From: Malus domestica
Lineage: Eukaryota > Streptophyta > Magnoliopsida > Rosales > Rosaceae
Assembly (NCBI RefSeq): GCF_042453785.1
Contig: NC_091671.1
Location: 41,062,501 to 41,126,500, forward strand
Direction: 5' to 3'
DNA length: 64,000 nucleotides
This document shows, one piece after another, positions 1 through 64,000 of the stretch; within the stretch, counting starts at the first letter, position 1, and each line of letters begins with the position of its first letter. The position numbers and the translations under genes are program-made. A model generated the notes under the pieces. The model searched no databases. It saw nothing but the letters and a program-made list of their open reading frames with translations, and had not been told where the DNA came from.

Positions 1-3000
1 AATATAATGTAATAAGCATCAATCAATATCATAAGGATATATTGGTGGGCAAACAAAACGAAGAGAAACATAAACTTATTAGGAATTCAAATGTAATTTA
101 ATTCATAAGGGGTCCTTTCAGCTTCTAGCTAGTTATATCAAGTTTTTTTCTTGAAGTCAATCTTGCATGTTCACCTTATTTGTGCTTTCTAAGTTGTATC
201 TTGTCAAATGTGAATTTTGACTCTCCAACTCTCTTGAAATGGAAAAAAATGATAAGCCCATGAATGACTGAATGACTTATCTATTTGTCTAAAGCAACAT
301 CATTGATCCGCTGGCCGTTCTTGTCTTTGTGGAGAAGGTGGTGGCGGAGGAGGTGCAAGTGCATCAATTGGAGGAGGAGGTAAGGGATCCCTCACCTATT
401 TCACCCTCTTTCCTCACTACGTAGAAGCTGTCATCTAAAATATGAAAGGGAAAAGTAACTAAAACAGACTAAAATGTTAATATATACAAACCATTATACT
501 TATAATGACTATTTGTAAAATTATAGGCCAATGGATTACTATTGTAGGATATGAATTAATTTATAATGCACATATCTCACCACAGTCATCAATCATAATC
601 ACTTTATCATCATCGTCGTAAGCTCACCAAACTACAAATCCATTGTCTATCCATGAATTGAAGTCAAATCACTTTTAGTCCTATTATTGAGCTGCACATT
701 CTGACACATTTCAATAGGTTGGCATAATAAAATATATGTAAAATTGTTTAGACAGACATATAATATGATATGAAAAACTAGCATGCTTTCAGCATATACA
801 TGCACAATACTTCATATTCATCATTACTATTCAGATGCAATAATACTTTTGACTAGAGGTAGCATGAATACTATGTCATGTTAAATTGCAAGTATTAAAT
901 ACAACATATGCACTTGAAACTTTGGTCTTGTACTTAACTAATCTCAAGCTTGAGCACCTTTAATCCTGAAAATCAAGAAAGTATAAGAATTTCATACAAC
1001 AAAAGTAAATCTGCATCAGAGCATAATATAGAAATTTTAAAAGTTGACTAACCAACTGTAGATGTTCAATCAATTTACTAGTTCTAGTTTCCTATCCTCC
1101 CAACAAATGATTTTGGCTTTCTATATCCCATCAATTACAAATTAATTCAAATCTTTTGTTCTCTTCCTCCATTGTAAAGCACTTGAAGGTACTTTGGGTA
1201 GAATATCTAAATCTCTTAGCATGCCAATGTTAAACTACATTTTGCTCCAACAAGCGACTATGATGTAAAATCCAATCCGATCCCAAACTTGGCAGGTTAA
1301 AAAGATGGGGAACATGAAATCTAAATTTAAGCTTGCATAATGCATGTCCAACACCCTAAAAATGAAATACGTTCAAGAAAGTGGCAAAGCCAAATTCAGC
1401 CCTCATTGTTCTAGTTTCTTGAGATTTTCAAAAACACCCCATGTAGCCTGCAATACAATGCACCAAATCACATAATAAACCAATTACAGAAGGGCAACGG
1501 CACAGCGCCGTTGGCACTCTCATGTTTAACTTTTGACGATACATATATTGCGTGTATAAAAATTGTAAAATACTTAGTTTGAAGTGCTAAAAGCATTGCA
1601 CTTAATAGATAGGTAAATAAATGTGTGGGAAAGAGGAAGAGTACCATGACAAAAGGTGTTTCAGTGATAAATAGTATAGGAAACCCTCTAAAGAACGCGA
1701 AGGGTCATCTGGATTTTAGAATCGTACATAATACTAAAATTGTACTTGTACCTGAACTAACAAACACCAAAATTTAATCAATTCAATCAAACTCAAATTA
1801 GTTAACAAAATATTATTTTGTTTGAGAATTTTATTAAACGATATGGGGTGACTAATGCTGCATAACTGATGCTGCATGCTGAGTGGCTGATGCTGCATAT
1901 GATTGATGCTGCATATGAATATTAGACGATATGGGGTGACTGATGCTACCAGATTTTATGTTTCCTCTTTCCATGGGATTCTCTATTAAGTCTAATCCCT
2001 TAATTTGAGAAAGATTGACATCTAGATGACTTGTTGATAGTTGTGTGGTAGCTACTTGCTGCACTCCCTTAATTTAATGAGTGACAGCTTTAGGGTTTAT
2101 CGGGTTAGTAGGATTTGCCAAGGTAGGGTTGCGTGTAACCTTCTACCTCATTATATATCCCCCCCTTGTACATTCAATAAATCTATGAAAAATACATTCA
2201 AACAAACTTAAAATTTCCACAAATTTACTCTGTGGTAGTCTACATGTTGAAAAAATAGTTACACGAAAAATGGAGTAGTTCCAGTTTTTTTTTCGAATAT
2301 TGCAACTAGTATAATCTTCTTCATCTACCAAAAACTATTCCTCCTCTTCTTTTTCTTTTGTTCAGTTCTTCTGTTTGCCCCCTTTTGTTCTTATTTGTTA
2401 TGGTGTAGTAGGACATGATAGTTTTTTTTTTTAGAAGTGGATTTGTGCTATAGCTGAGATGCTGTAGTTTTTATCCTACCTCAGAGAATTAACTATGCAA
2501 CTAATCAATAGCTTAAATAGCTGCAATAATTGTGTTCTAACTAAATTAGAAATAAGAAAATTACAATTTAACAAATGATAATGTTCACAGATGGCCATCA
2601 ACGACATTTCAAAGAGAAAATAGAAAAATAACAACCATTATTCATTGATTTTCAAAAGAGAAGGGAAATTGATAACTAGGTGTCTCAGCTTGGCAAACAA
2701 AGACTGATTGAAGAAGAAAATCCAAAAACAATTAAATAAATAAGTACCTTGTTGTCAATTGAGAGGCCGAGGGAGAGAGACGAATGAGAGGTGGTATGTG
2801 GTAGCCATTGATGGCAACCACCAGGTGGCTGGTCGGCGAGGCGGGGTGAGAGAGTAGAACCAAGGGGAGCTGAAAGAGATGGGGTGAGAGAACAGAACGA
2901 AATAGGTTATTATTTTTAGGGAAAACAAAATAGGTTATTAGGTTTTACAATTTGGGAGTTTTGACATTATTATTTCAATATTTTTAATTTTTACTTTTAA

Positions 3001-3008
3001 TATTATAA
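1..3008. other. AT-rich stretch without a recognisable gene
   Basis: No convincing open frame or exon chain is visible on either strand. The stretch lies directly inside the CACTA-type terminus that ends at 3276, so much of it may be the body of a decayed DNA transposon, but I see no transposase. At 1850-1945 there are short direct repeats built on TGATGCTGCATA and GATATGGGGTGACT. Around 2760-2890 a G-rich patch lies next to the terminus. Confidence 0.4.
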
Positions 3009-3276
3009 GTGATGAATTGACTATTATGTGGCCTACTCTTTATATAAGTGATGAATGTAAAAATTTCATCACATATTAACATTTCGTTTGGCGGTAAAAT
3101 TTCCCGCCCAATAGTTTGTGATGAATTCAAAATGTTTATGTGACGCAAAATAATTTGGTGTTTGTGAAAATCTTTATGTGATGATTTCTAAAAAAGCCTC
3201 GCTCATTTTAGCAAATGTGATGAATTTTTAGACGCCACAAAAAATACCGTCACCTAATCCATGTTTTTTTGTAGTG
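3009..3276. mobile_element. CACTA (En/Spm-like) transposon terminus
   Basis: The right edge reads TTTTTTTGTAGTG, the reverse complement of the CACTACAAAAA terminus used by plant CACTA elements. Inside it are at least five copies of a subterminal motif GTGATGAA in both orientations (about 3009, 3047, 3118, 3178, 3219), as expected for the transposase-binding subterminal repeats of this superfamily. The opposite CACTA end was not found in the window and may lie left of position 1. Confidence 0.6.
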
Positions 3277-3756
3277 TTTGGTAAAAGATGAACCACAAAT
3301 GTACGTTAAAAGAGGCAACCGTGGGGACACTACTTGACAAGAATAATTTACATGCAGAACAATAAATCTACAAGATGTTGAGACGAGTATTATTGCATGT
3401 GATTGAATGATGTGAATCTTGTATTGCTCTATATATTGTTACATAATTTTGATCAAGTTGAATGTTCGCATTCTAATTAATGGCAATTTTATGAAAACAA
3501 AATCGTGGATTAACATATGTTGAGCATGAAGAGTGAACAGGCCAATGTAATTTAGGAGAAACAGGCAAGGCAACATCGACCAGATGTGCGTTCATGCGTG
3601 CATTCTCACTGCATATACGTTCAAGACAAGAGTGGTGACTACGGAGGATACCAACAACAATTGCCAGATCTTTCCTTTTTATGTATTACAATTAAATGTG
3701 TTGGGCACTTTTGAAGGAGGTTGACATGATGGTAAGAAGGGAGAGGGCCCAAGAAG

Positions 3757-3938
3757 GGAAAGGATCCTCACCGGATCCTTTTTCTAGGGATTCTGTGATC
3801 TTATCCGTTCATCATATATCGTACGGTAAAAAATTATTTCAAAATTTAAAATTAAATATGAATAGTATTTAACGAAAACTGACTGCACGATATATGATAA
3901 ATGGGTGAGGTCATGGGATCCGACGAGGATCCTTTTTT
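3757..3938. mobile_element. MITE with GGATCC-containing inverted ends, Mutator-like target duplication
   Basis: The ends are inverted (AAAGGATCCTC on the left, GAGGATCCTTT on the right). The interior is partly palindromic, with a CATATATCGTACGG arm opposite a CCGCACGATATATG-like arm. An 11-bp direct repeat GGCCCAAGAAG lies immediately outside at 3746-3756 and 3939-3949. A 9-11 bp duplication points to Mutator-type transposition. A diverged relative is at about 28640-28812. Confidence 0.7.
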
Positions 3939-4558
3939 GGCCCAAGAAGAAAAAACGACGGTGTCTACGGTTTCTTTAGTCTACATCTCCATCTATCATA
4001 AGAGCAGAGATTTTTCAATGCGATGGGTACACGGAGTAGTACACCACATGTTACTATACAAATGATTGGATATGTGTGATGAAAAGTTAATAACTTAAAA
4101 AATAAAATTTCCCACCACATATATAAAAATATATGGTATACCACCCGTGTTCCGAGAGATTTTTGTAGGAAAATAATAACCACATGTCCTACGACGTGTG
4201 ATCCTCGTTTCTTTTTTCTTCTACTCTCCCCTTCAGTTAATAAACATAATTAAGCAGATGTGTACATAATTTATGAAATTACAAAAATCACTTCCCTTTT
4301 AAAAGATCGCAACTACCGCTTAGTGCTTGCTCATGGTCCGTGTCCAAAATATTATTGGTCTTCCAATTTATAAAGTCTTGTGACAAATTCAAAGACTCTT
4401 GTCTACCTTTAATAACAAATTCAAAGACAAACGAATCGAGAAATGAAATGAAATGATTAGTTAAAAATTATAAGACCTAATATTTTATGTTAAATAACTA
4501 TAGAGGAAGGATTTCTACCTCTTAAAGGTTGTTTGACGGGTCAATTTGAGATGCTTTT

Positions 4559-4795
4559 GGCCTCGTTTGGAATGTATGATTGAATTAGAATGGACGACTC
4601 TTTATGAAAAGGTATGTTGAGAAGAGAAATAAAAGAGATAAATTACTCGTGAATGAAACTTATTCATTCTAGTCATTTTCAATTTGGTAGGGTTAGAACT
4701 TAGAAGAGATGTGTTTTCTTCATATCTAATTCTCTTTTAGTCTTTCAAAAGTGAGTTATTTATTCTAATCTAATCCAACATACCAAACAAGCCTC
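4559..4795. mobile_element. Putative MITE, ends GGCCTCGTTTGGAATGT / ACATACCAAACAAGCC
   Basis: The two ends are imperfect inverted repeats of about 17 bp. The interior is AT-rich, has no coding potential and contains complementary stretches (attctaatc-like). I could not define a clear target duplication, so superfamily assignment is open. Confidence 0.45.
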
Positions 4796-4947
4796 ATTAG
4801 TAGAGGCCCTCCCTAAATCGGAATGCTTATGTGTATTTTATGAGCGTGTTTTGAGTTCTTATGCAAGAAATACTTTCAGAAAGCACTTGAAGAGCGCTTT
4901 TAACTTCTGCCAATTGCTATTAGAAGAATTTTTATTGATATAAAAAG

Positions 4948-5070
4948 AGAGAATTGTTATTGGCACTCCAAATTTCTCATTCTACACTCCAAACTTTATA
5001 TATTTAGAAAGAAAAATACACTTGTGAGGAGTGTAGAATAAGATTTTTGGAGTGCCAATAACATTTCCCT
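4948..5070. mobile_element. Short MITE/foldback element
   Basis: The left arm (TTATTGGCACTCCAAA, then a segment ending CTACACTCC) is matched by the inverse right arm (GGAGTGTAGAATAAGA, then TTTGGAGTGCCAATAA). The arms are about 45 bp and separated by an AT-rich loop, so transcripts would fold into a hairpin. It lies about 290 bp upstream of the first gene. Confidence 0.75.
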
Positions 5071-5358
5071 AAAAATATTTTTAATTATTTTAAACGATGT
5101 GATAGTATTTAATAGTCTAAAAGCACTTTCAAACATACAAAAAGTAATTAAATTTTGATTTTAATTTTCTATGGGCAAAACCTAAGAACATACTGTGGGC
5201 TTAGATTCACTGTGGCAATGTCGTTCGGAGATTGAGAATGGGCTACTGACCTAGGTCTTAAATAAGAAAGCCCAAGTTTAAGGAACTGGTCACCCTTTAG
5301 CGCGGCTGCTGGCGGTGGACGACTCCACTGTTGGCTGCGGAGTGCGGAGCGAGTGGGA

Positions 5359-5413
5359 ATGTTGAGGTTGAAGCCAAATCGCATCGGAACCTTCACTACC
5401 ACTGGTAAAAAGG

Positions 5414-5446
<33 letters not shown>

Positions 5447-7552
5447 CATTAGCTATTACTTTGGCTTCAAAACTCGATAGAATAGATTATGATTTCTAAA
5501 CATTCATTTCGTACTTTACAGGTGAAGAGCTCTTCGTTTCATTCGCAGCAAAGCTTCTTCGGTAATTACTCCGAATCTGACCTCAGTTTTTTAAATCCTT
5601 ATTTATTTATTTTTAATGAATCTTTTTCAAGGCGTGGCGTTGCATTATTTGATGCATACTTTCTGAATGACAAATCTGTAAATAAACATAATATGGGAAT
5701 AGCAAAACTTTAATGATTGTATGGTTGACATGGTTTCTAATTTCTGTTTAAGCAATGTATGTAGTTCTACTTCCTCAGAATTGTCAGGTTCAAAGGGAGT
5801 ATGTTTCCACAAAATTCGTCACTTGTTATACATTGAAATTTTCACTTTTGACGTTTTCACTTCTGTCAAGTGTCAACCACAACGATGAATTTGAATTCCA
5901 CTGCCTTTTCTACTTGAGTCATAGCTTGTCAGTTTCTGTTTGAAGCTTCTGAAATATATTAACTTATTGTTTCGATGGAAGATGTCATGCCACCATAGAT
6001 TTTTCTATCAACCCATTATCCGCGAGGAATAGGGCTTTATCTTGCATAACAACGTTCCCCCGGTCTTTTCATTCTTCAACTTCTGAAGATGACACCTTCT
6101 CCGAATTGGGCTCCCCAATGCCTAAAGCTCCAACTCATGCTCGGAAGTTGAAGTTGATGACGGAGAAGCCTGAGCCTTATTTGGTATGTTCATAATGCCC
6201 CAACCTCGTACATTCATTACTCTGTCTTGTGTGCGTGTGATTGCATTTGGCTTCGGTTTTGTTACTCAGAACGCATGTGCACTGTAGATATATTACCTCT
6301 GCTTGCGGTTTCATGAATATTGCTGAAATGAAACATGCCATGTGTTCTTACAAATTCCATCTCAAGCAGAAAACTAATCGTACGAAAAGACCTTCTCGAA
6401 TGCCTTCAGAAAGCCGCATCAGATTGAAAGATAATTCCTCAAGACTGGGTAACTTTGTCCAACCATTTCATTCTACATTGACAGCTGCAACAATAACAAC
6501 AATATTTATTTATACATTGAAAAAAATATGACCTTCCCATCTGTTACTATTGTAGTGAGAACATATCTGCAATCAACCTTCCCTATTAAAAGAGGCCTTG
6601 CCCACTTTTACGAATATGTCATATACCTTGTCGTTTACCCTTGAACTGTTGAATAACCCCTATAGTCCCTTTCCATTTTCCATGGTTTCGGGATAATTAT
6701 TTAATGCCCATGCTTCAAAAGAGCAGGTTCGGATTGGGAGGTTGTTGTACGGAGTTTTGGTCGTTCAATTGATCCACCGGAGGAGGAAGAGGAAGTTACC
6801 ATTAGAATTACCAATATAAATTCGGAGACAACAGACTCTGCAGTGCACTCAATGTGCACGTCTTGTGGTAGCTTAGAGGGGCTTGTGAGGACAAAAGAAG
6901 ATGCAGTTGACGCCTTGTTTAGTGTGAAAGACAAGGCAGGCATAAAAAGCATAATCAAAAAGTAAGAAAATACTTACATTTCTTTTCTTGATTGCGTTTG
7001 CATTGTACCTTCATCAATAGCATTGCATTTCTATTTTTAATCTGGAAACTACTGGACACATACAGATATGACGAGTGTCTGTCATACTCTTTTCTCCTTG
7101 GAATTTTTGTATGTATAATATCATGTATTTTTGCTTGTGTGTATTCGGATGGAAGAGTGAAGAGTGCATTACAGTAATTGTTGAAGTCTAGATGGTCCAC
7201 TAGATAGAATTTTTACCTTATTAATTGTTTTGAGGTATTGTTTTTGTTTTAATGAATAGTTTCCCATGCTTAGTTCTGGTATTTTGTGGCCATGGATGTC
7301 AGATTGAATGAGACGATGGTGAACGGTCACAAGTGGTCAGCTGATTTACATGGAAGAGACTCCTCCGCTGAAGTGAGGAGCAAGCAAAGCAATGCTAACT
7401 ATGATTTGAGATTGGAGATAAGCCGTCAACTGGCGGACGTAAGAAGGGAAGTCACAAGGAAGACGGTGTGCATACAAGACTTGGAGTGTCTGCATAACTC
7501 CTTGTTGCACCTTGAGGGGGAGGCTCATCCTCACACCACCCACATCCGCTAG
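5359..7552 (+). CDS. Probable organelle-targeted RRM-like protein, six exons
   Basis: I infer six GT-AG exons: 5359-5404, 5522-5561, 5982-6183, 6370-6448, 6727-6961 and 7303-7552. They join in phase to 852 nt (283 residues). The N-terminus is rich in Arg, Ser, Thr and Ala with few acids, like a mitochondrial or plastid transit peptide. After a KLKLMTEKPEPY segment and an acidic run, residues about 146-215 resemble a divergent RNA-recognition motif: a VTIRITNI strand in the RNP2 position and a helix ending KSIIKKLNETMVNGHKWSADL. Aromatic RNP1 residues are not obvious. A charged, possibly coiled-coil segment (DLRLEISRQLADVRREV) and a His-rich tail follow. I do not recognise the gene by name. 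The structure is predicted by eye; exon 1 is the least certain. It converges on the gene at 8225-10337. Confidence 0.72.
5414..5443. repeat. (CT)n microsatellite in intron 1
   Basis: About fifteen CT dinucleotides follow the first splice donor, a typical position for pyrimidine microsatellites in plant 5' leader or first-intron DNA. Confidence 0.9.
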
Positions 7553-8224
7553 TATTCACGACTGACTTTGGCAAATTATACCCCCGCCCCCGACCCCCTA
7601 CCATAGTTTTAGTAAATGCATTACATATTAGCAGAGTTACGAATAGATGCCGAATTTGTTTGGTTTATGATTAACAGGACTGACCGGCCACACGTTCTTG
7701 ACGTTGCTGACCCAAAACTAGAAGGCTGCACGTACTTGTGACCGAGGCAATATTTTGTACGGACAGAGGGTTATGGATAAATCAATTATCATATTATTAT
7801 CTTTAATCATCCATTGCCATTCAATCATTGCTCTAGTTAGCTTACAATTGGGGGCGAAATGAGAATCGTAATCTTACTTGACCAGCTTAACACTGGGAAA
7901 TGATTAATTTACTTTACAATAATCTCACGACCGTCACGACCGTTAGATAAGCTGTCCCTAGCACAAAGGAAACAAAGTAAAGGAATAAACCATTCACCTT
8001 CTTCCACATATTCCACATAACAGCAAGGTAACCGATTCTCCGCCTGTTTAAAATTCTTCGACAATGGCCATTTTCCCAAGAAAGAACCCCCGACAGGTGG
8101 CAAGAAAATATGTGACTTTATGATGCCCCTCTCTTCATTTAAAACAAAGGGAAAGCCTAAGTTCTCATCTTGCACTCCAGATTCTGCATATCAAGCATGT
8201 ATCTAACATCACTGAAGCAAGCAC
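7553..8224. other. Intergenic region between convergent genes
   Basis: It should hold the 3' untranslated regions of both flanking genes. No further gene, RNA or transposon end is recognised. A C-rich patch (CCCCCGCCCCCGACCCCC) is at about 7582-7600. Confidence 0.5.
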
Positions 8225-10337
8225 TTAATCTGCAGAATCAATCCCTTTCACATCCATATCCAACATCCTGCATGATTTCTCTTGTTTAAAATCAGGCTCT
8301 GTGATACCCATAGAAGAACACCCTGCAATCGGATATTCCCTCTCATCAACTAAAGACTTCATGTAGGAACATGGCTGCTCTTCAGCTTCAATATTGGATA
8401 CAGGCTCTTGCCCTGAACCAAACTCCAACTCGTAAGACGGAGGGCCAGCAGGTTGTGTTCTCATTTGCACAGACCGCAAGAGTGCAGCCCTCCTTAAGTC
8501 AGCTGAGTGACAAATATCACTAGGTGATGACGGGAATCGCCCCTCTGAATCAGAGCCTCGCTGACGAGGCTGGGAGCTGTTGAAATTAGTGACAGTGCAG
8601 CCATGTGAAGTGCTCGGACAGGTGGGAGGAAATTTTTGGTACCTATAAGGAGAGACGGGACTAGAGGGAACACTATCAGGTTGGGAGGAGCAAGTATTTA
8701 TCGGGTTCTCACAAAATCGAGAGTCATCTGAGTCCTCTGACATTGGTGAATATTGTAAGGACATCTCATCCCTGGAAGCATAAAGTTGTGAAAACATAAT
8801 GAAAAATCAGATCTGCATAATAAAGGAAACACAATTTTCTCTTTATCAGGAAGAATCAAGATGGAGAAAGCATGCACATGATTATTAAGAGAACTCCTGT
8901 TTAATGTAATCTGGAAAACAATGACTTGAAGGTTCCCTAGGAAGGGGAACACCCGAGGCCCAATCAAACAAAGAGAAAAAAATTGACTTGAAGGAAAGGA
9001 GATAAAATTTGGTGAAGGCATACTAATGCCTTATATCTGGCTATACAATACAAATACAATTCAAGTTGTTAACTTCTGTGGCAAATCAACAATTACCCCA
9101 CACTATGCAAATCTATATTGGATGACTGAAGACAAAAATGAAAATTTTAAGCAGCCACATGAAGTACCAAACTCACCTTTTGGTTTACCACTTAAGCAAA
9201 AGGCCCAAAGTAAGACGGTTAAAAGTACGATTACACTCTTTCAAAAGGAAGCTTATACGAGTGCATCACGGCCACATCCACTCGAAACTATACAGTCTAT
9301 ACCATCAGATGGCCTATTCTGTTTGAGTTGTATGATATCACCAACAAACCAAATTCGGGGAAAAAAATAAGAACAGAATAGGAAATAAGTCAAAGAAAAT
9401 ACAAAACGTTGAGTGCCATAACCCAAGAAACCATGAACACGAACCTGTAGTCCTAAGATGTTTTACAGGCCTCGTGTGGTCTATCGGATTGGATTAGATT
9501 TGAATAACTCATAAATGCAAGATATGTTTATGTTTACGCAAAAAAGAGGCTGAACTAATATAGAAAGATGCAATAGCACCTATGACCTGTGAAACTAGGC
9601 AACTTAAAACATACAAAGTCTAAATGTGAAGCACAAGGTTATCATAACAATGAGTGAATGACGGAGAAGAATGGCAGTTAGTTATGTATGCGGAAGGAGT
9701 ATTTCATTTGAGAAGGTTCCAAAAGCATATGACGATGTTATGGAAAGTGATTGACAAGTTTGATATGAGTGTGAAAGAAGAAGTAACCTTGGATAAAACA
9801 TGGTATCAGACTGTGCTGGAGATTCCATGAGATTGTCAGGGAGAGGGAGTGGGTCTCCAACAGTGAGTCCATTCAAACTAGATGCCATAATCTGCACTAG
9901 TGCAGTGCACAACAAACAAGTGAGTTATGAGCGAAATGAAGGACTAATTTCACTTGAAACACTAACAAAATAAGGCCTCGTGAATGAATTCAATTCTGAT
10001 GGAAATGAATGAGAATTCAGAGGCAGTAGATTTTCATTCTTGAAAGGAAAAGGAAGATTCTTTAGTTTCATTCCATTAAATAAAGTAAAGAAATTGAAAG
10101 AAAAAGAAAAGAAAAGGAAACCTCGCTGAGATAACGCTTGTGAGAGTGGAAATTGTCGAGGTAAACCTCATCTCCAGGATCTCTGCTCCGCTTCCCAGAT
10201 GGAGATGGTGAAGAAGACGATGAAATTGATGCAGCCGATGCATTTGCAGATGACGAAGATTCTATCTCTTGGCCACCACCACCACCTCCTGCTCCTCCGC
10301 CTCCACCCCCGCCCGATGAGCTCGACTCCGGACGCAT
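8225..10337 (-). CDS. Conserved-looking plant protein of unknown function, Ser/Gly-rich N-terminus
   Basis: Three exons on the minus strand join in phase: 10337-10122, 9891-9788 and 8771-8225 (867 nt, 288 residues). Splice sites are GAG|GTTTCC, GTGCAG|ATTATG, CCAAG|GTTAC and TTCCAG|GGATG. The first 50 residues are low complexity, with Ser runs and two poly-Gly tracts. A dense, non-repetitive block follows (KRSRDPGDEVYLDNFHSHKR and onward to SLNGLTVGDPLPLPDNL), and the rest is Ser/Pro-rich with many SP dipeptides (YSPMSEDSDDSRF, PSSPVSPYRYQ), suggesting a phosphorylated, largely disordered protein. No catalytic motif, transmembrane segment or signal peptide is visible. I recall similar unnamed plant proteins but cannot assign a function. 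It shares an 896-bp upstream interval with the divergent CTP synthase gene. Confidence 0.72.
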
Positions 10338-11233
10338 AACTTTATTTGTTATTTCCAATCATGTCTCACCAATTTCTTAAGGGAAGGGCTATTACTGGGC
10401 TACATAACTTTAAGGGAAAAAACCCAATTGAAGATCCCCTGGGCCATTCCCCCAAGCCCAATAATCACAAAATTGAATGTGTTTTTATTTTCCATTTCCA
10501 TTCCTTTCATATGGGAATGGGAGTTAATTGTGTAAAGTAGATACTATTGATGAAGTTCATGTAGCTCAAGGCCTTGTCTTGTTAACACACAAGATAATGA
10601 GATATGAATGGGTAAAGAAGTTGATTCATCAGTTGAATTCGAAATGTGACGCTGTGTATTGAAATTGCGTGGAAAAATACCTGTTGCAATTATATTTATA
10701 GATTGAACAAGATAGAAGGAATTGAATGATGTTACAACAGAGTAAAAGTGAAATAAAAAATGTTGAGATGAATGCCGGAGCAAGAAAAAGAAATGCACTT
10801 ACTAAATACTATGGAAGTGGGATGAATGCCGGAGGAATTAGGATTATTCCTCCCACACTCAGCAGCAACTAGCAAGCACTAATATTAGCTTTAAATCAAC
10901 AACAAACACGAGGACGGTCCTCAATTAGGCCAAGGGAATAAAATGAACAGCCTCGTTATTTATATTTAACTGATGGAAAGACAAAAGAATATGAACCAAT
11001 CCTACATATTCGCACAAAAGAGAAACTTGTTTAGATGTCAGGATACAACTTTGAGCATCCCATCTCCATCATATGATAAGATATCAGGTATGATTATGAT
11101 ATAAAGGGGCTGGCACTGGCACTGCCCCCGTCCGCTCCACTCTTCCTTAGCGTTTCCCGCTCAGACATAGACACAAACATTTGGCCTGCAAAATACAAGT
11201 GAGAGGGAGGGAAGGGAGGAGAGTGTGCTCCTG
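10338..11233. promoter_or_regulatory. Divergent intergenic promoter region
   Basis: The interval separates two divergently transcribed genes, so it should contain both promoters and 5' leaders. On the CTP synthase side TATAAAG at 11100-11106 lies 128 bp before the ATG, a plausible TATA box. No matching TATA box is obvious close to the left gene. The boxes are inferred from sequence only. Confidence 0.45.
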
Positions 11234-14200
11234 ATGAAGTACGTGTTGGTTACAGGAGGGGTGGTCAGTGGGCTGGGCAAAGGCGTCACCGCCAGCAGCA
11301 TCGGCGTCGTCCTCAAAGCCTGCGGCCTTCGCGTCACCTCCATCAAAATCGGTTCCTTCTCTTTATTCCTTCCTTCCTTTTGCTTTTACTACTTAATCAT
11401 CTATTCAATTTGATTTGATTTGATTTGATTTACTCTACCTATCTGCTGCTGCAGATCCATACTTGAACACAGATGCTGGCACCATGTCTCCCTTTGAGCA
11501 TGGTGAGGTTTTTGTGCTTGACGACGGCGGAGAGGTAATCATTGACTAGTTTCTTCAATACGTATCAATCAGCGTTATCTTTATTCTTCATGCTGCTGAG
11601 TTTGTTTAATCTCTAATCGTAATTGTAGGTTGATTTGGACCTGGGCAACTATGAGCGCTTCCTAGATGTAACTCTTACTAGGGATAACAACATTACCACT
11701 GGCAAGATATATCAGGTGCTTCTAATAACAAGGGGTGTTTGTCTGTCTTCCATTTCATCACTTTTATTTTGACATTTTGTATTTTTATTGTTTCGTTCCG
11801 TGTAGTCTGTTCTTGAGAAGGAGCGGAGAGGTGATTACCTTGGCAAGACTGTTCAGGTGATGATACAAAATCACAATGTTCATAAATCCTACCTTTTCTT
11901 TTTTGCTTCACTTGCATTGAATGCTGATGACTGCCTTTCTTTTGTGATTTTGAGTCGATTTAGGTGGTTCCACACATAACTGACGCCATTAAGACATGGA
12001 TTGAATCCGTTTCAGTAATTCCTGTGGATGGAAAAGAGGGCCCTGCAGATGTTTGCGTGATAGAGTTGGGAGGGACTGTCGGTAAGCAATAGTCAATACA
12101 TAGAGGCATTACATGCTTCATTATTCTTTCTCTGTGTTTATGTACAAAGATAATTATTCTTCTTTCTTCTTAGGTGACATTGAATCAATGCCATTCATTG
12201 AGGCTCTGCGCCAATTGTCCTTTTCAGTTGGTAAGGTTGTGGTTTATTCTGTTCTTTTGAGGAATTTTTTTATTCTGCTTATGAGATAATTTCTTCACCC
12301 ATATGTTGGCTTTCAATTGTTTATCATGTTTCTATGCTGTGTGATCAATATATATCTTCCAATGACTGCTCTAGGAATACGCAGTACGTACGGTTTAGGT
12401 TTCTGGTCTGATATGTTATGAGCAGCTTTGCAATAATAAAATTGATATAATCCAATTTTATTCCAATGTTATTGAGATTTTATGTGGTGCTTTTTTGTAT
12501 TTTTGTTGGCCGGGGTATAGATGCAATGAAACAATGCTTATCCAGATTTAAAAGTAACTAACTATTTCCTTTTGGAGTTGACATGCAATTTGATCTTGAA
12601 TTACATGGATGTTAAATGATAATTGCTGGTTTTGATTTAATTCTTTTGTCAGGGCAAGAGAACTTCTGTCTTATTCATGTGAGCCTGATACCAGTGCTGG
12701 GTGTTGTTGGAGAGCAAGTAAGATCCCACTACTTAATTATTGAGTGTTACGTTTCTTCATTAGTTCGTCATGCAAGCTTGTAAGTTTAGAATCAAAATTG
12801 ATTATATTTTACGAAGAATTTGCTTAATTTTGTATCTTTCTTACTTTCTTTTCATGTTTGTAATTCATGCAGAAAACAAAGCCTACACAACATAGTGTGC
12901 GGGAACTAAGAGCATTAGGTTTGACTCCTCATCTATTAGCATGTCGCTCTGCAGAGGTACATCTTTTCACCTATCTATTAACCTTAGAAGCTTTTCTTTA
13001 GTTTCCATTTAAGACTTGCTTGGACACCTACATTGGTGCAGTGAGATCACCCGATTCCCCTTGTGCTTTACTCTACCATTATTTTGCCAAGGTTAATTTT
13101 TGTGCAGATATAATACTTTTTTTTTTGGTGACTGCATGGCAGCCTTTGTTGGAAAATACTAAGCAGAAACTTTCACAATTTTGTCATGTTACAGTAAGTT
13201 GTTGCTGAATAATTCTACGTGGCCTCTTTCTAAATTTCTTTAATCAAACTTCATTTTCTGATTACAAATTTTAAATTTCATTTATGCTTTTTTACAGGCT
13301 GGTAATATTCTTAATATCCACGATGTACCAAACATTTGGCACGTTCCTCTCTTACTTAGGGTGGGTTCTATAACAATTATCTGTCTCCTTGGTGGCTTCA
13401 TACTTTATTTCAAAATTTTATCTAAACTATTGTTCTAAATTGTTGTTCAGAATCAAAACGCTCATCATTCAATTCTTCAACAACTAAATCTACTAAGGTA
13501 TGTTCTCACCATTACTTCACATGTAAGGCTTCAACTTTTGTGCTCGATTGTTGATCAGCATCAGCTTATTTAAATTCTTCTTGTGTAATGATGCCAAGGC
13601 AATCTCTTTATAGAATACTGTCTGACTTGGATTCTTTTAGTTGATATATGTGCTCTCTCTGAATGCTGCCTAAATATAGGAAGGCAAACAGCATGAAGTT
13701 TGGCTATTTTAAGTTACCGGTGTTTAATTTTCTGTTTCAGCATTGCCATGCCTCCTGATTTAAGAGATTGGACCAAGATGGCAGAGACTTACGATAACCT
13801 CACCAATTCTGTTAGTATTATTAGATAATTGTGCAATGCTCGATCAAACATTCTCTCTTTTGGTTTTTTCATTCACCAGATGAGAATTTTATATTTGCAG
13901 GTGAGGATTGCCATGGTGGGGAAGTATGTGGGCCTTGCAGATTCTTACTTGTCCGTAGTAAAGGTGCAATGGTAGCTTCTATTCTATTATTAGGAAGGGT
14001 CATAGGATGGTGTATCTTTACTAAGACTGGAATTCATTAGTAATTTTTCATGAAAAAAATTAGTTATTGCATGTTGTAGTGCAAATATGAGTGTATGGCT
14101 CCTTGTGCAATGCATGCTTATTAGATTATATATGTTAATAAGTCACCGCCTACACATGTATTTTACCATAAATGCTTGCTGATATATAATTCTGAACAAT

Positions 14201-17200
14201 ATGGCAATCTGGACCCCAAAATATAAATACAACAACAACAATGCCTTTTACCACTAAGTGGGGTCGGCTATATGAATCCTAGAACGCCATTGCGCTCGGT
14301 TTTGTGTCATGTCCTCCGTTAGATCCAAGTACTCAAGTCTTTTCTTAGGGCATCTTCCAAAGTTTTCCTAGGTCTTCCTCTACCCCTTCGGCCCTGAACC
14401 TCTGTCCCGTAGTCACATTTTCGAACCGGAGCGTCAGTAGGCCTTCTTTGCACATGTCCAAACCACCGGAACCGATTTTCTCTCATATTTCCTTCAATTT
14501 TGGCTACTCCTACTTTACCTCGGATATCCTTATTCCCAATCTTATCCTTTCTCGTGTGCCCATACATCCCACGAAGCATCCTCATCTCCGCTACACCCAT
14601 TTTGTGTACGTGTTGATGCTTCACCGCCCAACATTCTGTGCCATACAACATCGCTGACCTTATTGCCGTCCTATAAAATAAAATTTTCCCTTGAGCTTCA
14701 GTGGCCTACGACGGTCACACAACACGCCGGATGCACTCTTACACTTCATCCATCCAGCTTGTATTCTATGGTTGAGATCTCCATCTAATTCTCCGTTCTC
14801 TTGCAAGCTAGATCCTAGGTAGCGAAAACGGTCACTTTTTGTGATCTTCGCTAGATTGCTCCGGTCATTAGTGAGGATAAGTCTATAAATGGATAGAGAT
14901 AGGAAAGCAAACACAAGATGTACGTGGTTCACCCAGATTGGCTACGTCCACGGAATAGAGGAGTTCTCATTAATTGTGAAGGGTTTACACAAGTACATAG
15001 GTTCAAGCTCTCCTTTAGTGAGTACAAGTGAATGATTTAGTACAAATGACATTAGGAAATATTGTGGGAGAATAATCTCGTAACCACGAAACTTCTAAGT
15101 ACCGGAGTGTGGTATCGTCTTGACTTTCCTTATCTGTCTCATAGGTAGATGTGGCATCTTCTCTGGAAGTACTCTTCCTCCATCCAGGGGTGGTATCTGT
15201 AACTGGTGGAGATGCACAAGGTAATGTATCAATGTCACTTGAAGCTTAGTTGTAGTTTCAGGCTTGGTCAAGCGCGATACAAACCATGTAGTAGGAGTTC
15301 CCCAAGTCGCCGAGCTAGGGGATCTGCTGAAAGAGGTGACAGACAAGGTAAGCAATCAGAGCTCCGGCTGATTGTTCACATTCTCCCTATCTTGCAGGCA
15401 GCATGAAGGATAAAGAGAAGAAAAATGAGAAGAGATGATATGGGATACTTTTGTTTTTGAAGAAGTAACTTTCCACAGACTTATTCTTGAACTGGGCTGG
15501 AGGGTTTTCTGGTTTCCTTCAGAGTATAAGGCCGACTGAAGAATTTGAGGGTCAAAACAAGTCCATCAAATCTAGAGTACGTTCGACCCTGCTGATATGG
15601 GATACTTTTGCTTTTGACAGAGTAGTGGATGTATCAGCACGTGTGCTGTTACGCTTGTCTCCACATGCTTCCTTGTATCCTTCTCACTTGCCCTATCTGT
15701 TCCTCAGGCAGATGCGGTATCTTCCCTGGAAGCATAAGATGTTGAAGATGAGTACTCGAGAGCAATGCCAGGTAAGTAATCAGGTAAGGGGTTCCAGGCA
15801 GTCAGTTCCTGGCTGGAAGCTTGATTCCAAGTGCTGACTAATTGCTCTCTTTCTCCTTGTCTTGCAGGTAAGAACAAGGCCAAAGGAAAAGACGGGGAAA
15901 AAGCATGATATGGGATACTCTTGCTTTTAACCCTGATGATATGAGATATTCTTGCTCTAGTATAGCTTGTTTACAGAGGTATTATCGGGGGGAAAGAAAG
16001 CTGAATATTTCGAAAGGCTTCGTTGGGAGTGCCCTCTCAGATAAGAGGAAGGGTTGAGCATTTTTGCAGGTCTGCCTGTCCGTTGGGGATGGAGGTCGAC
16101 ATATATAGGAGTCTCCCTAACATCAAGTAATAATGCTATTCCTTTACCCTGCTTGGTCATAGCACGGTAGTGGGAGCTGCCAGCTTCACAAGTTTTAACT
16201 CTGTCAGAGCAAAAAGTGGTCTGTGGTATCTGGAAAGCTGATGTTGCGTGTGAAGATTACAGACAGTTTTCGAACAAGCAATCCTGCTGGGGATCCGGCT
16301 CTCGAGATTCGGAGAACGATGCCTCTTCGATTTTTGAGAAAGCAATCCTGCTGGGGGTCTAGCTCTCGAGATTCGGAGAGCGATGTCTTCGATTTTTGAG
16401 AAAGTAATCATGTTGGGAGTCTGGCTCTCGAGATTCGGAGGGCGGTGCCTCTTCGATTTTGGAGCAAGCAATCTTGTTGGGAGTGTTTTCTCGAATGTGA
16501 GTAAAGATTGGGCATGTTTGCTAGTCTACCTTGCCACGAAGCACAGAGGTTGACACACAGGGACTTTCCAATTATCCAGCAGTGGTACTGTTCCTTTACC
16601 CTCTCTTCGATTGTTGAGAAAGTAATCATGTTAGGAGTCTGGCTCTCGAGATTCGGAGGGCGGTGCCTCTTCGATTTTGGAGCAAGCAATCTTGTTGGGA
16701 GTGTTTTCTCGAATATGAGTAAAGGTTGGGCATGTTTGCTAGTCTACCTTGCCACGAAGCACAGAGGTTGACACACAGGGACTTTCCAATTATCCAGCAG
16801 TGGTACTGTTCCTTTACCCTCTCTTCGATTTTTGAGAAAGTAATCGTGTTGGGAGTTTGGCTCTCGAGATTCGGAGGGTGGTGCCTCTTCGATTTTGGAG
16901 CAAGCAATCTTGTTGGGAGTGTTTTCTCGAATGTGAGTAAAGGTTGGGCATATTTACTAGTCTACCTTGCCATGAAGCACAGAGGTTGACACACCGGGAC
17001 TTTCCAATTATCCAGCAGTGGTACTGTTCCTTTACCCTTGTGGGTAATAATATGGTAGCTAGACCTTCAAAATTTATGTGTCTAAACTTTGTTAGTGTTG
17101 TTTCTTTGCTATTCTTTTACCCTTCTTGGTCAGAGCGATGTAGTGGGAGCTGCAAGCTTCACGTGTCTCAACTTTGTCAGAGAACTTTGGCAAAGTTATA

Positions 17201-20200
17201 TGTGGTACCCATGAGCTACTGTTGCGTGTGGGAAGTGGGTGATTGAACAGTATGATTCATGTGCTTTCTACTTCGCCAGAAATCTTCGACAGAATGCCCA
17301 TAATTTCCGCAAAGCTGAGTGTGCGTGTGACAGGTGCTGACAAGGCTGGAAAAGTAGGTGCCTCTTCGATTTCTGAGATCGGCCCTCGTGGTCTCTGAGC
17401 AGCCCAGCTTTTGAGAAAGCAAGCCTCTTCGATTTCTGAGATCGGCCTTCGTGGTCTTTGAGCAGCCTAGCTTTTGAGAAAGCAAACGCCTCTTCGATTT
17501 CTGAGATCGACCCTCGTGGTCTCTGAGCAGCCCAGCTTTTGAGAAAGCAAACGCCTCTTCGATTTCTGAGCAGGCGCCTCTTCGATTTCTGAAGCTTCGT
17601 CGAGTGCAGATTTTTATAGGGGCTGACATTAAGTTCCAAAGCACACTTGAATATCCACCAGTAGAAGCTCCATTCTTGCACTTCTAAGATCTTGATTTGT
17701 CCGACCTCTTCTCTCTTCAACACCTTTGAAAATGTCTGGCCCCTCCGACTGTCGTTTTGACTTGAACCTTGTTGAAGAGGCAGCCCCGCCTTCTCCAGAC
17801 AACATATGGCGCCCATCCTTCGTCTCCCCTACTGGTCCTCTTACCGTTGGGGATTCCGTGATGAAGAATGATATGACCGCTGCGGTAGTGGCCAGGAACT
17901 TTCTCACTCCCAAAGATAATAGACTACTTTCCAAACGGTCTGATGAGTTGGCTGTTAAGGATTCTCTGGCTCTTAGTGTTCAGTGTGCAGGTTCTGTGTC
18001 TAATATGGCCCAACGCCTATTTGCTCGAACCCGCCAAGTAGAATCATTGGCGGCTGAAGTGATGAGTCTCAAACAGGAGATTAGAGGGCTCAAGCATGAG
18101 AATAAATAGTTGCACCGGCTCGCACATAACTATGCTACAAACATGAAGAGGAAGCTTGACCAGATGAAGGAATCTGATGGTCATGTTTTACTTGATCATC
18201 AGAGATTTGTGGGTTTGTTCCAAAGACATTTATTTCCTTCGTCTTCTGGGGCTGTACCGCGTAATGAAGCTCCAAATGATCAACCTCTGATGCCTCCTCC
18301 TTCTAGGGTTCTGTCCAGTACTGAGGCTCCGAATGATCCCCCTCCGGTGCCTTCTCTTTCTGGGGCTCTACCGACTGCTGAGACTTCTCCTAAGCAACCT
18401 TTGTGAAGGCTCCCTCTTGTTTGTTTATTTTGACTCAAGTATATGTACATATTTGTAACTTATCGGGGATATCAATAAATAAGCTTTCCTTCATTTCAAC
18501 GTATTGTGTTAAATACACCAAAGCCTTCTTCGCTAAGTTCTTTGAATTTTCTTTTGTTGAAGCTTTGTGAGTGGAGCATGTAGGTTGAGGTAGTGTTCCC
18601 TTAATTTCCCGAGTGAGGAAAACTTCTCGGTTGGAGACTTGGAAAATCCAAGTCACTGAGTGGGATCGGCTATATGAATCTTAGAACGCCATTGTGTTCT
18701 GTCCTGTGTCATGTCCTCTGTTAGATCCAAGTACTCTAAGTCTTTTCTTAGGGTCTCTTCTAAAGTTTTCCTAGGCCTTCCTCTACCCCTTCGGCCCTGA
18801 ACCTCTGTCCCATAGTCGCATCTTCTAATCGGAGCGTCAGTAGGCCTTCTTTGCACATGTCCAAACCACCGTAACCGATTTTCTCTCATCTTTCCTTCAA
18901 TTTCGGCTACTCCTACTTTACCCCGGATATCCTCATTCCTAATCTTATCCTTTCTCGTGTGCCCACACATCCAACGAAGCATCCTCATCTCCGCTACACC
19001 CATTTTGTGTACGTGTTGTTGCTTCACCGCCCAACATTCTGTGCCATACAGCATCGCCGGCCTTATTGCCGTCCTATAAAATTTTCCCTTGAGCTTCAGT
19101 GGCATACGGCGGTCACACAACACGCCGGATGCACTCTTCCACTTCATCCATCCAACTTGTATTCTATGGTTGAGATCTCCATCTAATTCTCCGTTCTTTT
19201 GCAAGATAGATCCTAGGTAACGAAAACGGTCGCTCTTTGATATTTCTTGATCTCCGATCCTCACCCCTAACTCGTTTTGGCCCCCATTTGCACTGAACTT
19301 GCACTCCATATATTCTGTCTTTGATCGGCTTAGGCGGAGACCTTTAGATTCCAACACTTCTCTCCAAAGGTTAAGCTTTGCATTTACTCCTTCCTGAGTT
19401 TCATCTATCAACACTATATCGTCTGCGAAAAGCATACACCAAGGAATATCATCTTGAATATGTCCCGTTAACTCATCCATTACCAACGCAAAAAGGTAAG
19501 GACTTAAGGATGAGCCTTGATGTAATCCTACAGTTATGGGAAAGCTTTCGGTTTGTCCTTCATGAGTTCTTACGGCAGTCTTTGCTCCTTCATACATATC
19601 CTGTATAGCTTGGATATATGCTACTCGTACTCCTTTCTTCTCTAAAATCCTCCAAAGAATGTCTCTTGGGACCCTATCATACGCTTTTTCCAAATCTATA
19701 AAGACCATGTGTAAATCCTTTTTCCCATCTCTATATCTTTCCATCAATCTTCGTAAGAGATAGATTGCCTCCATGGTTGAGCGTCCTGGCATGAACCCGA
19801 ATTGGTTGTCCGAAACCCGTGTCTCTTGCCTCAATTTATGCTCAATGACTCTCTCCCAGAGCTTCATTGTATGACTCATTAGCTTAATACCCCTATAGTT
19901 CATGCAATTTTGTACATCGCCCTTATTCTTGTAGATAGGCACCAAAGTGCTCGTTCGCCACTCATTTGGCATCTTCTTCGTTTTCAAAATCCTATTGAAA
20001 AGGTCAGTGAGCCATGTTATACTTGTCTCTCCCAAAACTTTCCACACTTCGATTGGTATATCGTCTGGGCCTACTGCTTTTCTATGCTTCATCTTCTTCA
20101 AAGCTACAACCACTTCTTCCTTCCGGATTCTACGATAAAAAGAGTAGTTTCTACACTCTTCTGAGTTACTCAACTCCCCTAAAGAAGCACTCCTTCATGT

Positions 20201-23200
20201 CCTTCATTGAAAAGATTATGAAAATAACCTTTCCATCTGTCTTTAACCGCGTTCTCTGTAGCAAGAACCTTTCCATCATCATCCTTGATGCACCTCACTT
20301 GGTTTAGGTCCCTTGTCTTCTTTTCCCTTGCTCTAGCTAGTTTATAGATATCCAACTCTCCTTCTTTGGTATCTAGTCGCTTATACATATCGTCATAAGT
20401 CGCTAACTTAGCTTCTCTAACAGCTTTCTTTGCCTCTTGCTTCGCTTTTCTATACCTTTCACCATTTTCATAGGTCCTATCCTTGTATAAGGCTTTACAA
20501 CATTCCTTCTTAGCCTTCACCTTTGTTTGTACCTCCTCATTCCACCACCAAGATTCCTTTTGGTGTGGGGCAAAGCCCTTGGACTCTCCTAATACCTCTT
20601 TTGCTACTTTTCGGATACAACTAGCCATGAAATCCCACATTTGGTTAGCTTCCCCCTCTCTATCCCACACACACTGGGTGATTACTTTCTCTTTGAAAAT
20701 GGCTTGTTTTTCTTCTTTTAGATTCCACCATCTAGTCCTTGGGCACTTCCAAGTCTTGTTCTTTTTTCTCACTCTTTTGATATGTACATCCATCACCAAC
20801 AAGCGATGTTGATTAGCCACGCTCTCTCCTGGTATAACTTTGCAATCCTTACAAGTTATACGATCCCCTTTCCTCATTAGGAGAAAATCTATTTGTGTTT
20901 TTGACGACCCACTCTTATAGGTGATCACATGTTCTTCTCTCTTCTTAAAGAAGATGTTGGCTAAGAAGAGATCATATGCCATTGCAAAATCTAAGATAGC
21001 TTCCCCATCCTCGTTTCTCTCCCCAAAACTATGGCCACCATGAAAACCTCCATAGTTGCCTGTCTCCCTGCCCACGTGTCCATTTAAATCTCCTCCTATA
21101 AATAACTTCTCCGTCTGAGCAATTCCTTGCACCAAGTCTCCAAGGTCTTCCCAAAATTTCTCCTTCGAACTCGTATCCAACCCTACTTGAGGTGCGTACG
21201 CACTAATCACATTGATAAGTTCTTGTCCTATTACAATCTTGATTGCCATGATTCTATCTCCTACCCTCTTAACATCTACAACATCTTGTGTCAAGGTCTT
21301 GTCCACGATGATGCCAACACCGTTTCTCGTTCTATTTGTGCCCGAATACCATATAGTTTAAACCCTGAGTTTTCTAGATCCTTTGCCTTACGCCCAACCC
21401 ACTTAGTTTCTTGTAGGCACATAATATTTATCCTTCTCCTCACCATAACTTCTACTACTTCCATAGATTTTCCCGTCAAGGTTCCTATATTCCACGTTCC
21501 TAAACGCATTTTGCTCTCTTGAACTCTACCCTTCTGTCCTAGCTTCTTCACCCTTCCCCGTCTAATAGGATCAAAGTACTTCTTTTGTGTGTCCCGTGTA
21601 AAGTTGATAGGAGCATATGCTCCCAAACAACTTTGAGTGGAGTCGTTCGAAAAGAAGTTTCTATAGCCCCCTTGCTCATTTAACACTGCATCCGGGTGCC
21701 GATGGAGATACAGCGACCCTTGCTCACTTATCACTGTGCTCGGGCCACACTGAACCCCAAAATATAAATATTTTGCTAAATTTGTCTCACAGGCCCTTCT
21801 GCATGCTTGTGTTGCTTGTTCTTTAAAGCCATCAATTGACTGGATTGCTGCTTCTGACCTTGAAGATGATAGTGCCAAACTGGTATTGAACAATTACACT
21901 CCTCTTTTTGCAGAATTTGGTTTTACGTCTATTATTTTGTCTTTTCTTAAGATTTGTTTTTCATACAGATACCAGAAGCACATGCTGCTGCATGGGGGAC
22001 CCTGAAGGTATTCTTTAAGCTAAATTATCGTCTCCTAGCCTGTTGTACAGTTTATGCTTTGATCTATTCTATATTTGCAGAATGCAGCATGTGTCTTGGT
22101 TCCTGGTGGATTTGGAGATCGTGGTGTGAGAGGTATGATATTAGCTGCAAAGTATGCCAGAGAGAACAATGTTCCTTATCTCGGGATTTGTTTGGGCATG
22201 CAGATTTCAGTGATTGAATTTGCGAGATCTGTAAGCAACGTTTGCTTAACTAACAGGTTTTATTCTTTATTTAAGATCATGTATCATCCCTACTTTAATT
22301 ACTTGTTTTAGGTTTTGGGTTTAGAAAGGGCAGACAGCACAGAGTTTAATGCACAGACACCGAATCCTGTTGTAATTTTTATGCCTGAGGTACAAATTTA
22401 TGGTGATGTTTACCTCTTTAATTTTAAAATAAGTATGGCTTCAACCTTCGCCCCATGATGGTTAATTTTTTTGTATGAGTAAAGGGATCAAGAACACACA
22501 TGGGAAGCACAATGAGACTGGGATCCAGAAGAACACTTTTCCAAGCTCCTGATTGCACTACTTCAAAGCTGTATGTGCAATATCTATAACTGTGTTCAAT
22601 GTAGAAATCATAGAATAGCCAGCCGGTTACTACAAAATGAAATTATAACTTCAGGTACCTCTGCTGAATTTATACAGTAAAATCAATGCATGTGCCATGT
22701 GTTCCAACTTCCAAGTCTGTCGGTCTGAAAAGGACACATGGCACAAGCTATAGAACTTTATTGCATTTATACTGTAAAATTTTGAACTTTCTTGGTCAAC
22801 GAACTATTTTGCATGCGGCCTTTGATGACCTCTCTGCTATGTGTTGCGTCTGCGGTTGCTTTTGTCAAAACAAATCCCACAAGACCACTTTAAAGTTCTC
22901 CATGTTTAAGAGTATAGGGTACATGCCTGATGTGTTATTGCTATCAATTGCTAGGTACCATAACTCAGAGTATGTGGATGAACGCCACAGGCACAGATAT
23001 GAGGTTTGTTGTAAATTTATTTAGGTGAAAAACATGATGTTTCAGAAGCATGTTTTACGTAGTGTACATGGTCTTATTTCATCATGATGCAGGTGAACCC
23101 AGATGTTATTGGAGTTCTTGAAGAAGCTGGCCTGAAATTTGTAGGGAAGGATAACAGTGGGAGACGAATGGAGGTGGGTTTTCTGTTGAGTTTGATGCTT

Positions 23201-23765
23201 TGTTGAACTTGAGCATTGTCAGAATTTATTTGGTTATTATTGCAAAAATTCCTTTCTTATCATTACTTTGAAGATTTATTTTTTACATGATTTGTGTTTG
23301 TTCTGGTGTTTTTCTCTTCTGCAGATTTTAGAGCTTCCAAGTCATCCATTCTATGTAGGAGTGCAATTTCATCCAGAATTTAAATCACGGCCTGGGAGGC
23401 CCTCTCCTCTATTTTTAGGTACTTTGACACAAAAGTGAACCATAGATGTCATAGACTCACATTTACCGTTCTTTCTTGGAAACATGTGTACACTATGACA
23501 TCCATCATGGAATTACCATGTAGCGCAGATCTATCTTACTCAAAGTGGAGAGATTATTGGACATGTTTGTGTCGGAATAGACTTGTCTATTACAATTCTC
23601 ATTTTTATTCGGTTGATTTCTACCCAGTCCTTGGATCTCTGAACTTGAGTTGACATATGTGACGTTGCAACTGTAGGTCTTATCTTGGCAGCAACAGGAC
23701 AGTTGGAAACATATCTTGACCAGAATCAAAATTCTAGTTTGACAGCATTGGATCTCTCTCAATAG
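11234..23765 (+). CDS. CTP synthase (glutamine-hydrolysing), 22 exons
   Basis: Converts UTP to CTP with ATP and glutamine (EC 6.3.4.2), the last step of de novo cytidine nucleotide synthesis, normally cytosolic. Exons: 11234-11351, 11455-11534, 11629-11715, 11806-11856, 11964-12081, 12174-12230, 12653-12717, 12873-12956, 13143-13193, 13298-13360, 13452-13498, 13741-13810, 13901-13963, 21793-21882, 21969-22007, 22081-22230, 22312-22389, 22485-22570, 22955-23003, 23093-23173, 23325-23418, 23677-23765. They sum to 1710 nt (569 residues) with every junction in phase. The synthetase half begins [17 protein letters not shown], with the nucleotide-binding loop at residues 8-20, then [13 protein letters not shown] and [12 protein letters not shown]. 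The amidotransferase half has the nucleophile Cys398 (YLGICLGMQ) and His525/Glu527 (VQFHPEF). Length and motifs fit the family. The odd point is intron 13, enlarged to 7.8 kb by an antisense LINE complex; the flanking exons remain intact. Confidence 0.95.
14319..14838 (-). pseudogene. RTE reverse transcriptase, C-terminal fragment
   Basis: The translated minus strand matches the C-terminal part of the RT frame found at 18653-20178: [73 protein letters not shown] and [21 protein letters not shown] frame break lies near 14655, where a few bases (ATAAAA) are extra relative to the other copy. The fragment stops abruptly at the Tat-derived sequence. It has no catalytic core. Confidence 0.85.
16260..17040. 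repeat. 218-bp tandem repeat, about three copies
   Basis: Blocks containing GGTGCCTCTTCGATTTTGGA, then a GAATGTGAGTAAAG motif, then TTATCCAGCAGTGGTACTG recur with 218-bp spacing (about 16444, 16662 and 16880). Two shorter ~60-bp partial units, built on CTCTCGAGATTCGGAGA, precede them. The homologous place in the other Tat copy (57077-57315) has a single unit. Confidence 0.8.
17350..17610. repeat. About 60-bp tandem repeat, three to four copies
   Basis: The unit reads CCTCTTCGATTTCTGAGATC, then GGCCCTCGTGGTCTCTGAGC, then AGCCCAGCTTTTGAGAAAGC. It occurs in tandem here and once in full plus a partial copy at 57565-57650 in the other Tat copy. Frames through it give repetitive peptides that I do not call as genes. 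Confidence 0.8.
17726..18406 (+). pseudogene. Antisense ORF of Tat-like element, interrupted by one stop
   Basis: Homologue of the open 226-residue frame at 57778-58458, sharing [55 protein letters not shown] and [18 protein letters not shown] at 18107-18109 replaces the CAG (Gln) codon of the other copy; otherwise the frame continues to 18406. Residues about 75-150 look like a coiled coil. Direction is opposite to pol in the complete relative. Confidence 0.8.
18653..20178 (-). pseudogene. RTE LINE reverse transcriptase region
   Basis: About 500 residues on the minus strand contain the RT core in order: [77 protein letters not shown] and the catalytic FADDIVL. The RTE-type C-terminal tail follows ([34 protein letters not shown]). 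This region has no internal stop, but it is separated from the endonuclease by a frameshift at about 20175, so the element cannot make its single polyprotein. Its 3' end lacks the last ~40 bp and tail present at 14230. Antisense to CTP synthase. Confidence 0.92.
20179..21753 (-). pseudogene. RTE LINE apurinic-type endonuclease region, frameshifted
   Basis: The endonuclease begins [20 protein letters not shown] at 21509, with LQETKW, then after a frameshift near 21300 continues [42 protein letters not shown] and [12 protein letters not shown], the motifs of exonuclease III-type LINE endonucleases. An in-frame leader of about 80 residues extends upstream to the insertion boundary. A second frameshift separates it from RT. 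Plant databases often list such frames under a misleading craniofacial-development-protein-like name, a known annotation artefact. Confidence 0.9.
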
Positions 23766-24867
23766 TTCCAGATCATTAGTTCAAGGTAGGTTTGTAATTT
23801 GAATGTGAGAGGTCCCATAGAAGAAGAATTGGACTTGCGTTGTAGCTGTTTGTGCATTGTTCCCCCTGGCTCTTCTGAATGTGGGTGAGAAAGGGGGATG
23901 GGAATGGGTTGGATCGTCTCAAGACTCACGACATTCTGTGCTCCGTATGCATAAATAGGTGCATCTTAGGTGTCAGTTAAGTGATTATGTTGAACAGTGT
24001 CTGTCTGGTTTGGGACAGGGTTGGATTACAGTATGACCAAGGAGGGAAGGGGTGTCTATTTCATCTGGGAAGAGACAGATATGTTTCTCTTCATCTATAC
24101 AAAATGGTAGACAGTATTCCCTTGATGGTTATGAGAATGGGCATGGATGCCTATTGATGGTTCTTAGTGTAGTAAAAAACTAATGCATTGTCTTTTTTTT
24201 GTTACAATGGCAGATAAACGTATGGAAGTTTATGAAAGTAGATCCTGATTGTGGAGCAAGGGTGTTGATGCAGTTGGACAATTTATCAGGTTGCTGATCG
24301 ATCAGTTGAAAGCAGATACAAATTCTAGGTCATTAGAAGGATTCATTTAGTAGATTGTTCAAACATATCGGGAATTTGAATGATATTGTTGTTTGGCGAT
24401 ATTAATTACTTGTTGGCATTCAAGAGTTTCCATATTCGGAATGAATACTTTTGAAACTTTTCGAATTTTGTCCTCATCATTTATTAGCACTTAAAAATGC
24501 CGACATTTTTTAAATTCAGTTGTAAGCTGCTGCTTGTATGTGTGAGATGATTGTAGTTACATACAATGTAATGGGAAGCCTAAGCCTACAGTATCTACAA
24601 AATATGCCGCAATGCTATGCCTCTTCTTTTACAAAATAAATACAATGTAGCTCAGTACAGTAAAGTAGACTAGTGGAGCGGAATTGAACCCAAAAACAAA
24701 AAAACAAAAGCAAAAGAAGGCCGCAATGCGATGGCTGTCCTGCGTGTTACTGTTTTGGTCGTCTGTCTGTCTGTCTGTCTTGTCCCTGGATCTGGAATTG
24801 CGGAATTGCGGAATTCTGGAGGAATTGTGGAATGTGGATGGACCATGTGAATGATATTGTGATTAAT
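23766..24867. other. 3' flank of CTP synthase and convergent gene
   Basis: No gene is seen. The left part should be CTP synthase 3' UTR. A (GTCT)n microsatellite is at 24761-24780. Confidence 0.5.
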
Positions 24868-25614
24868 TTAACATGTGAGGTTCTGAGTGTTGTGTCGGTA
24901 TGAAATCTGTCTTTGGAGCTTCATTTGCTGGTAGAACTTAGCTATGAACTCATCTGCCTTTATGTCAACCGATTCCTCTAACTCCTCGTAAATATTGTTT
25001 TTATAAGCTGTGGCAGGAGAAAGAGTAACCCTTTCTTCCTCATCATCCTGAATAATATCACGGCCATCATCCTTCTCATCACATTTGATAAGAAAGCTCT
25101 GTCTTGCAGTACTAGCATCATCCTCATCATCATCGTCATAGTAGCAGTAGCGGCAATCGTTTGATTGATATCCGTGGTTATTGATGATCATGTCGACTTG
25201 ATCATCATCAAAATAATCAAGTACTAATGGTGCGTTTAGGCAAGGGATGTTGTTGATGAAGCACATGGAGGAGGAGCGGGAGCAGCTGGTTTTGGTTTTG
25301 AGGGTGGGGAAAATTGGGGTCTTGTCGAACGACAGCTGCCGCTCGAAGTAATACTGATGCTGCTTCTGCTGCTGCATGTGCATAAGCAAGTGGGCGAAGC
25401 TACTCTTGAGCAACTGGGGGACGATGCGCAGTTTCATCATGAGGCGTCGCCTGAAAACACCGCCCTTTCTTGCCCAAAGCAATGCCAGACGCAGCAGCTT
25501 CCACGCTCTATGTGTTGGTCTTGGTCGACCGACGTCATCATCATTACCATTTGATGATTTCTTCTTCGACATCTTCATCAATGTCATCGTCGTCTTCAGT
25601 TCAGTCTTGAGCAA
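24868..25614 (-). CDS. DUF761 (cotton fibre-type) protein
   Basis: Single-exon frame of 248 residues. The C-terminus carries the DUF761 signature EESVDIKADEFIAKFYQQMK followed by LQRQ, and the N-terminal basic block THRAWKLLRLALLWARKGG with FRRRLMMKL is also typical of this plant family. Between them is a low-complexity region with Asp runs (YYDDDDEDD) and a Gln/His stretch. No signal peptide, transmembrane helix or catalytic motif is evident; the biochemical role of the family is unknown to me. The start is uncertain: Met1, Met10, Met13 and Met15 are all possible, and Met15 (MSKKKSSNG) would resemble relatives more. It converges on CTP synthase, about 1.1 kb away. Confidence 0.82.
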   Translation of the reverse strand: MLKTELKTTMTLMKMSKKKSSNGNDDDVGRPRPTHRAWKLLRLALLWARKGGVFRRRLMMKLRIVPQLLKSSFAHLLMHMQQQKQHQYYFERQLSFDKTPIFPTLKTKTSCSRSSSMCFINNIPCLNAPLVLDYFDDDQVDMIINNHGYQSNDCRYCYYDDDDEDDASTARQSFLIKCDEKDDGRDIIQDDEEERVTLSPATAYKNNIYEELEESVDIKADEFIAKFYQQMKLQRQISYRHNTQNLTC

Positions 25615-26129
25615 TTGATTAGCTGGTGGAAGCAGAGTAGAGGTGCTACTAACGTAGGTAGATTCAAAATGTGGCCTGGTAGTGGTAGTGGTAGACCAGA
25701 AAGAGAGAAAGTGACAAATTGATCACAAAAAATTGGCTAATAAATTACAGTTTGATGAGAGCGAGCTGAAAATTTTCTATGATGCGGTGAGTGGTGATTG
25801 GTGTTGTCTTGGAAGGCTCGTATATATACATATGGGAACTCACAGGAGGAGGTAGCCATTTATACAATACATGATTAGTAATATATATTATATAAATAAA
25901 TAGATATATGAGAGGAATCTTTGTATTTTACGCGGTGGTTGCTAATGATGTGTGTGATTTGCTTAGAGGAGATTAGTGTGGAAGGTGGGAACTCGATTGT
26001 TGTAGGGGACACGGTTGTTATACGCGGGAGGAAGCAAGCTCGAACCTCCCCTTCCGCTTCATTCATCGGTTTCCAATTTTCAAATACAATATTACTTCAG
26101 CTCTCTTACATGACCACGTTGTACTATAA
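25615..26129. promoter_or_regulatory. Upstream region of DUF761 gene
   Basis: Contains the expected promoter of the minus-strand gene; a TATATATA run at about 25820-25828 lies some 205 bp before its first ATG and could serve as TATA box. No other feature is recognised before the transposon at 26130. Confidence 0.35.
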
Positions 26130-26934
26130 GGACGCGTTTGTTTGACCTTGTTAAGTTTCACTGGACTGACTAGGATTACTAGTCAGTGTAATCCCATGTT
26201 TGTTTCTTGCATGGATTAATTTAATTGAGACTAGCAGGGACTCGCTCCGACTATGTGCTTTAGCTAAAGACCCCAAAATCAGGCGGACTGCTAAGACCTT
26301 CGCCCCTCCCATCTATGTCTTCTTCTTCGCTTCACCCCTCCCCCCGCACTTCGCTCCACATCGACAGAGACTCCACGGTTGGATCGATATCGCGGCTCCT
26401 GTGGCCTCGTCTCGCTGGATCTGGGTTCGCCGACTGCCTCAACGTGCTGAATATGGGATCAATTTTCTTTTTGGAATTGCCCTTCTTTATGTGTTTTGTT
26501 GATTGAATTGTTGTGGGTTAGTTTTGGATTGTGTTATTTGGGGATTTTGGCATCTAGGTTGGTGAAGTTTTGTGGGTTTTTCTACTTGGGTTTTGGCAGT
26601 TGAGGCTCAGACTTTCAGAAATTTTGGATGGGTTTTTGGAACAGATGGGGGATATGCCTTGCAATTCGATGGGTTTGGAACATATGGGTTTTGGAACAGA
26701 TGGGGTCGAAGTTGCAGAGTACCTGCAATTCGAGAAGAAGAAGAGGGATATGCCCTTTTTTTATTCATATATTAATTTAAAATATAATAATAATTTTTAG
26801 TTAGTCCATCTTCTTAGTTCGACACTGCACCAAACGCTTCACTAAACTAGTCCAGCTTAGTCTATTCTAAGCCAGTCCAACTTAGTCTCTGAAGCTAGTC
26901 CAGTCTGAGATAGTCCGGTGCAACAAACGCACCC
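26130..26934. mobile_element. Non-autonomous PIF/Harbinger-like element
   Basis: Ends GGACGCGTTTGTT and AACAAACGCACCC are imperfect inverted repeats. The 3-bp flanks TAA (26127-26129 and 26935-26937) match the TWA target duplication of PIF/Harbinger. No transposase is seen. The subterminal GACCCCAAAATCAGGCGGAC block is shared with the relative at 47515-48531, showing they are one family. Confidence 0.75.
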
Positions 26935-27121
26935 TAAACGTTATAACTTGAGTTGTTCATTTTTTTTTAGAGATAATCTTTAGATGACGATAAAGAGAAA
27001 ATAAATGATTTAGATTATGATATCTCGTAAAGTAAAATGATATAACCTCATCATGTATAGAGAAAGTAAGGAAGATTGACTTCTGATATGTAAGAAGTCA
27101 AACTGTGTCTAAATATTTATA

Positions 27122-27748
27122 GGGTAAATTACACTTTCATACCTCAGGTTTGGGGTCTATTTCAATTCCTTACAACATCTCCAAAACATTTCACTTTCAT
27201 ACCTTAAGTACTATTTTATTTCAAAATAATAGATCCGTTACATTTTCCATCCATTGATCCGTTAAATGCTAACGTGGCAAATAAAATAATTTTTTTAAAA
27301 AACCTGAATTTTCTCAAAAAAAAAAAAAAAAAAAAAATTTGAAACCAGTGCCTTCCCCCGCCCCCCCCCCCCCCCCGGTGACCCTAACCCAAAACCCAAA
27401 AACCTGCAAGAAGAGGGAGAAAAGAAAAAAAAAGCCCCAATTCGTCCCACCCGAGCCACCCCTTTCTCCCATCCCCCATCACCCCTCCCAAAAATCCCCC
27501 ATCCCCCATCCCCAAAAATTTCACCCGAGATTAGGTGGATCTACCACAAAACCAGTCTAAAATCATCTCAAACTCAAGGTATTTTCAAAACCCACCCATA
27601 CTATCTTGACCCGTGGTGGGCGGGGAAGGGGGGAAGGTCGCGCTACGCCGGGGGGGGGGGGACGAATTGGGTTTGAGGTTTTTTTTCCCTTCTTCTTCTT
27701 TATGCTGCTGCTGCAGGTTTTTTTTTTCTTCTTCTTCTTCTTCTTCTT

Positions 27749-27781
<33 letters not shown>

Positions 27782-28091
27782 GCTGCTGCAGGTTTTTTGG
27801 ATTCTGGGTTAGGGATAGGGATGTGGGTCGCTGGGGGGGGGGGGGGAGGGATAGTGGGTTTAATTTTTATTTTTTTTTGAGAAAATTCAGGTTTAAAAAA
27901 AATATTTTATTTGCCACGTGACATATATGTGGCAGACACGTCAGCATTTAACAGATCAATGGATGGAAAATGTAACGGATGTATTATTTTGAAACAAAAT
28001 AGTACTTAAGGTATGAAAGTGAAATGTTTTGAAAATATTGTAAGGAATTAAAATAGCCCTCAAACCTGAGGTATAAAAATGTAATTTACCC
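27122..28091. mobile_element. MULE-like non-autonomous element with ~200-bp inverted ends
   Basis: Begins GGGTAAATTACACTTTCATA and ends with the inverse TAATTTACCC. The long arms (27122 to about 27310 and 27890-28091) match in reverse complement. An exact 9-bp target duplication ATATTTATA is at 27113-27121 and 28092-28100. The interior is simple-sequence rich: A-run near 27318, C-run near 27361, a (TTC)n tract at about 27729-27778, G-runs near 27650 and 27832. Frames through these runs are not credible genes. Confidence 0.85.
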
Positions 28092-28100
28092 ATATTTATA

Positions 28101-29226
28101 TAACCCGTCATTCCTTTCCCTACACTACTTTTTTTGTTTTGTTTCTTGCTATACTACTATTTTGTTATTGTTAATCTGTACGCCACCAAATACGGGAAAT
28201 TAATATCTACACCAAGTACATAAACTTGTAAGAAATTATGCACCCGGTTTGACCCTTAATGCGTTATAACTTGCAAGTCAACAATATTATTAACTAAGGC
28301 TTATGATAGGCAAGAAACTTCTACTTTTCAACAAAACTATTAAGTTAGATCTGAGGGACAATATATATTTGTTCTAGCTGTTGCCATATAGTATATAACT
28401 CATATTTAAATGATGGGTTTCGACGAAATATATATGTAATTGATGATACTAAGCGACTCGCGGGGCAGCCATTTGAATTTTGAATAGGTCAATGCCAATT
28501 ATTTGAGCAACAAATACATAAAGTTATAAACTAGCACAATCAACGCAGCTTTTGATTAGTTGGATTTTGCTGGATCTTACCTGACATACCACCGTTTCCT
28601 TGTTTGTTTCCTTAGAAGAGGATGATCTCTGGATTTATTTTGTTGGGATCCTAGGGATCTCTATATTTTAGCCGTTCATCGTATATCGAACGATCAGTTT
28701 TTATCAGGTACTATTTGTGTTTAATTTTAAATAAAAAATCAAATAATTTCTAACCGCACGATACACGATGAATGACTATGAATCAAGAATCCCTATGATC
28801 CTCACAATTTGGATCCGGATGGGATCCAATTCCTGTTACCTTCCTTCCATGCAAATGCACCGCAATTAATATGTTATTCCTACTGGAATCAACCAAGAGA
28901 ACCCAGTGGCCTCACAATGAAGCTCACTCTGTCATCTGTGGTTGCCCATGGGCCATATCGCTTATATTCGCCCAAGCCGTGTTCTAAGTTCTAACATATG
29001 TATATACACATAAATTTCATTTCAGATTTATATTGTAGATTTTAATTAATTAAGGGTGTTTTAGATTTAGCCCCTTACAATTGTTGAACTCTAGACATAA
29101 ACTCACGAATATTAAAACATCTAAATAAAACCCAAATTTTGAATTTGATGCCATGTAAGATAAAAGATGTCCATATATTTAAATTTATTTACAACACCAT
29201 GCCACCAACATTAATATGGCTATTAT
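28101..29226. other. AT-rich intergenic DNA
   Basis: No gene is recognised. It contains one MITE relative, listed separately. Confidence 0.5.
28640..28812. mobile_element. Relative of the GGATCC-ended MITE
   Basis: Shares the internal motifs CCGTTCATCGTATATCG, then TACTATTTGTGTTTAA, then CCGCACGATACACGATGAAT with the element at 3757-3938, in the same order. Ends GGGATCCTAGGGATC and CCCTATGATCCTCA are degenerate inverted repeats. No target duplication was made out. Confidence 0.6.
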
Positions 29227-31177
29227 TGACACACCCCGACCAAGGTCAAGGCATGCTGGCCGTCACGTGAGAGTGACGTAACCATGTGCACAGTGCGGAA
29301 GCGATAAAGATAGCAAAAATACGAATAATTAAAAACCACATTAATAGAGTGCACTACTAAACAGAAAGTGATAGGAGTTAGTTACAACAGTAAACACTCA
29401 TAATTCAGAGCATAAAGTCTAGGTGCAGTCCAGTAGGACAAGTAATAGTTACACAGTACCAAGAATGTCCTACTATTAATCAAATAGGTCAGAACTGCCG
29501 ACAATCCCGAGTCATCAACAACAAGCTTACTAAGAACCTGGAGGGGCGCAAAACAGAAAACGTGAGTGGGCAAAAACAAATGTTTTACAAAATCATTTCA
29601 TTTATCAACATAACTAACCTCTCGCTGTAAAACATGTATAATTTTCCCAGAATCAAGATATAAGCATATACGTATATATATCTGAAATCATATCAATTCA
29701 GTTCATGCTTCACATAATCATACTCATATGTATGCCATACCAAAATATAACAAAGTAAACAATTTAGGTAAGAATGATTTCATGGAAATATGATATGTTA
29801 GCCGGAATTCCTGTGGTAGTCTGTACGACCGAATTCATAGCTCAAACTCAATCTAGCCGGAGTCACTACTATGACTTATACGACAATATACTGCACATAA
29901 GTCGTAACCACTAAAAAGGGTCTGTACGACAAGATTGGGTGTAATATAATTATGCTCAATTTTACTCTCTCAATGCTAGCTGTGCGATAATACGTTAGTC
30001 ACCTACGAGTCGGAATCACCTATAGTGGTCTGTACGACAAGACTGTGCACCTATTTGGATCCAATGTGAGTATATGGTGCGGGAGGTGACATAATATACA
30101 GGCCTGTGCTAGCTTTCTCTGGTTAAATCGCAATCACCCGGGTGCAGGTTATGAGCTCAATGTTCATCAATGCATTTATAATCATTCCATTCACAACTAA
30201 GGCCTCTGTCTCAATTAATGTATGACTGCATCTAACGTTTCGTTAGACTGCTTACGTACCCTGAATAAGGATCAAGTCATTCGTAGTTCACATACTCAAA
30301 CATAACTTACCTGAACTTACCTGTGCCTCCACAACACCACATTTATATATATATGCAACCACTAAAAGCATAACAAAAATATAAAGGCATTTGGCATGGA
30401 AATTCAAGGCATACTTTCATTTAAATGCATTTTTTAGAAATATATCAAGTATATAAATATATACTGAAAACCAAAAGCCCACTCACTGATATGTCGAAGG
30501 GTCGTAGCCCCCAAGTCGCCCGTGGATACACTCGTCCTCAGGATAAGTCTCACCTATATGCGAATTAACTATAAAAACGTTATTTTAAAGCATATAGGCA
30601 AAACTAGCTAATAACTTCTCATACATTGCTCAAAATGGGTATATGAATGTACCACAGTGATCTACACAACCTCAGGATCATCCCCATATTTTTAGAAATA
30701 TTTTTGGACCTCCCACGCACCGCCACGCGCTGGCGGGTGCACGGCAAGATGCTCCACCACGTGCAGGGAATCTGGCAGGGAATCCTACGGATTCCCTGAC
30801 TGCCGTTATGAATATTCCTCAGAATATTCCGTTAAAATCCAATGGAATCCATCTAATCTAACTGACGCCGTGAGAATATTCCGTCCAAACTGACGGAATA
30901 TTTCGTATTCGTCCCCGGTGAGTCGCCGGTCGCCGGAAAACTGGGTAAAACTTTAAATTCACTATTCTCACTTGTTTCTTAACCATTTTTCATGAAATTT
31001 GAACCAAATGAAAGCTTAGAGTGAGAAGAATGACATTATACCTATTTAAAGCTTCAAATCTCACGAAATCACATCGGGGAAGCTTCGAAATTCCGACCAA
31101 ACCTGTAACTCTTCGTTTCCTGTGATCCCGACGTCCAAATTCTTCAAATGAACTACCCCGAGATTCGTGAGGACCTC

Positions 31178-31535
31178 TGTTTATACCATATTTAGGGCCT
31201 CCGTATTTAGATCTCGTACAAATACTCAGGGGACTTAAATGTAATTATGTAATAAAGGAAGGGGTAAATATGTAATAAGTGAGGAGCCCTTATTCTATAA
31301 AAGGACCCTTCACCCTCACAATTAGGGGAGGCCAATTCTTAGGCCTTCTCATCCTCTCTCCCATCCCCTCTCATATTCAGAGGTTCTCTCCTCACCTCTC
31401 AGAGAAATACATAATCAGTGTGGACGTAGCCCAAACCTTGGGGTGAACCACGATACATCTTGTGTTATTTACATTACTTGCAGATTCACGGTCGGATTTA
31501 CGTTGGTCCAAGACCTTCGGTTTTGTGCATTAACA
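31178..31535 (+). repeat. 5' LTR of element A
   Basis: 358 bp. A strong TATA box (CTATAAAAGGACCC) lies at about 31297-31310, followed by a pyrimidine-rich stretch and CACAATTAGGGGAGGCC, a likely U3/R boundary. Confidence 0.88.
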
Positions 31536-31730
31536 TTTGGCGCCGTCTGTGGGAATCGACACGAAAAGCTGTGTCGGTTATCTCTTAATTTTTCATCTCA
31601 CCACCGTGACAACCTCACCACCGTCCACCATGGATCTGCAAAACCAAGAGACACACACACTCTCTCTCCCCCACCTTCTTTATTTCTTCTGTTGTTCAAC
31701 CAGCTCTCTCTCTACAATCCTGCATCAATC

Positions 31731-32288
31731 ATGGCTGCTTTACTGTATGTTGTGATCTTATTAGCCTTCACTGGCCACTCGAGTGCTACTTATTGCGTAT
31801 GCAAAGATGAAGTCGGTGATGCAACACTTTAAAAGGCACTGGACTATGCCTGTGGAGCTGGAGCTGATTGCAGTCCAATCAACCAAAACGGTGCATGTTA
31901 CCAACCCAACACCGTCAAAGATCACTGCAGTTATGCTGTCAACAGTTATTTCCAGAGGAAGGGTCAAACTGCGCAGAGTTGTGATTTTGCAGGTGCTGCT
32001 ACTCAGAGTCAAACTGCTCACAGTACTGCAAGTTCGACTTGTGTTTATCTTGCAAGTTCCAGTCAAGCAGGAACTGACACGCCAACCGCAGGCACACCAA
32101 CGGCACACCCACCACCCCAACCACGGGCACAACTCCAACCATGGGCACACCAACCACCGGCATCGGCATCACAACTCCAGGCTCTCCAGCATCAGTGTTT
32201 GGAATAAGCTCTATCGGGAATGGCACTGGAATAGACAATAATGGCGGCACGGCTACCTTGGGAGTGGCATTGGAATAGGCAATAATGT
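31731..32288 (+). pseudogene. Captured plasmodesmata callose-binding (X8/CBM43) protein copy
   Basis: Starts MAALLYVVILLAFTGHSSA, a signal peptide, then an X8 domain: [54 protein letters not shown] and [14 protein letters not shown], with the family's conserved cysteines. A TAA at 31830-31832 replaces the expected Gln codon before KALDY. Further on a frameshift moves the Thr/Pro/Gly-rich spacer ([20 protein letters not shown]) into another frame, and the C-terminal GPI-type tail is missing. Functional relatives bind callose at plasmodesmata; this copy cannot encode the full protein. No intron interrupts it, which would fit capture from mRNA. It lies in sense with element A, about 200 bp after the primer-binding site. 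Confidence 0.88.
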
Positions 32289-32489
32289 GGCATTTAAGTT
32301 ATGGAGTTTGTAAAAAACGACGTCGTCTCCAGCCAATAATGTGGCACTGTACAATCACTATCTCTGTTCACCAACCTCAAACGACGCCGTCTCAGGCCGG
32401 GCAGAACGGGGCTGTCAGCGTAAAAAACACACCGGCCAGGTCATCGAACCCTAGCCCGTGACCGAGCCCCTACCCACACGGTGTATCGG

Positions 32490-32871
32490 TTAGACCGTTG
32501 CCCGATGGAGTGTCGCCGTCTCCGACGAGGTCGTCGACTCCGGGTAGGTTTTCATGTGGAAGTTCGCGCCTCTGTTTCTGGCGAAGCACATAAAGGCGTC
32601 GCTAGTGAAACGTTTTAGGAAGTCGAAGGAGAGTTTGATTTCGGAGGAGGGTGGGGCAGAGCTGGAGTAGTCGCTAGACAAAAGTTTCAGGTACTGGAAG
32701 AATTTCAGAGCCAAGTACAAGCTCGGGAAAGAGGCAAAGCGAGGGCATTTTGGTCATACTTGCTCTGGTAGGGGAAAAAATGGTGAGCTCAAGGACTAGG
32801 CTGTGGCTGTTAAGATAATTTCAAAAGCCAAGATGACGATAGCTATATCGATTGAAGATGTTCATCAAGAG
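32490..32871 (+). pseudogene. Captured CDPK-related kinase (CRK) N-terminal fragment
   Basis: One frame from about 32560 reads LAKHIKASLVKRF, SLDKSFRYWKNFRAKYKLGK, then RGHFGHTCSGRGKNGELKD and AVAVKIISKAKM, then IAISIEDVHQE. This is the variable N-terminus and first kinase subdomains (glycine loop GHFG, VAVK lysine) of plant CDPK-related kinases. In-frame TAG stops at 32668-32670 and 32797-32799, a frameshift near 32555, and a damaged glycine loop (GKEAKRG) show it is a pseudogene. Homology stops at about 32871; the catalytic loop and EF-hand region are absent. It is in sense with element A. Confidence 0.85.
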
Positions 32872-33470
32872 ACGCCAATAATGTTTCCTACACACTGCAT
32901 CTCACCGTCTTTAGTCAGCTGCCCTCCGCCCCTCTATCTTCATCTTGCGACTGAGTTCCACTGCCCCTTCGTTTTCTTCCCAAGTATCCGCCACCAGAAG
33001 TCACTCTGTTTCACCGTTTTCTGCATTCCTCTCTCTAATCTCCCTTTATTGCGCGAGTATGGATCCTGCAAAGGTGTTAGAAATTCTCTACACTTTTCCG
33101 GTGGAGGACCGGGTAAAGAAACTGAAAGACGTAGCTCACGATACTGATGGCGTATTGCATCAAAGACATGGCTCCACAACATGCAGGGAAACCAGGAAGA
33201 AGATAAGTTCCTATTATCAATTCTATTTTTTTCCTTTTGTCTGCCATCTGCCAAAAGAAAAAGAATGAGCAGGATAATACCACCGACAACGAAAATGGTG
33301 AGAAAGTACTCGAGAAGGTCGACCCCATACTCAAAGCAATCAGAGACGCAGGGGAAAGAGAAAAGAAAAAAAGTAAAAGAGAAAGGTGCGGTGAAAAAAG
33401 GGATCGACAAAAGGCAAAAGAGGGAGGAGCAAGCTGTCACCAATGAGTTCTATTAGAGCGGGGATGTCAA
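32872..33470 (+). other. Unidentified, probably captured leader and N-terminal fragment
   Basis: A pyrimidine-rich stretch resembling a plant 5' untranslated leader precedes ATG 33059, which opens MDPAKVLEILYTFPVEDRVK and KLKDVAHDTDGVLHQRHG before losing coherence. A Lys/Glu-rich segment follows to about 33470. I do not recognise the source gene. Context (adjacent captured fragments, sense orientation) suggests a third capture. Confidence 0.4.
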
Positions 33471-33740
33471 GAAAAGCAGAAAGAAAAATAGAAAGTAAAA
33501 CCAGAAAGCAAAAGGGAGGCACATGGGGACACTGCAAAAGCAAGGAATAAACACCCCGCCAGAATGAAGTGATTTACTTTCCTTACTTTAAATGATATAA
33601 TTTATTTTTCTTATCTTTCGGAGACATCTGTATAAACCCCATTAGAGGTTAAAAAAAAATGGCAAGCCCAAAATAATGGGCTGCAATGTTGTGTAGAGTG
33701 CGAATGCCCATATGCCTAAAAGAGCCAGGCCCTCTATTAT

Positions 33741-34140
33741 CACCAACCAAGTGATTAAAAGTACGCCCAGTACTCCAAAATTATTAGGCAACCCGCCGTT
33801 ATTACCACCAACCAGGTGATCAAAAGTATGCCCAGTACTCCAAAATTATTCGGCAACCTGCCGCTATTACCACCAACCAGGTGATGAAATGTACAACCCG
33901 TACTCCAATATCATTTGGCAACTAGCCATTCATTCCACCAACCAGGTGATGAAATGTACAACCCATACTCTAATATCATTTGGCAACTAGCCATTCATTC
34001 CACCAACCAGGTGATGAAATGTACAACCCATACTCTAATATCATTTGGCAACTAGCCATTCATGCCACCAACCAGGTGATGAAATGTACAACCCGTACTC
34101 TCATTTATGCCACCAACCAGGTGATTAAAAGTACGCCCAG
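33741..34140 (+). repeat. ~65-bp tandem repeats in element A
   Basis: About six units start CACCAACCAGGTGAT and contain GTAC..CCAGTACTCCAA and GGCAAC; starts at 33741, 33807, 33871 and 33936 give a 64-66 bp period. The same array occurs inverted in element B at about 37865-38270. Confidence 0.85.
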
Positions 34141-34149
34141 TACTCCAAA

Positions 34150-34520
34150 TTATACATGAGCATTACTCATGTCATTCATATATAAACATTCATGAGCATC
34201 ACTCATGACAATCATACATAAACATTCATGACCATCATTCATGTTAACATTCATGAGCATCACTCATGTTAACATTCATGAGCATCACTCATGACAACAT
34301 CCATGAGCATCACTCATGCCAATCAATATAAACATTCATAAGCATCACTCATGTCAATCAGCTTCAAAAGCTTCATTTACAAAAGCTCTAGCTTCAAAAG
34401 CCTCATTTACAGAGCTCTAGCTTCAAAAGCTTCATTTACAAAGCTCTAGCTTCAAAAGCTTCATTTACAGAGCTCCAGCTTTAAAGCTTCACTTACAAAG
34501 CTTTACCTACAAAGCTTCAA
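34150..34520 (+). repeat. Two short tandem arrays in element A
   Basis: The first (34150-34360) repeats CATGAGCATCACTCATG in 24-36 bp units. The second (34360-34520) repeats GCTCTAGCTTCAAAAGCTTC plus ATTTACA in about 29-bp units. Both recur in inverted order in element B (37600-37865). Confidence 0.8.
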
Positions 34521-34689
34521 TGCAGGGTATACAAATACCACCTTCGAACAACCGCCAATTCAGCCCATACATGGATTCAATTTGAAGTCTCCAGCCAACA
34601 TACTCTATTGACCGAAGACTTGGGGGACTACACTATACACCATATATTGGGCCTCAACTGGGCATGGGCCTTATGAAAAATACTTGGGG

Positions 34690-35110
34690 GACTTAGCCCA
34701 TTATTTATGTACTGAGGAGCGAGCCCTTATTCTATAAAATGGACTCATTCACTTTCATTAGAGAACACCCATCACTTATGTATTGAGAAACGAGCCCTTA
34801 TCCTATAAAAATGACTCTCTCACTTTCATTAGAGAACACCCATCAGTTATGTATTGAGGAACGAGCCCTTATCCTATAAAAGGGACCCCCTCACCATCAT
34901 TAGAGAACATCAACTCTAGCCCATTATTCATGTACTGAGGAGCGAGCCCTTATTTTATAAAAGGGACTCCCTCACTTTCATTAGAGAGCATCGCCGCCTA
35001 CTGAGCAACCACCTCGCCGCGAGCATCAACTCTAGCCCATCATTCATGTATTGAAGAGCGAACCCTTATTCTATAAAAATGGACTCCCTCACCTTCAACC
35101 GCTACAAGCC
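34690..35110 (+). repeat. Repeated LTR-promoter-like units before the 3' LTR of element A
   Basis: About five diverged units contain GAGCGAGCCCTTATTCTATA followed by AAAGGGACTCCCTCAC and a TCATTAGAGA motif. They resemble the LTR's own TATA region (GAGGAGCCCTTATTCTATAA at about 31285). Element B has the corresponding array at 36905-37440. Confidence 0.75.
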
Positions 35111-35310
35111 GAGCCAACCAAGGCAACATAAGCCACGAGTCGAGCAGCCTCGCAACATGTGCTATTTCTAGTTGAGCATCATTTCAGATTGAGCACCACC
35201 TCATATCAAGCATCAGTTCAAGGCAACATCTAGTTAATTCGGCCCACACATGGACTGAATTTCAAATCTCTAGCCAAAAAACTCTCTTGATTGAAGACTT
35301 GGGGGACTAC

Positions 35311-35669
35311 TGTTTATACCAAATTTAGGGCCTCCATATTTAGATCTCGTATAAATACTCAGGGGACTTAAATGTAATTATGTAATAAAGGAATGGGGCA
35401 AATATGTAATAAGTGAGGAGCACTTATTCTATAAAATGACCCCTCACCCTCACAATTAGGGGAGGCCAATTCTTAGGCCTTCTCATCCTCTCTCCCATCC
35501 CCTCTCATATTCAAAGGTTCTCTCCTCACCTCTCAGAGAAATACATAATCAGTGTGGATGTAGCCCAAACCTTGGGGTGAACCACGATACATCTTGTGTT
35601 ATTTACATTACTTGTAGATTCACGGTCGGATTTACGTTGTTCCAAGACCTCCGATTTTGTGCATCAACA
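35311..35669 (+). repeat. 3' LTR of element A
   Basis: 359 bp, very similar to the 5' LTR (for example AAATTTAGGGCCTCCATATT against ATATTTAGGGCCTCCGTATT), so insertion is fairly recent. Polypurine tract GGGGGACTAC is adjacent at left. Confidence 0.88.
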
Positions 35670-36349
35670 ACCTCAATAAGCTTCCTATGAGCTTAGAATT
35701 CCCTGAAAACAAGATACTTATGTGTGCATGAACAATGCACAATTCGAGGGTTAGGTTTCACGGGGTTTTCGAAGGTTTCAGGTTCTAAAACTTGTACCAA
35801 TGGACTCCTAAGGTCATAAAGAACATGAAAATGCTTACCTTGGTTTCGATCTGCAAGGTTTGAAATGGTTCCTGGATTGCCCATACGAAAATGCCAAGAT
35901 GAAGAGAGAGAGAAGTCCACGGGAGAGAGAGAGAAGGTATGTGTGTGGTCCAAAGCCACCAATCAAAAACCAATAATTCCCTTACTTCTAATTGGGTCCA
36001 AAAACTTAGGGAAAAATAATAAATGGGTCCAAATCCAACTTAAATCACACAATACAAATTAACGTCCAAGGGTATTCTTGTCAATTCACGCCGTTGATAA
36101 ATATAAATTTGGGACGGGTTGTGACAATTATGGTTTTTTTTTGTAGACTTTTAATATATTGTCTTTTGTTTGTCAACAACATTCAATTAGTTTAAGTTTT
36201 TTTTTTGCTTTTAATTTAAAAAAAAAAAGGAAGCTCTTTTCTTCTTTTATGTGAAATCGCCTAATCCAAATCTAATTAGTTCAATATACATTCTATTGAA
36301 CAAGTAGATACATTAACTTGTGAAAATTAAAAAAAAAAAGGGTAAAAAT

Positions 36350-36688
36350 TGTTGATGCACAAAACCTAAGGTCTTGGAATAACGTAAATCCGACCGTGAA
36401 TTTGCATGAAATGTAAAGAACACAAGATGTATCGTGGTTCACCCCAATGTTTGGGTTACGTCCACACTAATTATGTATTTATGAGAGTATTGAGGATGAG
36501 AGAGTTTCTAAGGGTTAAAGGGCCTAGGAATTGGCCTTCCCCTATTGTGAGGGTGATGAGTCCTTTTATAGAATAAGGGCTCCTCACTTATTACATATTT
36601 GCCCTTTCCTTTATTACATAATTACATTTAAGTCTCATGCGTATTTGTACAAGATCTAAATACGGAGGCCCTAAATATGGTATAAACA
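36350..36688 (-). repeat. 3' LTR of element B
   Basis: Begins TGTTGATGCACAAAACC and ends GGTATAAACA on the plus strand. The same length as its partner at 40367-40705. Confidence 0.88.
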
Positions 36689-36904
36689 GTAATCCCCCAA
36701 GTCTTCAGTCAAGAAAGTCTTTTGGCTGAAGACTTGCAATTCAGTCCATGTGTAGGTCGAAGTAACTAATTGTTGTCTTGAACTGATGCTTGATATGAGG
36801 CGGTGCTTAATCTAAAATGATATTCAACTAGAAGTAGCACATGCTGCGAGGTTGCTCGGCTCGTGGCTTATGTTGCCTTGGTTGGTTCGGCTTGTGGTGT
36901 CGAA

Positions 36905-38270
36905 GGTGAGGGAGTCCCTTTTATAGAATAAGGGCTCGCTCCTCAATACATAAATGATGGGTTAGGAGTGATGCTCACGGCGAGGCGATTGCTCAGCTGG
37001 CGGCGATGCTCTCTAATGATAGTGAGGGAGTCCCTTTTATAGAATAAAGGCTCGCTCTTCATTACATAAGTGATGGGTTAGGAGTGATGCTCGCGGCGAG
37101 GTGGTTGCTCAGCTGGCGGCGTTGCTCTCTAATGATGGTGAAGGAGTCCATTTTATAGAATAAAGGCTCGCTCCTTAATACATAAGTGATGGGCTAGGAG
37201 TGATGTTGGCGGCGAGGTGGTTGCTCAGCTGGCGGCGTTGCTCTCTAATGAAGGTGAGGGAGTCTTTTTTTATAAAATAAGAGCTCGCTCCTCAGTACAT
37301 AATTGATGGGCTAGGAGTGATGCTCGCGGTGAGGCGGTTGCTCAGATGGCGGCGTTGCTCTCTAATGAAGGTGAGGGAGTCCATTTTATAAAATAATCCC
37401 TTTTATAGAATAAAAGCTCGCTCCTTAATACATAAATAATGGGCTAAGTCCCCTAAGTATTTTTCATGAGGCCTAGTTGAGGCCCAATATATGGTACATA
37501 ATGTAGTCCCCTAAGTCTTCGGTCAATAGAGTATGTTGGCTGGAGACTTCAAATTGAATCCATGTATGGGCCGAAGTGGCGGTTGTTCAGATGTGGTATT
37601 TGTATACCCTGCACTAAAGCTTTGTAGGTGAAGCTTTGCAAGTGAAGCTTTGAAGCTAGAGCTCTGTAAATGACGTTTTTGAAGCTAGAGCTCTGTAAAT
37701 GAAGCTTTTGAAGCTGATTGACATAAGTGATGCTCATGGATGTAGTCATGAGTGATGCTCATGAATGTTGACATGAATAATGGTCATGAATGTTTATGTA
37801 TGATTGTCATTAGTGATGCTCATGAATGTTTATGTATGAATGACATGAGTAATGCTCATGTATAATTTGGAGTACTAGGCGTACTTTTGATCACCTGGTT
37901 GGTGGCATGAAGGAGAGTACGGGTTGTACATTTCATCACCTGGTTGGTGGTAATAGCAGCAGGTTGCCGAATAATTGTGGAGTACTGGGTGTACTTTTGA
38001 TCACCTGGTTGGTGGTAATAGCGGCAGGTTGCCGAATAATTGTGGAGTATTGGGCGTACTTTTGATCACCTAGTTAGTGGTAATAGCGGCAGGTTGCCGA
38101 ATAATTTTGGAGTACTGGGCGTACTTTTGATCACTTGGTTGATGGTAATAGCGGCGGGTTGCTGAATAATTGTGGAGTACTGGGCGTACTTTTGATCACC
38201 TGGTTGGTGGTAATATCTGCAGGTTGCCGAATAATTGCAGAGTACTGGGCGTACTTTTGATCGTCTGGTT
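36905..38270 (-). repeat. Tandem repeat arrays of element B
   Basis: In mirror order to element A: ~110-bp promoter-like units (36905-37440, with GGGAGTCCCTTTTATAGAAT and GCTCGCTCCTCA), GAAGCTTTGTAGGTGAAGC-type units (37610-37720), AGTGATGCTCATGAATG units (37720-37865), and ~64-bp units with ATCACCTGGTTGGTGGTAAT (37865-38270). Confidence 0.82.
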
Positions 38271-38477
38271 GGAGCTATTTTGGGCTTTTGGGCTTTCGCC
38301 TTCTACACAACATTCCAGCCCATTTATTTTGGGCTTTGCCCTCACATCATTCTGATGGGGTGTTTATTCCTTGCTTTTACTTTTCTCTTTTTGCTTTTGC
38401 TTTCTCTTTTGCTTTCTATTTTCCTGTTTTCCACTGCACCTCTTTGTCTCTTCTCTTCACTTGGTAGACAAAAGGAA

Positions 38478-38744
38478 TCATAATAATAGGCTTAGCTTTT
38501 GCTTTCTTCTTTTCTCTTTTCTTTTCTGCTTTTGTTTCTCCCACTCAATTTCTTTGACATCTTTTGCTTTCTGCTTTTGTTGCCCACCCCCTCTGAGTTG
38601 GGTTTGACTGGTTACTGCCGTTGAAGCTGAATCTGTGACTTCTTTTTCTAAAGTGGCATTGGATTCGCCAACTTTAGCATCCTCGTGACTCTCGGGGTTT
38701 TCAAAAGTAAAGCCTCCCTTTAGCCAGTGCAGAACAAACGCCAC
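38478..38744 (-). other. Unassigned segment of element B
   Basis: A minus-strand frame reads GGFTFENPESHEDAKVGESN then an acidic and Lys-rich continuation. It could be another captured fragment, but I cannot name a source. Next to it (38745-38870) the motif AACGCCACTGTTGA recurs three times. Confidence 0.3.
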
Positions 38745-39038
38745 TGTTGACTGTGATCATTCCTAAAATTGATTGAAAACTCAGAGGGTACGCACACTGA
38801 ACTTTGAGTCATTGCAGAATAAACGCCACTGTTGATTGTGAACAAACACCACTGTTGAAAACTCCGACCGTGAAGCTCATTGTTGGTGTGGCCTGTAGCG
38901 GCGATGTGGAAGTGGACAGCCTCGAGGAGGCGGAGGGCAAGAGGTAAGGGACAATGGTGTGGAGAGAGAGAGATAGAGATCTCGATCTTGACGAATGCTG
39001 AGAGACCTCGCCCTTTTAGGCCCTGTGCTGCTCCAAAC

Positions 39039-39113
39039 CTTTTGTATGAATTCCTCGTTGACGACGGCAGAGATGTCAAGCAGTGGGTTGCCCGTCCCCA
39101 ACAGAATCCTTCA
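39039..39113 (-). pseudogene. Captured adenosine kinase N-terminal fragment
   Basis: Twenty-five codons read ILLGTGNPLLDISAVVNEEF then IQK, matching the highly conserved start of plant adenosine kinase (ILLGMGNPLLDISAVV-type). Nothing of the sugar- or ATP-binding core follows; the frame runs into unrelated sequence. It is in sense with element B and next to the WRKY fragment. Confidence 0.78.
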
Positions 39114-39144
39114 GACACCATCATAGCAAAAAAGAGCTACAACC

Positions 39145-39666
39145 TTTCTTTGACTTGTCTTCATGATCTCCATCATACCCTAATTTTGGCTGTTTATCTT
39201 TCTTTCTCTTATGATATGAATCTTCATCTAAAACTTGATCATCACCAGCAGCACCAGCAGCTTCATTAGATGAAGAAAATATTGAAGAATAATTTGGTGT
39301 GAAATGGTTTTTAGTGGTACTAGTAGTCCCTACTGAGTGATCTCGTACACCTGCTGCTGCCGGCTGCTTGTTTGAGTTGTTATCATGATCCAACGGTGGA
39401 GAAATGACTTCGAATGAAGAACAAGACATGTCGAAAGCTTTCAAGAGGGTGTTGTAGTCCAATGATCCGTGTAGGCAGTCGATGAAGCTCATGAACGGAT
39501 TATGATGATCAGATTCAAACCCATTTAGGGTTTGTGGGTCATCTGGTTGGTTTTGGTATGTGGAGGAATTGCCATAGTTGAAGAATGGAAAGCTTGACTT
39601 GTTGATCTCATGGTGGTTGTAGTCGAAAGGATCGTACTGGTAAGGATTTTTCCTCTCATTTGACAT
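39145..39666 (-). pseudogene. Captured WRKY transcription factor N-terminal fragment (group IIc, WRKY28/71-like)
   Basis: From ATG 39666 the frame reads MSNERKNPYQYDPFDYNHHE, SFIDCLHGSLDYNTLLKAFD, MSCSSFEVISPPLDHDNNSN and later SSSNEAAGAAGD, KKDKQPK and EDKSKK. This is the N-terminal region of the WRKY8/28/71 subgroup, whose full proteins continue into the WRKYGQK zinc-finger domain. Here homology ends right after EDKSKK and a short tail leads to a stop at 39121-39123, so the DNA-binding domain is absent. The frame is otherwise open over 170 codons, so capture may be recent or the fragment under weak constraint. Upstream sequence resembles the source 5' leader. Confidence 0.85.
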
Positions 39667-39754
39667 GGTAGAAGAAGAAGCAGCAGAAGAAAAAGCTTTT
39701 GAGAGATGCGAGAGAGATAGAGATCTCGATTTTGACGAATGCTCAGCACCGATT

Positions 39755-39859
39755 GTTAAGGAGTTCGACAAAGACTGGGTGGTTCAAGAGCTCAGCGCTG
39801 ACCACGAACTGCTCAATCTCGTCGCCGACGTAGATCGGGACGTGGCCCTCAGGGACCAT
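39755..39859 (-). pseudogene. Captured SAUR auxin-responsive gene fragment
   Basis: The minus strand reads MVPEGHVPIYVGDEIEQFVV followed by SAELLNHPVFVELLN, the core of the SAUR domain. The normal N-terminus and the following EYGF/CxxxxF half are missing; a stop comes three codons later. It is in sense with element B, upstream of the WRKY fragment. Confidence 0.85.
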
Positions 39860-40366
39860 CGGTTCTCTAGCGGGGGATCTTCGGCACCGGTGCTTCACAC
39901 CGTATTTGGCCCAATTGGCATGTGAAAGCAGGGCAGCCTCTCGTCGCCGACAACCTCTTAGTTGAGTCCATAAAGGAGGATGATGAATCCTCTAGTGTTT
40001 TGGGAAGATGTAAACACAGATTCAGCCCTAGTGCCTTTTCCTTCATTTGCTCCTTATTTTTTAAAAAATCCCAGATCTCAAAGTGCTTAAATTAAGCTTT
40101 TTTTTTCTTTCTTCTCTCCAGTTGGGAGAGAGTTCTTGGAATGAGAGAAAGATAGTGGGCTTTAACAAAAGTTGAAATGGAACACGAAAATCGAGGGAGA
40201 GAAAGAGAGATGTGTTTAATGGAGGTGTTTAGACGGAAAACTAGAAGAAACTGGGGTTGAATTGTATTTGATCGTACTAGAAGTTGTTTGCAGATTCATG
40301 ATAGAGGTGAAAAATGAAAGAGAACCGACATAACTTTTCGTATCGTTTCCCACAGACGGCGCCAAA

Positions 40367-40705
40367 TGTTGATGCACAAAACCGGAGGTCTTGGAACAAC
40401 GTAAATCCGACCGTGAATCTGCATGAAATGTAAAGAACACAAGATGTATCGTGGTTCACCCCAAGGTTTGGGCTACGTCCACACTGATTATGTATTTCTG
40501 AGAGTATTGAGGATGAGAGAGTTTCTGAGGGTTAGAGGGCCTAGGAATTGGCCTCCCTCTATTGTGAGGGTGATGAGTCCTTTTATAGAATAAGGGCTCC
40601 TCACTTATTACATATTTGCCCCTTCCTTTATTACATAATTACATTTAAGTCCCCTGCGTATTTGTATGAGATCTAAATACGGAGACCCTGAATATGGTGT
40701 AAACA
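40367..40705 (-). repeat. 5' LTR of element B
   Basis: 339 bp, starts TGTTGATGCACAAAACCGG and ends GTGTAAACA on the plus strand. The inverted TATA region (CCTTTTATAGAATAAGGGC) is at about 40577-40597. The tRNA primer-binding site is adjacent at left. Confidence 0.88.
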
Positions 40706-40710
40706 AAAAT

Positions 40711-41058
40711 AAACTAGTAGATACATTGTTTCTTGTAAAAACTAAACAATAGTTACCTTATTTTCATAAAAAAATAAACAATATGTAATTTTTTTTTAAA
40801 TTACACAATAGTTTCACAATTTTCGTAAAAATTAAATAATAGGTACTTTATTTTGCATATATGGGTTTGTTATTATGTAGGTAAATTATTTTTCATGTAT
40901 TTTACATATACTGGGTATATTATTTTTCTTTTTTTTTAAGCAATCTAACATTTTAAAATTTTAATAGTAGGTGCACTGTTTGAATCAAATGTTTTTTTTT
41001 TGTAGGTAAATTATTTTGCATGAATTTTACATATATCAGGTATATATATATGTGTGTT

Positions 41059-41097
<39 letters not shown>

Positions 41098-41099
41098 GG

Positions 41100-41137
<38 letters not shown>

Positions 41138-41915
41138 ATTTACCTACATTAATATGTAAAATATAATTTTATTGACTTAATTAAGCATGTATAGTAACAT
41201 ATATTGGACATGTTTTATGTTATTATATATTAGGCAATGAATTTATAACATTATTGTTTTTTTGTTTTTTTGTAAAATCATTAATTCTCCCTTACCATCC
41301 ATCCGCATGGCATTAATTATGTACATCAAACATTCAAATAGGGTTTATAAAAAAATAAAAATATTCAAATAGGGGTAGTTTAGGCATCCGAAATTTTTTT
41401 AATGTGTGAAGTCAAACATAATTAATGAATTTGCTGATGTGGAATCTAGTCAATGGTTTTATTCAAGAAAAAAAACTTATCTCGGGTTTTATGTAGAGAA
41501 AATTAAGTTTTAGGGGTTAAAGTCATATTTTTAGATTAATTAATCCAGAAGGGCTTTTTTTTAGATCAATGAAAGAATCCCTGTCTCCTCAATCTGGTAA
41601 TTTTTCTCTTTATGCTAGCTAATGATATTTAATCTGTGTGTTAGGAAAAATAGAGATGAAATTATGGTTGGTGTGCTCCCCTTATATAACGATGGACGTC
41701 TTCTTAGTCGGAAAGCAATATATATTACTAATAGTAAAGATATTTAACCAAATATGTTTGTAACTTTCAAATATTTTTTTTATTCATTTCATTCTTCACC
41801 TATAAGTAAAGATGACTGGTTGATATTACAATTGCAGTGTACTCTTCAAGAAAATTGACCAACTTGACGATTGATGCGGAAAACGGCTCGAAAGTGGCTA
41901 ACTTGAGACCAAGAT
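40711..41915. other. AT-rich intergenic DNA with microsatellite
   Basis: No gene is seen. A compound (GT)n(GA)n microsatellite occupies about 41050-41132. ATTATTTTGCATGAATTTTA-like segments recur near 40850, 40890 and 41010. Confidence 0.55.
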
Positions 41916-44900
41916 TGTGACGACCCATTCCTACTTTTCACTGTAATTTCTTTTCCCATTGGTGTGAACTGACGATTTTACCCCTTTTGGACAAAAGTGG
42001 AATGTGACGTGGACGTGATTTTCGGCTTTCAGTTTCATTTTCATGGTTTCGTACTAAATTAGTAGTCGTCGCTATGAACGCGTGGACGCGAGTTAGACCC
42101 GAAACGGATCTATAACGAAAAAGTTACGTTTCTTTAAAGTACGTAATCACGAGTACTTTTGTACATGCGCGTACAAATTAGCAGTGTCGGAAACACTGTA
42201 AGGAAGCATATCTTTTACATTAAAAATTGTTAAAAATCTGAAATCAAATTCTTCCCTTGATTGGTGGATCCGTGTCCCCTTCTTCCTAACAAATCAATTT
42301 TATTTTCCACCAATCCCTTTCATCATTTCCTTTCTCCCTAAAACCCTCTTGACCAATCACTTTCTTTTCCCTCAAACTTGGCACCAATCAGAAACTGACT
42401 TCATTCTCTCTATTTTCCTCTTCATTCCTTCTGAAAACCTCTCTATTTTCTCTGCACAAGCAGAGAGGCCGAAAGGCCATGCACTAACCCCAGTCACGAC
42501 CACTCGACTTCTTCGACGAGTTAGGTAATCAGACCACCATTGTGCTTTATCCCATCCTATCTCTATAAGCTCAGGTCGTGAACTTCAAACCCAAGCGTGG
42601 AGCTTGCACTGCATAGTGGTCACTGCAACTGTTCATCATTTTCTCCGAAGAGTTCTTATCGAGTTCAACTAAGGTAAGGTCTCTGGACATTGGTTTTGAA
42701 TTCCTCTCATTGAAATTATGGATATGTGACTCATTTCAAACATCTTAGTGGAAGGTCAACATTGAAATGACTCGGAGGAAGAGATCCCGAAATTTTTCCA
42801 ACAAGGATCCGTGGCCATTTGGCCACTTTTAGACTAGATTTCCGGCCAACCTCGACCTCGACTGGATTTCTAATAGGTATAGACTTATTCTATATATTCC
42901 TAACTTCAAAATGGCTTTTGAATCACTGAGTTTGGTTAACTATCCAGTTAGAAAACAACCCTGAAAGTTGGGAAGAAATTCCCAAAATTCTGGAAAAGTT
43001 TGACCATGGCCATTTGGCCACTTTCAGGCCAAATTCCTGGATGACACGGACCACATTTGAACTTTCTGTGAATATAGATTGATTCATCTCATTTCTAGCT
43101 TTAATTTGGCTTTTGTAGAAGTGTTTTTGGATGAGAATCTAGCTCGTTAGGGGCTCAGGAAGTTGGCCCAAAATCCATAAAAATTGCAGAAAATCGTGGA
43201 GAAGGCGAGTACATGCATACTCGCAAGCATGTGAACGCACGTGACCACCTACATGCCATTGGCACATGCAGCGTGTGGCAGGTTGTGCAGCCTCTTGTGG
43301 CGGCGCGTGACGGCACGTCTGGCCTCCGGCTGACGTGTGGTCGACAAGTGTGTGTCCGTGACGTCGAGTAGATCGATTTCATGTATTCAAACCCTATGTT
43401 TGAGCAATCTACGGAGGTTTTATTTAAGTTTCCGTGTATGTGTTATTAAACTAGGTTAATAAGTTATTTCACATATAGGGGAAACGTATCCCCGAGGACG
43501 TACGAGGTCAAGCAAGGCTAGGAGGCTTCGTTTCGACTGCGTATCTGTGAGTGGGCAGTTTATTTTATGCTTATACATATTGATAGTTTCCCTAAATGCG
43601 TAGTTACTTCACTTTTACGCTTATATTGCCAAGTATTTGTTATGGTGACATTAAATGTGATAAATGCTGCTATATGGTTGGGATATTACTGTCATGACAT
43701 TCATACATATCTGTACATGCTCATCTTGCTGCACCGGTGTTAGTACTCACCCCAGGGCCAGGGCTAGTCCTTCACGTGTATGTTCACAGCGCACCATTCG
43801 CTCGCCTTGGATCCAAGTTAGGTGCCAGTCCTGTCGGGTATATTGCATTAGGAAATCCGACTTGTATGTGATGTGCTTCTGCACTAGTCTACACGTGATT
43901 GTAGTACTAGAGCATATTGATTACACCTAGTTTTATTCGTGTCAGAAATTATCTGTTCGAACTCGTGTGTTAGCTTAGATGGATGAGCACTTGGCTATAC
44001 TTGATTATCACATGATTTTATTACTGGGGCATTTATATATCATGACTTGGCATATTTCTAGTTATAATTGTAACATCCCACATCGCCCAGGGGAGTGATC
44101 CTTAAATGTATATTCATATCCCTACCTAGCACAAGGCCTTTTGGAAGCTCACTGGCTTCGGGTTCCGTAGGAACTCCGAAGTTAAGTGAGAAGAGGGTCA
44201 GAGCATTCCTAGGATGGGTGACCCACTGGGAAGTTGCTCGTGAGTTCCCAGAAACAAAATCGTGAGGGCGTGGTCAGGGCCCAAAGCGGACAATATCGTG
44301 CTACGGTGGGAGCGAGCCCGGGAAGTGATCCATCCCGGGACGGGATGTGACAAATGGTAATAGGGCCAATCCCTGACTGGAAGTGTGCTGACGAGGACGT
44401 CGGGCCCCTAAGGAGGGTGGATTGTAACATCCCACATCGCCCAGGGGAGTGATCCTTAAATGTATATTCTCATCCCTACCTAGCATAAGGCCGTTTGGGA
44501 GCTCACTGGCTTCGGGTTCCGTAAGAACTCCAAAGTTAAGCAAGAAAGGGGCCAGAGCACTCCCAGGATGGGTGACCCACTGGGAAGTTGCTCGTGAGTT
44601 CCTAGAAACAAAACCGTGAGGGCGTGGTCAGGGCCCAAAGTGGACAATATCGTGCTACGGTGGTGGAGCGAGCCCGAGAAATGATCCACCCCGGGTCGGG
44701 ATGTGACAATAATGTTGTTGTATTATTGTTTACATACTTACGTAGTATGTTTTAAGGAGACTATACTTGTTTTACGACGAGGGGTTAGTATATTCGAAAA
44801 TAAAGGTTTTTACAAAATGTTGTTTTGCTGACCCACTCAACTTTGTTTTTCGCCCTTCGAGGTTTAGTAGCCGTGCTTACGTATTTACAAGGATTCTAGC

Positions 44901-45134
44901 AAATCTCAGGAGATGGTTACCTTCAGTGGTATAACTCTTATCATATTCATTATACTGTCTTATGCTCTATCATCACGTGTGAAAAGGGTTCAATCCCGCT
45001 CACCCGTGCAGTTTTTTGTTTTAGGCACCTTTAGGTTTAAATTTATTCACTTTTTCACATTATTTACCCTCATGGTTACGTCACCTCACGGTGATGGCCA
45101 GCATGCTTTGACCTTCCTAGGTCGGGGTGTGTCA
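41916..45134. mobile_element. Solo LTR of a Gypsy-type element, interrupted by Cassandra
   Basis: Starts TGTGACGACCC and ends GGTCGGGGTGTGTCA. An exact 5-bp target duplication AAGAT is at 41911-41915 and 45135-45139. About 2.57 kb after subtracting the nested Cassandra (44069-44708). No internal domain or second LTR is present. The complementary ends resemble those of the solo LTR at 29227-36126. Short open frames within are not credible genes. Confidence 0.75.
44069..44708 (+). mobile_element. Cassandra TRIM retrotransposon, complete
   Basis: Two LTRs (44069-44352 and 44423-44708) start TGTAACATCCCACATCGCCC and end GGATGTGACA; a 70-bp interior separates them. An exact target duplication ATAAT is at 44064-44068 and 44709-44713. 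Each LTR contains a 5S rRNA-like region (GAACTCCGAAGTTAAG ... TAGGATGGGTGACC ... TGGGAAGT), the hallmark of Cassandra, which is presumed to use RNA polymerase III control boxes. The primer-site region (TGGTAATAGGGCC) is a mutated form of the initiator-Met site. No coding capacity, as normal for this family. Confidence 0.92.
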
Positions 45135-45139
45135 AAGAT

Positions 45140-45985
45140 AGCCACTTTCGAGCAGTTTTTCGGCCAAACCACGGTGATTTAGCCATCGAGAAAGATACCA
45201 TTCTCTTCGTCTCGTTGAGAAGTATGATTTTTGTTTTTGAATCACTTGATTTCATTGAGTATTGAAGAAGTTATGAACATTTAAAGTTTATCTAGTTTCC
45301 GGTGAGTTCCAATTTTCTCGCGGACCAGTTACCTTTCAGGCTATTTTACAGCCATCTTCATTTTGATATATTATGGGTCGAATTTGGTTAAGAAACAATT
45401 GAGTTACGAAGCTTTGAAAATTGTCCAAACTTTCGGCCAAGAGCTCTAGGACACTTAACAGAGTTTTTAACTAAATGACTAAAATAATGGATGGTAGACA
45501 ATCTCAAAGACCATTTCTATTGATTTTCAATCTCAGGGACCAAAGTGATGTGTTATGCAAATCTCAATGACCATTTTGGCTAAAAAACCTTATTTGTTTG
45601 AGTATGTATCTTTGATGTAATTACAAATTTGTTGTTAATCTACTTTAGATCTTTGGTGTAAATATTTTATATCTCTTTGATGTGTGTTCTTTTTTAATCT
45701 CATTTTCTTTTCTCCCACTCCATTTTTTAACTATGGTCATAGTGCAAATGAATTCAAAAAACTCGGGATAAACTTTTTCTCTTCAGGTTACTATTACTTA
45801 TTTGCCCTACAAGTCCTAGCTTTGCCAATAATATGGAGAACAACGCCTGATTTATTTATTTTTTTCTTTGTCAAAAGGTCTGCTTTACTCTTCTCATTTT
45901 GATAATTCCCTTGCCCTTGGTTTGATAGCATTTGGGTTTTAAGCGTTGATATAAAGAATTTCATTCTAATCATCAAGTCATCTTT
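45140..45985. other. Intergenic DNA without recognised gene
   Basis: AT-rich; no exon chain, RNA gene or element end was identified. Confidence 0.5.
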
Positions 45986-45994
45986 TAACTTTTA

Positions 45995-47239
45995 GGGTAA
46001 ATTACATTTTACCCCTTCATGTTTGAGGTTGATTTCAATTCCTTACAACATCTTTAAATATATCTCACGTAATATTTTATTTCAATATAATACATCCGTT
46101 AGATATTTCATCCATTGGTCCGTTAAAAGCTGACGTGGCTGCCACGTGGTAAAAAAAAAAAATTTATGCATTTAAAATATTATAATAATTTACCCTATTA
46201 ATAAAAATTAAAAAAAAAACCAGAAATTCTTCCTCGACCCCTTCCCTTTCCCCACAACCCAAAACCCCCATCTCACCCCACCCCTACCCATCTCTTCTTT
46301 CCCGTCCGACTGCCGCATCACTATGACTTTTGCAATTCTATTTTCTTCCCTCTCAGTTCTCTTCATCTCTTTCTAAACCTCCATAACTCTAATATCTTCT
46401 TCCTTAAGGAAAAAAAACCAAAATCCATTTGAATTAAACCCTAATGGATTGCTAATAAAATCAGTACCTTTAAACAAATTAGGACCCAAACCCCCTCCTT
46501 CCATCCCCTCCGACGACCTCCTCTTCTTCAAACCCCCTACCTTCAAACAAATCAGTACCTTCGACGACTTCCTCTTCTTTGACTCTTCCGACCTCGACCT
46601 CTTCTGCCTAGCCTTCCCCAACCTCTTGCCACATGGCAGCGGCAGCGACAACATCGCCATGTTTCTCAAGTCCGACGACTCATCCGGGGGCCAACCACCC
46701 AACCCTTTCTCCTCCACCCCCAAGCCCACCACATACTTCGGCTCCACCGCTATCGCTACCCACCTCCGGAGCCTCTTCGTCGACTCTGACTTTTTCAACG
46801 GCCTGGGCAGAACGCTCTACGGGTTTGGGGGGCTAGGTTATTAGGGTTTCAGAGTGGCGATTTTGTAAATGGGTTGGTGGGTAGAATTAGGTATGGAAGT
46901 GCTTCAATGGGGATGAACCGCGGACTGAGTGGTGGATTTTGTAAATGGGAGTTGCAGAGAGGTGAGGGGGAAGGAAGGGGATGTGGGTTAGGTTTTTTTT
47001 AATATTTTTTTTAATAGGATTAATATTATAATATTTTTAATGTAGAAAAATATTTTTTTTGCCACATGGCACAATTTTGGCAGCCACGTCAGCACTTAAC
47101 GGACCAATTGATAGAAAATGTAATGGACGTATTATATTGAAATAAAATAGTATGTGAGGTATGAAAGTGAAATGTTTTAAAGATGTTGTAAGGAATTGAA
47201 ATCGAACCCAAACCTGAGAGGGTAAAATGTTATTTACCC
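45995..47239. mobile_element. MULE-like element with foreign-looking interior
   Basis: Starts GGGTAAATTACATTTTACCC and ends GTTATTTACCC. Arms of about 170-200 bp are inverted and related to those of the element at 27122-28091. A 9-bp target duplication TAACTTTTA / TAACTTTTT (8 of 9) lies at 45986-45994 and 47240-47248. Unlike its relative, the interior (46230-46980) is GC-richer, with an open plus-strand frame 46449-46844 reading FFKPPTFKQISTFDDFLFFD, SSDLDLFCLAFPNL and ATHLRSLFVDSDFFNGLG. I do not recognise it. It could be captured host sequence (Pack-MULE) or family-specific DNA. Confidence 0.75.
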
Positions 47240-47514
47240 TAACTTTTTTTCTGTTGATTTGTGTCTGTAGGTACACAAACATATGTACATTTTGCTTTGA
47301 AATTTTGCTACAAATTGAGCGGCTTAAGGACAATCTCTGTTTAGAGAAATAAGTTGGACAAAGAAAGGACATGGATATGGGAACATGATTTGTCATTATA
47401 TTACTTGGGGACGAGTTTTGATATTTTAGAAGTTGGTTGAGTTTGTGGAGATTTTGCTTTTCACATCTTGCTTTGTATTTGAACTTAATCATTAGAACTG
47501 AACTTTAACTTTTA

Positions 47515-48531
47515 GGGTGTGTTTGTTTACCTTTACTAGATCTCACTGTACTTGACTGTACTAAGAATTACCGTAGTCCCATGTTTGTTAAAGGAAGGGA
47601 CTAGCTTTAGTGGGATTAAACTTCACTCGCATGGACTAAGCTAGCTGGTCTTAGTGAAGGTCCCCAAATACCAGCGGACTCCTAAGACTACCTCTTTCTC
47701 GCGTCGTCCTGCTCGACTCCTCGCCTTGCTCAATCGACGGCAAAGACAAGAGTTCTCCAGTCTAGCCTATCTTCGACTCAAGGTTATCTCTTCCACCTCC
47801 TCTTCTTCTTTTTCTGATTCAAAACAAATTCAATCAAAAGTTTATAACTTTGAAGAAACATAAATTGAATGACTGGATTCTAAATCTTAATGGATATTAA
47901 ATTCAATTTTTGTTCTTCTTTTTGTTTGCAGCTTCGTGAAGTTGTTGATTTCGGCCCTTAATCTCGACCGCTTAAGTGTATCTGAATGCTCTAAAATGGA
48001 GAAAATAATTGATTTGGAGGAAAATAATCACAGATCTGTATTTGCAATCACTATCGGTGTTGAAGAGTGTATACGACAATGCCCTGCCATTTCCTTGTCT
48101 GAACAAAATCTGGGTAACTGATTGTCCTGCGCAGAAGAGATGCCACTCAAGATTGGCTAACCTTTGCTTCGTGGTTGGCTAATCTCTCCATCAATTTGAA
48201 GATTGAGGTTTCCAGCGAACGACAATGATAGAAATGTTTGTCAATGTTTTTGATCCTTGCTTCATGATTATCTTCTGCAAAAATTTGTTCTTGTTTGAAT
48301 ATTGAAATCTTCAAGAAATTTGTGGAGAATTTTGTGCAAAGATAAAGGAAAATTGTTAATTTAATTGAAAGGTTATGAATTGAACTAGAATTAAAAGTTA
48401 GTCCCGTTTCTTAGCCTGATACTGTACCAAACGTTTCACTAAGTTAGTCTAACTCAGTCTATTCTAAGTCAGCCCAGTTTAGTCCCTAGAGCTAGTCCAG
48501 TCCAAGATAGTCTGGTGTAACAAACGCACCC
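47515..48531. mobile_element. Non-autonomous PIF/Harbinger-like element
   Basis: Ends GGGTGTGTTTGTTTACC and GGTGTAACAAACGCACCC are imperfect inverted repeats. TTA target duplications are at 47512-47514 and 48532-48534. Subterminal blocks (CCCATGTTTGTT, CAGCGGACTCCTAAGAC, CCAAACGTTTCACTAA) match the element at 26130-26934. A spliced-looking interior (47654-48121) has no recognisable product. Confidence 0.78.
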
Positions 48532-49115
48532 TTAAATGATAAGACTTCAAGATGCGACGGTTGAGATAAAAAAAGGTCAAGTATATATGTCGAGAACTTA
48601 GGGATTGTAGGCCTGTAAATTCCAATTTGTATTACTACTTGTCACGCCTCAGACCCGGGTCGACAACAAAAACTCGAACCCGAATCCGAAATGTGAGTTA
48701 GAAGCTCAATAAATAAAAGGAAATTGACACGGGTTGGAAAACTGAACTCCTCTTATGAAAATAATTCATGATTCTAAAACAAATCAAGAATTCTTTACAA
48801 CCTACAATAAATAAATGAATAAATTTTCTCTACTCCAATCTAATCCGATCTCATCCTGCCTACCCTCTTGAGTGTTTAGTTCGTAAACCTGCATAACAAT
48901 AGAGGGATGAGCTTCTATAGCTCAGTAGGGACAACCGTATCACAATAAATTGATAATATTAAATTAAGTGTCATGAAATCATATAGCCAAATATCAAATC
49001 ATTATTGATAATAATGCATGAATGCAATGAAACCTTTTCAATTACCCCCGTTAATTTATATAATAAAACACGCGGACTTGCATGTCCCACACCATGCATT
49101 TTACCCCTGTAGAGG

Positions 49116-50025
49116 TGTCACATCTTAGTCCGCATAACAAGATATTGTTTGCTTTGGGCCACGCCTTCACGGATTTGTTCTTGGGTTTCGACATAAAAAC
49201 TTCCTAGGGGGTCACCCATCCTAGGACTGTTCTCGTCCAAACTCACTTAACTTCAAAGTTCTCATGGGATTCGGAGCCAGTGAGTTCCCAAAAACGCGTC
49301 TTGCAATGGGAGATGAGCATGTACATATAAAGCATAGAGGATCCTTTCTCATGGGGGATGTAGGACACTACAATCCACCCCCTTAGGGGCTCGACGTCCT
49401 CGTCGGCACACTTCCAGCCAGGAGTGGCTCTGATACCAAATTGTCACATCCCAGTCAGCATAACAAGATATTGTCCGCTTTGGGCCATGCCCTCACAGAT
49501 TTGTTCTTGGGTTTCGGCACGAGAACTTCCTAGGGGGTCACCCATCCTAGGATTGTTCTCGCCCAAACTCACTTAACTTTGGAGTTCTTTTGGGATCCGG
49601 AGCCAGTGAGTTCCCAAAACGAGTCTTGCAATGGGAGGTGAGCATGTACATATAAGGCATAAAGGATCATCTCCCTTAGGCGATGTGGGACACTACAGTC
49701 CACCCCCCTTAGGGGCCCAATGTCCTCGTAGGCACACTTCCGGCCAGTGAGTGGCTCTGATACCGAATTGTCACACATCCTAATCCACATAGCAAGATAT
49801 TGTCCTCAATGGGCCACGCCCTCACGGATTTGTTATTGGGTTTCGGCACGAGAACTTCCCGAGGGTCACCCATCCTAGGACTGCTCTCGCCCAAACTCAC
49901 TTAACTTCGGAGTTCTTATGGGATCTAGAGCCAGTAAGTTCCCAAAACGTGTCTTGCAATGAGATGTGAGCATGTACATATAAGGCATAGATGATCATCT
50001 CCCCTGAGCATTGTGGGACACTACA
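49116..50025 (-). mobile_element. Three-LTR Cassandra element
   Basis: LTRs at 49116-49372, 49442-49697 and 49769-50025 alternate with two interiors (49373-49441, 49698-49768). The single target duplication AGAGG flanks the entire unit (49111-49115, 50026-50030). Each LTR holds an inverted 5S-like region (TCACCCATCCTAGGA ... TCACTTAACTTCGGAGTTC). Inverted primer-binding sites GGCTCTGATACCAAATTG and GGCTCTGATACCGAATTG match the initiator-Met site TGGTATCAGAGCC, and CCACCCCCTTAGG is the inverted polypurine tract. Confidence 0.92.
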
Positions 50026-50679
50026 AGAGGGGGTTTAAATATTCTATTATAGAAACTAACCCCCATATGATATCCCAAGTTCATGAATCCCTTTTGCTAG
50101 TCATCTTATCTAATTCATTGATCTCCAACCCAAATCACCCACATCGACAATTCCTATCGATATCCTATTCTACTGTGCACATCGAGCTCGCCTGGAATGG
50201 GTTTCACAATGAATAGATTCAACTACACAAAAGATCTTTTCCAACTACCCTCATTTCCATACTTCCAATCTGAATATTGAAATTCCCACCACATCAACAT
50301 GAATGATGCACAAATAATATTAATTTATCTTCCACATGTATCATTGTATATTCTCAACGAATAGCATTACAACAATAATTCCATATCCAATAACACATAT
50401 CCAATAACAAGTAAACACTTAACTGAAGCAATTAGCCAATTAATATTCAATCACATTAATCAACCAAGCACTTCACGAAATTTAATAAAATCAATTTCCG
50501 TAGAGGTCTGCCTTATTTCCCCTACCAGGATTCCAAAGCTAAAACAAAGATTCACGTCACTACTGGAATAACTAAGCTCCACGTACTTAAGTAAGCTCCT
50601 TGAACACTCCTAGCGCCATATATTTCTTTCGTTCTCTTTTCTTTCTTAATCTCTCTCTACACACACGCGCGCACGCGCG

Positions 50680-50725
<46 letters not shown>

Positions 50726-51117
50726 TATATAACACTATTGCATGCGCTACATGCTGCCATTCTTTCGCGTGATGAAAAACACTGGAGCAGGGCCTCCTAT
50801 TTATAGGGACATATAAGTTGGCTAAAACTTAGATGGCTAAGTAATTTAATAAAATAATAATAAACAGATACTTATGTAGCTTCTACAGGTGACTTATATT
50901 TGATGAGTCACGAGAGGGAAAGCCAAGTGGCAACCCGTGATGAGAAGAATGATAAATGTCACACGAAAACATGACAAGTTGGACACAAGGATGGCTATGC
51001 GGTTGTGTGCTGTCTAATAAGAAGGAAATGAAGGTTTTGTTGAGTTGCAAAGGCTCTACGTGTAGGTCCATTCAAATACACACACACACACACATTTATA
51101 TATATATATAGATCAAA

Positions 51118-51489
51118 TATCACAACCCGGTCCAGCCCCCACCATATTCCGAGCTCGACTCCACCGTAGCACAATATTGTCCGCTTTGGGCCCCTACCAC
51201 GCCCTCACGATTTTGTTTCTGGGAACACACATGAGAACTTTCCCGTGGATCACCCATCATGGGATTGCTCTCGCGCGAACTCGCTTAACTTCGGAGTTCC
51301 GATGGAACTCGAAGCCAGTGAGCTCCCAAAAAGCCTCGTGCTAGGTAAATATGAGAATATACATATAAGGCTTACACGATCCTCACCCCTGGGCGATGTA
51401 GGATCCAAAAGGCCTCGTGCTAAGTAGAGATGAGAATATACACATAAGGCTTACAGGATCCTCACCCCTGGACGATGTGGGATGTAACA
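51118..51489 (-). mobile_element. Cassandra solo LTR with internal partial duplication
   Basis: Inverted LTR from TATCACAACCC to GGGATGTAACA with target duplication TCAAA at 51113-51117 and 51490-51494. The 5S-like region (GATCACCCATCATGGGATTG ... ACTTCGGAGTTC) is present. A segment of about 75 bp (AAAGCCTCGTGCTAGGTAAA ... GATGTAGGAT) is duplicated in tandem at its right end (51329-51485). Confidence 0.85.
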
Positions 51490-51568
51490 TCAAATATAGA
51501 TTTTTATATTTTAACAATAACAAATAATAATAAACAGATATTTTTAAAATACAGGTTCTCACACTACT

Positions 51569-52900
51569 AAACCATATATACCAAATGTAATTAGGAATTA
51601 AATTAAATACAAACTATATGTGGATGGAGAAAGCAATATATAAGGAGAGCCGAAAATACTTGGAGACAATCAAATACTGCACAAATTTGTGACAAATTGA
51701 CGAGTAAATGACTCTTTATTTTATATTTTTTTTTATCTTTGTTAAGCTATATGTTTTAATTTACTCATTTTATTGTTGAATTCAAAAGCAAAGATGACAG
51801 AAGGTGTGCGTGTGTGCGTGCGCGCGTGTGTATGAGGTGTGAACTGTAGGAAGTAAGTCGCATAATATGTGGGGCCTAAACTAGCAATGACCTCACCCAT
51901 TCTTCACAATATCACATTTGACGAAGAAAATTATAAGGATATAATCACAAACATTTTTTTTTTTAATGGGTAAGCAAGCTTTTTGTTACAACCATGAAAA
52001 CACACATACAATACAAACACACAATGGACGGCAAGCAGTTTTTTGTTCAAGTGGTGAATTCAGCGATCGACAACTTAATTGGCTCCTCATGGCTCTGTGA
52101 CGACGACTCGACTGTGAGAATTAATGTACGTGATCAGTGATATAGTATACATTAATACATAAGTGATATATTATACAGATTTCTGTCCCAGATGCGCGCA
52201 ATTATTTGTAAAAGTTAAGAATCCATGGACCCAGACATTGGATTGCGCAATATTGGGTTCCCCAGCTATGCTGAATTATTTAGCTCGCTTATTATTATTT
52301 TATACCACTAGTTTTGGTTGGAGACAAAAATTTCAGTCTCTACAACACTGACGACATTCATCATCTATTTAACCGTGGGCATGCATGCATGGATATCTAT
52401 ATATTGGTTCAAGGATCGATATATATGGATTATAGACCTCGGTTAATTGACTACATTCCAATTATATAGTCACGTCTGGATATACAGTTAAGGCCTTTTA
52501 CAATAATTTTAGTGAATTTGATTCCTATCAACCGTAATTGCCTTTGTAACGGTAGCACATGTGATCCTGCATATATTTAGTTACCCAACTGGTGTAAATC
52601 AACCTACAATTACAATTAGAGTTTAAACAAACTCAGCAGCATAAAGATTAAAGACAACACTGAGAGGTACTGGGACCTGATGATACATATGGAAGTTACG
52701 GAAGGGAAGCACAACTTTTCTTCTGCCCAGTTTAGTATTGCTTTTTTTTTTCACCAAAAACTGTTTCATTTTAAAGTAAACAAAAAAAAATTGTTTAGTA
52801 AAAATAAAATATATTGCTTCACTTTTAATGAATATTTTTAATTCCAGTAAAACGCTTATTAATTTCAAAAAAATAACGTTATTTATCCTTCTAGACCATG
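51569..52900. other. AT-rich intergenic DNA
   Basis: No gene recognised. A (TG)n/(CG)n patch is at about 51805-51832. Short frames have no family features. Confidence 0.5.
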
Positions 52901-53850
52901 GTCCGAAATGCCGATAATATGGGCGATATATCGCCGATATTATCGGTTTTGAGAAGTTCCGATTTTTTTTTCTATATCCAACTAGTTTTCGTGATAATAT
53001 CGCGATATTACCGAATTTATCGATAATATCGGTGGCTGACCGCTCGGAGAAGAACGCCGGAGCTGTAGAAGCTCCGGCCGACTGTAAAACAGGACCCTAG
53101 ACTCCGATCTAGGTATGAAAATGAAAAAGGAGACGAGATGAACATTTGTATATATGAAATTTGCCATGAAATCATCGGAGGTGTTCCGAAATTGAGTCGA
53201 CACGCACGACCTCGCCGGAGTTCGCCGAGTTGCAAAGATGAGAAGGAGAGGGAGAAAGACGATGCTGATGATGATGGGTGTGCATGTGTGTATGTGGGTC
53301 TTGGACCATCGGCGCAAAGAGAAAGGAGAGAGACGACGGCGGCGGCGACGAGGGAGAAGCAGAAGCCGATCTGCCAATGTGGGTCTCTGTGCGTGTGTGG
53401 GAGTGGGAGAAAGACGATGCTGATGATGAAGGTCGTGCATGTGTGTATGTAGGTCTTGGACCATCGGCGCAGAGAGCTAGAACGAAAGACGACGGCGGCG
53501 GCGACGATGTGGGTCTCTGTGCGTGTGTGTGGGAGTGGGAGAAGGATCGAGAGACCTTGGGTCTCTGTGTGTGAGTGTGTGTGTGGGGGAGAAGGATCGA
53601 GAGACGTACGTGGGTGGGATTGGGAGATCTGTGTTTGTTCTTGACGGGGGAAATTGACGTGGGAGAACGGAGAAGGGGGAGAAGGGACTCAGAGAAGAGA
53701 GAAGGGAGAAGGTTCGAGAGAGTCTGAGAGAATACCGTATGCGTGTGAGAGGTGAGTGTGCGTGGGATGTGTGCGTGTGTGGTGTCATGTCGGTGTGTGT
53801 GTGTGGTGTCGTGTGAGGTGACTGTTGACCTGTGTATATAGACATATAAA
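52901..53850. other. Unclassified repeat-like region with palindromic TATCG motifs and a G-rich duplicated block
   Basis: 52905-53035 is full of interleaved motifs (CCGATAATAT, CGATATATCGCCGATATTAT, TTATCGATAATATCGG) able to form many small hairpins. 53230-53580 contains an imperfect direct duplication: AGAAAGACGATGCTGATGAT then GTGCATGTGTGTATGT then GGTCTTGGACCATCGGCGCA occurs near 53252 and again near 53408. Frames on both strands are open but Arg- or Thr/His-rich simple sequence, so I call no gene. Probably a transposon of unknown class. Confidence 0.4.
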
Positions 53851-54208
53851 TATTATATAATGCATTCGTAACCTGTAAAGCTGTAACACCAATAATATTC
53901 TTACTTTTTGGTTTTAGATTCTAGCAATACTTGCAAAAAATTTATGTGGCCCTTTGATGTGGTTGGGTCATCTCATCTGAGATGCCTGACTGATTTTACA
54001 AAATGTCCATAACTTTTTGCAGTTTCAGACCATGGACATCAAATAATACTGCTTTTATAATGAAACCGTGTCCGTGTGCGTGAGTTCGTGATATTCTTTC
54101 ACATGCAGAACAGTGTATCATTGTCTATTATATTCTTTCATGCGGCACGCCTTATCAGAGGTGGAGTGATAGTATCAGAGGCATTCAGCATTTTCGTTTC
54201 TTCTTCTT

Positions 54209-54800
54209 CCCTTACCATTTTCAAAGCTATTCCAAATCCATTCCAAAGCTTGAAAACAAACGGTTCCATATTTAAGGTAAGTTTACAAACTTAAATTTAT
54301 ATTATTGTAATTTATACAACAACAAATAAATTTGTATGGACTCGTATGTTAATTTTTTTAAGTAATTAATACTTGCATGTTAAATTTTGTAAGTAATTAA
54401 GTAATGTTAACAATTACATGTTAATTTTTTTAAGTAATTAAGTAATGTTGTATAATTATTCCCTAGGATAATTTTAATATGTTTAATGTTATTTATTATT
54501 TTATTTCCCTTACCATTTTCAAAGCTATTCCAGATCCATTCCAAAGCTTGAACACAAACGGTTCCATATTTAAGGTAAGTTTACAAACTTAAATTTATAT
54601 TATTGTAATTTATATAACAACAAATAAATTTGTGTGGACTCTTATGTTAATTTTTTTAAGTAATTAATACTTGCATGTTAATTTTTTTAAGTAATTAAGT
54701 AATGTTAACAATTACATGTTAATTTTGTTAAGTAATTAAGTAATGTTGTATAATTATTCCCTAGGATAATTTTAATATGTTTAATGTTATTTATTATTTT
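54209..54800. repeat. 298-bp direct tandem duplication
   Basis: CCCTTACCATTTTCAAAGCT begins units at 54209 and 54507, and both continue through GGTTCCATATTTAAGGTAAG and CCCTAGGATAATTTTAATAT with few differences. Confidence 0.88.
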
Positions 54801-55160
54801 ATTAATATTAGGTTTTATTATCAAATTGGATTATTATTCATTAATAATAGGTTTTTTTTATTATCAAATTGAATTATTATTCATTAATATTAGGTTTTAT
54901 TATCAAATTTGATTATTCTTCATTAAATTGGATTATTATCAAATTGTATTATTATTCATCACCATGTTTTATATTAGGTTTTTTTTTAATTATCAAATTG
55001 GATTATTCTTCATTAATATTAGGTTTTATTATCAAATTTGATTATTCTTCATTAAATTGGATTATTATCAAATTGGATTATTATTCATCACCATGTTTTA
55101 TATTAGGATTGTTTTTTTAATTATCAAATTTGATTATTCTTCATTAAATTGGATTATTAT
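54800..55160. repeat. AT-rich 129-bp tandem repeats
   Basis: Two full units (TTAGGTTTTATTATCAAATT ... TTATTCATCACCATGTTTTA) spaced 129 bp plus partial copies, directly abutting the Tat LTR. Confidence 0.8.
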
Positions 55161-55672
55161 TGTTGATGCACAAAATCAGCGAAGACTTTGGTACAACAGA
55201 AAGTGTCAGGTTTTGTGACCTTCGCTTGGTTGCTTCGGTCACTAGTGAGGATAAGTACGTAAATGAATAGAGACAGAGAAGCAAACACAGGATGTACGTG
55301 GTTCACCCAGATTGGCTACGTCCACGGAGTAGAGGAGTTCTTATTAGTAGTGAAGGGCTTACACAAGTACAAGGGATCAAGCTCTCAATTTAGTGAGTTC
55401 TTGTGAATGATTTAACACAAATGGCATTAGGCCATATTGTGGGGGAATGACCCCTATTTATAGAAAAACTTGTAGCTTTGTCACATTGACATGTGTCATG
55501 TTATGATTGGTTCTTGATGTCGACACGTGCTGCGCTCTGATTGGCTTCTAATCTTGACACGTGTCGAGTAGTGATTGGCCTCCTGGTCGGAGGGGAACTC
55601 TTCTGGGTCCTTGACAGTATAGCGTTGGCCGGTGCTCGGTAGTTTCGGGATTGGTCAAGTATGGTACAAACA
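55161..55672 (-). repeat. 3' LTR and polypurine tract of the Tat element
   Basis: 512 bp, TGTTGATGCACAAAATC to GGTACAAACA on the plus strand. GTGCTCCCCTAAG follows directly, an inverted purine tract (CTTAGGGGAGCAC). Termini are close to those of elements A and B. The inverted TATA region is likely at CCCCTATTTATAG (about 55452-55464). Confidence 0.85.
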
Positions 55673-57777
55673 GTGCTCCCCTAAGTTCCCGAGTGAGGGA
55701 AACTCCTCGGTTGGGGACTTGCAAGATCCAATCCCTTGAGTAATCACGAAACTTCTAAGTACCGAAGTGTGGTCTGATCTTCATCTGCCCTTCTCTGGAA
55801 GTACCTTTCCTCCATCCGGGAATGGTGTACTTAGCTGATGTTGACGCACAAGGTAATGTATCAATTTCACTTAAAGCTTAGTTGTAGTTTCGGGCTTAGT
55901 CAAGTGTGATACAAACCCTATAGTAGGAGTCCCCCAAGTCGCCGAGCTAGGAGATCTGCCGAAAGAGGTGACAGACAAGGTAAGCAGTCAAACTTCCAAG
56001 TAAGCAACCCAGGATCAGAGGTTTGACTTCGGCTTCCGGTTGATTGTTCTCATTCTCCTTGTCTCTCATTCAACTGCCAGGATAAGGAGAAGCAAATGGA
56101 TAAGAGATGATATGAGATACTTTTGCTTTTGAAGAAGTAACTTTCCACAGGCTTATTCTTGAACTGTGCTGGAGGGTTTTCTGGTGCCCTTCAGAGTATA
56201 AGGCCGACTCAAAAATTTGAGGGTCAAAACAAGTCCATCAAATCTAGAGTACGTTCGCCCTTGATGATATGGGATACTTTTGCTGTTGACGGAATAATGA
56301 ATGTGGTATGGAAAGGTGTCGTGCTGTAGTGATCTGTTTCAGCTCACCGTTGAACCTTCTGCTTCAATCTTTTGCATGGCAGAAGTGGTGTGCAACCTTT
56401 GCATTTAAATGGTCCTTCAGAACATTCCTTCATAGTGACTCATCCACGCTTGGCAGCTTCAGTGTAAAGAGCCAATATCTGATCAACTGTCATGAGGTAT
56501 TTGCCGGTGGAATTCGTGACCTTGACAGCAGTTGAGGATGAGTACTCGAGAGCAATGCTAAGTAAGCAACCAGGCAAAGGCTCCAGGCAGTCAGTTCCAA
56601 ATTGGAGGTTTGATTTCAGGTTCCGACTGACTGCTCTCTTTCTCCTTGTCCTGCAGGTGTGGACAAGGACAAAGACAAAGACAGGGAGAAAGCATGATAT
56701 GGGATACTCTTGCTTTCGACCCTGATGATATGAGATACTCTTGTTCTTGGTGTGGCTTATTTGCTGAGGTATTATCGGGGGGAAATAAAGCTGAGTATTT
56801 CGAGAGGTTATGTTGAGGGTGCCTTTTCGAATGCGAGAAAGGGTTGAGCATTTTTGCAGGTTTGCCTGTCCGTTGAGGAGGGAGGTCAATGTATATAGGG
56901 ATTTCCCAATAACAAGTAGTAATGCTATTCCTTTACCCTTCTTGGTCACAGCAATGTAGTGGGAGCTGCCAGCTTCACGTGTTTTAATTTTGTCAGAGCA
57001 CTTTGAAAAAGTGGTATGTGGTATCTGGAAAGCTGATATTACGTGTGAAGATTACAGACAAGCTTTATCTAAGGAAATCTGGCTCTCGAAGTTCTGAGAG
57101 TTGTGCCTCTTCGGTTTTCGAACAAGCAATCCCGTCGAGGATCTGACTCTCGAGATTCGGAAAGCGGTGCTGCTCCGGTTTTTGAGAAAGTAATTATGTT
57201 GAGAGTCTTTTCTCGAATGTGAGTAAAGGTTGGACGTTCTTGCCAACCTGTCTTGCCGCAAAACACGGAGGTCGACACACATAGGGACTTTCCAGTTGTC
57301 AAGCAGTGGTGCTGTTCCTTTACCCTTATGGGTAATAGTAGGGTAGCTGGAACTTCGAAATTCTCGTGCCTAAACTTTTTCAGAGATCTTTGACAAAGTT
57401 ATATGTGGTACCCGAGGAGTTGATGGTGCATATGGAGAGCGGTGATTGAACAGTAAGATTCACGTGCTTTCTACTTCACCAGAAATCTTCGACAGAGTGC
57501 CCGTAATTTCCGCAAAGCTGATTGTGCATGTGACAGGTGCTGACGAGGCTGAAAAAGTAGGTGCTTCTTCGATTTCTGAGATCGGCCCTCGTGGTCTCTG
57601 AGCAGCCCAGCTTTTGAGAAAGCAAACGCCTCTTCGATTTCTGAAGCTCCGTCGAGTGCAGATTTTTATAGAGGCTGACATTAAGTTCCACAGCACACTT
57701 GAATCTCTACCAGTAGAAGCTCATTTCTTGCACTTCTAAGATCTTGATTTGTTTGACCTCTTCCTTCTTCAACACAT

Positions 57778-58458
57778 TTGAAAATGTCTGGACCCTCCGA
57801 CCGTCGTTTTGACTTGAACCTTGGAGAAGAGACAGCCACGCCTTCTCCAGACAACATATGGCTCCCATCCTTCATATCCCCTACTGGTCCTCTTACCGTT
57901 GGGGATTCTGTGATGAAGAATGATATGACCGCTGCAGTGGTGGCCAGGAACCTTCTCACTCCCAAAGATAACAGACTACTTTCCAAACGGTCTGATGAGT
58001 TGGCTGTTAAGGACTCTCTGGCTCTTAGTGTTCAGTGTGCAGGTTCTGTGTCTAATATGGCCCAACGCCTATTTGCTAGAACCCGCCAAGTTGAATCATT
58101 GGCTGCTGAAGTGATGAGTCTCAAACAGGAGATTAGAGGGCTCAAGCATGAGAATAAGCAGTTGCACCGGCTCGCCCATGACTATGCTACAAACATGAAG
58201 AGGAAGCTTGACCAGATGAAGGAATCTGATGGTAAGGTTTTACTTGATCATCAGCGGTTTGTGGGTTTGTTCCAAAGGCATTTATTGCCTTCGTCCTCTG
58301 GGGCTGTACCTGGTAATGAAGCTTCAAATGATGAACCTCCAATGCCTCCTCCTTCTGGGGTTTTGTCAAGTACTGAGGCTCCGGATAACCACCCTCCGGT
58401 GCTTTCTCTTTCTGGGGCTCTACCGACTGCTGAGACTTCCCCTAAGCAACCTTTGTGA
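57778..58458 (+). CDS. Antisense additional ORF of the Tat element (226 residues)
   Basis: ATG 57784 is in the good context AAAATGTCTGG; the frame is open two codons further. The protein begins MSGPSDRRFDLNLGEE, has a Pro/Ser-rich start, a central helical region with Leu/Met/Lys heptads ([20 protein letters not shown] ... [19 protein letters not shown]), and a Pro/Ser/Thr-rich tail. It reads opposite to pol. Tat elements are known to carry an extra ORF between pol and the 3' LTR, sometimes antisense (Grande type), with unknown function. A close copy at 17726-18406 shows similar protein but one stop. A TATA-like motif is not clear. It may be expressed from its own promoter; that is inference. 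Confidence 0.7.
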   Translation: MKMSGPSDRRFDLNLGEETATPSPDNIWLPSFISPTGPLTVGDSVMKNDMTAAVVARNLLTPKDNRLLSKRSDELAVKDSLALSVQCAGSVSNMAQRLFARTRQVESLAAEVMSLKQEIRGLKHENKQLHRLAHDYATNMKRKLDQMKESDGKVLLDHQRFVGLFQRHLLPSSSGAVPGNEASNDEPPMPPPSGVLSSTEAPDNHPPVLSLSGALPTAETSPKQPL

Positions 58459-58959
58459 AGGCTCCCTTTTGTTTGTTTATTTTGACTCATGTATATGTAC
58501 ATATTTGTGGCTTATCGAAAATATTAATAAATAAGCTTTGCTTCATTTCAACATATTGTGTTAAATACACCAAAGCCTTCTTCATAAAGTTCTTTGAATT
58601 TTTGCTTTTGTTGAAACCTGTATTGTTGAAGCTTTGTGAGTGAAGCATGTAGTTTGAGGTAGTGTTCCCTTAATTTCCCGAGTGAGGAAAACTTCTCGGT
58701 TGGAGACTTGAAAAATCCAAGTCACTGAGTAGTCACGAACTTTTGAGTACCAAGGCGTAGTAGCATATGGTGGGAGTCCCCCAAGTCTCTAGTCGAGGGA
58801 GTTGACGAATGAGGTGTCTTGCTAATAGTCCATGTCGTAAGTACCAAAACTTCATTCTTTTGTTTTCTAAGTGGTAGCCCCGGACTTTTTCTTCATAGAT
58901 TTTGTTTATGAAGGTTGCTAGGCCCGAATAAGTGGAATTGCAGAAGGTGTAACCGTTGG

Positions 58960-59080
58960 TGCATTAACATCATAATGGAAGCATCACAATGATGGAAGCA
59001 TCACAATGATGAAAGCATCATAATGATGAAAACACCATAATGATGAAACATCATAATGATGTTTCTTTGGTGGAATTGTT
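58960..59080. repeat. Short CATAATGATGAAA repeats
   Basis: Seven or so variants of CATCACAATGATGGAAG / CATAATGATGAAA in tandem within the Tat 3' region. Confidence 0.75.
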
Positions 59081-59159
59081 TTTCATTTCCCCTAACAACC
59101 GGAATTGTTTTTCAACATAACACCATCATCTGTAGGTCGAATCACAAAGTTGTCTTCAT

Positions 59160-59940
59160 GAAAGTTGTTCGTTAATTCCTTAACTACAACATATCCAAAT
59201 TGGAGAGCCATCGGAGCAGTACAACTCCAGAAATCCAGGTATGATGAGTGACTGTTTATCATTTGTCTGTCAACCCGTCAGATTTGTTGTGAGCTTTGAA
59301 ACTCTATTTTCTCTTGCTCAGATCAGCATGCTTTCTTCATTGAAGTTGTTCCTCAGCTTGTGAACTACAACATATCCAAATTTGAGATCCCTCGGAGCTG
59401 TATAACTCAAGAAACTCAGGTATGATGAATGACTGGTTATTATTTTTCTGTCAACCCGTCAGATTTGTTGTGAGCTTCGAAACTCCATTTTCTCTTGTTC
59501 AGATCGGTATGCTTTCTTCATTGAAGTTGTTCCTCAGCTTGTTAACTACAACATATCCAAATTTGAGATCCCTCGGAGCTGTATAACTCAAGAAACTCAG
59601 GTATGATGAATGACTGGTTATTATTTTTCTGTCAACCCGTCAGATTTGTTGTGAGCTTCAAAACTCCATTTTATCTTGTTCAGATCGGTATGCTTTCTTC
59701 ATTGAAGTTGTTCCTCAGCTTGTGAACTACAACATATCCAAATTTGAGATCCCTCGGAGCTGTGTAACTCAAGAAATTCAGGTATGATGAATGACTGGTT
59801 ATTATTTGTCTGTCAACCCGTCAGATTTGTTGTGAGCTTCGAAACTCCATTTTCTCTTGTTCAGATCGGTATGCTTTCTTCATTGAAGTTGTTCCTCATC
59901 GACTCTTTCATAACATATCAAAAATTCAGGATGAACTAAC
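59160..59940. repeat. 181-bp tandem array, about four copies
   Basis: GAAGTTGTTCCTCAGCTTGT followed by GAACTACAACATATCCAAAT recurs at 59341, 59522, 59703 and 59884, exactly 181 bp apart, with a diverged first unit from about 59160. Satellite-like arrays in this part of Tat elements are established for Ogre-type elements. Confidence 0.9.
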
Positions 59941-60469
59941 GGTTAAATATTTCCAGATCTTCGAAACATCACAACAGCTTCGAAATCTGCAAGAAGCCGA
60001 CTATCATGTTTGGAGCTTCAACACTTTAATTTCCGTCGCTCAAACAGAAATGGTTCCTTCTTGAAAGTTGTTCATATGCTCAAGAACTATAGGGTGTCCA
60101 AAATTCAGCTCCATTGGAGAAGAGCAGAGGTTGCAGAAATTTGATAGATGAAAGGAGGCGGAAGAGGGAGAGAGAGAAAAAGTCTCTTGGGTTGGATTTC
60201 TATTTTGGGGCAGATTCCAATTTTTGTAGCACCTTCATTATTGATGAATTGCTTGTACTTTTGTCCATTATGAAATTTGGGACTTTGGCTTGTTGTTGGA
60301 TCTATTATAATATGTTTGGGAACATATATAAGTGAATAAATAAGAAGGAAAATTTTGGGCCCTTGTGGGTGTAAAACAAAAAATGTTTATGTTTACCCAA
60401 GTGTTTTTGTACAAGTTCAAGGGCATCTTGGGTTTTGTGAACAAAATTTGTTTATTTGGAGCAAGGTTT

Positions 60470-60915
60470 TGTGTTGAAGCTTTGTAGGTGAAGCTTTGGT
60501 GTTGAAGCTTTGTGGGTGAAGCTTTGGAGGTGAAGCTTTTCGGGTGAAGCTTGTTGGGTGAAGCTTTTTAGGTGAAGCTTTGTGGGTGAAGCTTTTTAGG
60601 TGAAGCTTTTTAGGTGAAGCTTTTCGGGTGAAGCTTTTTGGGTGAAGCTTTTTAGGTGAAGCTTTTCGGGTGAAGCTTTTTGGGTGAAGCTTTTTAGGTG
60701 AAGCTTTGATGGTGAAGCTTTTTGGGTGAAGCTTTTTAGGTGAAGCTTTTTGGGTGAAGCTTTTTAGGTGAAGCTTTGATGGTGAAGCTTTTTGGGTGAA
60801 GCTTTTTAGGTGAAGCTTTGATGGTGAAGCTTTTTGGGTGAAGCTTTTTAGGTGAAGCTTTGTGGGTGAAGCTTTGGAGGTGAAGCTTTTCGGGTGAAGC
60901 TTTTTGGATGAAGCT

Positions 60916-60916
<1 letters not shown>
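60470..60916. repeat. 14-bp minisatellite (GTGAAGCTTTTTAG)n
   Basis: About 32 units, variants ending TTTTAG, TTTTGG, TTTCGG, TTGTGG or TTGATG. Three units make 42 bp, so the minus frame stays open and reads as a 14-residue repeat (LHLKSFTQKASPSK); I treat that frame as a by-product. A T-run of about 31 follows at 60917-60948. Confidence 0.92.
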
Positions 60917-60948
<32 letters not shown>

Positions 60949-61159
60949 GCGCTTGACACGGTCTTCATTTGCTTGTTTTGTAGTGACTGTGGAAGACGGA
61001 TTGCTTTCTGATTGAGAAGGGTTCCGGCATCGCTTGCTATGAATGTAAAAGAGTGAGGGCTGAGTTGGCTAAATTACCTCTTTATTGAATTCATTGCCAA
61101 ATGGCCTTCATTACATAGGATGCCGAACGGCTATAGCTCAACACTTGTACATCGTGAGT

Positions 61160-64000
61160 CTATTTGTAGTAGTACTTCAAGTGATCAGCGTTCCATGGAT
61201 GGCCAAGGGTCTTGCCATCGGAGCTTCTAAGTGTGTAAGAGCCAGGGCGACTGATGCCAATGACTTCATACGGTCCATCCCAGTTTGGACTAAGTGTGCC
61301 TTCACTCGGGACTCTGTCGCAGAGTAATCTTTTCTTTAAGACCCAATCTCCTATTTTGAAAGAACGAGGCTTGACCCTAGAGTCATAATAGTTGGAGATG
61401 CGCTGCTTGTAGGCGACATTCCTCAAGTGAGCTTGGTTTATGTGTTCCTCGACTAAATCCAAGTTGAGGGTGAGTTGTTTGTCATTTTCACTTTGAATGT
61501 AGTTCTGGACTCGGAATGTTGCTTGCTCGAGCTCAACAGGGACAACCGCCTCTGTGCCAAAGGCAAGTGAGAATGGAGTTTCTCCTGTTGAAGTCCGATA
61601 TGAAGTGCGATATGACCAAAGAACTTGGGGTACAAATTCTGGCCAACAGCCTTTAGCTTTGTCCAAGCTGGTTTTCAAAGTGCGCTTGATTATTTTGTTG
61701 ATGGCCTCAACTTGTCCATTAGACTGGGGATGAGCTGGAGAGGCAAAGCATAAGTTGATGTTGAACTTAGAGCAGAACAACTTGAACTTCTTGTTGTCAA
61801 ACTGTCGCCCATTGTCAGTGACTATCGCATTGGGAATGCCGAATCTACAAAGGATGTTCTTCCACACGAAGTCTTCTATCTTTGCCTCAGTAATGGTTGC
61901 CAAGGGTTCTACTTCGGCCCACTTTGTGAAGTAGTCCACTGCAACGACTGCGTAACAGACTTTGCCCTTCCCTGCCGGCATTGGGCCGATCAAATCAAGT
62001 CCCCACTGGGCGAAGGGCCAAGGGCTGATCATAGGAGTAAGAGGCTCTGGAGGGGAATGAGGAATAGTTGCATATCGTTGACATTTGTCACATGAGCGGG
62101 ATACTTTGATGGCATCCTGGTGGAGTGTTGGCCAGTAATATCCTTGGCGAAAAGTCTTGTGTGCTAGGGACCGAGATCCAGCATGATCTCCACAGACTCC
62201 CTCATGTATTTCCCGAAGGACGATTTCCGCCTCGGCAGGCGTAAGACACCTTAAGTATGGCAGGCTAAAACCTCGCTTATAGAGTTGATCATTGATGATC
62301 AGGTAGCGGGTAGACTTGTATCGAATTTGCTTAGCCTGGACTTTATCATTTGGGAGGGTGCCATGAGCAAGGAAATTATAGATCGGGGTGATCCAACTAT
62401 CCCCCTGTTGTAAGTTGCATACTTCTACGGCCATGGTGCTTGGTGTTGCCAACAGTTCGACATGAATTTTTCTTCCAATCTTGTCTTCCACAGCTGAGGC
62501 GAGGCGAGCCAGGGCGTCTGCATGACTGTTTGCCGCTCGAGGAACTTGGGTGATCTGGTAGTGGAAGTGCTTGAGCAAAAGTTGTGTTTGCGCAAGATAT
62601 GCTGCCATGGAGCTGTCCTTAGCATCAAAGTTGTTGGTAACCTGGTTGACCACTAATTGGGAGTCACTGAAAATATCAATTTGTTTAACCCCGAGGTGTT
62701 TGGCCAAACGTAATCCTGCTAGAAGGGCTTCATACTCGGCCTCATTGTTTGATGCCTTGAATTTGAAACGAAGAGCATACTCCATTGCTACTTTGTCGGG
62801 CGTAGTCAAGACTAGTCCCGCTCCACAGCCCTGTTGGTTGGATGAGCCATCAACATACAGACTCCATGCTGAGGTCGTTGATTCTACTTTCTGAGCTTCC
62901 GATGGTAATGAAGCTACTGCTTCAGGTGTAGAAGCAATGTCAACAGGATATGTGAAGTCGGCGATGAAATCTGCTACTGCTTGACCTTTTTCGGCTGGTT
63001 TTGGTTGGTAGGAGATGTCAAACTCACCCAATGCTATCGCCCATTTGATCATTCGCCCAGACGTGTCAGGACTCTGGAGTATCTGTCGAAGAGGGTGATT
63101 GGTAAGCACGATGATGGCGTGTGCTTGGAAATAAGGGCGAAGTTTCCGAGCAGACATGACCAATGCTAGAGCTAATTTCTCAATGTTGGAGTATCGTGTC
63201 TCCGCATCTTGTAGGGCCTTGCTAGCGTAGTAGACGGGCCGTTCGACATCACTGTCCATTCGAATAAGAACAGAACTGACTGCTGAAGCCGAAACCGATA
63301 GATAGATGATGAGAGTGTCACCAACTTCTGGTTTGGAGAGCAGAGGGGCTTTACTCATGTACTCTTTGAGGTTCCTGAATGCCTTGGCACATTCCTCCGT
63401 CCATGTAATGTACTTCTTATTTCCCTTGAGTGCTTTGAAGAAAGGAGCACATCTGTCTGTGGCCTTAGAGATGAATCTGGTTAAGGCTGCCACCTTGCCA
63501 GTAAGGCTTTGGATGTCTTTTGAAGTTATTGGCTCTTTCATGTCGAGGATTGCTTTGATCTTTTCAGGGTTAGCTTCAATGCCTCGTTGGCTAATCATGA
63601 AGCCTAAGAATTTGCCAGAGCCCACGCCGAAGGCACATTTGTTGGGGTTCAACCTCATTCGATACCTCTTTAGAATGGTGAAAGTTTCAGATAGGTCGGT
63701 GATGTGTTGGTCAGCATGTTTGCTTTTGACTAGCATATCATCAACGTAAACTTCCATGTTCTTCCCAATTTGTTCGGCGAACATTGAATTGACCAGTCTC
63801 TGATAAGTTGCTCCTGCATTCTTTAGGCCGAAAGGCATGACTTTATAGCAATATAGTCCCCTGTCAGTAGTGAAGGCCGTGTGTTCTTGGTCTGAGGGGT
63901 TCATGAGGATTTGGTTGTATCCTGAATAAGCGTCCATAAAGCTCAAGAGCTCACACCCTGCCGTAGAGTCTATAAGCCTGTCAATAAGAGGAAGAGGGAA
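61160..64000 (-). CDS. Gypsy (Tat-type) pol: reverse transcriptase, RNase H, second RNase H, integrase; 5'-partial
   Basis: An uninterrupted frame of about 946 codons enters from beyond 64000 and stops at 61160. Domains in order: RT palm with FMDAYSGYNQI (about 63930) and catalytic YVDDM (about 63740); classical RNase H with VYYASKALQDAETRYSNIEK (about 63190-63245); a second, archaeal-type RNase H with LYVDGSSNQQGCGAG and NNEAEYEALLAGL (about 62700-62870); integrase zinc finger (HEGVCGDH ... CDKCQRYA, 62070-62205) and DDE core (GLDLIGP about 62000, VTDNGRQFD about 61805, QSNGQVEAINKI about 61710); then a C-terminal WDGPYEV segment. The dual RNase H places it in the Tat group. No stop or frameshift is seen, so the copy could be recent. 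Start, protease and gag are outside the window. Confidence 0.93.
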   Translation of the reverse strand, partial: FPLPLIDRLIDSTAGCELLSFMDAYSGYNQILMNPSDQEHTAFTTDRGLYCYKVMPFGLKNAGATYQRLVNSMFAEQIGKNMEVYVDDMLVKSKHADQHITDLSETFTILKRYRMRLNPNKCAFGVGSGKFLGFMISQRGIEANPEKIKAILDMKEPITSKDIQSLTGKVAALTRFISKATDRCAPFFKALKGNKKYITWTEECAKAFRNLKEYMSKAPLLSKPEVGDTLIIYLSVSASAVSSVLIRMDSDVERPVYYASKALQDAETRYSNIEKLALALVMSARKLRPYFQAHAIIVLTNHPLRQILQSPDTSGRMIKWAIALGEFDISYQPKPAEKGQAVADFIADFTYPVDIASTPEAVASLPSEAQKVESTTSAWSLYVDGSSNQQGCGAGLVLTTPDKVAMEYALRFKFKASNNEAEYEALLAGLRLAKHLGVKQIDIFSDSQLVVNQVTNNFDAKDSSMAAYLAQTQLLLKHFHYQITQVPRAANSHADALARLASAVEDKIGRKIHVELLATPSTMAVEVCNLQQGDSWITPIYNFLAHGTLPNDKVQAKQIRYKSTRYLIINDQLYKRGFSLPYLRCLTPAEAEIVLREIHEGVCGDHAGSRSLAHKTFRQGYYWPTLHQDAIKVSRSCDKCQRYATIPHSPPEPLTPMISPWPFAQWGLDLIGPMPAGKGKVCYAVVAVDYFTKWAEVEPLATITEAKIEDFVWKNILCRFGIPNAIVTDNGRQFDNKKFKLFCSKFNINLCFASPAHPQSNGQVEAINKIIKRTLKTSLDKAKGCWPEFVPQVLWSYRTSYRTSTGETPFSLAFGTEAVVPVELEQATFRVQNYIQSENDKQLTLNLDLVEEHINQAHLRNVAYKQRISNYYDSRVKPRSFKIGDWVLKKRLLCDRVPSEGTLSPNWDGPYEVIGISRPGSYTLRSSDGKTLGHPWNADHLKYYYK

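Follow-up and report, generated by a model that had tools for sequence, protein, structure and literature searches.

Examination of a 64,000-nucleotide window of the apple (Malus domestica) genome, the whole stretch analysed here, reveals an LTR retrotransposon (element B; 36350-40705, with the minus strand as its sense strand) that is probably one copy of a high-copy, non-autonomous family whose cargo derives from captured host mRNAs. Between its LTRs it carries fragments of three host genes, all in sense orientation and in the order SAUR, WRKY and adenosine kinase (ADK). In multiplying, the family seems to pick up pieces of host genes. Capture of host genes by LTR elements is already known; what sets this family apart is its high copy number together with a cargo that differs between copies. 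No prior description of this family was found in the literature searched, many subscription journals being beyond reach.

Element B is an LTR retrotransposon with direct LTRs, a short target site duplication (TSD) and conserved primer-site and polypurine-tract positions. The LTRs, the 5' one at 40367-40705 and the 3' one at 36350-36688 in element sense, both on the minus strand, are 339 bp each, have TG..CA ends and show 20 differences over 339 aligned sites (K2P 0.062); the TSD is AAAAT (36345-36349 and 40706-40710). The primer-binding-site-like TTTGGCGCCGTCTGTGGG directly follows the 5' LTR within a conserved leader (40281-40366, minus strand), and the polypurine-tract-like GACTTGGGGGATTAC (36689-36703, minus strand) directly precedes the 3' LTR, with recognisable versions at both positions in 11 relatives compared. 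The LTRs, the exact AAAAT, the primer site and the polypurine tract had all been pointed out in an earlier note on this DNA and were confirmed. Further minus-strand features include a tail of tandem copies of about 116 bp (36902-37387), common to family members, a 65-bp tandem array (37850-38342) and a stretch upstream of the SAUR fragment (39901-40280) that is largely common to the SAUR-carrying element in L014. Additional cargo of unrecognised origin occupies 38560-39038 on the same strand; a sequence search for its source found none, and one part of it (38943-38856) is also seen in the L026 element.

A scan of 31 stop-free frames of at least 50 codons on both strands, which left out one frame straddling the element edge, gave no Pfam match to gag or pol, in keeping with what the earlier note had proposed; the only match was to Auxin_inducible (SAUR; E 1.4e-12). 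Judged by Pfam, element B is a non-autonomous LTR element. Other classifications were considered and rejected. Its LTR ends differ from those of the TGTT/AACA Rosaceae subfamilies, described in PMC5659011 as TG..TT or AA..CA. A Pack-MULE or Helitron carrier, with DNA-transposon ends and a cargo able to retain introns, does not fit the direct LTRs and the 5-bp TSD, nor the absence of introns in both relatives checked. The LARD elements of pear and apple are described, together with TRIMs, as non-coding and moved in trans (PMC4668562), and in this they are like element B's family; however, a LARD has a large conserved interior, usually over 4 kb in that account, whereas in this family the leader and tail are conserved and the slot between them is not.

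The fragments were identified by homology to host genes, which upheld the identities, sense orientation and order previously suggested for them. The SAUR core fragment (39900-39749, minus strand) is 87% identical to a complete SAUR gene on chromosome 5; this source is intronless and both ends of the captured piece lie inside the exon. The WRKY piece (39724-39142, minus strand), comprising 5'UTR and exon 1, is 95% identical to a gene on chromosome 17 and 86% to its chromosome 9 paralogue, both of which encode WRKYGQK downstream (the Pfam WRKY domain was confirmed for the chromosome 17 gene). In the host, exon 1 ends in AAAGG before GTAGGT, and the piece in the element stops exactly at this donor. 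Next come the bases that, in the ADK 5'UTR, immediately follow TTTCTTAAG. The ADK piece (about 39039-39138, minus strand) consists of the end of the 5'UTR and exon 1, breaks off no more than 1 nt from where the exon ends, and shows 83-88% identity to the first exons of four host genes, one of which encodes an exon peptide that matches solved adenosine kinases. Compared with the host genes, the coding sequence of the piece is one base short. The earlier note had put the fragments in the right places but drew them slightly short, missing the WRKY 5'UTR, the exact stop of that piece where exon 1 closes, and the end of the ADK 5'UTR. By these homologies element B is of the Bs1 type, in that several host gene fragments lie between its LTRs.

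The SAUR-WRKY-ADK block also occurs between LTRs elsewhere in the genome, complete on chromosome 17, in a copy with the exact TSD AGCAT, and partially on chromosomes 10 and 2. Since copies on other chromosomes contain the same joins, and the source genes are present intact at other loci, the block belongs to the element, as the earlier note had held, and the possibility that it represents decayed host genes at this locus is excluded.

A search with the LTR and leader of element B returned 4561 first-look candidates, of which 40 were scored. Sixteen copies taken by LTR and leader match alone formed a small, non-random sample whose LTRs are among those closest to element B's; they rank in the lower portion of the 41 best matches. 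One plan is common to 13 of these 16, with elements of 3.2-4.7 kb and a cargo slot of 1.35-2.36 kb; the Pfam count excludes L029, L035 and L040, in which the full plan is absent (a Myb match was subsequently seen in L040). Exact 5-bp TSDs were seen in 8 of the 13 under a scoring that tolerated a 3-base shift of the ends, one of the eight being TTTTT. Only 6-36% of each of the 13 slots is shared with any of 22 others, and all 143 pieces of at least 50 bp shared between the 23 slots match sense to sense.

Slots of 10 of the 13 copies contain a host-gene Pfam match in sense orientation, three of the ten (L031, L036 and L041) solely through matches below Pfam's curated cut-off. These weaker matches are GAPDH (L031), Di19_C (L036), UBA (L041) and a pectinesterase in L030, which also has a CASP match above the cut-off. 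Overall, 90 sense ORFs matched 14 Pfam families, equivalent to about 12 genes given that UDPG_MGDP_dh_N and two Pyr_redox models hit the same L039 gene, whereas 94 antisense ORFs matched none; the BRX match comes from the pooled scan only and is assigned to no element. Element B belongs to a high-copy family in which the slot varies between copies, so multi-gene cargo, which the earlier note had treated as a rarity, is not rare here.

Two cargoes were seen to cross a host intron, namely eIF4A in L020 and a pyridine nucleotide-disulphide oxidoreductase in L039, and in both the intron is exactly missing. Because both of these intron-crossing cargoes lack the intron exactly, the cargo was apparently captured through spliced mRNA, and reverse-transcriptase template switching is the most likely route. 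We hold it to be quite probable that the slot, lying between the conserved leader with its primer site and the conserved tail with its tandem arrays and polypurine tract, is filled with strung sense fragments of host mRNAs in this manner. Particles from a helper element would take up host mRNAs and further element RNAs alongside the element's own RNA, and during minus-strand DNA synthesis the reverse transcriptase would switch template, in part where short stretches match. The resulting chimera could then integrate like any other copy, flanked by a target duplication, and later rounds would multiply it and reshuffle modules between copies. No helper element was identified for the family. A 37-bp direct repeat flanks the WRKY-ADK block on both sides (minus strand), with one copy between SAUR and WRKY (39710-39746), its end overlapping the WRKY 5'UTR match, and the other downstream of ADK (38966-39002); a search for its origin found none, and the arrangement fits a jump back to an element template.

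Plain template switching, however, does not predict a WRKY piece that ends exactly at a donor or an ADK piece that ends no more than 1 nt from an exon end. The latter is seen in two contexts, element B and L022, and these ends, together with the ADK 5'UTR bases that follow the WRKY donor, favour a splicing-assisted capture akin to retroviral gene transduction, in which a host first exon would be spliced through its donor to a cryptic acceptor in an element transcript, the 5' LTR being regained afterwards by template switching. We nevertheless consider this unlikely, given that the eIF4A cargo at both ends, the L039 cargo at its 5' end and the CPSase cargo (whose source genes match unbroken over about 1.19 kb) at its 3' end break off inside exons, as does the intronless SAUR piece at both ends, and that the ADK-CPSase join in L022 does not fit a splice product of a known donor and AG acceptor in either source gene. 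Gene fragments could instead have entered as genomic DNA, by ectopic repair or by insertion; this would be compatible with element B taken alone, as its own fragments span no intron, but the exactly spliced fragments in the two relatives and the confinement of Pfam families to the sense strand make it highly improbable.

The earlier note had also raised the possibility of a truncated WRKY peptide. In element B the WRKY frame runs for 220 codons without a stop, the chromosome 17 copy joins SAUR and WRKY in one 281-codon stop-free frame, and element B compared with the source gives a dN/dS of 0.43, all of which could suggest that selection maintains truncated SAUR, WRKY or ADK peptides as the element's purpose. 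Against this, the values among the four copies are 0.73, 0.77, 0.93, 0.96, 1.20 and 2.04, those of the other three copies against the source are 0.93, 0.99 and 2.28, and the host paralogues stand at 0.27; the WRKY copy in L011 has two stops, and the cargo varies between family members. We give the selection of such peptides next to no credence, and a coding role for the WRKY piece is rejected on the dN/dS among copies and the two stops in one of them. The piece appears to have evolved about neutrally, and the cargo looks like a neutral passenger.

A few cases of multi-gene capture by plant LTR elements are known. The maize element Bs1 has transduced segments of three host genes according to a review (PMC13317346) and by this description resembles element B; it is told there as a single case, in contrast to the differing cargoes across a high-copy family. 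The soybean TRIM GmaRetroS15 is likewise small and non-autonomous and holds fragments from three genes, of which one is intronless (PMC4717578), but the survey that describes it reports gene fragments in 30 TRIM elements from 7 of 289 subfamilies with sizes of 1.2-1.4 kb, unlike the larger elements and changing slot seen here. In pepper, LTR-mediated retroduplication of NLR genes is reported to have placed intronless copies in mostly non-autonomous elements (PMC5664825), similar to the present family, though involving one gene class rather than chains of short unrelated fragments. Host gene fragments inside LTR elements, shared with this family, are also reported for 425 maize elements (PMC2774510) and for 672 rice and 1,343 sorghum genes (PMC3726574); in the maize survey, none of the LTR elements is reported to hold more than one captured gene.

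There is perhaps an even chance that this family, with its thousands of LTR copies, acts as a standing sampler of mRNAs with no fixed slot content, nearly every member bearing its own sense chain of unrelated host exons and the whole forming a mobile, shuffled library of the plant's spliced transcripts. If most members are such chimeras, the gene-capture route of LTR elements becomes directly testable: many joins with known sources would separate template switching, splicing or both, and would also reveal the mRNAs that enter particles and the frequency with which chimeras are transcribed. Some fragments of the family may be counted as genes in the annotation of this genome, and they may yield small RNAs against their parent genes. 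The window itself contains a second family member in the opposite orientation (element A; 31178-35669, plus strand; TSD ACCTC), with an X8-domain fragment (31833-32204) in its slot.

Examination of element B (36350-40705, minus strand) reveals 339-bp LTRs that differ at 20 positions (K2P 0.062), flanking AAAAT on each side, TTTGGCGCCGTCTGTGGG next after the 5' LTR and GACTTGGGGGATTAC immediately ahead of the 3' LTR. A Pfam scan (E <=0.01) of the 31 stop-free frames that reach 50 codons on either strand recovered Auxin_inducible as the sole match and no recognisable gag or pol. The earlier note was correct in reading it as a real LTR element that lacks these genes and carries host fragments. 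The limits of the fragments, all on the minus strand, were set by BLAST against fetched loci and by reading of the host genes. They comprise a SAUR core (39900-39749; 87% to an intact chr5 SAUR gene by BLAST, and recognised by Pfam), a WRKY piece (39724-39142), which by BLAST matches a chr17 gene at 95% and its chr9 paralogue at 86%, an adenosine kinase (ADK) piece (about 39138-39039), which by BLAST matches exon 1 of four host genes at 83-88%, and further cargo (38560-39038), for which a search recognised no source. The three proposed identities are thereby upheld, with the ADK exon peptide from one host gene also matching solved adenosine kinases. The WRKY domain sits in the next exon of the chr17 source gene and is absent from element B, which bears out the view that the fragment lacks its DNA-binding domain. 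Element A (31178-35669, plus strand), 680 bp away in the opposite orientation, belongs to the same family, with the TSD ACCTC and an X8-domain fragment in its cargo slot.

A query of LTR plus leader gave 4561 first-look candidates, 40 of which were scored, yielding 41 matches; 16 further copies, chosen solely by LTR and leader match, were fetched as a small sample with LTRs closest to those of element B. A shared plan of LTR, primer-site-like leader, slot of 1.35-2.36 kb, 65-bp array, tail and LTR is seen in 13/16, with L029, L035 and L040 departing from it. Exact 5-bp TSDs flank eight of the 13 planned copies, three show four of the five bases at the expected ends and two have none there; their LTR K2P values span 0.015-0.117, and insertion times therefore differ widely. 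Head-to-tail member pairs with abutting LTRs occur near 6492 in L013 (chr2) and near 4086 in L031 (chr5). On chr8, L040:1656-3738 combines a capture-type 5' end and a Myb fragment with neighbouring inverted LTR pieces, another leader-like stretch and a frame matching Retrotrans_gag, and may preserve a trace of a gag-bearing relative.

With every stop-free frame of 60 aa or longer from the 13 slots pooled (Pfam, E <=0.001), 90 sense frames matched 14 families and 94 antisense frames matched none. Scanned one by one, 10/13 elements were confirmed to hold Pfam cargo: DIOX_N (L028), CASP and pectinesterase (L030), vATP-synt_AC39 (L033), AMP-binding (L034), Trypsin_2 (L037), ribosomal L22e (L038), Pyr_redox (L039) and, with all matches below Pfam's cut-off, GAPDH (L031), Di19_C (L036) and UBA (L041); the singly scanned frames of L027, L032 and L042 gave no Pfam cargo match. 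Element A and copies found through cargo in common hold pieces of CPSase, X8, peptide deformylase, DEAD (eIF4A-like), RCC1, prefoldin, ribosomal S10/S20 and GFO_IDH_MocA. The slots are mostly dissimilar (each of the 13 has 6-36% in common with any of 22 others), a 1.13-kb stretch of L038 matched five successive, differing sets of genome places, and the pieces of at least 50 bp common to slots share the same sense in 143/143 cases. The family thus seems to gather host mRNA fragments habitually, and on this small sample, with LTRs nearest those of element B, the habit may be family-wide. The supposed rarity of multi-gene capture is hence not borne out here. An RCC1-like cargo stretch of the eIF4A carrier (L020:3529-3651) matches at least five other places (chr9, 16, 13, 3 and 1) at 91-93%, as if it were a single module passed between members; on chr12, a 404-codon stop-free frame (L022:3336-4547) runs across a CPSase large-subunit fragment directly after ADK exon 1. 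The literature searched listed no description of this family. Among related accounts, PMC13317346 credits Bs1 with segments of three genes and Veju and BARE with abnormal template switching; others describe a soybean TRIM with pieces from three genes (PMC4717578), intronless NLR copies mostly inside non-autonomous elements (PMC5664825) and LARDs as conserved non-coding elements (PMC4668562); HODOR is treated in PMC13334179 and PMC6901071, and LTR subfamilies in PMC5659011.

Intron removal is exact in both intron-crossing cargoes observed. The eIF4A piece of L020 reads AAGGATCAG-ATCTACGAC at the site of a 97-bp intron (GTTGGT to GGTCAG) in the chr17 gene, and the pyridine nucleotide-disulphide oxidoreductase piece of L039, by our reading a dihydrolipoyl dehydrogenase, runs on as CCCTCCAAG-GCGCTTC across the position at which an intron of about 0.5 kb (GTCTCT to TCCAG) interrupts the chr13 gene; the chr9 and chr16 paralogues, respectively, show the same gaps against these cargoes. 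The fragments of element B cross no intron. Capture at the DNA level is spoken against by this exact intron loss together with the sense-only cargo, and the sequences argue that cargo is captured from mRNA. Several pieces end inside exons (eIF4A and the intronless SAUR at both ends, the L039 piece at its 5' end and CPSase at its 3' end), as expected under template switching. Furthermore, a 37-bp stretch is present twice in element B, once behind SAUR and once downstream of ADK; the end of this stretch is similar to part of the WRKY 5'UTR (ATCTCTATCTCTCTC vs ATCCCCATCTCTCTC). We infer that a reverse transcriptase would leave such a duplication if it copied the tail, ADK and WRKY, switched back at this stretch onto an element template, and from there moved to one carrying SAUR. 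However, the WRKY piece ends exactly at its exon-1 donor, where it is joined to the bases directly following TTTCTTAAG in the ADK 5'UTR; in each of two contexts, the end of the ADK piece lies within 1 nt of its exon end. These exon-boundary ends count against a pure template-switch model, and splicing may have made the WRKY-ADK and ADK-end joins prior to reverse transcription.

A search of 651,096,769 bases in 19 contigs with the three-gene block (39030-39900) gave 21 matches, the window included: the whole block at one other place (chr17, 90%), partial blocks on chr10 and chr2, and otherwise two WRKY genes and places with SAUR or ADK alone. The chr17 copy has its own LTRs on both sides and an exact TSD (AGCAT), the chr10 copy is flanked by GAAGA/GAAGG, and the chr2 copy adjoins the LTR of another member, with no TSD seen. 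Given that 4/4 block copies share an identical WRKY-ADK join, the chimera arose once and then multiplied, with parts lost later. The chr17 sister copy is nested within another family member and carries its SAUR and WRKY fragments in one 281-codon stop-free frame (L009:5252-6094). For the WRKY exon, dN/dS, with few counts per pair, is 0.73, 0.77, 0.93, 0.96, 1.20 and 2.04 between the four copies and 0.43 (window copy), 0.93, 0.99 and 2.28 against the chr17 source; it is 0.27 between the two host paralogues, and one of the four copies contains two stops. The WRKY cargo therefore looks like a neutral passenger. Its dS to the source is 0.02-0.08 as against 0.17 between the host paralogues, which indicates that the capture is younger than the paralogue duplication.
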